Shown here one piece after another: positions 1-64,000 of a stretch of 64,000 nucleotides of DNA (position 1 is the stretch's first letter; each line of letters begins with the position of its first letter). Below the pieces are notes generated by a model. The model had not been told where the DNA came from. It did not search any database and was given only the letters and a program-made list of their open reading frames with translations. Origin of the DNA: Chytridium lagenaria (taxonomy: Eukaryota; Chytridiomycota; Chytridiomycetes; Chytridiales; Chytridiaceae); assembly GCA_025449115.1 (NCBI GenBank), contig JAHLKC010000025.1, positions 1 to 64,000 on the forward strand, read 5' to 3'. Position numbers and translations under genes: made by a program.

Positions 1-1985
1 CGCTGAAAATATATTGAGCAGTCTCCTTATATTCATTGACGAGACGGCAAAAGAGAGAGCATCCACGGATTCTCATACAAGCTTTTGAACTGATGTCTGA
101 AAAGGTATTTAGGTATCTTAATAGGTTTATATTCTATTAGCTCCCGACGCTTGTCGCAGGATCTTTTGATCCTGAATGGGCTGTTAACGCCAATCTCAGA
201 GGAATCGAAGAACCCATAGTTTTTGTGCAGGAAGCGTTTTTGTCCATCGTTGAAGCGTTCCGTGATGCCATCACAAGGTATGATCTTAAGACCAAGATTG
301 AGGAAGAGGTTATTTCCAACATTCATAAGGCATTCACTCCTTTTAATGTTTTCTCACACTTGTCAGCCTGAAGCTCAATCCGTATCGTGGCTGTCAATTA
401 CGCACTTGCATTGTTCCCATCTTCCCGCGCTCTAATCGATATCGTCGCGTTGGCTAATGCCAAAGTCAATAATGCGTGAAGAAGGACGACGGGTATTGGA
501 TTTCTTTGTTGCGTTTGTTTTTGCAAGTGTTGCTTTTTTATTTGCGAAGTTTATGGGGTTGATGAGGGAGGAGATAGCGTTTGAAAGTATCGGACGAAGT
601 TACCAAATCTTGCGTAGACGATGAAGGTGTGGAGTGATATGGGGAAGAAATTGAGACTGAGTTGAGGTTGCCTGGAGTAAGGTATACGAAAACCTCCTCT
701 TGTCCTTATGACTCTTTGAAGGTAAGCTGGGTCGTATACGGCGGAAGGATACCCGTCTGCTGTGGAATTCTCGAGACGCCCTTTTGTTGTGATGGCACAT
801 CGGTACATACTCCGGATACATCGCCATCCATCACGCCTGATCTTCATGATGGGATTAAGCTTTCGGATATCATAAGGCGGAAAGCTTTCAAAGCGTATTT
901 GGCCGAAGTATGGGGACGCGAGAAGGGGAATGAAAACGGAGTAATTGGACTTTATGTGAGTCTTGTGGATGGGCGTTGAAGGAACAGGAGTCAGGTAAGC
1001 ATCCGCTCGATCACCTAGCTTCTAATTTATCCGATATATGCGCTCGTTCTCTCTATGCGTCGTCGTGCACGTCTTTAAGAGCGTATATTGTTGGGTGATG
1101 CATATTAGACGTTTTTGTCGTCTCTTCGGACTAAGACTATAGTTTGTATGGGGACGTAACCAGTTATGCGGATGGAGTGAGGCTTGACGCAATTATAAAA
1201 TTGATTGACTAGTTGAATACGACCATTGCGAATCAATTTAAGCAGTTGAATAGCTTGATTTTTTACGTTTAGACGAACGAATTCTGAGCAACATGTTAAT
1301 ATAGCATGTATATTTTATGGTATCGTTGTATAGTTCACCCTCGAGCTCCGCCACGGTTCCATCCTTGTGCTAGGCTACCTTCTCGGAATCTGTACTATTG
1401 ATCCCAGCCCAAGACCACGTAGTAAATTCGGCGTTACATGCGAAAAGCATCAAGACGCTGTTGGAGGCATTATAATCGACGTTGAATATGGTTGTGCTCG
1501 GTGAATGTGCGGCTTTAGCAGAAACTGGGAGATATGGGGTTTTAGTGCCTGAAGCGAATGTGAATGCGATGGAGCTGGTGGACGATGTGGTGAGAGGGAG
1601 TAGGGGCGGAGGGGATCCTGAAATAGTTCGAAGAACTTAGTGGACAGACTATAGATGGGATGGTAAAGTGATGATGTTTATGTTTGTTAGCTCTGCCTTT
1701 TTTTTTCATTAAGGAAAGCTGCAAGAATTTGCTATTAATGCTCTTTGGCATATTGGGTCACCTGCGTTGAGAAGAGGGATTGCAAATTTCATGTTTACTT
1801 TACCCTCGCTTCGTGGGAACCATATTAAGGTGAACTTCACTGTCGGGGACTGGGCTGTTTGCGCTACGGCATTTGGATACGCGTCGTCGAGATTAGATGA
1901 GTATCTGGATGTAGCCTCGATGTCGACGATTTTGCAGCTTCTGAGGAAATTAATGAGGAATGTTTTTTTGGTCATAAGGTTCTAG
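1..1985 (+). pseudogene. ECM29-like proteasome adaptor, fragmentary and truncated
   Basis: Scattered blocks in three + frames appear in the order expected for ECM29, the HEAT-repeat scaffold that binds the 26S proteasome. They are a VQEAFLSIVEAFRDAI-like stretch (about 145-350), IRIVAVNYALALFP (about 382-425), MREEGRRVLDFF (470 on), WALKEQESG (about 970), ELRHGSILVLGYLLG (about 1342), VLGECAALAETGRYG (about 1490) and NFTVGDWAVCATAFGY (about 1830). The reading frame changes near 470, 965 and 1490, with no splice sites that would explain it. The 5' part lies outside the window. On the right the family's remaining HEAT repeats are missing and an F-box gene follows. The family match is from recall of conserved ECM29 blocks. 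It is either a decayed copy or a gene carrying both sequence errors and a rearrangement. Confidence 0.6.
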
Positions 1986-2072
1986 CCAATTAAATGTTGC
2001 TATTGGAATGTGTCAGATGTATCAAAAAAAACCCCTTTTTTTTTTTTTTTTTTTTTTTCGTTTAAAACATGC

Positions 2073-3449
2073 CAGAGTTCCCAGACCACGTCTTCTCAGT
2101 ACCGGGCCATCGTCGATCGGATGGGCTTCCTTCTCAAGTATCAAGACTGTAGTGGTGAGTGATTCTGTCAATGGCTTAAATGTGCTCTCTTTGATAACTG
2201 ATCAGCTTCTTGACCAGCGTCTTGGGAAAGCGAGCTTTACTGATTTGCCTCTGGAAGTGATCTTACGAATCCTCTGCGTCCCTCAGGGCAAGCCTCGTTT
2301 TGGCCAAGTTCGACCGATCAATCGACTTCGTATGCTCAACTACCTGTCTGCTACATGCCGCCGTCTTCGATCGTCGTTGTGGGAGTCCCCTCATGCCGTC
2401 GCAAGAGTCATCCTAACTCAAAATGGAATGGATGTCATGAAGGCTATCAACTTTTTTCTGAAGTTGATTAAAGGCAACAGCATAACATGGCCTTGTAAAG
2501 GGCATCCGCTGGGGAGCAGCTTTGAGGTGGACACTTTTCATGGCATTATCGGAAAGCGAATTTTAAGCAGCGATGAGATCCATTCAATATTGACGACAGC
2601 TCTCTTCAGAAGGACTTGAAGTTAACACAGGCTCTCTTGGACATGGGAGCCGACGTAAATCATGAAGTACTGGCCATTAGTCATTGGTATGCTCTTGCTG
2701 GGGTCAGAAGTGTTGATGATCCCGGCTTGATATCGCTCGGATGTTTCTGTCACGTGGTCTCAACCTCAATCATCCAAGCACCATTGAAGGCTTTTGGAGA
2801 GCTGCCGAATATAACCTGTGTTGAGGTCATGTTTCTACTGGAGCATAGTGGAATTGATGTTGATGTTGCGATACTCCTGCTGAGGGGATCGTACAGCCTG
2901 ATTAAAGCATGCAGGTATAACCACGTGGAAATGGCAAGGCTTTTGATCGATCACGGCGCTGACGTCAACTATGGGCCGGGTCTTCCTCTTCCTATGCAGC
3001 TGGCAACGGCAATCGTGAATTGATCGACCTTCTTGTTTCACGAGGTGCTGATGTTAAAGCAATACCACCGTCTCACCGGCGCGGACCTATTGCCGAGCTA
3101 TGTTGCTCTAGTAAGGCCGGAGCCACTCCTGAGCTTTTGGAACATTTGCTTCAAATCGGATGCCCAATTTACGCGAACGAAGGTCGTACTGCACTTAATC
3201 ATTGTGCATGTCATGGGAAAGCAAGTTTAATGAAGGTGCTTTTGAGAAGTGGGGCAGAACCGACGCCTTGGGCTTGATGGCGGCGTGCGAGTTGGGAAAA
3301 ATTGAGATCGTAGAAATTCTTCTTGATGAAGGCGTAAGATAGCTGGAGATTCTGTTAAGACTGCATCTGATATGCTAACCAAGTTGGGACGAGTGGATTT
3401 GGCGACAAAATTGGCGCAGGGGTCGTTAAATGATGTGGTGGATTCTTGA
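2073..3449 (+). pseudogene. F-box plus ankyrin-repeat protein, frameshifted
   Basis: A long T run (2037-2058) precedes the coding stretch. Its N-terminal part reads as an F-box (FTDLPLEVILRIL ... YLSATCRRLRSSLWE, about 2233-2380), which would recruit an SCF ubiquitin ligase. Ankyrin units follow: LTQALLDMGADVN (2620), MARLLIDHGADVNYG (2930), LIDLLVSRGADV (3022), LMKVLLRSGAEP (3228) and IEIVEILLDEG (3303). The tail ends at TGA 3447-3449. A plausible intron lies at 2155-2208. The frame breaks near 2605, 2975, 3268 and 3330, so no single open frame exists. The repeats between breaks are well preserved, so decay is recent or the breaks are sequence errors. The substrate is unknown. Confidence 0.6.
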
Positions 3450-4955
3450 TACGAGTCGATTGTAGTTTATTTTTTTTTGTTGATTATTCATAAAATCCTC
3501 CCCGACGATTCATCTTCAACGTCATGCCCAACATATCCATCATTACATCAATCGTAGCCTCAACTTTCATCATCTTTCTCTCTATCCTACTTTTATACGC
3601 ATCGAAAAGCTCTTGCTGCTCCGAAATAGCAAGCCGGAGCGTCGCATGGCTTGTTGTTGAAGGTTTTAATTTGAATCAAAAATGCATCCCTTTCTTCTTC
3701 ACGAGCTGTAGCAACGGCGCTGACGACCGCCCTCTCCCCTCCTCCATCATCCACATCACATCCCAGTCAAACTCTTCCCTCTTTCTCATTAAAGCCGTAA
3801 CCCTCTCCACTTTCACCACCTCTCTTGTGTATGACGTTCCTCCATCTCTCGTCTCTCCATCTCTACTTTTTCCTTCAATATCCGATATCCGTGTTATAAT
3901 CCTCGCTCTGTTTCGTAAAGCCTTCTCTCTCCATTTTCAAAACCTCAATGCCTCGTTAAAGCTCTAAGTTCTTTTTTATCCTCTCAATCGGATCAAACTT
4001 TCCCTCTGTCTATGTAACACCTCCATCATCTCAACCTTTCCTTACGTGTGTTCAGTTTCCACCTTAATTGCCCGAACTCTCCGTTCACAACCCACGTAAC
4101 ACCTCCTGCTCCTGTAAAGCATCTTTTCTCCACATTTTAAAATCAGTCTTCATCACATCGTTATGTCGTTTCTCCAGTAGGACGTTTTGGGTTGATGTGG
4201 TTCGGCAACAGTGAGGGCACCCGTGAGGTAATAGAGATAGAAAACTCCAACATATCGCTCAATTACAGGGCTACGGTGAAGCTTGCTGCCAGGGAGATGA
4301 ATAAACGATGACTTTTTGCGCACTTCATCAATCGGAAGGTCAATGCTAAGAAGTTGGTGCAGGTATCGCTGTGCAAAGGACTGAAGCCGGGTGAGTGAAT
4401 CGATACGTTATCGCCCCGTGTTGAGCTCAACTGACGCATCCGAAGTAGATGTGCAAGAGGCAGATGAGGGAGGCATTCTATCAGACAAAAGTCAGGAGCC
4501 TCCAGAGATTGTTCGCATCCATGATCTGTGGATGTCAGTCTGTACTATTTGCCAAGGGGGAACACACTGCAAAAACACAGATTCGAACTATTATTGACTG
4601 CCTGGCTGACTACCATTCCCTGAGCAATTCAAAACAGTTTCACCAAAACCCTTTTCTACTAATAAGAACTGACAATCTCATTTGAATCCACCAAAAATTA
4701 TTATTATTAATTCAGATTTCAGACTGAGCTTTTTTGTTTTTATTTTTTCCCTCAACGTGCCACGACCACTTTTCTTTCTATTTTATAAGTAAATAATTTC
4801 ATCTTTTACTGACAAACACGGCCACACCCTCACACCTCACACTTCAAGAGATCCTTAAAAAACCTCCCCTCTCCCACTGTCAACCACATCCAGGACAACA
4901 TCACTCCGATCACAACTTGAAAGGAAACCAACTACACAACTATATACATCAAGCA
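3450..4955. other. Gap with an unidentified coding-like remnant
   Basis: The first part (3524-3967) is a pyrimidine-rich open frame that I take as non-coding. Between about 4185 and 4390 the + strand reads like protein (ISLNYRATVKLAAREMNKR, a TGA, then LFAHFINRKVNAKKLVQ). A second stretch at 4449-4685 includes HTAKTQIRTIIDCLADY. I recognise no family. From 4690 the DNA is AT-rich and is the upstream region of the next gene. Confidence 0.3.
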
Positions 4956-6290
4956 ATGTCTTATAGCAAGAAACAGCAAGACCTTGAGATGGGTTCCTAC
5001 TCCACAGACCTTGCAGCAGGCACAGCAGGGCAGAACCCCTTCATCATCACCCCTCAAGACGGTTTCGCACCTCCCTCATTCGCAGACGCTCTCTCCACCC
5101 TCTCTCCTGAAGACGCTCAAGCATCAGACTCATCACCCCCCGATTACTTTGAAATCTCCCTCCTACCTCAACAGAATGTCTTGTTAAGACAGAATGTTCA
5201 ACCTTTGGAGGCTTCGCAGGCGGTGTATCAGAGGAAGGCGGAAGGAATTTCGTCTTTTGATGAAAGGTTGCAGGCGAATGTGAGTTTTTTTTTTTTTGCT
5301 TGCTGCAAGAAGAGGTGATCAAGGCTAACCTTTTTTTTTCTGTGCTTTTCTTTTTTTTGTATTCGTCTGCAGCCCGATGAATTGTACAGGTTCTTTTTAA
5401 CGCACTTGGTAAGTTAGTTACCCTCTTTTGTTCATGTATTCTTTGTTGAGTGTCTGGATTGATCAGTCTTACTAATCCCGACTCTCCCTCAACAGGTCGA
5501 GAAACCGGGTCTCCTTGTCAACTGCAAAGGCACCCACACTGAAACTCGCCATCATAACGGCAAAAGTGAAACCAAGACCGTGGTTGACTTCAACTTTTAG
5601 TCTAGATGCCTCTCATTTTGTCGCCGCTGATTGGTGAGTGTCTTAGCGAGCTCGCCCCCCGACCCCGCCTTTGATTAATCATTAACAATATGACAACGTA
5701 GGGTCGCCGTCTTTGCTCTCCCCAAAATGTCTTGGTCAGAGCAGAACCGTAACATGGGCAAACGTGGGTGCTCACACCCCAAACCTTGCAGCCGAGTCTG
5801 GCCAATTTAGAAAAGCCCTTGAAGAATTCACCACCTCCAAAAACCTTCTCAAAGAGTAAGTTTTTAATGTGGAAGAAATAGTCTCTCCCTCCCCCATCTA
5901 ACGCAATTACTTAGAATCCACCTTGATAAAGAAATCCCTGGGACTACAACAACCTCCGCAAAGCCTTCAAAACCGCCATCCGCGCCACTGGCTACCGCTA
6001 CAACATTAAAATCACCTTCACCCGTCCCAACTCCTCCATCACCATCTTTTCCTCATCGACGCTTTCCCAGATGGCGCAGAGTTGGATCACTTGGGTGTTG
6101 TTTGGGACTCACATGTCTATGGATCATCTTTTTGCCGCTTTTCTATGCGACAAGAAAGAAGGTTTCTGGAAGACTTGCGGCGCATTTCCCTATTGCGGTG
6201 CCGGCTGCGACGTTTTTCCAGAGGAATGTCGCAACCGGTGATGGTAGCGGCAAGAGGAGAGCAATGGGGAAGGTTGTGAGGGCAAATTAA
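4956..6290 (+). CDS. Uncharacterised fungal family, copy A (C-terminal membrane anchor)
   Basis: Exons 4956-5279, 5373-5408, 5496-5633, 5702-5855 and 5915-6290. The start ATG was chosen because the paralogue at 25,694 begins the same way (MSY...IEMG). The protein has a variable N-terminus, the motif PPDYFEISLLP, a 12-residue micro-exon PDELYRFFLTHL, a GTHTE segment, an ALPKM segment, an IPWDYNNLRKAF segment and a Trp-rich membrane helix (CLWIIFLPLFY) followed by RKK. A cytosolic body with a C-terminal anchor is inferred; the function is unknown to me. Compared with the paralogues, single-base shifts occur near 5595 (T run), 5757 (G run), 5940 (one base missing before TGGGAC) and 6095. It is a decaying copy or a gene hit by homopolymer errors. 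Confidence 0.7.
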
Positions 6291-7272
6291 TTGGGATTGA
6301 ATTACTGTTAAAGCTTTTATTGTTTGAGTTTTGCCGGTTTTTGACGATTACAGACGTTTCGCTTTCGCTTAAAACCTTTGTGCGTTATCGCCTTTTTCTT
6401 TTTATTTTATGTCTCTATACACGTAACCTACTTAATAATACTGAAACATGTTACCTTATTGTATTTCTTCTATTTATATAAATGGGGTACATCAGGAGAG
6501 TTTGGGGTAGATGTTACATTACCTTCTAAACTTGATGGTCGGGAGAAGGCTGGTTAAAACATTTGGATCTCAGAGTATCGACAATAGAGTATGAGTCGTG
6601 CTTTTTTATCTATCATCGCAATAGGCCCCAACTAGTACATTTGCGCGCAAGTCATGAAAGATACACTTCAACAGAATTACCTTTATAATCTCAACAACGG
6701 CCGTCAACGGCCGTCCCTCTGTTTGGTAATGGAGTCTGCAAATGGCACACCATCCACAATATTTTTTTAAAAAAAAAAAACAATAGATGGAAAGAAAGAA
6801 AATAATAAGACAACCAGCTTGCCGATGTCTTTCATTATAAGAACAATTGTTACTGTTTGTTGTTGCAAGCCTCATCGCGCCCATGCACCAAAATGCCGAA
6901 GTATGTGCTGTTTCGCACCCGCCTCCTGCACCCCATCCCTCGTTCGGATACTCCTTTTCCTTATTCTTATTCGTCTTTACCCTGAAGTTTTGCACGTAAA
7001 GCAAAATCCACCTATTTTCTGACTGAATATTTCTAGTCTCGAACTGCCTCCGCAGTAGAATTTATTAATAATAAGTAATTACCTTAAATGGGTGGGTGGT
7101 GATGGCCCATCTTTTCTCTGTTTGGTCACAAGTTTCACGGGGCCCAGTTTTCTGTTTCTGCGAGTATTTGTGGCTGGTCAAGGGTTTATTATTTATTTAA
7201 AAGTCATCGGGTTTCCTCCAGCGTCCTCCATTCTCAACTTCAACGTCTCTTCTCAGTACACACCTTGCAACA
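6291..7272. other. Intergenic region, AT-rich
   Basis: I see no supportable gene. An open frame on the - strand (6606-7004) includes an A/T homopolymer (about 6764-6780) and has no protein-like segments. The last 200 bases are the likely promoter and 5' UTR of copy B. Confidence 0.5.
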
Positions 7273-8457
7273 ATGTCCTCAAAGGCATCCTATGACAACA
7301 GCTACGATACCAGCACATCCTTCCTAGCCCTTCCTCCTCCCTCATTCCAAGAAGCCATCGCATCCCTCTCGAGAGAAGATACTCTTCAACTCGGCACACT
7401 CCCACCCGACTACCACGAAATCTCACTCATCCCTCCTCAAACCATCCTGTAAGGCTCCCTATTCGTTTCTTATGCAATGAAAAAGTCATCACGCTAACCC
7501 AAACCCTCCATATCTCTTTTTCAGCCTTCGTCAAAACGTTCCATCCATCACATCGTCCACTGCATCATTTGAACGGACAAAAGAAGGCGTAACGTCTTGT
7601 GATGAGAAGCTGCAAAAGAATGTAATGCGAGAGCCCCCGCTGCCTATTTCCAAATATTAAATGAGCTTTTTTAGGAAGACGAACTGTACAAGTTTTTTAT
7701 CACCCATTTGGTAAGTCCGCTTAATCATCCCAAACACCGTCCCCACCGCCACCATCACTTACATCATAGTTCCGTAGGCACAACGTCCCGGTCTCTTTAT
7801 CCACATTGAAGGCACCCACAACAACTATGCCCATCGTGATACCAGATTGAAAAAAGATGTTATAGTGGATTTCTCTTTAACTGTGGATGCATCCCACTAT
7901 GTCCATCAACATTGGTAACGCTCTCCCATTGATTTAACGTGCATATTAACACAATACCAGGGAATCTCTGTTTGCCCTCCAAAAACGCTCATCAAAACCG
8001 CAAGCATTCCACGAAGTCCTGGAAGAATACACCCACTCGAAAAACCCATTCAAAGAGTAAGTACTTGAACGGGTACTTTAATGGCATTTTCTTTTATGTT
8101 TTTTGTAAAGCATTCCCCCTCCATGAGTTCTTTTACATGTTTTTTAACGCCTTCCCCCTCCCCCTTCTAAGAATCCATCTCGTCAAGCAAATCCCGTGGG
8201 ACTTTCGCAATCTCCGTGCGGCGCTGAAATCCATCATTCGAAGAACGGGTTACTCTCATCACCTACAGATCACCTTCTCGTACCCGAAATCAAGTATAAA
8301 GGTGTCGAAATCAAATGTGATGAAGATGGGTGGGGCTGGCATTGTTGCGCAGTTTGGGGTTGGGGTGGATGCTGGGGAGTTTTTTGGGAGGAATGTAGAA
8401 AAGATCATGGAGATGGTGACGCAGGGCTCAAAGGGGGTGATATTGAGGGCTTTGTGA
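7273..8457 (+). CDS. Uncharacterised fungal family, copy B (no membrane helix)
   Basis: Six exons with clean GT-AG borders: 7273-7448, 7525-7621, 7675-7710, 7778-7914, 7961-8056 and 8172-8457. They sum to 276 codons with no frame break, the only one of the four copies that is fully open. Family marks are PPDYHEISLIP, LLRQNVPS, the 36-nt micro-exon (EDELYKFFITHL), the IEGTHN segment, VDASHYVHQHW and IHLVKQIPWDFRNL. After the SSIKV block the Trp-rich helix of the other copies is absent. The sequence goes through MKMGGAGIVAQFG straight to the conserved DAGEFFGRNV block. It is therefore predicted to be soluble. Function unknown. Confidence 0.8.
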
Positions 8458-9314
8458 ATGTGGGTAAAATGTGAAAGGGTGTAAAGGCGTTTGGAAGTAT
8501 ACTATACCTGATATTTTGTTTACACGATCTAATAATAATTTAATCAACTAATAGCTTTTATTTTTTTTATATACATAATGTCTCGCTTGCACCAGACAAG
8601 ACGTCTTTTAAAATTAATAAAGTAACATAATTATGACTTATTTTCTGCCTTCAACTTAAGAAGGGGAAAAGAATAACGCGAAGAAGTTGTCGATGCTCAG
8701 AGCCTTGGTCACTCCCAGCTCTGTGCCATTTGTGAAAATGCGCATGCCGAGAATCGATACTTCGGAGTTGCAAGACATGTGAACGTGATGCACGTCTGTA
8801 AAGCAGATCGTGCGGCTGCAGAATTGAGTGCTTGCAATCGGATGTTGGTATAGTCTCACAATTATTTTGAACACGTGTCCGATGTTGTTAGATGTCGGTA
8901 AGTGTAGACTCTGGGGATGGTCTGGTAAGCACATTTCTAAATGTCGGTATAAAATATATTCTGATTCTAATCGACGATCTCATCAAAGGGCTATTACTCT
9001 GTCAGATAATTATAGTTCGCGTATAAACCTCAGATACCATCCATAAGCAACCATTCGCGTGTATCAAAGTCTGGCGCATCACCGTTTGAACTTGTGTTCA
9101 TTTTAGAATCTATGACGAAAGGGCAAGTTGACACCCTCCTTCCAGAACATTCTCCTTTGTACTAAGATTTCGTACTACAAAAAAACCTTGAAGAGCATTA
9201 GGACAAGCACCGCCTCTCACTTTTCTTTCGACACATCAGATACCACAACCACCCACACTCCCACCGTCACCTATCACCCTCACCTCCACTTCATCAAACG
9301 AAAGCACATCCAAC
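8458..9314. other. Intergenic; one weak minus-strand open frame
   Basis: A 92-codon - strand frame (8934-8656) has a protein-like composition (VRLYQHPIASTQFCSRT) but no recognised family, no partner exon and no homologue here. It could be an isolated exon or chance. The last 150 bases lead into the next gene. Confidence 0.25.
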
Positions 9315-10152
9315 ATGGGATTCTTCAACGCCCCCAAATTCCCCACCATCTCTGAACTCTTCAAGGCAAAAGGCACAGCTCCAAATGCGAGCGTGCCTGC
9401 CCCCACGACATGGTTTGGATTGAACCTCAGGATTGTGTTGATGGTGCTTTTGGCTGTGTTTGGGATTCTCGGAGCTGCGCAGGTGAGGATAGGCTGTTTT
9501 TTTTCAACTTCGATAAGATGAAGAGGAGGATGAAGGTGATATAGGAGGATGGCGTGGGAGGATGAAAAACGTCAAACTCTTTGAAGAAAATGAGCACTTA
9601 GAATCTAAAGCTGACCTTTTTTTAACCACCTTTTTCTTTCACTTTATAGACCTTCCTATTGATTCCTGCTATCTGGAACCCGTTCTACCTCATACTCTTT
9701 ATCCTCGGATTTGTGTCGATCCTTATCACCTTGTTTGGCCTGTTGGCCGTGTACCGTTTGGTCCCAGGTAAAGAAAAGCACTCCATACTGCTCTTTCATG
9801 CTTTCATGCATTCTTGTCTAACTCTCTTCTGCCTTTTAATTTTAAAATGAATAGAATGGATGGTCGCTTACGGATACTTTGTTGTTGGGTTCTTGTTTAT
9901 TGACGCCATTTGGATGATTGGATATGCGATTTCTGGGTTCATTGCCAGCTCTTTGATCTTCTTTGCTTTCAGGGTGAGTTTGAGCTTCTGCGCATCTTGT
10001 GATGAAGCTTGGTTTATTGTTTTTTATTTGTTTTCGGTGCACCATGCTGATCTTGCTTTCTCCTGTTCCAGGTTCTATTCACTATTATGCTCATTCAGTG
10101 CCTTATGGCACTCAGGAGTTATGCATTGTCGTGTATGGGTCTTGGAGTGTAA
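9315..10152 (+). CDS. Small four-helix membrane protein, function unknown
   Basis: Four exons (9315-9482, 9650-9767, 9855-9973, 10072-10152) join without any frame break to give 161 residues. About 35 soluble residues come first, then four hydrophobic segments: RIVLMVLLAVFGILGAA, FYLILFILGFVSILITLFGL, GYFVVGFLFIDAIWMIGYAI and SSLIFFAFRVLFTIMLIQCL. Both ends are predicted cytosolic, as in MARVEL-like and tetraspan families. I do not recognise a named family. Neighbours give no clue. Confidence 0.75.
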
Positions 10153-10779
10153 AGACTTTTTTTTTATTTACTGTTCGTGACCGTTGACCCCTTTTCTCCA
10201 TTTTGTGTGCCTGTTTTGTCGTTTATGAAAACGCTGTTGAGGGTCTCTGTACCTTTTAATGTATTTCTGGAGGTTTATGTTTTTAGTTTTATTTTGTCGA
10301 ATAACATGAGTGTTGTTCGTAGTCATGAAGGTCGATTGAGGAATCTTTCATTTCATCTGGGTTTTTTTGGTTTAAGCTTTTGCAGTAGAAAGTAGTAAGT
10401 ATATATTGAGGTTGGATATTTTGAGGTCAAATGTATTTATTAATACTTTTGAATGTATTTTATTACGCTTCACTGTTTTATCGACATGCATTTGGCTATT
10501 AATAATGAATGTGTGGACTCGGAATTGATCAGAGGGTGTGAGGTTGTCTGTGTAACTAATAATTGTCAATTATCTGCCTTGTCAAAGATCATCAACCACC
10601 TTTTGACTAGAGAAAACGACGACGACGACGACGACAACAGCGACGACTTCCTGTTCGTTGTTGCGTTGGATCAGAGCAAAGGTGCTTTAGAGCGATTCAA
10701 TTCAGGCGTACTTAGGGAGCATCTTAAAAAATATCGACCAACCTGCGCGGACACGGACCCCTCCTCTTCTTCGTAAACG
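10153..10779. other. Intergenic, with a short GAC repeat
   Basis: It holds a (GAC)n tract at about 10,618-10,636. An open frame (10,453-10,776) running through the tract stops 3 nt before the ARMC4 start. I treat it as the ARMC4 upstream region, not a gene. Confidence 0.4.
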
Positions 10780-13700
10780 ATGGGTGCCGCACTCTCCTCC
10801 CTCCTGCAATGGAGCAACATCCCCGCCTCAACAGATCCCACTCCAACCTCTCTCCAAACCTCTGTCCTCAACAAACAGCTCCTCCATGAGCTCGTTCACA
10901 TTATAGAAGCGTTGGCGCTGCAACATCCAGTGGAGAGTCGGGCCGAGTTTAGGAGGAGTTTAGGGTGGCAGACCACTTCTTTAAGGCCGAGCCATTTTGC
11001 GGGAGCTGGGAGTGGAGTTTGGAATGTCGTACCGTTTGGACAGAAGTGAGTTTGACTTTTTTTCTTTGGAGGGATGCGGAGGGGGTTGCGGGGTTTTGGT
11101 TCTGAGGGCGAGTATTTGCAGGGCCTGAAAGGCTTATTGCGATGTTTCGACTGAAAGGTTTACGATACAGCGACCTAGTAGTATACTTTTCACCTCAACT
11201 GCCTTCAGTATGATCATCAGCACTATCGATTCTACATTGACCACTTCCCATGGACGAGTATGAGGGACTAAATACCACCCTAACTTGAATCCACTTCACA
11301 TCAACCTTCTTTAACCAAATATTCATCACTTATACATCACCCGCTACTCCTTAGAAACCATAAAGCAATGGTCACTTCCATCGCGACCAAATCCGACGGT
11401 CAACCCTTCTTCACCCTCGAACAAGTCACCTCCGGTTCCAACTCTGACACTGGGGCAGTCTTTATGGCCAAAGTCTCGTCAATCGAGTACCTCCATCGCG
11501 TTCTCCATATTGCCGAGGAGATGAAGTTGAGAGAGTTGCAGGATATCCTACAAGGTATAGTCATTCCGCCCCCAACCATCATCTCACTTATTCTTTTCAG
11601 CAAACGTCAACCCTGTTGGGGCCATCTTTGGAACGAGCGGGACATCGACCAGCGGAATTCTTGTAGAGGCTTTTGAGGCTTGCAGTGGAGAGACAGACGT
11701 GAAGAGACGTGAGCAGAATGTCAAACTTTACAAACTGTTGTTGGTGATGAACAGTTTTGATCTGGATCTCTTGGCCGCTGCTGTTCGATCGCAACAGAGG
11801 TAAATATCAGCCCCCCCAATCCTCTTTAGTTTTCCTTAAGACATTTTCACTAGGGAGAAACTCCTCGACATGCATAAAGTATCGACTGAACTTCAGATGC
11901 TCCAAGCGTTCTGCGGAAAAGACCCTAAATGCGCTCTTCTTTCCATCGATTGGGAATCCGACTACATTTTTTCCAACGGATGTCGTGCGCCTCCTTGGCG
12001 TCAGGTTTACGGGGAGATCAGTTACATTGAAGTTCAGGCTCTTGATGTTGATCGATTTATTGTGACGGCCAGTAAAAACGGTTACTTTATTAACAAGGGG
12101 TACTCAGCGGATGATAAGGGTATGTTTCTATCATTGTAGCTGTCGTGATTCGGGAGCTCTCATTGATATTTTACAGGTAATGAACGTTTGAATTATGAAA
12201 AGACGTCGGACGTTTTCCCGACACTTGTGGATTTGATTAAATCGCAGTCAAAACACTTTGAGACGAGAATTGATAAACAAGATTATTTGTATCAACCTAT
12301 AGAATCGCTTGGTATGTCCATACCTCACCAATCATCCAACCTCTGTCATTCTAACCTTTTACTTTTGTTTGTTTCAACAGAGGCGAGTGGTCTTGCCATC
12401 GCACCACAGGCGGAAGCCTCAGGGGTGAATGATGTAAAGGATGAGGTATAATCCAATTCGTTTGTGTTTTATACCAAGAGACTTACCACAACGTCTTTTC
12501 CACATCTGATCAAAAAAAAAACGGAACGCAGGACCAATCTGATGCAGAAGATGAAGAAGAAAACGGAACCCAATCCCGTCATCGTGACGCCAAGCGGTCG
12601 ACCGCCGCCAAAAAAAAGTAAACCCCTCTTTTACATATTTCCTGGAATGAACTCTTTCTTTACCCAATTTAGGAACAAATCTTCCTCTAAATCTCGCAAC
12701 GTCACGGAACCCTCTTTGAAATGGCGGTCTCTCGGTATGACGCTTGAAGAGGCCAAGAATCAACGTAAAAAACGGGTTGGAAGGCCAAACTCGGAAAAGG
12801 GACGTCGGGAGGGAAGCCCTGTTCGAGGGGGACGGAAAGTTGGGGGCGGTGGACGGTCACCGAGTTTGGATGGAGAGGATGTGTCGGATAGTGATGCTGG
12901 TATATACCTTCTATTTTTTTCTCTGTTATATTAAGGTGTTTTCTTGTTTCCTTGCGCATTTTTGATATTATTATTATTATTATAATTAAACAACTGTCTG
13001 TTGTTTTTTTCCTACGGTTTTAGAAATCTCGTCAGAGGAGGAAGTCCAAGAAAAACGGCAGGAAAACAGTAAGTTCATCTGCTCCCTTAACCCTTATCAC
13101 CACATCCGCCCACTAAAATTTTCTATAGACGAACTGCCCGCGGAATACTACTCGATCCAAAAACTCGTCAAATACCTCCCGCTGCGGCAATCAAACTGCC
13201 ACAATAATCGCCATCTGTTCCCTACGCGATTTCGATTTAACCAATGGTACGCCCTCCCTTTTTTTATCATGAGTCCCTTACCCTTTTACAGAGTTCAACC
13301 AGATTGCGATCCGGGATGTCGGAGGCCTCGACACCCTTGTAAATTTGTTGGACACGGAGAACCCGAAATGCAAAAACGGGGCTTTGAAAATCCTTAAAGA
13401 AATTTCGCAGAATGGTATGTACAAACTTTCTTATTTGAAACTCATCAACTTTTTTTCGACAGTCCAAATTCGTTCCTCTATCGCCGACTTGGACGGTATG
13501 CAACCCCTTGTCGAACTCCTCCGAGACCCCGACGAAGAGATCAAATGTCTCGCAGCCGAAACCATTGCTCATTGTGCTAAAACGGTACGTCCTCCCATCC
13601 CCAACATCTTTTAGCTAAACCATATTCTTTAGCCCGGAACCGCCGCGCAGTCCGTCGATACGGTGGTATCCGTAAACTTGTCCGTCTACTCAAAACAAAA

Positions 13701-15780
13701 TCCGTGGGAAAGGAAGAACGTGTCGCGATTTCTGGAGCTCTTGCACTTGCGACTTGCAGTAAAAGCGGTGAGTTTATCACTATTTCATCCCTTTCACGAC
13801 TTTACCTTTGACCATAACAATCTAACTTACCCCACCTTCTAGCCAAGAACAAGGAAGCCATCCAGCTCGCTGGTGCGATCCCACTTCTCGCCAATCTCCT
13901 GGAATCTCAGAATGAGTCTTTGTTGATACCTGTTGTGGGGATTCTACAGGAATGCGCTTCGGATGAGAATTACAGGGTTGCGATCAGGAGTTCGGGAATG
14001 ATTAAATTTTTGGTGGAGAATCTCGCGAGTAAGAATGTAGAGCTGCAGACGCATTGCGCAAGTGCTATTTTCAAGTGCGCGGAGGAAGGTGAGTTTCTGT
14101 TGAGGTTTTTTGTGGATGACTTTTTCTTCTCATGTTGCCTTTTTCCCTCATTGTTTTTGGGCGGAAGGAAGGGGGGAGTTGGCTTTCGGCTTAAAGCCCG
14201 TCATTGATATAGTTTTGTGAAGAGTTAAAGATTATCTTACAGAAACGTTTAAATTTACCATTTTTATGTTTAAATTCGTTCCATTTCTTGATGTTAACTT
14301 CATTTTTTTAGACGAAACTCGAGCCCTTGTACGCGTCTACAATGGTCTCACACCTCTCGTCAACCTTCTGGACAATCTATCCAACAAAGAGCTCCTCGTC
14401 GCCGCAACCGGTGCGGTCTGGAAGTGTGCCCAAAACCGTAAGCTCCCCCATCCTCACTAGAAAAAAATGAACTAACACCCCAAAAGTTGACAACGTCGCG
14501 GCTTTCAACAAACTCAACACCATCAAGAAACTTGTCGGGTTGATGGAAAATCAGCCTGAGGATGTGCTTGTGAATGTTGTGGGAGCTTTGGGAGCTTGTG
14601 CGCAGACGCGTAAGTCCCTTAAATGGTTTTAGAATATCTAATGTCTTGTAGCCGATGGTCGCCAGAGCATTCGTGAAAGTAACGGGATCACGCCACTTGT
14701 TAATCTCCTCACCGGGACGAACCAAGCGCTCCTCGTCAACGTCACCACAGCCGTTGGAGCCTGCGCTCTCGACAGTACGTGACCTCATATCCTCCTGTAC
14801 TAACATTTCAAAAGGCGACTCCATGGCCATCATTGATCGTCTTGATGGAGTTCGATTGCTTTGGTCGCTTTTAAAATCAAACAACCCACAGGTTCAAGCC
14901 TCAGCTGCATGGGCGATATCGCCGTGTATTGAGCATGGTAATTTTGAAAAAAGTTTGATGTATATTAATGAGGGTTTAGCTAAGGATGCTGGGGAGATGG
15001 TTAGAAGTTTCGTGGGAGGTTTGGAATTGATTGTGTCTTTGTTAAAATCGGATCACACGGAGGTGCTCGCGAGTGTTTGTGCGGCGATCGCCAACATTGC
15101 GAAAGATGGTGAGCCTTATTTTTTATTTTGGATCTGCTTCAAGTTCACTGACTTCTTTTTGTTTTCCTCGTCTTATATCTTTTCCTTACCCGAACGCAAA
15201 TATATTTTTTTAAAATAATCAACAGAGGAGAACCTTGCCGTCATCACCGACCACGGTGTCGTTCCCATGCTCGCAAAACTCACCAACACGCGTAACGACA
15301 AGCTCCGAAAACATCTCGCCGAAGCCATTGCCCGATGCTGTCATTGGGGAAATAACCGTGTCGCCTTTGGAACCGCCAGCGCGGTGGCTCCTCTTGTTAA
15401 ATACCTTCGTAGCCCTGATGAAGAGGTTCATCGATCAACTGCGAGGGCTTTGCATCAACTTTCGATGGATCGTAAGTGGACGGGCTTTTCTATCTTTCTT
15501 TTTTCTTTTTTCTGTTATTCTTTTTTTTCATTCTTTTGTCTCTGATGATGGTTTTTGCTTTCAGCGGATAACTGTATTACTATGCACGAGCATGGAGTTG
15601 TGCAGCTGTTGCTGGGGATGGTGGGAAGTTCCGATCCGGCGTTGCAGGAGGCGGCTGCGGGGGACTATTGGGAACATTAGAAGGTACGTCCTCCGTTATC
15701 ACTGTTTTTAAATCATTTATCTAACATTACATTTTCGCAAAAGACTCGCTTTGGCTAGCGAGAAGGCATCCATGTCGTAA
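10780..15780 (+). CDS. ARMC4: ARMC4/ODAD2, outer dynein arm docking protein
   Basis: Builds or tethers the docking complex that anchors outer dynein arms on flagellar doublets. The start [11 protein letters not shown] matches the vertebrate N-terminus as I recall it. A conserved N-terminal region ([36 protein letters not shown]) leads to an acidic/basic linker (about 12,530-13,070) and then about ten armadillo repeats from 13,140. Very conserved blocks are [35 protein letters not shown] and [16 protein letters not shown], ending near [13 protein letters not shown]. There are 22 exons, with exon 1 at 10,780-11,045 and exon 2 from 11,355. Three single-base shifts (CCC at 13,178-13,180, the acceptor at 13,632, GGGGG at 15,659-15,663) net to +1. 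Allowing for them, the exons total 1,086 codons, close to the usual length. A 42-nt intron lies at 14,938-14,979. Confidence 0.93.
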
Positions 15781-16617
15781 ATGGCTGTTGCCCTTTTTTG
15801 TGAATAAGTTTCTTTGCGTTGAAAAAAAAAACTGTTAGAAAATTCATGTACTCACTGCACCCTTCACCCTTCACCCTTTTATTTTGTCTCAAGAAAGGCC
15901 ATTAAAACTCTATAAATAAAAACACTAATAAACACATCTGAAAACTAAATTCTTTTCCCATTCCAAAACGAGACTCAACAATAATCTACTTGCTTTTCCC
16001 CCGTACACATGCCAAAACTCGAATGCCGTCTTCAACCATCAACATTAGACGCGGAGTAAAGCTTTCTCTACAGGCCGCTTATCAATATCCATCATCAATT
16101 CCCAGCAGGAAACCCACGAAAGGCATCATGATCGCCTTGGACGCTGGAATTGGGTTCCCACGTTAAAAATTACGGATACTTATCTTGGTAGGCAAATCAA
16201 CAGAATCTGAGAAGGACATTGATGCATCTTTTCCAAAAAAATATTTACACGAAAAATTATGATAAGATAAGAATAAGACTCGTTTTTTTTTTTCGACCAT
16301 AAAAATGCCATCAAAAGTCTATGCCGACGGTACAGGAACGCTCAAACTGCGATTGGCTGAGAAACGCAAAATGAACGGAATCAATCCAACAAAAGAGGAG
16401 TTGGGAAGTTGAGAAGGAGGAGGATATGTACAAAGAATAGATGGAGGAGTACATAACGGCCATGGTCGAATTCAATTGAAAAGAGCCAATACGGGAATAT
16501 GATATAGGAGAATGAGGTTTCACAGCGCAGCCAAAAGTTAAAGGCCCAAGAAAACAAAACAAAAAAACAGATGAGGCACGTTCGATTCGGAAAAAAAAAA
16601 TAAAAAAAAATGAGGGT
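15781..16617. other. Convergent 3' intergenic region
   Basis: AT-rich, with A and T homopolymers near 15,823, 16,286 and 16,590. It lies between the 3' ends of two convergent genes. No gene seen; both 3' UTRs are expected here. Confidence 0.5.
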
Positions 16618-19135
16618 TAAGATCCATCAGAAGGTCTAGCTTGATGCTTCTGTTGATGTTTCTGCATTTCTCCAAAACCTTCCTCCCTCCTTATTTGATC
16701 TGTTAATAAACTTCCACTGCTCCTGTCCGGCGCATCATTAATATGATAATGAAACTCTTCCTTCCTCCTTCCATTATCAGGGGGTGGAGAGTACAAAGCT
16801 CGGTCAACAGGGAGAGGTGGGAGGAGCGGAAAGGTTTGAGCAGAATTGAAGTTAGGTGGAAGGCGGTGAGTGTGGTATTGAAGGGTCGAGGTTGTGGAGG
16901 AGGTTGAACGAGGACGACGGATCGATCGTGGTTAACAATTTGGCCGGATGAGCGATACGCGGGGAGGGTGATTGAATTTGAAAGAGAATTGGATTGATGT
17001 GGGAAAGTAGAGAGTTGCGGAAGAGTCGCCGGTGGGCTGTATTGGGCATAATGAGGTGTGGCCCAAGCGGTTGAGACGGTTGAGGTTGGTGCAAATGAGG
17101 TTGGGACGGTGGAGGTCGTAGTCGGATAAGAGGTATATGAAGAGGATGATAACGAGACATTAAAATTCACGTTCACATGCGCAAGAGATGGTGACGTCAG
17201 TGGAGTCGGAACAGGCGTCGGGTACTGGTACTGCAACGAAGACGACGGTGTCCATCCTTGACTCCTATACCCTTGCTGTTCTCCAATCTCCATCGGCATC
17301 CCAATTGATGGTTGCGAATTAATCGTAGTTGAGATGTATGAGGGTTGTTGATGTCCAGAGGGATGATGATGTCCGAGCTCAAGACGCGCGGCGAGGGCAG
17401 TGTCAGTGGTAACAATACCAGGACCGTTTTCAGCTGCAGCGGCTCGTGCTTCGTTGACGAGTGCTGCGGTGAAGATATCGGAGGTGTTGCTAGAGCCCGT
17501 GGTATGCACTTTGACGTGTTTCTTTAGAATATCGCTTCTGTATTTACAGTCAGAAAGCGGAAACCTGATGACAAGATACGCAAAGAATAAAGAGATGGAG
17601 AGGAAGTGAAATTGCCACAAGAATTGAAAAGTTTCCGTCATCCGAGTTCTTACCGACTAAATCTTTTGCCACAAGCCAAAACCGGACACTTAAATGCAAA
17701 AGGCTGAATATGCGTACTTTTGTAGTGTCTCGAACGATGCGAACTTCTACTAAACACTTTCCCACAAGTATCCACAGTACATTGATAAACCTTCTTAGCC
17801 CTTCCCGCTGTCTCCATCTTCTCCTCATCACCACTCTGTGGATACAAAGCATCACCCGTGTCATCGCTGAGAGCACTGATACTACTAATATTGCTCGCAT
17901 TACTCTGGAGGGACACGTTGCTATTCCCACGAGGTCGCGTGTAACTGGGCCAATACGATGGTTCAACAGGTGAGGGTTCGGAGGTGTTGGGGTGCTCAGG
18001 AATCTGCGGGAGCGCGTCGTTGGTGTTTCTAGTGCGGTCGAGGAGGGAGAGAGAGGTGGGTATGAAGGGTTCAGAAACTACAGAATGGTAGGTGTGGATA
18101 GGGTTTGAACTGTGATGGTATTGGGAATAAAACGATTGTGCAGATTGAGAATGGTCCGAGAGTTCATTTGAGGGAATATGCTGTTGCTGCTGCTGATGTG
18201 CGGAAGTATCGTTTCAGACATATCATGTACAGGTATGTAAGAATTTGACTGCGTGCTCATTCTTCTCGAGTCACTAATACTGGTGCTCCCCGGAAACGAA
18301 CCCGATTCAAACGACAACGCCTCTTGCAACGCTGGAGCGATATGTGACGGCTGAATCGGTCCCAAGTTATAATTGTGTGACGCAATGTTTTGGTTTAGTT
18401 GGGTGGAATGTGACGTGAAGCTGTAGGATGACGACAAGCGAGGGAGGAGAGGTGCAGTAACAGGGGCTGATGTTGAAAGCGTTGATGAAACAGCCTCCGG
18501 CTCCACGTCGTCGCGGTATGAGCAAAGAGACATACGTCTGGGGTAAGAAGTAGCAAAGCTTCCATACGCCTTCTCCGAGGATGGAGGCAGAGGAGGACGT
18601 GCGTCAAGGGAAAAGCGTCTTTGAGTTGAGGATGACTGGGAAGAATGCTCCATCTCTGTCATAGTTTGCAATGACGATGGTAAAGGGTGCTGCGTATCAA
18701 AGGAAAATCGCCGTTGTGATGAGGATGGGAGAAAAGCTTGCTCGATCTCTGGAGAGGTAACAGCTGACGAGGAGTCCTGATCACCAACAATGGATGTAGC
18801 AGCGGAAGCGGTAGGACTCAAGGCGGGTGTGGAAGGTAAATTTGTGACGGCAGCCGCTACGGCGGCGGCATAGGCGGCAGAATCTGCTGCGCGGGCATGC
18901 AGCCTCGCATGCCGAACGAGCTCATCGCTTCTGCTAAACTTTTTCATGCATACTGAGCATTGAAAGGGTTTCTCGCCGCTGTGGATTCGGAGATGCCGTA
19001 TTAAATGTTCTTGCCTGTTAAAGGCTACATGAGGGATGACATAATGTTAACCAAATATGTTGAATAGAAAGTTGAAACATGCAAAAACTGACCTCTGGAG
19101 CATTGATTGCATGAAAACGGCCGTGATGTCTCCAT
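16618..19135 (-). CDS. C2H2 zinc-finger transcription regulator with two finger pairs
   Basis: The start (19,135-19,133) gives [14 protein letters not shown]. An intron (19,092-19,025) splits the first finger, which resumes [15 protein letters not shown]. The second is [23 protein letters not shown]. This pair has the linker HSGEKPF and the RSDEL helix typical of the CreA/Mig1 class. A long Ser/Ala-rich region follows, then a second pair (about 17,790-17,600): [17 protein letters not shown]... and [20 protein letters not shown]. The intron between them ends at AAATACAG. The C-terminus is Ser/Thr/Pro/Gln-rich. A 38-nt intron near 18,230-18,193 restores the frame. One shift near 16,885 leads to the end at 16,618. 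Targets are unknown; carbon regulation is only a guess from finger similarity. Confidence 0.8.
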
Positions 19136-21946
19136 CTTAAGAGTCTAATTGTGTTCTTTGCTGTAATTTTGATTGAAAGCATTTCAGTCGTGTAAAGAGT
19201 GACAAAAGTGGCAGCAAATCAAGGGACTAACCTTCGAAGTCACCGTGGTGCAGTCGACAACGACTCTGAATTCCTGTTTAATGTTTGTCAATAGAACGAC
19301 ATATTTGGAGAGTGTATAAACAGAAGAGCGGCCCATCTATGGGAAATGAATGTACGAAAGAAAGTTTACCGTCAAATATGCCCAAGTGACAGCCAGATCT
19401 GCAATACAGGACGGCGAAGAAGGTTGACGGATGTTTGTGGAGAGTCGTAGCGAGAGCCGCAGGTTATCCCCCGGGGGAGTGAGGGGTAGAGAAAGCAAAC
19501 TAGACCCCACAAGAGCAAGAGCAGCCAGCTGAAGACGGAGGCCAAGCAAAAAATACAGCCGAGTACGATAAGAAACCGACCGGGCAGAGTGTCAGACCAG
19601 AGCGCGTACCAAACACAGCGGGTGGGCCAGAATAACGCAACGCGTTGGGATCTATTGGGGGAAGGAGGGCGTTGAGGTCAGAAATGGGCAACGCGGGGGA
19701 ATGGAAATTAAATAAAATAAATAAATAAATAAAATAATATTTGTTTTAGGCAACCACCACATGGCGGCGCCACTTGACAAGAGATTTAATTTTGATAGTC
19801 CGCCCCTCCCTTCCCCTCCCCCACACTCACACTGCACACACCCACAATGAAGGCAGGGAAAAGGCTTTCTCTGTGAGGAACCCACCAATAAATGACCAAG
19901 TACTAAATATAATATGTGTGTGGTGGATTCAGGCGCAGGCTGGAAGTGAGGGGAGTTGGGACAGAGTGAGGGGTGTGGAGGATGCTATGTCTGTGCTGCA
20001 GAGGAAGGACGGATGGGACAATGTGGGGATGGACGGCCTTCCTTGATTGACAAAGAGGGAGGAATGTAAGCTGCGAGCAAGGAGGGTGAGGATGACAACG
20101 AATATCGTTTATGGGCCGATGAGAAAGAAAAGGTTTGGAAGTTTGCATGCGCTGATGTTACGAGAGCATGAGATGCGATTTCCAAACAGCATGCGAGAAA
20201 AGATGAAGGCACTCTATTGGCTAATAAAGGCGCCATAAAGAAAGCCCTTCGGATGAACTTGTTCCTCCTGTGCCTCCCATCACATTGTCCAGAATCTATC
20301 AGAGACTCCATCCATGACGAAAGGGCAATACCTACCCGAAAAGAATATGACTGCCCCGAGAAAAAGAGACGAGTCTGCTCTTCGTTCAAAATGGCTAGTG
20401 CAGTGAAGTCACCGTGAGGAACGAATGCGCGACCACCCTGCAGCTAGCTAGCTATACGTACCGACGAAGTTAATTTCAAGAAAAAAATATTTCTTACGAA
20501 GTCCATTTTCTTAGAACCTATCCGTCAGAGATATGAAGGACTAACACTAACGATAGATAGAATGATGCATATGAATGGGTGATGTCTCATCCACACTTTG
20601 ACTAACTCGTTCGCTCTCTAAGCGGTAAAACTCTGGTGTGATTCAAACGCTTTATCTGCAAAATGCTGAAAGTGCAGCAGCTTACCCTTTGTCTTCCCAT
20701 AATTTTGAATACTATTCCAAATAAGTTTACCCCATTCGTTATCTTTCCGGTGGCGAGTGAGATGTGGTCGTGGAGCAAGGCGGTGGGAAGACATTAGATA
20801 TGGATTCGACTCTTTCGTAAGCGTTGGCCGGATTTTTCCTGACGGGGGCATACTTGCAATGAGGGGGGTTGCGATAGGGCATTCTCTTTACCCCATCTTC
20901 CCAGTCTACATGCATTGAATTGAGATGGTACGAGATGATCGACCGCCTCAGTTAGTGTCGAACAATGACGGATGATGGACAGCCAAGCTGTTTAAGCGGA
21001 GTTTAAACGATGTTACACCAATGTAAATTGACTTTGACGTCATCATTTGGGATCGCTCTGGAGTCGACGAGCAAAGTCAAACCAGTGCGCGCCAGAGCGG
21101 ACGTACGCAGACGTTAAAAGCGTGGACGTGGCACTTGATTTTAATTACTTAGTGGGCGAATTAGTATTGTGCATATAATTACGCAGCATTTTTATATACA
21201 TGCGATCGATCAACAGTCGATTGGTCATTGAACATAGTCACTCGAGTTATAATCTGGAAAATGTAATAGGCAATAGTACATCTTATGGCATGATTCTGCA
21301 ACGTATCCGATGCTTTCTCAAACATTTTACAGTGGCCTATATATATGGGGAATAAGCTTTATCCATTCAGGCTGGTATATTAGACTATCTTAGGTATCCA
21401 AATGATGTGAATGCGGCCTTTCGAATCAGAACCCTACAGAACCCTACAGATTAAACTGAATATAAGACGAAGACGTTGCGGGTTACAGTGCTACGGTTTT
21501 ATGGATGAAAAGGTGTCGTGAAAGAGACTGTGACCTTTGCAGCGTCGACGCGTTCAATGTGACTAAATTGAGGTGTTTTGGGGTTGCCGAAAATTGCGGC
21601 GGCGAAAGTGGAACCATCATTGTTGCTATCGTTTAGGTCAGAGTTGAAGGAAGAGCCTTTGAAAGCCTGTGTTGAGGTAAAGGTTCCATCTCGTGGGCGT
21701 TGAGTGTAAAGGAAAGAGGTGTGCGATGCAGAAAAAACATGCCCATTGTCAGCAGCCTTTTTTCATAAAATGAAATGACAATCCCAAAGACACAATCAAA
21801 TCAACTCAAAACAAACAGCATCTTAATTCCAGAGACACTATAATCAACATGGGAAGCATCCCTCTGCTCCTTCACGACATCAATCAGCGAAAAAACTATT
21901 AAAAAAACAAAGAGAAGAGAAAGACGCAACGGATCACACTACACTT
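19136..21946. other. Long intergenic region upstream of two divergent genes
   Basis: This is a shared upstream region of about 2.8 kb between divergently transcribed genes. Open frames of up to 134 codons (19,985-20,389, - strand) show no conserved-looking segments or splice-linked partners. A short direct repeat AGAACCCTAC occurs twice at about 21,427-21,446. I see no RNA gene. Confidence 0.45.
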
Positions 21947-23648
21947 ATGATAGCCTTGCATAAGAGAGCGCTGCTTGCAGTCCTGCTTACGTTCCTGCTG
22001 TGCTTTCCGTTGACCATCATCCATGCTACTCCGACAGAGGAAGAATTGGTTCAAGACAGTGAGTATGTTACAGATTCAGCCGTCCTCTTTGCAATCTTTA
22101 AATCTGACTGTCGCTTCAGTTCAACTTCAAATCAACAAAGCGATTGATACCGGCCGTGTCCTGAATTGTAAACGACCCGCTTTTGTTTTTTTTTATACAT
22201 CACTCATGTCTATATTAGCTCTAAATCACCAAGCGCAAAAGAATAGAATTTGTAGTGACAGAAACGCCCAATGCGCCCCTATACAAGCTGAACTCCAGGC
22301 TGCAAAAGATAAGTTCGTGAAACTAGAAAACGATGCCAGACAGTTAGCCGCCTTGCGCAAGGCCGACTCCGATAAGAGTGGAAAGTCAGAAGACTCAAGT
22401 GTCGGAACAGAAGCATCCGGAAGCTCGGCTTCTGGCTCTATCGCAGCTGAGGAAGCTGCCAAAGCTGCTGAAATCGCAGCGGCGGAGACTCGGAGGCGAA
22501 GAAAGAATGCTAAGTCGGAAATGGAACAGATGGAGAAAGGTATAAGGCAGATCCAAAGCAACGCAGAGGCACATCTTCAAAATCTGCATAAGGAAGAATC
22601 GTCAGCTTTAGCTAGGATACAAGTCGCAGTCAGTAAGTAGCTTCTCATCTTTCAAAAAACCAATATTCTCAATTAACTCGCCATTCATAGATGTGCCTGA
22701 TCAACACCGTAAAAAGTTAATTGAGTCTGGAACATCGGAACTACAGCATGATAGAGTACTCTTTGTTAAAGATGCCGTCACAGGAGTTGATAATGCAACA
22801 CCCGGCACAGTATTGGCGCAAACTCGGCCACAAACTGAAGCTGTTTACAGAGCTATTCAAGATCGGTACGTAAAAAAAAAAGTACGCATACATTTTAATG
22901 AAAGAGTAGTATTCGCACAGGCGTCCATCCCATTTCTCTCCCTGATGATGTCAGACTAGAGAGTCTCGACGCATTGGATCCAGTTGACAAATCCGTCAAT
23001 AAGCTCACCAGTGGTAAAAGGCAAGGAAACGTGAATGCAATCGTGAGCTCATCCAGTCATATTCTTTCGTTGACATTTCTTCTATAGATTAACGTACACG
23101 GTAGAAAGCTGGGGGTCATTATCCACTGTGACATTCTTCGCCGTCGAAGCCTGGAAGCACTCGACGCCAACACGAACTCGAGGCTTTTCGCCAAACTTCA
23201 AAGGCGCGCGATTGCCGGAACAGACGAATGCAAAAAGAAGCACGCAAACAAGGTTGCTGCGAATGTGAATGCTTTTTCCAAAACCAGGGCTCTGAACAAG
23301 GATGGAAGCGTCAACGTCAAGGTAAGCAAAGCAGAAAAAGTCAATGCTAAAGAATAACATTTGTAGGGGTCACTTGCAAACTTGAAAGCAGTTAAGCCAA
23401 ACGCCGTCGGAAAGATCACCAAATCATCTCTCAACACAACTGGTAAGGTGAAATCGTGGCCAAAAGTTCAAATCCCTCCTGTGGAAACGGAAACTACCAA
23501 TTCTTCTGGCAAAAAAGCGGGTGGCGAGACTGCTCCTCAGACTACCTCCAAACCTCAACACGGGCCTACGAAAAAGACGCATAAGAGGCCGGCACGCGTT
23601 GCTGTGACCAATCGGCAAGCTAAGCCGTTACGCTCAATAAGAAGTTAG
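21947..23648 (+). CDS. Secreted or ER-targeted coiled-coil protein, Lys/Ser-rich tail
   Basis: Seven exons: 21947-22058, 22120-22167, 22219-22632, 22691-22865, 22921-23042, 23088-23321 and 23367-23648. Residues 1-28 are a signal peptide (RALLAVLLTFLLCFPLTIIH, then ATPTE). The middle is Ala/Glu/Lys-rich with heptad character (IQAELQAAKDKFVKLENDA; EEAAKAAEIAAAETRRRRK), so a coiled coil is likely. The rest carries few cysteines and ends in a basic Thr/Lys/Pro-rich tail (KKTHKRPARVAVTNRQAK). One base seems missing at the 22,865/22,921 junction to keep the frame. No family recognised. Export is inferred from the leader alone. Confidence 0.65.
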
Positions 23649-24385
23649 TATTCAATTGACGTTAAAAAATTACTGGAGGCAACGACAGCGGGCGAAACTG
23701 AGTCGGGTGAAAGAATGGGAAATACAGTTCCTAGTTATATGTTTTTCTTTCTTTTCTTTTTTTCGCGGTTTGATAGCAGATTTATTACATACCGTGCAGA
23801 TTCTAAATGATTTGCGCCTTTGATACTTTTCTATCATTTTTCGGCTTTCACGCGTTATTCTCCTTTTTATTCGTTTGTATTATTAATAAAAATATTGTTA
23901 ATATGTATCGATTAGATTACAGTCATTATTTGCTTTTGCTACACTCATGTAATTTCCTTTGAAAATAGTATTACAGTCATCCATCATTTATACAAATCCA
24001 TGTTATAGGAAGGAGGTGAGGGACCATCGTCTAAACCGTAGATACCAGCCATCCTTAGATCTCACGGTGCTTTCGTGGACAAGTTCTCTTTTGTTGTTTT
24101 CTTCTTGATCGTTTGGTCACTCATTTCGACACCTATTGAACGCATTAGAATGAACAGAGAGTTCGCATATAATTCCAACGAAAGGGTGTGGAGCTTTGTG
24201 GGAACGCATTTTGCAAAGCTGTTTGCCGAATCTTATAAAACAGTCTATTACAATGCAAGATACACTAAATATTAAAAAGAAGCCACAACTGAAACGTGAT
24301 GTCTAGAAAACGGTCAACGACTAGAAAGTGAAAGAAAATGTTCCTCAAAGGAAAAGTAAGCAACCGAAAAAAACTGGCTAACCCG
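23649..24385. other. Intergenic region
   Basis: Mostly AT-rich. A 66-codon + frame (24,075-24,275) starts with a hydrophobic leader-like stretch (FSFVVFFLIVWSLISTP) but has no other support. Copy C ends convergently at 24,386. Confidence 0.35.
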
Positions 24386-25694
24386 TCATTTCGCTTTAAT
24401 AACCTGCAAAATAACCCTCCTATGTACACACTCCAACACCGTCCCCACGTTATTCTGAAAGAATGCTGCAGCACCAACATTGACATTAAAATGCGCCGCA
24501 AGTCTCCCCTTAAACTTTTTCCTGGTCATGTAGAACAATGGCAAGAAGATGACCCACAGACACGAGATCCACAAAAACACCCAGGTGAACCAGCTCTGAG
24601 CTGCCCGTGCGATTGGGGAGGATGAAAAGACGGTGATGGAGGAGAAGGGACGTTGAAATTCGACTTGTATTCGGAAGCGGTAGCCGGTGGAACGGATGGC
24701 TGAGACGAAGGCGTCGTGAAGGTTACGATAGTCCCAGGGGATTTCTTTTTCAAGGTGAAGTCTTTCAAATGATAAGCGTTACTACCGGTAAAAAAACAAA
24801 CAAAATAAACATACTCTTTGAGAACGTTCTTTGATCGTGTGAATTCCTCAAGAGCCTCCTTGAATTGGCCAGATTCGGCCGTAAGGTTTGGGACATGAGC
24901 GCCCACGCCGTTTGCCATGTTAATTTTTCGTCATATTTGGTCATTTTTGGTAGAGCGAATACGGCATGCCTACAGGGTTATAAGATCAGTTTTTCAAATG
25001 GACGTGCGTGTTTTGCCCTTACCAATCTGGGTTGACGTAATGAGATAAATCTATATGAAAGTCAAAGTCCGTCACAAATACTTTTGTTGCCTTGATGAGT
25101 GCCTCTGAAATAGATGACGAGGCCAGGACCTTCGACCTGATGAAAAGAAAAAGTAAGTTGAAAGATCAAAAGAAAACTATATATAAAAAAAAAATACTGG
25201 GGAAAAAAATATTACGGAACTCACTAAATGGGTTAAGAAGAACCTGTAAAGCTCATCCGGCTGCACGTTTTCAAAACCAAAAATGGTTAGATCATTAAAA
25301 CGCTTATAGCAAGAACTTGAACTCACATCAGCCTGCAATCTGTCATCAAACGACGTAATGCCGTCTGCAGTCTTCTTAACCCTTGCCTCTGAGGCCTTTA
25401 TAGGCGCCACGTTCTGTCGAAGCCTTTTACATCATCAGCCCAAACCATCACTTTTTTTTGGTAAAAACACTTACAAGACATTATGTTGGGGTAGTAATGA
25501 TGATTCAAAATAATGTGGAGATGATGCACTTGAGGAATGTGCGTCTGCGGCAGGAAGAGAGGAAAGGCATCATGGAATGATAGTGAGGGTGTTACGTGAG
25601 GGTATGGGGGTTGGGAGGCAGCACCGGCAGACAGGCCTGTGGAGTATGGGTGGCCCATCTCGATATCGTGAGGCTGTCTTTTGTCGTAGGACAT
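24386..25694 (-). CDS. Uncharacterised fungal family, copy C (C-terminal membrane anchor)
   Basis: Minus-strand member of the same family as at 4.9 and 7.3 kb, with the same intron positions. It begins MSYDKRQPHDIEMG and has SSPHYFESSLLP, LLRQNVAPIKAS, the 36-nt micro-exon PDELYRFFLTHL, VEGPGLVIYFRGTH, MANGVGAHVPNL and LEKEIPWDYRNL. The membrane segment is WFTWVFLWISCLWVIFLPL followed by RKKFKGRLAAHF. Single-base shifts relative to the paralogues fall near 25,570 (before the SSPHYF block), 25,105 (A run) and 24,922 (A run). The last exon is intact to TGA at 24,386-24,388. Function unknown. Confidence 0.7.
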
Positions 25695-26539
25695 CTACAG
25701 CTGCTGTGGTGGTTGTTGTGTTGATTTGAGGGTAAGGTGGTGTATGTACACCGCACCGACGTGAGATGACGGAAGGGAGGGTTATCTGGATATTATCACA
25801 GTTGGATGAGGGGGGGTTTAACCCTTCTTTCTGGTATATTATCGATGATGTGTGCTGGTAATGTGTGTGCACTGTTATGAAACATCACCCAACTTTATGA
25901 TTTCTGTGTGTAGCCACACCGTATTCCCAGCCACTGCGTGTGTAACTATAAAATGGCATAAAGTTTTTCGCTCAGTTTGTTTTGTCCCCAGATCTTCACA
26001 ATACATTGTAAATGTGACGCCTTCACTGCATCTGCCAGCTGACGTCCTGTTTCCATTGAAACCGTGGTCGCCATGCCTGACGTCGACATTTCTGTCATCT
26101 CATCCCCTCTCCGTTGTTCCTGGTGGCGCTGCTGCTTAGAAAAGCCTGAAGACGCAGGAGCAAACTTGCACCTCCATTGAAGGCCGGAGTCAAGACAGCG
26201 AAAATTAAGATATTTAACGTTCAGAAACTAATTCGCGCACATTCTCATCACGCTATATTATACTGCGGGCGTTGCATAAAGTGAATGAAGCAGGGCCAGG
26301 ATTGCCATAAATATTATCGTCTTTGCTTCACTATTCAACGAGATGTAGCCTGGCTTTTTTATTGTTTGATATTAAATGAAAAATAAAAAAAGGGTCTATT
26401 GTAAATAACATCGCATAGGTCAAAATAAAAAAGAAAGTTCTTTTTTTCAAAAAATAATTCCAGTAACTTCCTATTATGCAAGGAAAGCAAACCACAATGA
26501 ATGAATGAACATATTTACAAGGAAATTGATGCCCCTCCT
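25695..26539. other. Intergenic region
   Basis: Upstream region of copy C and 3' flank of copy D. Only short frames; nothing conserved-looking. Confidence 0.45.
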
Positions 26540-28017
26540 TCAAGCTCCCCTAAATCTCAGTCCCATAGCTCTTCCCCTCGCAGCCCCCATCGCTGCCAAC
26601 ACATTATTTTGGAAAAAAGACCCTCCATCCACCATCATAGGGTAATGTGCTGCAAGCCTTCCCGAAATCTTCTTCCTCGTTATACAAAACAAAGGCAAAA
26701 AGATCAACCATAAGCAAGTGATCCCCAGACATACCCACGTCCACCAACTTTGCGCCATACGGGAGATTGGGGATGACGAGAAGACGGATATGATGGCATT
26801 GCGACGGACAAAGGAAACATCGATATGACCAAAGTACCCGGTGCTGCGAATGGCTTGCTTAAAGGCACGACGGAGATTATCATAGTCCCAGGGGATTTCT
26901 TTGTCAAGATGAATCCTAACAAACCACTTTGTTAGACAAACGCGTAAGCACGAACCGCAACTCAACTCTTTTAAGAGGTTTTTGGACATGGTGAACTCCT
27001 CCAACGCTTTCCTGAACAACCCTGATTGAGCATCCAAGACCGGGACGTGAGCGCCAACCGCGCGCATATTTTGACGTTCTTGTTTACGTGTCATTTTGGG
27101 GAGAGCAAACACGGCGACCCTATTCGCCGGTATTTCAGTCTCACTACACGTAATCTTATTTCAACTTACCAGTCGTTCTGGATGTAGTGGGATACGTCAA
27201 TTCCTGAAATGCGGGTGAGATAATATTCAAGTGTAGAGCTTACCAAAGGTAAAATCAGTTACGGTTCTTGTTTCGGTGCGGGTTTCCGTCCTGGTGCCGC
27301 CGTTCCCGTCAGACACAGTCTCTGTGCGGGTGTAGGTTTCTTGATGGGTTCCTTTTAACAAAAAGAATTTAAATATCACGACTATAACTTGACTTTGAAT
27401 GGTGAGACGAACAGACTCACCCGTAATCCAAACGTCCATCCCAGGCTTTTCAAGCTAGGTTGAAAAAATAAATTAGAAAAAGGGAGATTAAAATAAGCAT
27501 CGGAACCCACAAGATGCGTCATAAAGAACTTGTAAAGCTCATCGGGCTGTTCAAAAAAGCAAACAAAGCAACATGTTAGAATGGTAGTAAAAAAAACAAC
27601 ATGGCTAAACTTGCATTGCTCTGCAAATATCATCAAAACGACATAATCTTTCCGCCCTTCTTCTCCCTCTTGAAGGTAGCAGTCGAAGCCTCAAGCGGTG
27701 GAACGTTTTTGCCTCAACCTAAGCAAAACTTTCATTACTTTCCCCGCACATTTTAATAAAGTGCATCCAAAAACTCACAACACGTTCTCTTTGGCAGCAA
27801 CGACACTTCAAAGTAATCCGGCGGCAACCCATTCATCTTTGCAGCATCTTCAGCCGACAACCCCGAAATTGCATCCTGTTTAATCCCGTTACTCTGCATG
27901 TCAAAAGGCTTTGTTGTACCTGGAATGACGGTGGCGGGGTCCAGACAAGTACTCGGAAGGTGGAGGTGGAGCTTCTTCAAAAGAGACAGGACCCGTTTCG
28001 ATATCGGATTTGCCCAT
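26540..28017 (-). CDS. Uncharacterised fungal family, copy D (C-terminal membrane anchor)
   Basis: The start at 28,017 gives MGKSDIETGPVSFEEAPPPP, matching the IEMG/IETG opening of the family. Next come LPPDYFEVSLLP, the micro-exon PDELYKFFMTHL, LEKPGMDVWITG, a Thr/Arg/Glu-rich insertion (RTETRTETRTVTDF) unique to this copy, GIDVSHYIQNDW, ALPKMTRKQERQNM, LDKEIPWDYDNLRRAF and the helix WWTWVCLGITCLWLIFLPLF. From the micro-exon to TGA at 26,540-26,542 the exons join without a break. The 51-nt intron at about 26,978-26,928 is a multiple of three and open. The 5' third has shifts near 27,945 (C run), 27,797, 27,710 and 27,645. Function unknown. Confidence 0.72.
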
Positions 28018-28321
28018 CGTTACGAGGTCTGGGTGACGGAGTCGATGGGGAAGTAATGGTAGTTGGAGGGGGCTGTGTCAATTTAGGCGGGATTTACGTC
28101 TACGAAAAGGTATGGAATAATAGTATTTTGCCATTGGCAATCTCGCATCAATCCAGTTATGGGAAAGCTGGGGCTGGACCTTTTGAATTGTGACGCCGAA
28201 ACCCGAATATTTTCGGTACATATTTGGATGAGATGGCGATGCAGTGAATATTGTCTATATATTATGCCATTTACATGGCCCGCGAAAGCTTTCTCGCCCA
28301 TCATCTGGTGAGGGCGACACT
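28018..28321. other. Spacer between copy D start and Fanzor gene 3' end
   Basis: About 300 nt. It serves as the promoter of copy D and as the 3' flank of the Fanzor gene. It contains the palindrome GAAAGCTTTC near 28,283. In known Fanzor/TnpB loci the guide RNA comes from the region at and beyond the nuclease 3' end, so this is where such an RNA would be sought. I cannot identify one by eye. Confidence 0.35.
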
Positions 28322-31300
28322 CTACGCGATTAAGAGTTCGTCGTTTTTCCGGTGCATGGGAAGTCCCTTATGCAAGGGGTAATCATGCCCCATTGCGACC
28401 ATAATGCAACATCGCATAATGTTGAGGGCACCAAGAACATCCCGATTCCATAATGTGAAGCAGCTTTTGCAGCTCAACACAGAGTGGATAGGGGAGCCTT
28501 GTGGTCCTCCTTGACCTCGAACCTTTTCCAGGTTCCCTCTGTTATAATTTGGAGTCAGTTGGTACAGAGCAGCAATTATAATAATAAATGATTCTACTTA
28601 CAACTTCAATTCGCAAGGGCAGACGGATGAAGTAAAGGGCTCCTTTTGCATCAAGACCTTCTTCACCCACCCCTTCTTTCGTACCATTGCTCTCAGCAGT
28701 CTCTTCATCGGCCCCTAGTTTTGCTTCCCTCTGATGTTCTTGGAAACATTAGGGTTTGAAAAGAATGAAGCTCCTGAGCCGACTACGATGACGACATCCT
28801 TGTGTCCTATTGTAATGTTTGAGAAAAACACATAACAAGACATCTTCTTACCGTGGCAAAGCTTTTTTATCAGCTTATCCAATGCCTTCTGTTCCTTCAC
28901 GTACTTGCGAAATCGTTGATCTCGCTCCCGATATTTGTGACAATATAATACCTTTAAAACATAATTATCAAGTTGCTATTTACATTGAAAGTCTTACCTC
29001 ATAAAAGTATGATGTGTATTCCACGAACTGCATAAATCATCAACGGATGAGGTCTTTGCCGACGGGATATTTTCTCGCACCTTCTTGACCTGTTTTAGCA
29101 AAAAATGAAAGATTTTAAAACCTAAGTCAGTCGTATATAGATAATAGGGTATTACCTCCTCGCTACAGGCCTATGAACGCCGTGGCCAGCCTCGTTGTGC
29201 CATTCGCGGCTGGTAATATGGGATCTTAGATAACTACAATGTGGCTCCTTCAAGTCGTCAGGGATTTCCCCCCACCCCCACTCTGGGTCCCCTCTTTCTC
29301 CTTTGGCATGAGGGTTCTTTATCGATGGCGGCTGCATTGTAGAAGGTGGTTTCTTACGGCAACGACGTTTTCTTCGTTTCCCTCGCCTTTTCTTCTTTGT
29401 CTTTTTCATCTTCTTTGACTTCTACTTCTTTGACTTTCTGACTTCTTTAACTGATCCCTCTTCTTTGACTTTGCTTCTTCTTCATATCCGTCATCAATTC
29501 CTTTCCCTCCACTGAAGGCTCCTTTTGAGCTTCATTTAACAATATCGCCTCACTCTCCTTTACCCTTTTCCTTTTCTTTCTCTTCTCCTCTTGATAGCAC
29601 CCTTGCTGCCCTTTTCTTTAGTTCTTTCGGGTACGAATTAAAGGCACGCGTAAGAATCCATTAAGTGGATCAGTTACACCAGGGTCGAAACAGGCGACGA
29701 TTTGTTTAGGATCCAATACAATCTTCTTGTCGCTCGTGAGGCTATCAGCCTTGTCCAGTTCAACTCGCGAATATTAACTATGTCTGCACCTTTAATTCTT
29801 TTTCGTTTTAATGTCCAAGAGGCTCCATAACCGTCCGTGGTGAGTCGAAAGCCAAAGTAGCATTTATAATCCTTCACCTCCTTTGCGAGGTCAGGTAACG
29901 GTGGAAATCGCAGCTCCCCCATGACGATGTGGGAATCGAAAAACAAGATTCCATAGTTGCCACTTGTCCACGTTGGACGATCCTGGTTTCTGCGTCAAAA
30001 AACCAATTTAAGAGTTGTTAGTATAATGCAGTAGTAAATACTATAATTGTAATCAGTAATTTAAACGACTTACTTTTACATGCCTCAACTCTTTTGGTAA
30101 ATTAGAGTCGGCATCCAATATGAGAGCAAGGTTTCAGTACTTATCGGCATGTACTTTGGTTTGACTTGTGGGATAGGCATCATACTGAACTGACGGAACC
30201 CACGAGGGTCATAGTAGCGAGGCGGCGCAAAAGAACCTTTCGATATTTCTTCTTGGATATTACTAATTTCAGGATCAGCAGTGTCCTAAATCAATAGACA
30301 AGGGGTTCCCAAAATCAATGGTGTTTGGTTCTTCCTGGAATTAATTGCTGATTCCATAGTTCCGGCGATGGCTGATTTCCTTGAGATCGTGAGAGAATTC
30401 ATTTTATCTAATTCGTTGATACGACGGCGGCAGTACGACTTTGTTACCCTTGATTGAACAGGACCAGGAGTGATGTCTGCTGTTACGTTTGAAACTTGCT
30501 TTGAATGAATCCCATTAGAGGCAAGAAGGTCATCCAATGATCACGAACGGTCCCTTTGCTAACGAGGTGGTTCCAGTGCGAACGAGGAACGTTTTCCAAA
30601 ACATTGCGCACTACACGACAAACCAACTGAACAACCTCGACAGACGGGAAGTAATCTCTTGATGTTTCTCCGCCAGCCTCCATAGTGGTCAAATGCACTC
30701 CCACCACTTTTATATTCAATGGATCCGACATGATGGTCTTGCGATACTCATTCCCGACCTCAATAATCAGCAGCATAAGTTCTGCCAGTCGGTTGACCGA
30801 GATAGCATTGGGATTGTTTTTGCCATCAATCTTGACGTTCGTATCCATTTCAGGTAACCCTCGGATAATCTCCATCTTAAAGTAGTTGTTAAGGCGATGG
30901 TGGAGGTGGGTTGCCACGTGAGATTCAGCGTTTGCTAGGTACATTGTTCTTGACTCTCCCAGAGCGTTTTTCAAGAGGTCTCGGCAAGGGTACCCACCCT
31001 CCGTAACTGAGATCACGCTCTTTATCTCTTCCGCACATACCGCCAATGCTTTGTCGGTAATTTCCATCAAGTGTTGTTCACCGCCGCGATCGGTTAGTGT
31101 GCTTATGGAAGATGCACACGCTTGATAGAAGTTGTCATTCCCGAGGAAATCTTCCAGTCGCCGAAGGCGCCAGGAGATAAGAGTTTCATTGTTCGCATTT
31201 GCTGCAGGCGGGTGGATTGTTGTACCGCCGCCGTTCCACTCCAGCTGGTCGAAATCACCATTGATTGTCTTGATCACGTAGAGGTTCAGCAAAATGGCTT

Positions 31301-33630
31301 GGTAGTAGCAGATTCTTGAGAAGTGCCCAATCAACCCGTCTAATCGTTTAAAAAATGATTCCGCAGGCTCTGTAGGTTGTCGGTGGGATATTCCTACAGT
31401 ACTCTTGACGATTTTGGTGTCAAACTGTAACACTTTTTAAATAGATAGATAACATTAGTTTTTTTCGCAGTCTTTTTTAATGAGGTTTTACCTGCGGATG
31501 AGGCAGTATCAGAATCTTTCAACAACTGAAGATGCATTTGTTGAACGATGCTAAGTTCAGTCTTTTCCCTGAAATCTTCCTCATTGAATTCAACATCTTT
31601 AATTAAGTGAACGTAAAGATTAGTAAACAAGTCTTTAAAGTTTTTTTATATGGAAAAGATGATCTTACCTTGTATTACAACTTGACCCTTACGATCCATT
31701 TCAAACACTTCATCCTCTACTGGGAACCCCTCCGACGAATCATCAAACCATGCTGCTTCATCCGCTTCAATCGTCTTCCTAAACTCGGGGTCCTTTTCTT
31801 TTCTTCTAGGTGACTCATATGTGTTCTTGTATGCCCAAGGAGAGGATTGCTCCAAGTTTCCGGTAGAAACCAGAGGAAATGATGTAATTCAGATCGTTTT
31901 CGTCATCTTCTATAGATTTGTCTATGCTGATGTCCTCCTCCATAAGGTCGTCCACAGGCTCTTGTGCCATCCTTGCCCACTTTTGCGGAAGTGGTATTAA
32001 GCCAGCCTTGATATCGTCCTTTGAGCGACAAGGAGGAGGGGGTACAAAAGAGTTTTTCCGAAATGGGCATAAAGTGCTGTTGCTTCGAAAATGACCGATG
32101 GCAAGGTAGCCGTTACATGCACACTTGGGACAACCTTGTTATTAAAGATGTTAGTTTACAGTTATTATAAACGTACTTTAAATCAAAAACTTACGTGTCG
32201 GTTTTGCCTGCGCTCCCCGTGGACCAACATTTACAGAAGCTTTGGCTCTAGCCTTCATTGGAGCACTCTTGACAACGCCCCTACGATGGTTCTTCACATA
32301 GAAAGCAATTGTCTGCTTCATCGGGATCTCGTAAGAAAGCGATTTCCGCTGAACCTAATAATAACACATGATTAAAATAAAGACAAAGCGTACACTCTTT
32401 TTACCTTGGTTGGGACGATCTCTTTGGCTGACACGACCTTGTTGGCTTGAACTACCTCGGGAACGACCTCGTTGGCTGGAAAATCTGGTAAAGATAGCCT
32501 CGGCTTTCTCCGATTGATGAGCGGGGGTGGCGATGATTCTTCAAAAGCCTCATCGAGGGAAGAGTCCTTTAATAATGCTGATTTAGTTCCAAAGTTCCCT
32601 TCGAAGGAAGAGTCCTTTAATATTATATTAGTTCAAAGTTGGAAAATGTTAGTAGCATACCTTTTCCCATTCAAATTGAGTCCTGTTCTCTCGAAATGCT
32701 TCTTGCGGGACAACGTCGCTTCTCTATACATACATTGACGAAATCACAAGAAGAAAAAAAATTAGAACAGACCAGAATATAGGAAACACTACAAAACAAT
32801 TAAACTTACACGACGTAAACGGACGTAATGGCTGCGTTCCTCGAGTTCATTCTGATAATACGCGATGTCCACATATGGGTTGTTGTCATTGTTGCTGGTC
32901 TTGTATACGCTATATTCGCCGTTGTCTGTCAACATGTGACATATGACGGTAACATCATACAACATCGTGAAAGCTTGCATGACAGTCCCGTCACCCAGAG
33001 AACCCGTTTTCTCTAACTTCTTCAAATACTCATCAACACTCACGCTGTACTCGTTTCGAATCTCTTCTTCAAAAGAGATCTTATTAGACCCAATAAACTC
33101 CACCAAGCTCGAGCGGAGATCTTCCGGATCACATCCATCAAAAACGGAGTGCCCAGAAGAGACAGTTCCCCATCCCCTCATTTGGAAGTTCTACATAGCC
33201 ACGATCCCATAAAATGGTCCTAAGTCGATCTGGTCGGTAAAAGTATCGTCTCTTGATTGGCGATGGCATGTCTTTTTTGAATGTTGTGGTTCTGACGTTT
33301 TGACGGAGAGACAAGGATAAAAGAGAAGATCAAGGATTAAGGAATAGCGTGTCAAAAGAGGAGTAGACAAAGGTGTTAATATTGCTACCAGACACCTCAA
33401 TGTTACCTGAAAGCGTTGATGCTTTCTTCTTTGAGAGTGACGTTTTCTCATTAAACCTCTGACGTGGATGCGGAACGGTTAATGTACATGAATAGATCTC
33501 TTATTCTACTTACCGTTTGTTTCAGTTGCTGACCCGGTTCATCTTGAAAATCAGAGTCACTTGAAATGGCCCTCTCTGCTTTCTCATCTGCGAGAGGAGG
33601 GCGGCCTTTACGCTTTCTCTTTTCTTTCAT
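28322..33630 (-). mobile_element. OTU domain - zinc knuckle - Fanzor (eukaryotic TnpB) nuclease gene
   Basis: About 14 exons whose phases join from 33,630 to TAG at 28,322-28,324 (roughly 1,480 codons). The N-terminus (KRKRKGRPP) is basic and AT-hook-like. An OTU cysteine-protease domain follows: EGMGNCLFWAL with Cys at 33,162, ending HYVRLRR near 32,829. A zinc knuckle comes next (CPKCACNGYLAIGHF...C, about 32,130-32,060), then an acidic linker. The Fanzor part starts near 31,430: FRQFSMMPIPQVKPKYMPIS, FGFRLTTDGYGASW, RuvC-I ACFDPGVTDPL (Asp 29,684-29,686), EWHNEAG, RuvC-II QKEPFTSSVCPC (Glu 28,640-28,642) and SVLSCKSCFTLWNRDVLGAL (RuvC-III Asp 28,439-28,441). Breaks: frameshifts near 33,156, 31,855, 30,538 and 29,750; in-frame stops near 30,286, 29,612 and 28,710. 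Fanzors are RNA-guided DNA nucleases of eukaryotic transposons. Confidence 0.85.
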
Positions 33631-34050
33631 CTTATGACGTGTATGTGGAGTGGATGTGTATGACGTGGATGTGTAGGGATAGTTAATTTTCACGTCAAAC
33701 TCTTGTATGCTAATCGCTTACCTCTCCCCTGTCTGAAGGGTCTGTTTGAATTACACCGCGATAAACGAAGCCATTCGTTAGTACACGCTGCTTGTTGGTG
33801 TGGGATCGAGGACTCACCAATCTTTGATAAATTCTAAGGCAATTAAATTAATTGAATTTTCAAATGAAATGAAGCGACTATGTATTTACCTCAGCTACGA
33901 GTCCAATACAATTTCCGTTCAATTCTTTACCGTTGACAATTCTAATGTTATTAATATATAATATGATAATTAAAATTACGGTCACGACCTTGTTACAATG
34001 ACTCACTGAACTGCACGAATAGGTTTGCAGAGCACCAGTATTTAATTTTC
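33631..34050 (-). other. Possible further 5' exons of the OTU-Fanzor gene
   Basis: Splice-bounded protein-like pieces lie just upstream on the same strand: LCKPIRAVQ (about 34,035-34,008), IVNGKELNGNCIGLVAE (about 33,945-33,893), NLSKI (about 33,840) and RVLTNGFVYRGVIQTDPSDRG (about 33,795-33,730). The first junctions keep phase, but the last one to 33,630 does not obviously do so. They may be a longer N-terminus of the same gene or a separate small gene. No family recognised. Confidence 0.4.
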
Positions 34051-34189
34051 AACTTTAATAGCATAAATATGGAAATACAAAAATACTGTCTCAAAAAAGT
34101 AAAGGTCCAAAAAAGGTTCACATGGACTAATGCAAACCCCGGGTGATAGGATCGGGCGTCCCCTCTCTATACCCAATAAAGAAGATTGA

Positions 34190-34610
34190 AGAAAAAGGCA
34201 TATTTCATGGGAAGGATAGAGGCGACGGAGGATGAGGTTGGGCAGTGATGTAACCTTAAATGGATAAAGCATGTTAACTTAAAAAGAAGGATAAATAAAA
34301 AAAAAACGAAAATAAAGAAAGAAGTGAGTTTGGGTCTATACCTTGACCACAGACAGTGCAGAAACGAAGAAACGAACCCAGGGCCTGCTGTTGCTGCTGA
34401 CGTTGGTGCTGATGTTGCTGCTGCTGCTGCTACGGTGCTGCTGCTGCTGATGTTGCTGCTGCTGCTGATCTAGAGGTGAAGATTAGAAGTTAGCAAACAT
34501 CAGTTAATACACAGAGCCCTGGGAGCCAGTACCGTCTGCAATAGACGGTCGCAGCGAGCGGGTGCGGGCCCACACCATATGCTCCTGCAGCGACCAGGGG
34601 GTATGAATCA
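34190..34610 (-). other. Candidate Gln-rich exons spanning a CAG/CTG repeat
   Basis: The - strand could encode MVWARTRSLRPSIAD, an intron, then QQQQQHQQQQH from the triplet repeat, and after another intron a short C-terminal frame. An alternative frame of the second exon ends FCTVCGQ. Both are open, so coding is unproven. Confidence 0.25.
34387..34475. repeat. Imperfect CTG/CAG triplet repeat
   Basis: About 90 nt of CTG units with GTTGCTGATG-type interruptions, read directly from the + strand. Confidence 0.9.
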
Positions 34611-34959
34611 ATAAGATGGTTGAAAACTATGAAGAAAAAACCTGTAAAAAATAGGTGCCCACATTGTTATACGTGTGGCGCAGGATATATGACAATTCTG
34701 AAATTTAGCATCGTGCACTCTACCCGCTCAAAGGGAAACACTACTATTTATTTACTATATATACTCTTGTCTCAATAACATATCTCAGATATTTGATAAT
34801 TAAATATCATTGACATTCTAAACACACATCATCTAAAACACCTATCTATCTCTACAAGTCCCCATCCCATCACATATTTATTACTTACATACACATATAT
34901 ATCCTCATTCCTACTTTCATACTTGCTTGCAACAAGTGTAAAATCATGTCTATTGCTAC

Positions 34960-34977
34960 CACCACCACTCCTCCTCT

Positions 34978-35011
<34 letters not shown>

Positions 35012-35070
35012 GCTACCACTGCTACTACGACCACCACTACCACTCCTACCACCACTACCACTACCACAAT
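34960..35070. repeat. ACT/ACC triplet microsatellite
   Basis: Perfect ACT units at the left grade into ACC/ACT mixtures. They produce long poly-Thr and poly-Val open frames on the two strands, which I regard as artefacts. It lies about 140 nt upstream of the WSC gene start. Confidence 0.9.
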
Positions 35071-35208
35071 ATACTTTATTTTGGTTTTGCTAAAAAAAAC
35101 ACAAAGTTTGTCAGTAAAATCCAAACACAGATATATTAGAGCACAAAGATTTTGTGTTTTGTTGGTTTCCCTTCATCAAAAAGGACTCGTTCTTCAAAGC
35201 ACATCGTG

Positions 35209-36466
35209 ATGCCATTCTTCTCCTCATTCAGTGTTGCAGCCATGTGTGCTGCAACGTTGATGCATTGGGCTGCATCAGGTGTGCTTGCGCAGAACTTGCC
35301 ACCAGGTTTATGGTACAGGGGATGTTACTAGTGAGTGTTCAGCGCTCTCCTAATTGCAGGAACGGCTTGACTGGTGCAATGAACCTAACCTTTCGTTTTT
35401 CTCTTCGTAGCTATGGAACTGACCCAGCCATGACTGGTTTCGTCGCTTCCGATCTCACCATTGAGCAATGGTAATTCCACGACCCCCTTATAATAGCTAG
35501 TTCCTAACAGTTTCTTCTTTTTTTTTTTTTAGCGCCAACCACTGCTCGCATTGGCCGTTCACGTTCGCTGTTGTGGGACTATTTCAAAAGTGAATGACTT
35601 CACAGACACGAAATGCTATTGCTGGGATAAAACGGCGGACGGAGGACTTGTTCCCAAGGCTATACCTGCGGATGAATCGTTCTGCAATTACAAATGTGTT
35701 GATGGGAATTCATGCGGGAATTTAAATATTTTGGGTAAAGATGATCCGTATAGGGATGGAGCTAAGAACATGTATATCTCGTACGTGTATTCTTATTGTT
35801 TTTCGTTGTATTTCCCCCTAAAATGGATGTTTTCGGTTTTTATGAACCCACTCTCGTTTTATTGTCGTTGTATGGCCTTTGCCTTACTTTTCTTCTGTAG
35901 TTACTTGGTTAGCCTTTTATTGACCGTCACTTTTTACTATCCTATGATACAGCGTCTACATGAACGAAGATCCAAACCCCCCACAACCACCACCTCCACC
36001 TCCACCTCCATCTCCAGCCCCGCCATCCGACCCGATCCCAGAGCCCTCCAACCAAAGCCCGGAACCCTCCGCAGCCCCCTCGAACCCTCCCTCCGACCCT
36101 CCCTCCGAAGAATCCCCAACCTTTGAAGCCCCCGCCCCAACCGAAACCGTCGTCGTCCAAGAAGAAGTTATCGAAGAAACCTCCACCGATTCCGCATCTT
36201 CCATCATCCGTCGCACGCTCACCCGAACCATCGTCGCAACCCGTTCGGTCATCACCACGGCTTCAAGGGTGGCCGCCGTGCCATCCGTGACTGCGGAAAA
36301 CAGTCCCCGCGAAATCAACAGATACAAGTGACTTCCGCTTTGGGTGATTATCCTTTGTGCTGTATTAGGGTTGTTGATTGTGGTTGGAATTGTGACAGCG
36401 GTAATTTATCATCAAAAGCGAGTTGCAGCTAGGACTGCGCCTGTTACCAAGTTGCCTTCATACTAG
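35209..36466 (+). CDS. WSC-domain cell-surface protein, Pro-rich stalk, single TM
   Basis: WSC domains bind glycans and, in fungal Wsc sensors, report wall stress. Exons: 35209-35330, 35411-35470, 35533-35780 and 35953-36466. A signal peptide (about residues 1-27, ending GVLAQ) precedes the WSC domain: GCYYYGTDPAMTGFVASDL, C...C, TKCYCWDKTADGG, ADESFCNYKCVDGNSCGNLN and, after an intron, SVYMNEDP. A Pro/Ser/Glu-rich stalk follows, then LPLWVIILCAVLGLLIVVGI and a basic tail ending VTKLPSY. An A-run deletion at 35,586-35,589 shifts the frame. An in-frame TGA at 36,329-36,331 falls just before the membrane helix. Both may be sequence errors. If the TGA is real, the product would be secreted. No kinase or other effector domain is present. 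Confidence 0.78.
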
Positions 36467-36826
36467 ACTCTATTTTACATTTCATCAGTTTTATCATTTC
36501 ATACTAGACTCTTTTTTACATTTTCATCAGTTTATCATTTCTATCAATTTTGTTGTTCTCAAACTTTGTTAGATAATCTTTATTATCACGTTTACATTTT
36601 TTCTGGTTTACTGCCCATCTTTTCTCGGTCGAGGCTGGTTCCTTGCTCAGTCACATTTGTCAGTATTTCCGTCTTTCCGGTTGGTTTTTTTTTTTCCTTT
36701 TTGCTAAATATACATGGATGCATGAATAAGATCTTTTTTATTGAATTTTTTGTCGTCTTACTGGAACAAATAGCATAAATGTGTATTTATTGCACACGCA
36801 AAAATCGCATAGCCGTAATTCCTTTG
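36467..36826. other. Convergent intergenic region
   Basis: Contains a near-duplicate: CATACTAGACTCT...TTTACATTT...CATCAG occurs at about 36,459 and again at about 36,500. No gene seen. Confidence 0.5.
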
Positions 36827-39800
36827 TCAAAAGTAAAGTGCTTTTGCAACGAGCACACTTTCGGCGTCATCATGCATTTTTTGACAAAGGGCGATAAAGG
36901 AGTTAAGTTTTTGAAGCCCGTCTTTTGAATATTCCAAAAGATCTGAGAACAAGACGGAGTCTGCTCTATCAATCCACCTCCTATACATTGATCAGTCACA
37001 AAGGAGTAAAATATGCGATAAATCCTTCTTACCTTTTTATATCCAAGTTCTTGGGGAAATCATTCGACAACGGCAGCATCTTAGTGAAATAATCAGACAT
37101 GACATCAGCCAGGGCGTCGACGGCCTGGCCAAAAATATGGCATTGAGATGGTACACGAGCGTCATATCAATGGGTCGTCAACACAAAAATCCACCAATGC
37201 ATTCCGTCGTCTCTTAACTTGCTGGATTCCATCACGAATTTTCTCAAAGTCGCTCCGCTTCGAAAAATACTTTCGATAGAACCGCTGAATCACGAGAGCA
37301 GCTACTTCGACAAGGACTCTATCGTCATAGTGAAATACCCGGTCATTCGTTGCGTCGCGAAAGGTATAGCAGCATGGTGGAAACACCATCATTTCCTTTT
37401 GTGCCAGCCCCACGTTTTTTCAGAATCTCTGCAAGTCTCCACACACCAGTATTATTGGTAAAACAGTCAGCCACGAATTGGACTTCATCGCCTGTCACCC
37501 TCGCATAATTCTCAATAACTGCAACATATTTCAGAGTATCTCCTTCAATTACCCCATTAGCTATCAAAATAGCCTCAAGAAACCCCAATCTCAATCTAAT
37601 CCGTTCACCAATTAAATCCTCCAACCTCCACACATGTAGCACTTTGCAAGCATTTAAGATTTGAATGACGTCGTCAACGTGTTTTTTAAGTACATGATGC
37701 GTCTCGGGTCACCAATTAAGGCCAGGTTTGACAAACGCTCGCGAAAGCCGGTCAATTGAAGAGCTGGTCAAAATACAACTTCTTGACGTCAAAACCACCA
37801 ACATCCCGCAAACGTACTCGAGCAAGTTGAGGAAGTCATCTGCGCATTTCATTCTCAGCTTCAAACCTTGACGTAGCATCGTTATTCCACATATCAAAGC
37901 TCGTAATGTAGATTGGTGAGGAGCGAGAAAATCTCGGAGCGTACGATATTGATGAGTAAGGCACTTATGGGAAATCGCCTTCGTTCGTGACCTTCCTTTA
38001 CTGTTAATAACGTTGATGCTACCACAATGATGGCTTTTAAGGGAAACGCGAAGCATGGCAAACTTCAAACGCCCCACAAAACCATCATGAACAAGTTTTG
38101 CGCAATACTGCCTAATTATACCGAAATTAATGTCTTCGTTAATTGTGAGGCGCCGGCACTGGTCGCGAATTGCAACAGGAATAGATATTCCATGATCCCA
38201 ACCTCTACAGAACGAGAAAATAACATCGATGCATTTCGATTCTAAATGCTCGATCAGTTCCTTTCTCGGATGATCAGACGAAATATACGACAGGAAAAGC
38301 CGAATAAATCGTAGAAAGTCAAAATATAGGCGTAGACGTAACTCGTTTTTTTTCCCTCATATTCACGTTCACCTCATTGCATTCAACACACATTCCGGTG
38401 CAATTATAGTGGTGGCAGATAGGCCAGTTTTCCGTCTCTAAGTCGGAACCTATCCTAACAGATATATCTACAAGAATTGATTTCGTATAATTCTTGCTCA
38501 TGTCCAAGGCTATATCAACAAGTCTATTGTAGTCATGATACCCCGCACTCCCGACACCTTCATCGTCCTCCACATTGTCACTCAGAACAAGCTTAGAAAT
38601 CCATGATACCGCAGTCAAACCCTTCATCTTCGCCCCCAATTCTGCGAGAAATTTAAACATCCTTAGGATTTCCAGCAGCCGGCCCAAAAAACCTTTCATC
38701 CGATTCCAAAAGTTTCCTTTTTGGTCGGAATAAGCGACTGTTAATAATTTGCCTGAGGATATTTGGAGGATAGATCTAAGAGCAGAAGCCGACAGGAACA
38801 GCAAACAGCGATCCTGGTGTCTCGCGATCTCATTCAATAACACTCGTAGTTCCTTGAAAAAGGTATCGGTATTATCGTTCGAGTATAGCGATAACAATCG
38901 TAGGTATTTCAGTTGTCGATTAACACAACCCGCATGTAGATCTTGCTTATAAAAATGTGTGTTGGCGGACTCGGGATGATTCGATAACCAATCGTCAATA
39001 TACTTTAATGACCTTGACTCAGGCATGACTGCCAGATTGTTGGAAAAAGCCTCCGTATGAACTTTATCCCAAAACCTCACCAGCTCGCAGTCCGATGCGC
39101 GTTTGATGAGAAAGTCGGCAAAAAAAATATACTGAAAAACTTACGAAAGCACCCAACTTTGTCGCCGAGTTTATGATAAGCCTGGATAGCTGCCTCAAGA
39201 TCCCCGATATCTTCTTCCAACACTTTTCCCTCACAAAAATACAGCCGTAGGCTGCTGTAAAAATCAGCCAGAAGTTTAAACAACCTATAAAAAGAATTAA
39301 TCGTTGAAAAAAAACAAGGACAGTCAACCCACTTTTCTCGTTGAAGAAACTTCACAATAGATTCTTTAGAAACTAGAGCACAGGATGCATTCAAAGCCAG
39401 ATCCTCTCTCTTTTCGTTAAAATAAAAATCAATGGCCTTTCGAGTAAAGGCCTCAATTTCATCCATTCGTAACTAGATTCTCATATCTCCTTTCTCCACA
39501 ATATTGCCTCACTATAGTTAAACCGTGATTCCAACAATAGCCTTTCTGATAAGCCTTTAAAGCTTGGCTCATATTTAAAGCTTTCTCAAAGTCCTTCCCC
39601 GCATTTAGGTAAGAGTTTGCCTTCATCCAACATGAACCAGCCTCGTTAAATAGTCCCGCTGAATCATACGCTTCCGCGGCAAGCGAATAAAGTTCTGCAC
39701 GCTGAAAAACGCAATTAAGCAAGATTAAAAAAGCCCACCATACCTTAAAAGTATTCCGCTTCCACAGGTTGACCTAAAGTGAGGTATGATTGCGCGGCTT

Positions 39801-42742
39801 TTTCTAAATGCCCTCTCGCCCGATCCACTTTTTGTCTGAAAAAGCATGTCTCTGCTTTCACCAAACAGTCATTAATAACCGCTCTCAATAATCTCGTCGA
39901 TGGCTCCGGCAGGTTTTCATTTTTAAAGCAAATCACTGCCATGTCGAATTGCCGTCGCCTATAAAAAGCCTGACCGCGTGCCTTCCAATCATCTGCGGCG
40001 GAGGGTTTTGGAAGAATGCCGACAGGAACTTCTCTAGTGCATTTCGAAATACGGTGAATGAGTTTGCCAGCGGTAAGATGTTGGAGTAATCCGTCAAGAT
40101 TTTTGTTCGGAGCCTCAAAAATCCACAACTGAAGCACGTAAGCCCAAGAAAGTTTTAAAAAAAAAGGCTTACTCGTCGTCTGCACGTGTCATTGCAGTAT
40201 AAAGTATTTTAAGCTCCAGACATAGAGGAAACGGAAGGGTTTCTTAGAAGCTAGAGAGCGCACACCAATTTCCTTCCAAAGGGAACCAACAGAACTCGAC
40301 TGAAAGAACCGAAACAAAAAAAACATCATCGAATTCCATGCCTATATTTCAATAAGCAACCTATAAGAAATTTTAAAAAACCTTTTGCTTCTTCAATCGT
40401 CATAATCAGAGCAAATGGGCAGAGCTTCGCGAGATCGGCTCGATCCTTTTCGGTTCGCGTCAGCATGACTTGCTCGGAACCAAAAGTTAAAGAGCAGACA
40501 AATTTCCTCAGCTCTGCATCAGAGTCAGCGATCCATATGGGGGGCGGTCCAGAAAGAAGACCAGCATCTCGTGGTAAATCATCAACAGTTTCCCTAAAGA
40601 ACCGAACGACCAAATCCAGAACAGTAGCTGCAGCTTCGAGAATTCCGTTATGAGAACGATCTAAAATATGTCTCTAGTCGTAGAATGGTAATAATATTTG
40701 TCGCTGAAAGGTATATATATACTCACAATTCTGTATCAAATGCGTCAATTTCGGTACTTGGACTGTTCGGTGATCGTCTCTACGTCGAGATTCCATGTAC
40801 CGATACAGCATACTTCGAAGATCCTCAAAACGAAATAAAGACCCGTGAGTAATTGTTTGCGCCGTGTCGCCCGCAAATACGAGTCCCGAATCCAAGGAGG
40901 TACATGTAGAAATAAGCAGCCGAAGCTCGGCCATGGTCAAGTCCTGGACTTCATCAACATAGATCTCATCGACAAGCGCCAAACTAGCTCCGTTTTTATT
41001 GAAAGACTTTGTAATTTTGCGGTTCAAGTTGTTGACGCTATTTAAAGATAAGGTTATGGGAGATTGCCGGAATAACAATTACAATATTTGAAAAAAAAGA
41101 ACATACATGTCCAGAGTATCTGGTCGCGTAGGTCGGTGGTATGCTTCAAAAATTTCATAAACCTGATCACGACAACGTGTAAACGCTGTGTATCGTCTTT
41201 TCGAAACATTCAGATATTCTTCTTTTGGAAGATATCCTTTCGCCGACATAGCAGCTCCCTCTGACCCTTTAATCACCCCTCTGATCTCGTTAAAAACAAG
41301 ACTTGGGTCAAGGTCCCGCTTCATACTAAAACTGATCCTCTTCCAAAAGTTTTCCAGGAAGAGAAAATAATCAATATCTGAGAAAAGCCTCTCATCGATC
41401 CCGTCAGAAGAAAAACAAACTTTTTCCTCTGGATTCAAAGTTCGCCAAAGTAACATGAGGTATTTCCGAAACGAAACAAATATCGGATATTCAGAAGGTC
41501 GGATATCTTCAAACGACGTCCACTGGCTTTCCCTTTCACCTTCCTCCATAAAATCATCAAGGCTTTCCTCAATTAGACCCCCAGACACCATCCTGTCAAA
41601 TTCATCATCTCGCAAGTTCATCCCCCTCCCACCTTCCAATCCATGTGGGAGAGCCTCCAAAAACCGCTCCGCTCTCGCACTCAACGTTATGCCGGTTGTA
41701 GGATCCTGATAATCTCCTTTTGTGATTGCATTCAAGATTTCATTAAAGTACTCCTTTATCCGATTGCAAAATCCCGGCGAGGCTGTGATGAAAACTTGCT
41801 TTGGCATTTCCTCGTCCAATAGTCCAGAGGAACGCGCTGTGAAATACCGGGATAGCATCCGAAAGATAAGGCAACTGGTTTTGCCTGTCCCCGACCTTCC
41901 ACAAATCACCATTGAATCCGGGTGCTTTAAAATCCCGTCTTCTTCTTCGCTCAAGCAAAACGGAAACTCGAAGGATTGGATGTCCTGAGCAAATAACCAG
42001 CACATGAAATTCTAAAATGTTAAAACGTTATGCAAGTCTTTACAATTAATACCTTGGACAAAGTCACAAACTGCGAAGAACAGAGAGTTAGAACTTGTCT
42101 AAAATGCAGTTTTCAAACCTTTGCATCCGCCAAAAAACCCGCCTCCGTGGCTTCAGAAAATGGTGACAGGTTGTAATCCTGGTCGGAATGTTCCCCGCGT
42201 TTTTCATGGACCACAGTAGCAGGCTTATTCGTTTCGTCGACTTCAAAAGGAATGGGTCTTGTATCAAGCCAGTCGTGAAATCCTTCTCTCATATCACATT
42301 GTTTGATATGTTTTGAAGAATACGACTTGTGAAACTTTGATACAACTCCAAGAGCTTCACGAATCTCCTTGACGGTTCCGATTGTCCACACTTTGATAAT
42401 TTGCGTATGAACTTCTTTGATGGGCGACCAAGCTACATCGACTTGCCAAAGCACAAAGAGGTTTTTCTGTATGTATATAAGCGGGAGCTAGAATTTTACA
42501 CTGCTTACCATAACGCGAGCAGCGTACACGGGAACTCTCAGCGAAACTTCCTTCTGCGACACTTGCCGGCACATGGATGGCGACCACTGTCCTTTCGCCA
42601 TCCTTCTTAGTTTCTGAAAAAGCGGGTCCCGATATTGCTCGACATGGAACAGTGTCTTCAGGACTTTTTTAGCCCGACTCCATAGTATAACATCCCAGAC
42701 AGCGTCAGGAAACGCGGAGCTCACGCATTCAAAACTATCCAT
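36827..42742 (-). CDS. Large UvrD-like superfamily-1 helicase with TPR and IQ segments (TRANK1-like)
   Basis: Starts MDSFECVSSAFPDAVW at 42,742. An N-terminal domain (NLFVLWQVDVAWSP ... IIKVWTIGTVKEI) precedes Walker A MVICGRSGTGKTSCLIF (near 41,895). Walker B is YVDEVQDLT (40,955), motif III is FAGDTAQTI, NYRSHNGILEA is split by an intron, TIEEAKGMEFDDV follows, and motif VI is ILYTAMTRADDE (40,190). Then come TPR-like helices (ADDWKARGQAFYRRRQFD; AEAYDSAGLFNEAGSCW), a Cys/His patch (CHHYNCTGMCVEC, 38,395) and an IQ motif (ALVIQRFYRKYF, 37,290). The end is ALYF-TGA at 36,827. This order matches TRANK1-like fungal helicases of unknown substrate. Homopolymer shifts occur at 40,316-40,323, 40,243, 39,750 and 38,346-38,353; an in-frame TGA lies near 37,708. 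Confidence 0.8.
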
Positions 42743-43300
42743 GTTGTTGTCAGACTTTTATTCTATTTTTCTGTGGTTCTCCACACCTTTGAGAGAACTT
42801 TGTCACCAGTGGTCAACAAAATAGCCCTCGTGATGAGTAGAGTATATGTAGATTGTTTTTTGTACCAACCCACGCTGGTGACTTCCAGGTGTCGACCCTG
42901 CGTATAGCCTCTTGGTTAGAGCGCGAAAAAAAGAGATATGAATCCCTCCTTTATTCAATACATAACATCATCCGAAAAGCGGGATGAGACAAAAGACAAT
43001 GTAGCAAAGACATATAGAAAAAGAAGAAAAAGAAAGATAAAATAAATCTACACACAGGGGGAGTTTGAGATAGAAGGAATATCATATGGAGGGGATATAA
43101 AGCCTAACGCGACCTATAAGTGAAACAACACTAAAAGAGAATAGGGGCTGGAGAAAGCTCGATCAAGAGTAAAAGAAAGATAATAGATTCACTTTAAAGA
43201 GCGGGTTCAAACACATATTGTAAGATCGAGTTGCGGCAAGAGCACAAGGGTTTACAATATATCCATCCAAACTCCATGCGAGCTGAAAATAAAATAAAAA

Positions 43301-43333
<33 letters not shown>

Positions 43334-43407
43334 GGGGTGATGAAGTCCGAGGGGAGGAGTGGGGAGAAGTCAAGGATAATTAAAAGGGTGCAGCAAATGC
43401 TGCACGT
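42743..43407. other. Intergenic region with an A-rich tract
   Basis: Upstream of the helicase and downstream of the next minus-strand gene. A run of more than 20 A lies near 43,292-43,317, followed by AAAAG repeats. The string TGGTTAGAGCGC at about 42,913 resembles a tRNA D-arm, but no anticodon or T-arm follows. No gene called. Confidence 0.5.
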
Positions 43408-46142
43408 TCACGCATTTTCAACCCACACACCCTTCCCCATATTCGCAATGATTTGCGCCGCGTCTTCATCAAACACTGCGAAAAAAGTAAAATATCAGCC
43501 TTGATATCCCAAACAAGAAACACAATGGAGCAAAAGAATGAACAACAAAACAAAGGCAAACAAAAACAAAAACACTCACACTCCTCCTTCTCCTCCTCCT
43601 TACACTTTCTCAAATGTCTATTCAATTTCACCTGTTTATCAAAACCTTCTCCGCATCTATCACACTTAAACTCCTATACAGAAATAAAAAAGTCAGCTCA
43701 CTTCCCTAACGATGGGGTAATCTCACCTCCTCCTCCTCATCATCATCATCGTCATCCTCCTCTACCTCAGCCCCCCTTTTCGTCCTGGCCTTCCCTTTAG
43801 TCACCCCAGCCGCACCTCCACTCCTCCCAGACAACCTCGCACTACTCCTCAACCCTGGTCGTCTCGCATGGAGCGGGGGAGTGGTAGGCGGCGTCAATCC
43901 CTCATCCCCAGCAACAGCCTTCTGTCGTCCCCGTTTCGATGCATTTTTCCAAACCGTCAAATCCTCCTCCTCTGGTGGCCCGTCCGAAGCAGACTCTTGT
44001 TCATCTAGAAGGTGTGAGTTAAAGTCGACGAGGTAGGAGGTGGTGTACCTTTGCGGCCGCGTTTCTTGGCACGCATATCCTTTGCGGGCGTTCCGCGAGT
44101 CCGCTTTTTCGTTGAGCGGGGAGCCGGCTCGGTGGATTTGACTTCTTCATAACATGATTTGCAGCAACTGAAAAAAAAAATAAAAACGTCATTAAACAAA
44201 AATCTCAAGAAAACATATAAGAAAAGATTACATACACTTCTCCCGCATCCGTAAGGTACACCCCCGAACACCCCTTCTCACAAACCTCACATCGTTTCCC
44301 ATCCTCCTCCTCATCGTCCTCCCCGACTCCCCTCCTACAACCGCATCATCAAACGCATCCTCCCTCTCCGCATCTCCTTTCCGCTTCTTCACCGCCCCCT
44401 TCTTTCTCGCAGCTTCAGCAGGCACCGCCGCGGGTACAGCTTGGGTATATGGTGCCGGGTAGACGACAACATTGTTGGGCGATGCGGCGGCGGAGTCTTC
44501 TACATAACCTTCGGGAGCTTCCATGCCAGGGGTTTTGCAAATCTTGCAGTTCCATCTAATTAAAGCATTAATTATTATGCGTTAAAAGTGACGGTGGTAC
44601 CTTTGCTTTCGGTGTTCGCAGACGGACGTGGAGGTGGGTTGGCCTTCATCAAAGCAGTCTTTGCATTTTGTTCTTTCACGACGGTGGTGGCACATGCTCG
44701 TGGACGTTGCGGCACCTTCATCAAAGCACTAAATTATAAAGGGTTAGGACCATGTTGGAACAAAGGATATGGTATATCTGGAGATATGGAATCTATACCT
44801 TACGGCATGCGTATTTCTGGCGACGGTGCTTGCATATGGTAGATCCTCCGGTTCCTCGTCATAACATTGCACACACTACGTAAAACAAAAAGAAGATATC
44901 AATTTGGAAATTTAGGAGGAATAAGAGGAATTCGACGTATCATAGAGCAAACGCGCCCAGATAAAACAAAAAAATTACCTGACTCCTTCTCTTTTTGTGA
45001 TGACATATGGATAAACCTCCTTTACCCGTCTCATGACACTCAATACATAACCCTCTCGATTTCCCATGCGGACACCTTGCATTCGCCGATTTACAAGGGG
45101 TACATGACGACGCTCCCTTTCCATGAATGCAGACCTTGAGGCGCTGTTGCGGCTTGCGTGGAGGCTGTGGAGTGTAAGGAAGGAAACCTGAGGCAGCCGC
45201 CATGGCGGCCATTGCGTCGGTTGGGTTGGTAGGCGGCGCGACGCCAGCCATGTATGGAGCTAGACCAGCGAGAGAATTGGGTGTGGCGCCTGATGCACGT
45301 GCAAAAGCTTGAAGGTATGCTTCGTGGGATGGTTGGGAAGGAGGGAGGAGGAGGGTGTTGGCAGAAGTGGAGGAGTCGGTGGCGTCCTTAAGTGTGGCTC
45401 GAGAGGAAATCGGGGATGCGGCGGGGGTTTGAAGGCCAAGGTGAGGATGATGTTGGTGAAGAGATGTAAGAGAAGAGGATGGATCACCCGTTGTTGTGGT
45501 AATGGGATAAGATGCAACGGATCCCGAGGAAGGACGATTTTGGAGAAAAGACATTCCAAGGTGGTGCTGAGGAAGGTGACCGACGAGACCCGCGGCCTGG
45601 CTAGCCTGGAAATGCTGCTGATAGAGAGACAGAAGCTGGGGCGAGATTTGCTGAGCATACTGGGGGTTGAGATGCGCATGTTGATGGTGTTGTTGTTGAA
45701 ACAATTGCTGCTGTTGTTGCAGCTGATGATGGTGATTATGTTGTTGTTGTTGCTGCTGTTGTTGTTGGTGGTGAGATATCGAGGATGAAGACGAGGATGA
45801 CGCAGCAATGTGCTGGTTGTTGTTGATGTTACTGGCGGTGTTGTTGTCGTTGTGATGTTGCTGCTGGTGCTGTTGTTGTTGTTGTTGTTGGACCATGTCA
45901 CCAACGCTGACTTGGTGGTGGTGACTCGTCAGCTGCTGAAATGCCAGTTGACCAGACACCATGGCCACAGCAGAAGCAGCAGCGGCAGCAGGGTCATGCG
46001 CGGCAGTATCCTCTGCAGAAGCACCCGCATGATGTGTCTGGTGTGTTGATGCGGCAGTGTTGTTCCCATGGTGCATGCTGTGGTTGCTGTAAGAATGATG
46101 CCCCATAGTTTGGTTGACGGAAGTCTCAGAGGAGGCCGTCAT
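43408..46142 (-). CDS. Low-complexity nuclear protein with six C-x-H ... C-x2-C units and a C-terminal zinc finger
   Basis: The start at 46,142 gives MTASSETSVNQTMGHH. About 330 residues of His/Gln/Asn/Ser-rich sequence follow. Next come six regular units of C-x-H-x-[KR]-x4-C-x2-C: CIHGKGASSCTPC, CPHGKSRGLCIEC, CHHKKRRSQCVQC, CKHRRQKYACRKC, CHHRRERTKCKDC and CEHRKQRWNCKIC. Further CxxC pairs (RCEVCEKGC; CCKSCYEE), a basic/acidic region and one finger, FKCDRCGEGFDKQVKLNRH, end at ...GVWVENA (43,408). Seven introns; phases agree, with shifts near 44,850 and in the CCCC run at 44,329-44,332. Zinc binding and nuclear location are inferred from the spacing and KKRGRK-type signals. I know similar CxH repeats in uncharacterised fungal and algal proteins only. 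Confidence 0.75.
45690..45900. repeat. CAG/CAA/CAC-type low-complexity coding repeat
   Basis: Imperfect trinucleotide runs (TTG/CTG on the + strand) encode the Gln/His/Asn tracts of the overlapping minus-strand gene. They also create long antisense frames that are not genes. Confidence 0.85.
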
Positions 46143-46471
46143 ATTATTAATTATTACTAATGAATATTTTGCATGGGCCTTGTGTCCACCCACACTGAGG
46201 ATTATTTATTTTATTTTATTTTATTATTTTTTTGGCAATTATATAATAATAAATAACGAGAAAAGGAGAAAAAAAAAAAAAAAAAAAGAGAGCAAGGAAC
46301 GTTACACACAAAACTTGTCTTTTTCTCATTCTTTATTGTCCGAAGGCTTTGTTCAGCGATATTCCGATCAAGCTGCTGGACAAACAGTTGAGGCCTTTTT
46401 TTTTATATGGAGTATTTAAATGGGTAGATACCGAAGTGGCAAAAAACCAGCAAAGGGATAAGACGCGTGTT

Positions 46472-47803
46472 TTAAAGCTTAAGCGAAGCGGTGAAAAAGT
46501 TGTGCATGTCGCGAATGCACTCGTTGGCGCGCTTGCCAATGAGCTCATCGCTAAAGTCGGAGCGGGACGCGCAGAAACCGTGGTGGACCTACAGAAAAAA
46601 ATTATAAAAAAAACACCAAATGAAATAAGCATACGGACAAACTAAATATGTTCACCAATAAAGTACAGCAAAACGAAACATAGAATCTACTTACATCATC
46701 AAAACGCTTATGCACCACAAGGTTTCCAAAAGGCTTCTTCTTCAACAGCTCAACGTGAGGGCTAAAGTCCTTGTCACCTTGCGCCGGGAAGATGGCCATA
46801 GGTCCGTTTGCCTTTTCAAGAAGCTCGGGCTCGAAATATCCAGGGTGGACAATAGCAGCAGCTTGGAAGAGAGGAGTGGAAATGAGCTCACCCGCGTTCC
46901 TGCCGCCCCAGCAAAATCCGACGAGACCGAATCTCTCGGAGCCTTCAGCCTTCAAAAGTTCGACGGTGGCGGTGAGATCGGCAGAGACCTTTTCAAAGGG
47001 CGCAACGCCGAGGATGTGCTTAAAGACGACCTCGATGGACTCGGGGCTGAAATAAATATGAAGTTTTAGATAAAGGGCGAAATTAAAAGGATAAGACTGT
47101 TTCAACTTACGGCCAGACAGTTGTAGGCCAGGGGTCACCACGGCAGAGATCGGGACGGCAACGCGGAAACCGTGGGTAGAAAGGATATCCGCGACTTGAC
47201 TGCAAAGACGAAAGGTACATTTGTAAGTAAGTTTGGTTTTTTTTTCAGCGAGTACTCGTAACAAAAGCTTTGAGTATATATTATCAATAACTAACCGAGT
47301 GTTGGGGTGATCGCCGAAAATGTCGTAGTGAAACACGATAGCATGCTTGGAACCCTTGGATCCTGTCAAGTACACATTCATGTCGCCAATCTACCAGGAA
47401 TACCAAATATGTCAGCATTTCTTTCCTCTGTCAGAAAAATATGGACTACTGCAGTTCCATAGACTTGTGCGGAACCCCTGCATTCCCTACTCATCCATCT
47501 TGAAAAGCAGGCAAACCCAAGCACCGCCTTCCTCCATCCCGTCATCGTATGAATCCCGTCCACCCATGTTCATGTATACGTGGCATGTATCAGATGATCA
47601 CACCCAAAGCCTTTTGGGTGCCATGCAACACACGATCAGCGATTGATACCGCAACGCATAACTGGCATGGCAAGATAGAGAACCATCCCGGAATAAACAC
47701 GAAGTCATGACCTGAGACGCACCTTGGCGACCTCTCCAGTAGGAGTGTAGTCTTGCTTGACGGGAGCAAGCGTGCAGCAGGAAGCAGGGACGTCAGAGCT
47801 CAT
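46472..47803 (-). CDS. Dienelactone hydrolase family enzyme
   Basis: An alpha/beta hydrolase that in related enzymes opens dienelactones during aromatic breakdown; the substrate here is unknown. Exons: 47803-47723, 47390-47296, 47199-47111, 47046-46695 and 46588-46472 (about 244 residues, the normal length). The start MSSDVPASCCTLAPV is typical of fungal members. The catalytic triad is visible: Cys in GFCWGGR, Asp in QGDKDFSP and His in VHHGFCASRSDF. The PDLCRGDPWP block near 47,150 is reached only if a GGG run (47,152-47,154, + strand) is one base longer, so this is a probable homopolymer error. No secretion signal; cytosolic. Intron 1 is unusually long (332 nt). Confidence 0.92.
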
Positions 47804-48575
47804 GGTGATGGAATGCGGAGGAAGGGCGTAGAAACGGTAACGAGAATGACTTTTATAAATCTTGATTTGTCAGAAATGAGTGCGAAGGCGACACCAAAGC
47901 CAGCACGATCCAGCACACACTCTTTTACCCGCTTCAAGAAACTCGATCGAAAACTTGCGTCAGTTGGTTTAAGAAAGATTAAAAGATTCAAGTTAAGGGA
48001 CTTCAAGAATTCAATTCAGCACAAATACACCTTAAAACCTCATTGGAAACCACAGGCAACATACTAAAACACACACACTCACACACACTCACACACACTC
48101 ACACACACACACACACACACACCAATAATGATACAAGAGGGAACGGAGGGATACACATCTAGCCGAAAGCGCAAAAACGCCCTTTAGCGCAGGGGTTTCG
48201 GAGTGAAAGCCAGCAATATAAGAAAGGAGAGTGACAAAAAAAAAAGGGGGGAGGAAGTTGGGGGGACAATACATATAAAGGTAAAGCAAGCCGCAAATCA
48301 TAAAAAAGATAAATAACCGCAAGAAAAAGGAATGGAAAATAATAAAAAGTACATCACAAGTCACCACACTCTCAAAATATACAGGAATAGAGCAAACGAT
48401 AGCAAACGAGAGCAATCAGTTAAGTTAAGAGCTGAAAGAGAAAAAAAATAAAATCCCAGGATAACGGGACAGCCGAGACACAAAATAAATAAGTTTACAA
48501 AAAATGAAATACAGCAAAGAAAAACAATACTCTCAAGATTCTCGCGCAAAAAAAGTGAAAAGTTGAAATCCCACT
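47804..48575. other. Intergenic region with a CA-type microsatellite
   Basis: Upstream region of the hydrolase and 3' flank of the next gene. It carries a microsatellite at 48,069-48,122. No gene seen. Confidence 0.5.
48069..48122. repeat. CA microsatellite with ACACACACTC units
   Basis: Several 10-nt units of ACACACACTC pass into pure CA dinucleotides. Confidence 0.95.
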
Positions 48576-51052
48576 TCATCTCCAACCTTCTGCAAGTCCC
48601 GGTGACATGGACCCTTGATAAGTCTGTGTAGGATGTAAAGGCCCAGCACCCGTCGCCAAAGCCCCCCCAATCATCTGATGCTGCTGCAAAACAGGACTCC
48701 CATACCCTCCCATCCCACCACCCCGAACTCCACCGCGTTGATGCATGGTCTGTGGCAATTGCTCATACTTGTGCATATACTGCATTGGCGACATCTGATG
48801 CCGCGGTAACTGTCCAACAATAAGCCTCCCCCCGATAGGTGGAACACGTGCAGACATGGGTGGGGGTGGAATAAGTCTTGCCAAACTCGGAAGCACCGTC
48901 TTCTTGACCGCATCGTCCTGCGCCATCCCAACAGGCGGCATTGGGGTGACAGAAGAAAGTTCCACCAGCGAGGGAGGAGGGGAGTGGTTGTTAAACCCCT
49001 GGGGTATTGGCGAACGCGTCGCTACCGTATGGCGATCAGAGTCCATCATCACATTTCCCATCCCAGAAGCATTACTTTCATCCATCGACATTCTCCTCTC
49101 ACTCATTCTCCATCCCACGACATCCTCCTTTCACCAATGATATCGACCATTGCCTCTTGCTTCAGGATAGGAGGTAGCCGACGCGGTTGCAGCATCATAG
49201 ACAAATGAATGTTTGCAGATGGCGCAGGCTGTGGAAAGGTGAACATGGAGCCCGTACTTCCACGGCGTTGCTCAAGAAGCGAAGTCTGACTCCTTTCAAA
49301 GAATAGCGGAAGTTGCGGTGATAATGCAGCGTCCAGAGGCTTTGGAGCAAGCGAGGGCCATAAAGAGTTGGTTGAGCCGGCCGCTTCGCGATGATTTCTT
49401 AGACACCCTTCATCACCCTGTTCCACACCACCATCACCCTCCTTATCCCCCCCAATTTCGTTGCGAACTGACGCGTCTATCGCCCTTCCCCCGTCGTTTT
49501 TTACTAGATGTTTCCCTTCGATTTCTTCTTTTTTGGCTTTCTCATCTCTTCCCCCACCACCACCATATCCTCCGTTACAATTCCACACTCTCCTCCTCCG
49601 TCCCCTCGCCTTTCTCAACCATAAACAGCTTCTCAATTTCTTTCTCTGTGCCGTCCTCCATAGGTGGAGGCGGTCCCGGACACCTCCCACTCCTCACATG
49701 TCTCTGCCTCGCATCCATCCTCGTAAACTTTGCTCCACACACGTCACATTCAAAACCCTTGACCCTCGAATGCGTCGCCCCATGTCTCATCAGATCCTGT
49801 CTCCGAAAAAACCCCTCCCCACAATCGGCACAAACATGGCTTCGCGTGAGCTGATGAGACCGGACGTGACTTCTTAGACGTTCTCGTGTCGCAAACGTTT
49901 TACCGCATCGAGGATGATCGCAGGTCCAGGGATGATGTTGATGGTGTGGCGGCGTGTTGCATCCGGGCGATGGTGTGGTCGCAGAAAAAGGCGGCGGCGA
50001 AGCCGCAGGAGATGTATTGGTAGATGTGGCGGCGGAAGACGAGATAGACGTCATTGACTCGTTGGGGGTCGACGTGCCAGAGTCGTCAATGAAAGTCGAG
50101 GAGGTCGATAGAGGTGGATCCGTTTGCATTTTGCGGCCTTGAAAAGACTGTGTAGAAGGCAGTGGTAATCTGCTTTGAGCTTCTTCATCGTTTACGGCCA
50201 GTCCTTTTCTCTTTCGACCAGATCGGGAAGCTACAGGCGTGAGAACTGGTGTTGGCCGGGGAGTCTGCATGGGAGTTGCATTCGGTGTGGGAAGAGTTGC
50301 CATTCCCGGTACCGTATTAGAGAGCTGCGCATCTTCATCTCGCCGCCCAACAGGCTCTAAAGCAATTCCATTAGCCCGAGCTTCTTGTGGTTCCACGGGT
50401 ATTGGTTTTTGATTAAAACCTTGGCCAGATAAACTGGCGAGACCAAGAGGTGGTGAGGGAGAAGGCGAATGGGGTGCATCGGATTGCTGTCCGTTTGCGT
50501 TATTTGACCACTTTTGAACCATGGATGTATTTCGATTCATGCCCATTGAGTCCCGAAAGGCGGTATGCGATGCAGAGTCGATGGCTAATGCATTGGCTCT
50601 TGATGACGGATCCTGTAAGGAAGGCGAATCTGAAAGTGCCACCGCAAGAGCTGCAAGGCTGTCCAAGGCGTTTTTCGGGTTCTGAGCTGCAGAAGTTGCA
50701 GAGGTGCCATTCTGATGTTCACGAGAGTCGTCGTCGAGCAAGGCCGACACAGGAATGCTCTTTTTTGAAAGTTCCATGGTTGCTTGCTCCGAATTCCTCA
50801 TTTTTGCATGCATGCCATTTGCATGGCCCGTGTCAGTCCTCGCCCGCTTGACTTGAGGACTCAAGTTACCTAAGAGCTCTGTCTGCACAGCACCTTGCTC
50901 CATGTCTGTCTCCAGTTCCCACGGCCGCTTCTTCCATGAGGTTGAGGATGAGAAAAGAGGGGTTGCATAGACACTGGGCTGTTTGTCCGGTGGCGTTGCA
51001 TGGTGGATGAAGATTGAGAATACGGTGGCGAGGAAGATGTGGATAAAGTCAT
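48576..51052 (-). CDS. C2H2 regulator with three tandem fingers
   Basis: The start at 51,052 (MTLSTSSSPPYSQSSSTMQ) was chosen over a longer frame because the upstream extension reads as non-coding. A Ser/Pro/Ala/Asn-rich N-terminal half precedes the fingers at about 49,940-49,690: WTCDHPRCGKTFATRERLRSH, HVCADCGEGFFRRQDLMRH and FECDVCGAKFTRMDARQRH, the last ending in Cys (SGRC) instead of a second His. A Pro/Gly/Met-rich C-terminus (SPMQYMHKYEQLPQTMHQRG) ends GLAEGWR at 48,576. No introns, unusual for this window. Shifts near 50,950 (T run), 49,585 and 49,110 (G run) must be bridged. It is probably a sequence-specific transcription factor; targets unknown. Confidence 0.72.
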
Positions 51053-51742
51053 GATATTCTGCGACGAAGTTGGCCATTCGAGCTGTGTCGAATGTAAGAC
51101 GGTGGAGAAGTGTCTGACTGGCATGACATTTGGGACGCGCTTTGCATGCAAGTCTGGCATGCAAGAATCCTCCTCCTGCTTGTCCACACACATCGTACTG
51201 TTTATGAAAGCCCCAGCACGTCGCTCTATTACTCCTTGATGCTCTCTGACCATGTCTTTACAACGCTCCGCCGCAACCTCGACGCCCTCTGTCGCCTGCA
51301 TGTCTAGGTGTCTTGCTTCCGCCAGAACGCAGGACATTAAAAATGAAGGCGATGCAGGTGGTTTTCGTGTCAACTGGAGGAGAAACGGAAAACGGCAAGC
51401 ACCAAGCGTTTTTTGGCGGAATCCCAAAATTGTTTTTTCTCATGACAATTCAGGGCAACGAAGGAGTTAGGTAACAAGTCGACACCTCCAAGCAACGCCA
51501 GCAGCAGGGATGCCAGGCGGTGGCGAAAAAAAGTTGATTTTTATTACTCAGCGGTGGTTTCGCAGCTTCGATGGCTGTCTCAATTTCCTTTTTTATTCAT
51601 TAAATGACGGGAATCGATCCCTTTCTTCAAAGCTTCTTTTCTTCAGTTGCCCCGGCCCTGCCCCCACACTTCAGCATAAGACAAGGGTGGGTGGGGTGGA
51701 CAAAGTTCAAAACGTTTACAACAACAACTGAAGGACACAGGG

Positions 51743-53800
51743 TCATTGCAAACCATCAACGGGCTTCTGATTTTTGCTATCAAACTGACTTCTTCTTAAA
51801 GATTGCAGCTCACGGCTGATCTGAAGCTTGTCTTTGAAGACCATTATCATCTATACAGGTGATGGAATGAGTCAGATTTTGGGATTGAATAAGATATCTA
51901 GGTACTGCTACTTGCCTCAATAAATGCTGCTTGCAGAACAAAGAGTTCTGCAATGAGAGACTTTGACTTCACCTTGCCCTCTTGAACCACTTCTGAAAAC
52001 TTGAGGTTTGCTAGTGCCAGGATTTGTTGAATGACAAGTTCTAGCTCGCGTGAGATGAGAATCGACACTATGCTCGCTGCAAAGAGAATCGCTGCGATGA
52101 CGCAGCCAACGATTATACCTTCGGAAAAGAACAGAAATTTGCGTGAGCTATTAATACCAGAGAGTGGCCAAAGAGAAAAAAAGAAGCGCATGGAAAGAAA
52201 CGACTATAAAAATTGTACCAGTTGTGGTATTTTGAGCTTCGACTTTTCTTCGAACGTCATCCTTGCTCGTACAAACCATGATTATCCAGCTGACGAAATA
52301 AATTCCGTAAACATGAGTAAAGGCAAAGGTTGAGTGTAAGTATCGCAAAAGCTTCCCAATGCCTTACTTGAACTTGAAGGCTTCGAACCGTCGAAAGCTA
52401 ATGTACCACGACGTCGGAGTGCCTACTTTCCACGTTGTGAGTGTATGATCTGGTATGTTCTGAAGCGTGAGGTCACTTGAAGATGATCGTAATTGCTGAC
52501 AGTAACTTCTCAGAGATACCATGTACGGGTCTGATGAGGTATTGAACGTAACAACACGTCCAGTAACAGCATTCTCAGTGTACTATGCAAAATCCAGAAT
52601 GAATCGCAAGTGTACACTACGTTAAATGTTGCAACAGAGGAGCCGATAACCTGTCCTGATAAAGTCTAAAAACACTACTTAAAAAATAGACCAAGGAGCG
52701 AAAAATTAAATCGATTGACGACGATATCTTACGTCTAGAATAAATACTTGACTGGAATAACCTAAACTGTGGGCGATCTCTTTAAGTAACTTTGCAATGA
52801 AACTTAGATCCCAGTCGTTGCCAACCACCGCAAGTAAACCGTCTTGCCCTCGTCCAACAGAATTGTTGCGACTCGCGGGTGAGCTTGTATTGTATACGGC
52901 TTTAGAAGCTGAGACCCATTGGCGCAAGATGTTGTCAAAGAAGGTCTTAGTTGGGTGTAAGTATGGCGTTAAAACGACTGCACAAACAGTATAAGGCTCT
53001 GTGACGGCTTCTCCATCCGGAGACGCCATAGCCATTAGGCTGGTGTCGTCAAACCCTTCTCTCCACATGGAAATATTGCTATCGAGTCTGATTACGTTCC
53101 CAAACCGGTCGCCTGTGTAGGTCAGAGACTTTTTGGTCATAATCATAAAAAAAAATACTTAGTAGTTACTCGCCTTCCAAAAATAATGCTGAAATGATAC
53201 GTACTGTTAAGCCGATCTGCGCCCAGCCTTCAACGCGTTCAGGCATGACTGAGATGGTAGTTGTTCCATTAGGCAAGACAGTGGTTCCATTGTAAGCGGG
53301 CCAGAACGCCCATCCCCATAATTCAGCCAAAGGAGTAGTGTAGTAAAAGTCTGTCGTGTAATCAGAACTTTGACAGATGATTAAGTAAAGCAGCTTTAAC
53401 TTTAGAGTTGTCCTTACTATGCAATCAAATCTGCCAACATGTGCTGAAGAGTATCTGATTCAAGTTGTGGACTATGCGTGTATAACCCTCTTTCCCATTT
53501 TTCAACCTGGGACTGTCGCGCACTATTTAAAACTCGTGCCTTTTCCAATAGCACTGAATGAACGCTAGCTGCCTTTCCTACTATCAAGGAGATGGCCAAT
53601 TCTTCGAGAGAGTTGTTGGCTGTGGAGTATGTAAGGTACCTTTGTAAGATATCTGGCGCTCCTCAATCGATCCCATTCCCAGTATCGAGGCACACTTCGT
53701 AGACGAGCAAAAGTTGTGGGGAACTCAGAGACATTCAACGCTCACTTGCGGTAAATCCGTACATTCCACAAAAAAAAAAAAATTGACCGTTAACGGCAAA
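51743..53800 (-). CDS. Single-pass receptor with an extracellular sensory domain, no effector
   Basis: At least six exons, 5' end not resolved. Reading inwards: NNSLEELAISLIVGKAASVH (a long helix), SDYTTDFYYTTPLAELWGW, PERVEGWAQIGL, YTGDRFGNVIRLDSNISMW, AVYNTSSPA, LGYSSQVFILD and SYCQQLRSSSSDL. This helix followed by alternating mixed strands with N-glycosylation sites resembles a double-Cache sensor domain. A membrane helix (GIIVGCVIAAILFAASIVSI) and a HAMP-like juxtamembrane coil follow. The last exon gives FKDKLQISRELQSL and ends at 51,743. No cyclase or kinase domain follows, so it may signal through a partner or be truncated. The Cache assignment is inference. Confidence 0.6.
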
Positions 53801-54421
53801 ACCATACTAAGTGACTGATTACAAAGGAAGTTAATATTGCATTATGATACATATGCTCAAGATACTTGAGAAATCATGAAAAATCAATTCACCACTTGAA
53901 AATGACCGGAACTTCTTCAACAACTCTGCCCATCCACACAACGGAGAATTTGTCCTGGAGATATGCTCTATGAGTGGAGATAGTCCAGGTCTCTCTTCCC
54001 CCAAGCGTTGTTGTACCGATGAGACCCACACATAAGCTATAATACATTCTGTGGGCATCGTGCGTGAAACAAATACACGCTTATGTTTAAGGATGGGCTT
54101 GGTCTGGTTGGGCCAACCAAAGTAGAAAAAAATAAAAAAAATAAAAATAGAAGCGCGCCTGCCCTGGCTCAGCGGCGCACTCCTCAATTAATAAAGACTC
54201 CAGAGTCCACTGGCGTCCAGCGCCCAGCAAAGTATTAGAGGCTTGAAGGAGTCAAGCATTAGATAGATATATTAGTAAATATTTAAATACTCTCCAACAA
54301 AATCTTGTTAACAAAGCTGTTCATGTCCGATACCTAAGAAAGAAATCTCATTCAAAGTCCGCTTGAAAGAAGTTTGACAATTGTCGATGAGGCAACAGTG
54401 TTGACTGAGACAACTCTCGAT
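53801..54421. other. Divergent upstream region
   Basis: Lies between two divergent genes. A minus-strand open frame (54,187-53,831) may hold the missing first exon of the receptor; I cannot fix a splice site. The string TGGCTCAGCGG near 54,160 resembles a tRNA A-box, but no B-box follows. Confidence 0.35.
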
Positions 54422-57400
54422 ATGTTGAACTCCTTCATCAACCTCGGCACCTCCTTCACTACGCCGTTCAAATCTGGCGTCAAGACGAGGTATGAGGCCT
54501 TTACGGATCACTGTGACCACGTTAAGGCCTACTACAGTAGGAGGAAAGTCGCAGGTGAACTTTTCCGTCAGTTCATGTTCATTGTTGTGGTCCTTGATGA
54601 GATGTCGGGCTGACATGGCTATGCGATTTAATTAGATGCACGCAAAAGCAGATCCGGAAACTCATTCCGACCCAACCCTCAAGTCCCGCATATCTCGCAG
54701 ACCAATTTACCGCACCACCTTTCTCTCATAGCTCGATATCTGAAGGAAGAAGATGATGAGATGTTCTATCTCAGTCAAGAACGAGTGAGCCTGGGTCGGA
54801 TGCAGAAGATGAAGAAGGTCGAGCAGGTCTTGATTTGAGGAGGAAGCGAAGAGAAGGGAGTATCGGTAAGGGAAACAAGGCTTTGGAGTTGAGTCCCTGC
54901 TTGGAGCTCCTCTTTCAATCTGGTTTTCTACGTTTTCTTGTCGATGCGGCTGAAAAAGACGTAAGCTTACATATTGTCTATTTCTTCATCATCATCATGC
55001 ATATATTAACCTTTAAATGATAAGGACCCTCCGGGCATGCACCAGCAAACTTTAGACACATTCTCTCTCATAATCCGAAATCTCTCCCAATCCCGTGCTC
55101 TTTTGGCCGAAACAACTTTCGGAAGGGCACTATCAAGGCTGCTTGGTATACCTATACCATCCGCCTATATCACTCTGCCGCCTTTACCACTTAAACAGCC
55201 CTTATCAGAGGATGGGCAACAGTCTCAAAGGAACGTAAATTGAAGTTTTGGGGCTCTAAATCGTCATCAACCTCATTCATCCACCGTGGAGTCACGCCAG
55301 CACAGGAAGGAATTGGCAAAGAACCAGGATTATTCCTTAAAAAGACTTCGACATCATCTCTGCTGTCAATTAGCTCAGAGGAAGCAGCCGGTGCTCTTCA
55401 AGATGCTTTGACGGAACCTAAAATATCGAAATGGGAGGATAAAGAGACTTACGTGGACTTCCCAACAGATCAAATCATTGGAAAATTGTTGCTGGAAATG
55501 ATTGCAGACGATGGATTAGAGGAATCAAGTGACGACGACGACGTGGAAGACGAAAGGAAAGAGAGAAATGATGATCAACTTGCATTGGGTATGGCGGCAT
55601 GGTGGATGGGTAGCGGAGAATACGCCGCCACATCAAATGAGCGGCCTGAATCCAGGCGACCCAGTTTTGCTCTTCCCAATCAAAAGTCGGATGCGACCAT
55701 CGTCACATCTCCACCATCTCGTTCTGCTTCCATGCTAGCGCTTCTGCCAACGGAACCGACTTCTCCAGTTATCTCTTCAGCTCACCTTGAGATTGGCCGT
55801 GCAGCTGGAAGTCTTTCTAACAGCATCCTCCGAATCCTTACAAAATCTCCTCGTCTCACACGCATGTTCTTGGAAAGCGTTACTCCTCCTTCTTTGTTTA
55901 TCCCGAGTGTTGATGCAAATATAAAATCGACGGACGGAACCTTGCCGCGATGGTCCCATGCTTCGGATGATACAGAGCGTGAAAGTTTTGAGCAGAGCGA
56001 GGTAACGGTGGTGAAGAAGAGGACGGTGCCGGAACGTTTTAGGCCATTGGAGACAGCTATGGAGCTTATGGGGCATAGTGGTGCCCTCGGACGGATTGGA
56101 AGAGAGACAGTTATTGTAGCGGTTGAGTTACTTGCTGCCATCTCCAAGGAGTGCCTTAAAGGTACAGAATACAACTTTTCCTCCTGAACCGTAGATTCTT
56201 GTATTATACATATGTACATTCTACACGAAATTGGAAAACTTCTAATTTCCTTACTCTCATATCAGAATCTTCGGTAAACGCTCTTAATTCTCTAGACGAA
56301 GTCGAACTCCCGGTTCTTTATGGAGATTATCTATCCTACATTGTACATCATTCGCAACTACCGTCCCTTTTGGTAAATATCTTTTTCAACGGACCATGAT
56401 ATTCCTGGGACTTATAGTAACATTTCACCACAGGCGCAAGAGCTGGCTATCCGCTTCTCTGAAATCCCTGGTTTGCGATTACAAGTTAGATCACTGTCAA
56501 AGTCTTCAAATATTGCTGAAAATACCGAATATGCGGAGAAAAGGTTTTAAAAATTCTTAAAAACTCACTGGTTTTAGTTTTGCTAATACAATTTTTGAAA
56601 CCAAGTCGTGCATCCCTCAAACACGCTCTCGGCTCGTTCTTAAGGTTCTGGGCATTTATCGACGCGATTCTAGAGGTTGCATTCAAGAAAAGCACAGTGT
56701 AGACCGAAATAAAGAAGAAACAGGTGGCGTCATGCTTGGCGACGCCATTTGCGAGGCAGTGGCAAAGCAATTTTGGACACCTTGGTATTAAAAGAATGTC
56801 GAAAAGGGTCCGTTTGAAAGAGATCTTTTTTAATGATTTGGTCGTAATTCGTCATCATCTCAGACATCTAAATTTTATCCCCGAATAGAACTTCAACTAG
56901 ATCTCGAAACGCGATCGTTATAATTGTAGCTGTGATGGAACGAACGATCTCTGGAACGTTAAAGACGTGTCTCGTTCGTGAGATGGCGACAGTGGATGGA
57001 GCGCTTGAAGGGATTATTTCGCATTTCGATCCATCGTTATTCAAGGCAGAGGTATTATTTTATCACATTACCCATTGGCTTAGTGATATTGTAGCCAATG
57101 TTTTCGGCAAAGCTTCTTGATCTTGTTGAGGGCTTACTTTCGGGCGGAAATATGATTGCGACTCGTCTTTTGGGGACGTGGTATTCCCCGGATACGATCG
57201 ATATGACCACAGACGCGTATGCGGCAAATCGTTCTGTCGTTCGCGACACTTTTGTCAGGTAAAAAAGTTCTTATTTACCATAATCGCCTGCGGGTTTAAC
57301 TGATACTAATTGCAATTGCAGCCTACTATCCGCCCTGGGTCCTTTAGTCCCAGAAGAGGCTGAATCCCCGCTTGATGATCTCGACTCATACATTCTTGCT

Positions 57401-58275
57401 GCTCTCGAGCATAAAAGGCAAAGAGATGGTCAGAAAGCGGCTGTAAAGCAATCGACACAATCATTGGAAACGCGTCGTGAAGGGTTGATTGTGCAAAAGC
57501 TTCCGTTCCTCATTTCGCTGTTTGCAGAAGACAACGGACGGGAAAGAATGGCAATAAGGATTGCCCTTCTCTTGGAGACGATGGGATACTTGTGTAGTCT
57601 GGATGGAGTTGTAAAGACTGGGCATCTCCTTATCAAGGTAAATGCATGCTCTTGGATTTTAAAACTTCTACTTTTGTCTAATATACGTAACAGGCTCTGG
57701 AGAAAACCCGCCACTATTTTCCGTCGCAAGATAGTGTCGCCAGCATCACTGAGGCACAAAATCTCTCAAAGGCCTCAACCATCCGTCAAAACTCCCTCTC
57801 ATCCACATCCGACTCTGGTTCATCCACCCAATTCCCTCCATTAATTGAACGTGTCGCCTCCATCACGCGTCTAGACCGCATCCGAACCGCTCAACCGGCC
57901 CTGCAGTGGATCATGAAAGGTTTAGACGATAAACGCCGTGAAAGCCCAACTTCCTCTTCTGGAAAAGTATCAACAGACCCTGATACTGGGTCTGTCGCGT
58001 CATGGTTTGCAGGCGGCGCCTGGACAGCCTCCGCTTCAACCTTGTTTGGTGTCGATGGTACAAGTTTTTCCTCTGAATTCATCAATCCGAATCCAGAGAA
58101 AGAACAAACATATGAAAAGCTCCGGAAAGGAAGCGTAAATCCATCTGTTGGGTTAAGCGCACTTCAGGCCGCCACCAAATCTCTTGCTGGAAGTATAATG
58201 GTGAGGTTTGGAAGATTTGCGGATATGCCCTCTCCACAAGCTGGCTATGACGAGGAAGACTACATCTGGAACTGA
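54422..58275 (+). CDS. FHIP-like (RAI16/FAM160) protein, FTS-Hook complex subunit
   Basis: FHIP proteins join Hook and FTS to link endosomes to dynein. The start at 54,422 reads MLNSFINLGTSFTTPF ... CDHVKAYY. After an intron comes PHISQTNLPHHLSLIARYLK, then SPCLELLFQSGFLRFLVDAA and DPPGMHQQTLDTFSLIIRNL. This CLE-x2-LLQ ... PPGM-x-QQ signature is typical of FHIP. Later parts: a 315-codon frame (55,240-56,187) with an acidic segment and VERFRPLETAMELMG, then DEVELPVLYGDYLSYIVHH, LVEGLLSGGNMIATRLLGTW and a C-terminus ending AGYDEEDYIWN (58,275). A frame shift lies near 54,770. The middle (56,400-56,930) is hard to thread. The family call rests on the N-terminal third; the rest is long and divergent. 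Confidence 0.6.
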
Positions 58276-58569
58276 TTTTAATAATATGTTATAATTTGAA
58301 TGGAGATTGCCTGATTTACGTTAAGCGGAGATGCGACAGGGCAGTTGAAAAAGTGAAAGGATGCCCATGCAATTCACGTAAGGCATCGTAAAGGATACAT
58401 TAAACCTTGTTTGAAAGTGAACTCATCAGGAGGAGCCAGTGCCTCGCATACTACAAACATTTTCTAGGGAAGCGTTGGGAAAAGGTGATCTAGCCTTTGG
58501 CGGAGTCGCGGGAAAGGAAGGATCTGGTGGCAAGGTGGAGGCGGTGGAGAGGCAATATATCCACATTCG
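58276..58569. other. Intergenic region
   Basis: Short spacer between two + strand genes. No feature seen beyond presumed promoter sequence. Confidence 0.5.
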
Positions 58570-61347
58570 ATGCCTGACGTCGTCGGTTCCGCTGAGGCGG
58601 CAGAGATTGAAGCAAATCCTCGAACCATTTCCATTTCGTTTCCTGCGGCATCAGGACAAGCAGAGGGCCATGTTAGACCGCTGGCGGAATTGGAGACTGA
58701 CGTAACGGTTGCTGAGGTCATTAGACGGAAGATACGAAGTCGTCGGCATCGTAATCGGAGTAGTCTCTGGTCGCTTCTAAAAGTTCAATTATCGATTGTG
58801 GCGAAAGTGCTTCCGGCGGCGGCCATCAGTATTGCCATGCTTTATGGAATACATAAAAGCATAGTTCTGGCACCGGAATGGATGTATCCATCGACTTATC
58901 TCGCCATTGTCTGCACGGCCATGTTTGAGGCAGTTCTGTTGCTCTTCATGTGTTGAAGGAGGTGAGCTTGATTATGGGAATCTTTTTTTCTGACAAGGGA
59001 AACGTGCAGATAAATTTAAAAGTCGTCTCCACTCAATTCTTCACGGCTGCAATTCACATTGGAATTCCCGTCGGCGCCGTCTTTCTTTTGCACCATAAAT
59101 ACGAGCGAACTTACTTGCAAAATCAAGTCAGTTTTATTTTTGTTTTTCTCTATTTTGTGCAGTTTTATATATTTTTATTTGGAATGCATGAGACATTAAG
59201 GAGGTTTTACCTATAATTTTACTTTTAGGTGTTTGTAGTAGCCGATGTATTATCTTACATGTGAGTTTAGCTAACATTATCTTATTTCTTTGGATTTCTG
59301 AATATCGACGGAATTTGACGCTTAATCTTTATGCAGGATATCTACCACAGTGTGGCATTTCAGGTGACTTGATGACCTCATCTTCATTTTTCTTTAACAC
59401 TGTCCAGACTCCGACCCAGCAAGTACAGGCTTGAAAGTGGTGCTGCATTCCGAAGTAGAATGGCGGAAATGACTAAATTCATGATACTAAGTAAATCCTA
59501 CTCCTCTCGCCTGTCTAAATAATTAACACCATTTCTTTCAGGTGTTTTAACATCATGGGTTGCTCTGTTGACATGGTTGGCTTGTCCTAGGCTTCTTTAA
59601 TTCTACTAATGGTCCGTCCAGGTATTTCCCAGTGTTGGTGACTCAGATCAATCTTTTTCAATTACGAAATGGATCATTCTGGACGCAGTTTGGGGTGCAG
59701 GCGGCGTTGTCTGCAGCCATCACGTCGATCCAGCTAGTCCAGATAAAACTTCTTGAAAATTTTACAAGTACGTTCGTTTTTTATTTTCAGCCCGTTTTGT
59801 TGCTCATTGATGTTGTTTTTTTTAAACCTTTTATCTTGTCGTGGCATAAACATCACTGCGTGGTTATCTGATATGATGCAGGTACCGATGAGTTCCGAGC
59901 AGCAGCATTGACGATGATGTACTCCTATCTTTTGTAAGAAATCCTTTATTCAATGCTTTTACGTCAAAGTGGCAAACCTTCTCACCTTCTCACCTTCTTT
60001 TCATCGTATACCTGTCACTAGATTTGGAATGCCAAGCAAGGTAAAAAAAAAAAAGGCCCTCATACGATTTTGGCAAAGAAAAACACAAAAAAAAAACAGA
60101 CACTACCCGATTTTTTACTAAACAAGCCATTCTTTTCCAAATCTCAAGGTTATTCGATTGTACGGAGGCTTCGAGGAGGCTCGGAATGACACTCTCTACT
60201 GGATTCTCGTCATTGGCAATATTGTTTTTAACAAAGTGATGCCTCGAATCATGGGATTATTAGTCTACCAACGTCACCTCCTCTCCAAGATATTAAAAGT
60301 GGATATCGAAGACGTGAAATCCGGTGCAAACCAGCCCAAACACGTAGATACCCTAGAAATAGATGATCCATCGACCTTGCCCGACTGTGAAGAAGCTCTA
60401 AAGGATATTCACGCTCAGGACCGAAATAACTCCACATCCAAGACACTTCGCCACACTTCCCTCCCGTCCCTCACCACTGTCAATGACACCGAGTTCCTCA
60501 ATCGCCTCTCTCACCATTCAAGTCAAACACCATCAAAGTTAAAAGCACCACTCTATGAATCATATCTTCCACAGAGGATCTCGTTACCGCATAGAGATAC
60601 GGTGAGGTTTCGGGATGATACGGTGGAACCGAGATCGCCAGCGACTATTCATGCTGGGGAACAACGACAGCCGTCAACATTGACACAAGGAGGAGTGTCG
60701 TTTGGGACTTCAGGGTTCTCGATTGACGCGGACTCGAATACAGCGTTAAATGCTATCGGTAAATCCGTACAAAGCAAGAAGAAGCACTTGAAGTTTGATT
60801 TAGGTGGGGTTATTTTTTTCGTCATATCAAATATTACACAGAGGATTGGGGTGAATTGCTGGTATCTGACAGGTTTCATTTTTTTGTTGCTCAAAGACAT
60901 GTACTCGGTGTATATCGAGGATCAAGCCATGGTCGACTTACTTGGGTATGTCTCATCCCCCCCCCCCCTGCACACCCTTCAGTTATTAAACATAACCCCC
61001 CAAACCCCACAGCATTTTCTTCGCATCAGGTTTCACCTTTATATACGCCTACGAGATATTCGGTTCCGAAGAATCCAGCAAAGCCTTTGTCCGTTACTCT
61101 CCTCTCTGGCGATGTCTCCCCATCCTCGTTCTCCAAATCATTGCCGAAATAGCATTATGCAGGCTAGAGAAATACTGTGGTAAGTCCCTATCCCTTTGAA
61201 GCGTTTTTTGTTGAAATTTTTTGTTAAGGGTTTCGGGTGTACGATGGGAAACGGCTTGAAGTGGGGTATATTTATGCAGTGGCGCTGGCGGCTGTGTCGA
61301 GTGGGCTTTGGACGGCGGTGGGGATTTATGGGTTCAAGTTTATTTAA
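58570..61347 (+). CDS. Polytopic membrane protein, function unknown
   Basis: Starts MPDVVGSAEAAEIEANP, with a basic patch (RRKIRSRRHRNRSS) before the first helix. Hydrophobic segments: AAAISIAMLYGIH, TYLAIVCTAMFEAVLLLFM, AAIHIGIPVGAVFLLHH, SWVALLTWLACP, a stretch near LSAAITSIQLVQ, TLYWILVIGNIVFNKVM, WYLTGFIFLLLKDMY, IFFASGFTFIYAYEIF, PILVLQIIAEIALC and GYIYAVALAAVSSGLW, so eight to ten helices. A soluble Ser/Thr-rich loop of about 200 residues (60,290-60,780) sits before the last four helices. About twelve introns. It ends YGFKFI-TAA. No transporter or receptor family recognised. Confidence 0.65.
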
Positions 61348-61909
61348 GAGGTCGGGGGTTTATTTTGGGTGGGATACATACATATATACATAAGGGCATT
61401 GTTGGGGTTTGTAGCGCAGGTCGCTCCGCAAAACTCCAATAAAAACATGATATGATGAAGAAAAAAATGTCATTTTTATTGCTGCTTAGATACAGTAAGT
61501 ACGTTTGGAACGGTTTTGCTTCGTCAAGGGCGGATAAGGAGGAACTTAAGATGGCTTGTGGTTATTTTACGCGATTTCCTTATAGTTTTTCATTTTTTCG
61601 TTTTCTTTATTTTGAGTAAAGCTCTTTAGAACCTGAAAAACATCTAAGCACTATACGATCCCTGTAGCCTTCACTCCACGTAAAATAGTTTGGTTCCGAA
61701 TTGATTGCGGTCAAGTCAATTTGTCAAAACCTGCCTTATTTGTGTGCTCCAAACCTCCCCAAAAAAGACCTTGAAATCAATCACACCATCCATCAACATC
61801 ACAACACCCCATTTCCATCTACATCATCCTCGGCAGTCCCAAACATCAGCAATCACCTTCCCACCAAAAAACCCAGCATTCACCATCATCCCCCATCCTT
61901 TCCCTTCCA
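61348..61909. other. Intergenic region
   Basis: No gene seen. The C- and A-rich last 200 bases are the likely 5' UTR and promoter of the phosphatase. Confidence 0.5.
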
Positions 61910-63144
61910 ATGACCCCCTTACCCCAAGACCCCGCACCACCAGCATGTGCCACCGACTACTACCCCTCAGACCCAGACCTCGACCTCCCCTGGCATTTCA
62001 GCTGGATAGACGACGGGATGATTGGCGGGATGAGCGCACCCGTTGAGAGAAGACATTGGAAGGCGATGGCGAAGATGGGTGTTGGGTTGGTTGTGAATTT
62101 AACGGAAGCGCCTGTGAGTCCTGCGAGAGAGGAGGAGGGGTTGGGGAGGTTGAGGAGTTGTTGTGAATGTGAGTTGGTGGTTTTTTTTTTTGGGTTTGGT
62201 TTTTTTGAGGGTGTGGAGTGGGTGGTTTGGGGTGAATGGATGCATGCGTTTGAGGAAGGGGTGTTTACCTCCATATTTTTTTTTGGTTGTGAGGCTGCCC
62301 ATTCTTTTATTGATGGTGTAGCCGTTCCTACAGTCCGTATATGCATTGCTCTATTCTGTTATTGCTAAACTTTGGGCATGCATGCATTGAGGCAAGGAAG
62401 GGATGGGGTTTGGCTGTGAAAGAGTGTCATTTTTTTCTCTATACGTTTTCTTCTTTATGTTTTTTCCTACATACTCACCCAATCATTTTCATGTAAACTT
62501 CAAAAAAACCTTTCAACACAGGCGGCTTCATCGACGAACCCTGCGAACCCGACGTATTCCACGACGTCCCCCCAACCCTCCGCGTCCTCTTCCTCCCCAT
62601 CCCCGACGGTTCCGTCCCATCCTTCCCACAACTCCACACCTTTCTCCACCACGTCCACACCACCCACCTTCTCAACCTCCGCGTCCTAGTCCACTGCCAA
62701 GCAGGAGTAGGTCGCACCGGTATCTTTCTCGCGGTGCATCTGATGGAGAAATACAGGATCCCGCCTTTAGAGGCTCTTGAGAAGCTGTGGAGGGTTCGAC
62801 CGCAGAGTTTAAGGTTTCATCCGGTGGATTGGGAGACGGAACCGTTTTGTGGGAGGACGGCGGGGTATCAGAGGAATTATGTGCAGGAGAGGTTTTTGGA
62901 AAGGTATTGGGGGATTTTTGGGGAGGGACGGGGGAGGGAGATGGGGATGGAGGAGATGTTGGAATGGAGACCGCAGAGTGGGTTTGGACATGATGAGGAG
63001 GTATTGGGGTTGATTGATGCGCAGGTGGAGAAACGGATGAGAGCTGCGAATGCGAGGGAATTAAAGAAAATGGAGGAGGAGGAGGTGAAGGAAGAGGAAG
63101 CGGAACAAGATAAATCGTTATCGTCGTCGGTGGATTCCAGTTAA
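61910..63144 (+). CDS. DUSP23-like dual-specificity protein phosphatase
   Basis: Dephosphorylates phospho-Tyr or phospho-Ser/Thr in related enzymes. Two exons (61910-62170 and 62522-63144). The N-terminus WHFSWIDDGMIGGMSAP and LVVNLTEAPV match the DUSP23 start, where FSW is followed by GxxxG. The active site is VHCQAGVGRTGIF (Cys nucleophile, Arg), with LPIPDGS supplying the general-acid Asp. The family core is about 150 residues; here a further 100 or more residues follow (YQRNYVQERFLERYW and an acidic Lys/Glu tail) to TAA at 63,142-63,144. A frame at 63,149-63,400 (FLCYVCRGVTVVGPEGVV) reads naturally as a continuation if one base is missing near 63,140, so the true C-terminus may be at 63,400. 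Confidence 0.85.
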
Positions 63145-64000
63145 AACAGTGGTAGAAGGTGTAGAGAATTTATGTCTCGATGCTCATGTTGCGTTTTCAT
63201 ACATTCCACGAAGTGAACGCCGGAAAGAGTTTTTATGTTACGTGTGTCGCGGGGTGACGGTTGTAGGACCTGAGGGGGTTGTGCCTGGACGAGCTTGGCC
63301 TGCTGAGGAGGATGTTGGGGGATGGTGGAAGAGGAGGGAGAGGGATGATGGGAGGTTTACGGCGGCGGTGCCGTCAAAGAAGTTTGGGTTGTGGAGATGA
63401 GGAGGGAGGGGTCGGAGAGTTCTGGAGGGACTGTGGAGAGTGAGGAAAAGATGGAGGGGGGTTGGGAGTGGAAGGTGAAGGGGGAAGGAGGAAAAAGGGA
63501 GAGGGTGGATAGTAAGAATAATTTTTTATAGGAAGATGAGTTGGTGAATCCTTGGACTGCTTAAACCTCTTTCCGTTATTCGACGTTTTGCGTATGCCCT
63601 TTTCCCCGTTTTTTTTACAATCGCTCATTTTTGTTGTTGTTTCCATATCCTCGCCTTTTTTTTTTTTTCTTTCCTTGTGTGGTCGCATTGCGTTTTTTTT
63701 TTGTGGTAGCATCGCGTTTACTTTTTTTTGGTCGCATCGCGTTTGTTTTTTTTTGGTCGCATCGCGTTTGTTTTTTTATGATCGCATCGCCTTTGTTTTC
63801 TCTGTATCTGTATTTTTCCTATCTACTTTTCGTTAAACCCTCCCCCTCTCTTTCCATAAACCTCCTCATTGCACATTTCGTTTTGTACCCCCCCATTTTC
63901 CAATCGCACATCCTTCTTACATACAATCTGTTCTCACCGGTACCGGGGCAGGACCCCGGTTTCCAAGTTATGACCTTTCCACACACAGTTCAAAGTGGCA
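63145..64000. other. 3' flank and promoter-like sequence
   Basis: A possible phosphatase C-terminal extension (to 63,400), then G-rich and T-rich tracts and a tandem repeat. No other gene seen to the end of the window. Confidence 0.4.
63676..63800. repeat. Tandem repeat, about 25-nt unit (GGTCGCATCGCGTTTG + T run)
   Basis: About five units read from the sequence: TGGTCGCATTGCG, TGGTAGCATCGCG, GGTCGCATCGCG twice and GATCGCATCGCC, each followed by a run of T. Units differ by one or two bases and T-run length. Confidence 0.9.

Follow-up and report, generated by a model that had tools for sequence, protein, structure and literature searches.

Introduction

For the TnpB nucleases of the IS200/IS605 and IS607 elements, an RNA-guided retention of the element has been proposed. 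The Fanzor signature comprises a DPG motif, a glutamate located six residues before the zinc finger and an RD pair after the C4 finger (PMC10711439), while in Fanzor1 the first aspartate stands 125-275 residues before a [TS][TS] motif (PMC3627910). The CRe-1, CRe-2 and CRe-3 elements of Chlamydomonas are described as Fanzor1-carrying, non-autonomous Helitron2 (PMC3627910), and in Spizellomyces punctatus the guide RNA lies between the stop codon and the 3' repeat (PMC10432273). The Helentrons carry OTU-like or VTD deubiquitinase domains (PMC4067079, PMC9741609). In our literature search, OTU genes were known in Helentrons and Fanzors in Helitron2, and no paper uniting both was found.

Here we analysed a 64,000-nucleotide stretch of Chytridium lagenaria DNA (hereafter, the window), in which a sequence-only reading had noted an apparent single gene joining an OTU protease and a zinc knuckle to a Fanzor nuclease.

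Results

Layout of the element

The element spans ~34708 to ~28256 on the minus strand (~6.4 kb), and is larger than the interval 28322-33630 delimited by the sequence-only reading. The motifs that this reading had named were all located on the minus strand in the order it stated, i.e., GMGNCLFWAL, CPKC...H...CPF, FDPGVTDPL, KEPFTSSVCPC, CKSC and NRDVLGAL. The features are as follows, knowing that the GT-AG introns and splice sites are by-eye predictions:

33631-34708, minus strand: 5' region of the element, containing a CAG-type repeat; the similarity to the C130 copy begins at 34708
33407-33630, minus strand: predicted first exons e1 (33630-33514) and e2 (33458-33407), the least certain part; also in C130
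32810-33291, minus strand: exon e3, OTU-like cysteine-protease domain (Cys codon 33162-33164; His codon 32828-32830)
32195-32723, minus strand: linker exons e4 (32723-32661), e5 (32614-32405) and e6 (32354-32195), uninterrupted in the OTU phase and closing on a basic GPRG segment (G-x-R-G also in C117 and C168)
32061-32132, minus strand: zinc knuckle CPKCACNGYLAIGHFRSNSTLCPF, which opens exon e7 (32134-31669)
31492-31596, minus strand: linker exon e8
30074-31432, minus strand: exon e9, N-terminal half of Fanzor, three frame breaks; related stretches in C117 and C168
29156-29989, minus strand: exon e10, RuvC-I with DPG (Asp codon 29684-29686), four frame breaks
28602-29089, minus strand: exons e11 (29089-28998), e12 (28951-28852) and e13 (28806-28602), RuvC-II
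28640-28642, minus strand: RuvC-II glutamate codon in exon e13, six residues before the zinc finger
28322-28538, minus strand: exon e14, second zinc-finger half CKSC, NRD (Asp codon 28439-28441) and stop codon
28256-28321, minus strand: conserved 3' end with two hairpins, common to 15 other loci; proposed guide-RNA scaffold

The identity to C130 is 75% over 34708-33933 and 90% over 33856-32324, and C130 has ~1.2 kb extra between the two matching stretches. The Rfam and tRNA scans of the whole window returned no match. Elsewhere in the genome, the families C117 and C168 have the same OTU-knuckle-Fanzor order as the window.

The Fanzor nuclease

The DPG, E-x6-C and NRD motifs are present in both the window and C117, with FDPG and LDPG, respectively, in RuvC-I, and E-PFTSSV-C and E-YRTSSV-C for the glutamate placed six residues before the zinc finger; C168 is devoid of the RuvC half. 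In both proteins the first cysteine pair of the finger is C-x-C, not C-x2-C, and the distance from the first aspartate to [TS][TS] is 252 residues in the window and 285 in C117, both counts including break marks. The PF07282 profile (cut-off 26.3) gave 27.0 bits with the C-terminal 205 residues of the window protein, 23.6 bits (below the cut-off) with its whole read-through, and 33.2 bits with the C-terminal piece of C117. The NCBIfam TnpB model scored 18.5 and 20.9 bits, far under its cut-off of 100. The PDB search with the window protein yielded no match at E up to 1, and with the three-family profile the Guillardia theta Fanzor1 (E 0.27) ranked no higher than ryanodine receptors (E 0.25).

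The OTU-like domain

The OTU parts of the three families were aligned separately, as a joint MAFFT alignment misaligned them. The separate alignment showed that the OTU cysteine (in GMGNC in the window, GDGNC in C117 and C168) and the downstream histidine are kept in all three. With PF02338 (cut-off 23.3), the OTU of C168 was over the cut-off (40.8 bits, E 3.7e-10), that of the window under it (20.3 bits, E 8.1e-4) and that of C117 far under it (13.6 bits, E 0.097), and in whole-protein scans the OTU was visible in only one of the three families. As a query, the C168 OTU found C117 (E 0.0022) and did not find the window OTU; the latter showed no significant similarity to the C117 and C168 OTUs, neither of which was found in a genome search with it. 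Between the window and C130, exon e3 has 2/135 second versus 15/135 third codon positions changed (Fisher p 0.0017). An additional OTU match, on C10, was taken as a host gene from its sequence; none of the Fanzor matches obtained in the genome searches lies nearby.

The linker and the zinc knuckle

The linker has no clear third-position excess (14/286 first and second versus 10/143 third positions changed, p 0.38), nor have the knuckle and Fanzor exons, compared in five copies. The knuckle of the window reads C-x2-C-x9-H-x7-C; its Cys, Cys, His and Cys are common to the three families, the knuckles of C117 and C168 crossing a frame break. The Pfam zf-CCHC_6 profile gave only 11.8 bits (cut-off 22).

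The window copy is decayed or locally mis-assembled

Reading through the gene in the window takes 13 frame breaks, two at exon junctions and 11 within exons (two in e3, one of them directly after the OTU Cys motif; one in e7; three in e9; four in e10; one in e13), so that the "continuous chain" of exons claimed by the sequence-only reading was not borne out. The OTU frame of e3 is open through e4, e5 and e6 into e7, and the later e7 frame through e8 into e9; the predicted introns between the OTU and Fanzor exons are consistent in phase, except for the one break in the knuckle exon e7.

We compared the indels of the window with those of 12 of the 15 other copies. Among the 19 indel classes listed, the window differs from all covering copies at ten, from most at eight and from a minority (3/11) at one; part of these differences are located in introns. 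As its indels are unlike those of the other copies at most classes, the window copy is decayed, or locally mis-assembled. That all the frame breaks are assembly errors, leaving an intact gene in the window, is improbable. In its favour, many of the breaks are single-base differences and the assembly consists of 356 contigs; against it, there are also 8- and 14-base changes, some of them in introns, the divergence from C130 is 10%, and separate indels occur in other copies.

One gene or two

The strongest support for the joined architecture comes from the two families outside the window. First, the three families are at 24-30% identity, with the C117 and C168 genes also frame-broken. Second, all three have a predicted splice donor of phase 0 at the end of the OTU exon. 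Third, the intron before the first knuckle cysteine is of phase 1 in all three. Because two further families share the same order and matching intron phases, the OTU-knuckle-Fanzor order is, on sequence grounds, beyond chance. It is very improbable indeed that the OTU exon is part of another mobile element that merely received a Fanzor insertion; the genome does have nested repeats, such as the ~470 bases directly upstream of the C117 OTU (the first ~72 residues of the C117 read-through are this repeat, and were excluded from the gene), but a chance neighbourhood would not be expected to match in order, orientation and intron phases across families so diverged.

A rather unlikely, but more serious, alternative is that separate OTU and Fanzor genes lie side by side in one transposon without ever having formed one protein; the OTUs of Helentrons are likewise described as additional ORFs (PMC4067079). 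It would fit the frame break that separates OTU from Fanzor in the window, and the several breaks in C117 and C168, where, in contrast to the window, the path from OTU to knuckle is unreadable without linker breaks; these breaks in the linkers and knuckles slightly lower our confidence in a single gene. Against two genes stand the phase-0 donor after the OTU and the phase-1 acceptor before the knuckle in the three families, and the conserved, basic G-x-R-G exon that precedes the knuckle. Between 32.8 and 31.4 kb, where the sequence-only reading had looked to a stop or polyA as the sign of separate transcripts, there is one frame break, in e7, and in 3/3 families the OTU exon ends in a donor, not in a stop. 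The single-gene fusion it proposed thus draws support from the three families and their matching intron positions, but not from the chain in the window, which is not intact. Together, these features make it likely that the OTU-like domain, the zinc knuckle and Fanzor were once joined as one spliced gene.

Copies with a shared 3' end

Of 17 further loci matching the window family, 15 extend to one common 3' end, each with its own start; 14 of these copies are 5'-truncated and the remaining one (C265) is cut by its contig end. Three copies have internal deletions or an inversion. Target-site-like repeats flank 4/14 copies, with p 0.0034 using windows narrowed after a first look and 0.099 before narrowing. 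Copies were sought for the window and C117 families; the latter has just one other gene piece, at C3, so that only the window family is shown to have multiplied.

Alternatively, a LINE-type reverse transcriptase could have made the truncated copies from the Fanzor RNA by target-primed reverse transcription. This process also yields 5' truncation and variable target-site repeats, in keeping with the common 3' end, the ragged 5' starts and the few target-site-like repeats. We regard this origin as unlikely, for no spanning copy has lost an intron (retained in 2/2, 4/4, 4/4, 4/4 and 9/9, with 12 of the 15 copies compared), one copy (L032) even starts within an intron, and no long A tail was found in the 15 copy flanks.

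The 3' end folds into hairpins of z -3.39, with 0/200 shuffles equally stable, and a 3' subterminal hairpin is present as in Helitron2-type non-autonomous elements. Across copies, the hairpins show no compensatory change; L026 is devoid of part of the first one, and L032 of part of the second. A 20-base pattern of the 3' end occurs at 16 places in the genome, 14 of the window family and two taken as chance, with none found on a Helitron; the genome has 30 matches to the Helitron Rep domain. No clear terminal inverted repeat or 5' hairpin was found, the 5' end being known from two copies only. A hairpin-like site at window position 50811 was taken as chance after its sequence was read.

Relatives elsewhere

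The word-based protein searches, of limited power with a protein as divergent as this one, returned P0001 as the sole relative, from the same species and with no OTU match; viral contigs gave no relative. Inspecting ORF lists by eye, we saw no OTU near the Fanzor loci C7/C86 and C162/C35/C4, the last three being 5'-truncated; the check took in these loci, from a set of Fanzor matches that also includes C42, C228, C46, C118, C94, C238, C51, C68, C2 and C66.

Discussion

We think it fairly probable that 34.7-28.3 kb of the minus strand is a broken copy of a multi-copy Fanzor1 element, the gene of which was likely one spliced OTU-knuckle-Fanzor frame, operating as follows. The window family would have spread by a DNA-level, one-ended process, as proposed for the Fanzor1 of CRe-1/2/3, with a helper Helitron transposase acting in trans. 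Downstream of the stop codon, the pair of hairpins would form a guide-RNA scaffold, with each copy taking its guide from the flanking DNA. The Fanzor nuclease could then cut the matching unoccupied site or the sister chromosome, which would favour retention and copying of the element. The OTU part may deubiquitinate the nuclease or DNA-bound partner proteins, like the Helentron OTU/VTD proteases, thereby protecting the transposition complex, and the knuckle may bind nucleic acid.

A bolder proposal, which we advance tentatively and hold to be unlikely, is that a chytrid Fanzor lineage makes a single protease-nuclease, an effector that would deubiquitinate itself or the chromatin of the cut site, and that the more than 12 truncated 3' ends dispersed through the genome would be ghost guide RNAs with different guides.

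If confirmed, the joined gene would, to our knowledge, be the first Fanzor gene to carry a ubiquitin-protease-like domain. OTU and Fanzor, two accessory genes of rolling-circle transposons, would then form one coding unit. Such a pairing could help account for the persistence and spread of these mobile elements in their host, and it makes testable the question of why mobile elements repeatedly acquire deubiquitinases. The window family also adds a candidate guide-RNA region with many natural ghost copies.

Similarly to CRe-1/2/3, the window element is a multi-exon Fanzor1 with 5'-truncated copies, internal deletions, a 3' end that is nearly always kept and target-site duplications (or, here, similar repeats) of varied length in some copies (PMC3627910). 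By word counts, the main text of that paper mentions no OTU or protease, unlike what we found here, and whereas CRe-1/2/3 are of the Helitron2 type, the 3' pattern of the window element was found on no Helitron. With the Helentrons, rolling-circle elements, it shares a ubiquitin-type cysteine protease, OTU being among theirs (PMC4067079, PMC9741609); Helentrons carry a Rep-helicase and an endonuclease (PMC4067079, PMC9741609), whereas no Rep-helicase was noticed in the window element, and Fanzor is unmentioned in PMC9741609 by word count of the text available.

Like Spu-1/SpuFz1, the window element is a chytrid Fanzor with many short loci that lack the gene (PMC10432273), and its proposed scaffold lies, like the Spu-1 guide RNA, between the stop codon and the 3' end (PMC10432273). 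Spu-1 is described as ~2.1 kb long, with one ORF, terminal inverted repeats and ghosts that have both ends (PMC10432273), whereas the window element is of ~6.4 kb, with predicted introns, an OTU-like domain, a knuckle and short copies devoid of the left end. Finally, with the TnpB of IS200/IS605 and IS607 it shares a RuvC fold with a zinc finger (PMC10711439, in part), and it differs from TnpB by its Fanzor-type DPG, its moved glutamate, its introns, and its extra N-terminal OTU-like domain and knuckle.

Predicted domain architecture of the window gene

The sequence-only reading had proposed a single minus-strand gene joining an OTU protease, a zinc knuckle and a Fanzor nuclease through a continuous chain of exons. 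The domains and their order were recovered, but the chain is not continuous, as the read-through protein (1448 residues) contains 13 breaks in total. The exons were set by eye, using GT-AG introns and open frames.

Predicted exons of the window Fanzor gene
e3: 33291-32810, minus strand, OTU Cys motif and His
e4, e5 and e6: minus strand, linker exons
e7: 32134-31669, minus strand, knuckle at the exon start
e8: minus strand, acidic exon
e9 to e14: 31432-28322, minus strand, Fanzor

In the window, the OTU frame passes uninterrupted from e3 across e4, e5 and e6 into e7, and the later e7 frame runs on via e8 to e9. Breaks fall within e3 (two, one of them directly 3' of the OTU Cys motif), e7 (one), e9 (three), e10 (four) and e13 (one), and the frame is mismatched at two exon junctions. 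In a comparison with 12 of the 15 other window-family copies, we listed 19 indel classes, introns included; at 10 of them the window differs from every copy that covers the site, and at 8 more from most such copies. From these differences and the 13 breaks, we conclude that the window copy is, as judged by sequence comparison, a decayed one, a mis-assembly being less likely.

We read the intron positions shared with the two other families (C117 and C168, named after their contigs) as the probable trace of one ancestral spliced gene, from the following lines of evidence. First, the OTU exon closes at a predicted phase 0 donor in all three families. Second, a predicted phase 1 intron precedes the first knuckle Cys in all three, a conserved G-[PA]-R-G segment forming the end of the exon before it. 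Third, the window and C168 share phase 1 at the next intron (before e8); in C117 its upstream side fits and its downstream side is off by one base. Fourth, the window and C168 agree at the e8-e9 intron, for which C117 gives no clear reading. This reading is proposed despite the frame breaks present within the linkers and within the knuckles of C117 and C168, the window alone among the three families having an unbroken OTU-to-knuckle frame. Together, these predicted structures indicate a real and unusual Fanzor architecture, present as three families in one genome and broken in the window copy.

Identity of the OTU and Fanzor domains

The OTU assignment is firm in C168 (profile score 40.8 bits) and weak in both the window (20.3 bits, under the cut-off) and C117 (13.6 bits). 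Sequence comparison related the C168 and C117 OTUs to each other, and found no significant similarity of the window OTU to either; GNC and a downstream His are kept in all three families. Between the window and its 90% identical relative C130, second positions of the OTU codons changed at 2/135 and third positions at 15/135, a difference suggesting that the OTU protein was once under selection. No clear excess of this kind appeared in the linker and Fanzor exons.

The window and C117 both show the two published Fanzor marks (PMC10711439), a RuvC-I DPG and a glutamate located six residues ahead of the zinc finger. Their C-terminal pieces each score above the PF07282 cut-off, and the complete window read-through scores below it (23.6 vs 26.3). 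Bao and Jurka's motif places the first Asp 125-275 residues ahead of [TS][TS] (PMC3627910); this distance, break marks counted, is 252 residues in the window and 285, slightly outside the range, in C117.

Related loci and neighbours

The sole database relative found, BC829DRAFT_443170 of Chytridium lagenaria, fuses a stretch weakly resembling glycosyl hydrolase 18 (22.8 bits, cut-off 29.6) to a Fanzor fragment. It is likely a gene-model artefact at a truncated Fanzor copy (locus L015), with the weakly chitinase-like N-terminus merged in.

A further Fanzor family occurs as short 3' pieces on C162, C35 and C4 (L069 4937-5430; L070 and L071, both minus strand), in differing surroundings, a Ras-like gene (by eye) adjoining the C4 copy. 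Another, very similar Fanzor pair lies at C7:76504 and C86:77110 (L038, L039, L068), with open frames spanning 240 and 385 residues and no OTU seen by eye within the stretches read. The C117 OTU exon is immediately preceded by a repeat of about 470 bases (L013 674-1144). Most of this repeat is found again at 8 further places, with 100% identity at 2 of these, and it is likely an unrelated recent element. In the window, two adjacent minus-strand genes (24500-25700 and 26500-28000) resemble tandem paralogues, sharing GAHVP...EALEEF/KALEEF stretches in the ORF list. The Helitron Rep domain PF14214 has 30 matches in the genome, strong and weak, which are possible helpers for Fanzor elements.

3' hairpins

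Two hairpins lie 3' of the window Fanzor stop codon (z -3.39). Their pairs are mostly retained across 16 copies, among which no double (compensating) change was found; one hairpin is incomplete in each of L026 and L032. The Spizellomyces guide RNA sits between the stop codon and the 3' repeat, and ghost-locus guide RNAs were functional in an assay (PMC10432273). By analogy, we infer that the window-family hairpins are a candidate guide-RNA scaffold.

Copies, mobility and comparison with known elements

A DNA search of the genome with window 33750-28200 gave 25 matches, grouped as the window and 17 other loci. A common 3' end was observed at 15 of these 17, the other two being C130 (cut by a contig end) and C11 (67% identity). 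The 15 loci have 15 different start points, 14 of them truncations inside a contig and one (C265) at a contig end. Introns are retained in the 12 window-family copies compared, no long A tail was found in the flanks of window-family copies, and three copies carry internal deletions or an inversion. Flanking repeats 7 to 13 bases long, two of them with one mismatch, occur at 4 of 14 copies (C265, missing its upstream flank, was left out); the permutation test gave p 0.0034 with narrowed windows vs 0.099 with the first, wider ones. A 20-base 3' pattern is present at 16 places in the genome, 14 of which belong to the window family. In contrast to the window family, the C117 family has just one other gene piece, at C3.

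The C130 copy exceeds the window's by about 1.2 kb (L016 2660-3949), a stretch that separates the 5' part from the OTU gene. It contains open frames 72 and 138 residues long and gave no above-cut-off Pfam match.

OTU-like proteases are described as additional ORFs of Helentrons and have been proposed to take part in transposition (PMC4067079), and a Fusarium Helitron paper also mentions OTU as present in Helentrons (PMC5148889); OTU domains of putative activity accompany 121 VTD-containing Helitrons as well (PMC9741609). Among the open-licence papers listed, as judged by titles and abstract openings, none joining Fanzor and OTU was found. The window family shows the same copy pattern as the Fanzor1 Helitron2 elements of Chlamydomonas, as described in section 8 of PMC3627910, which likens that pattern to one-ended transposition. 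By this likeness, the window family may have spread by a Helitron2-like process dependent on a helper.
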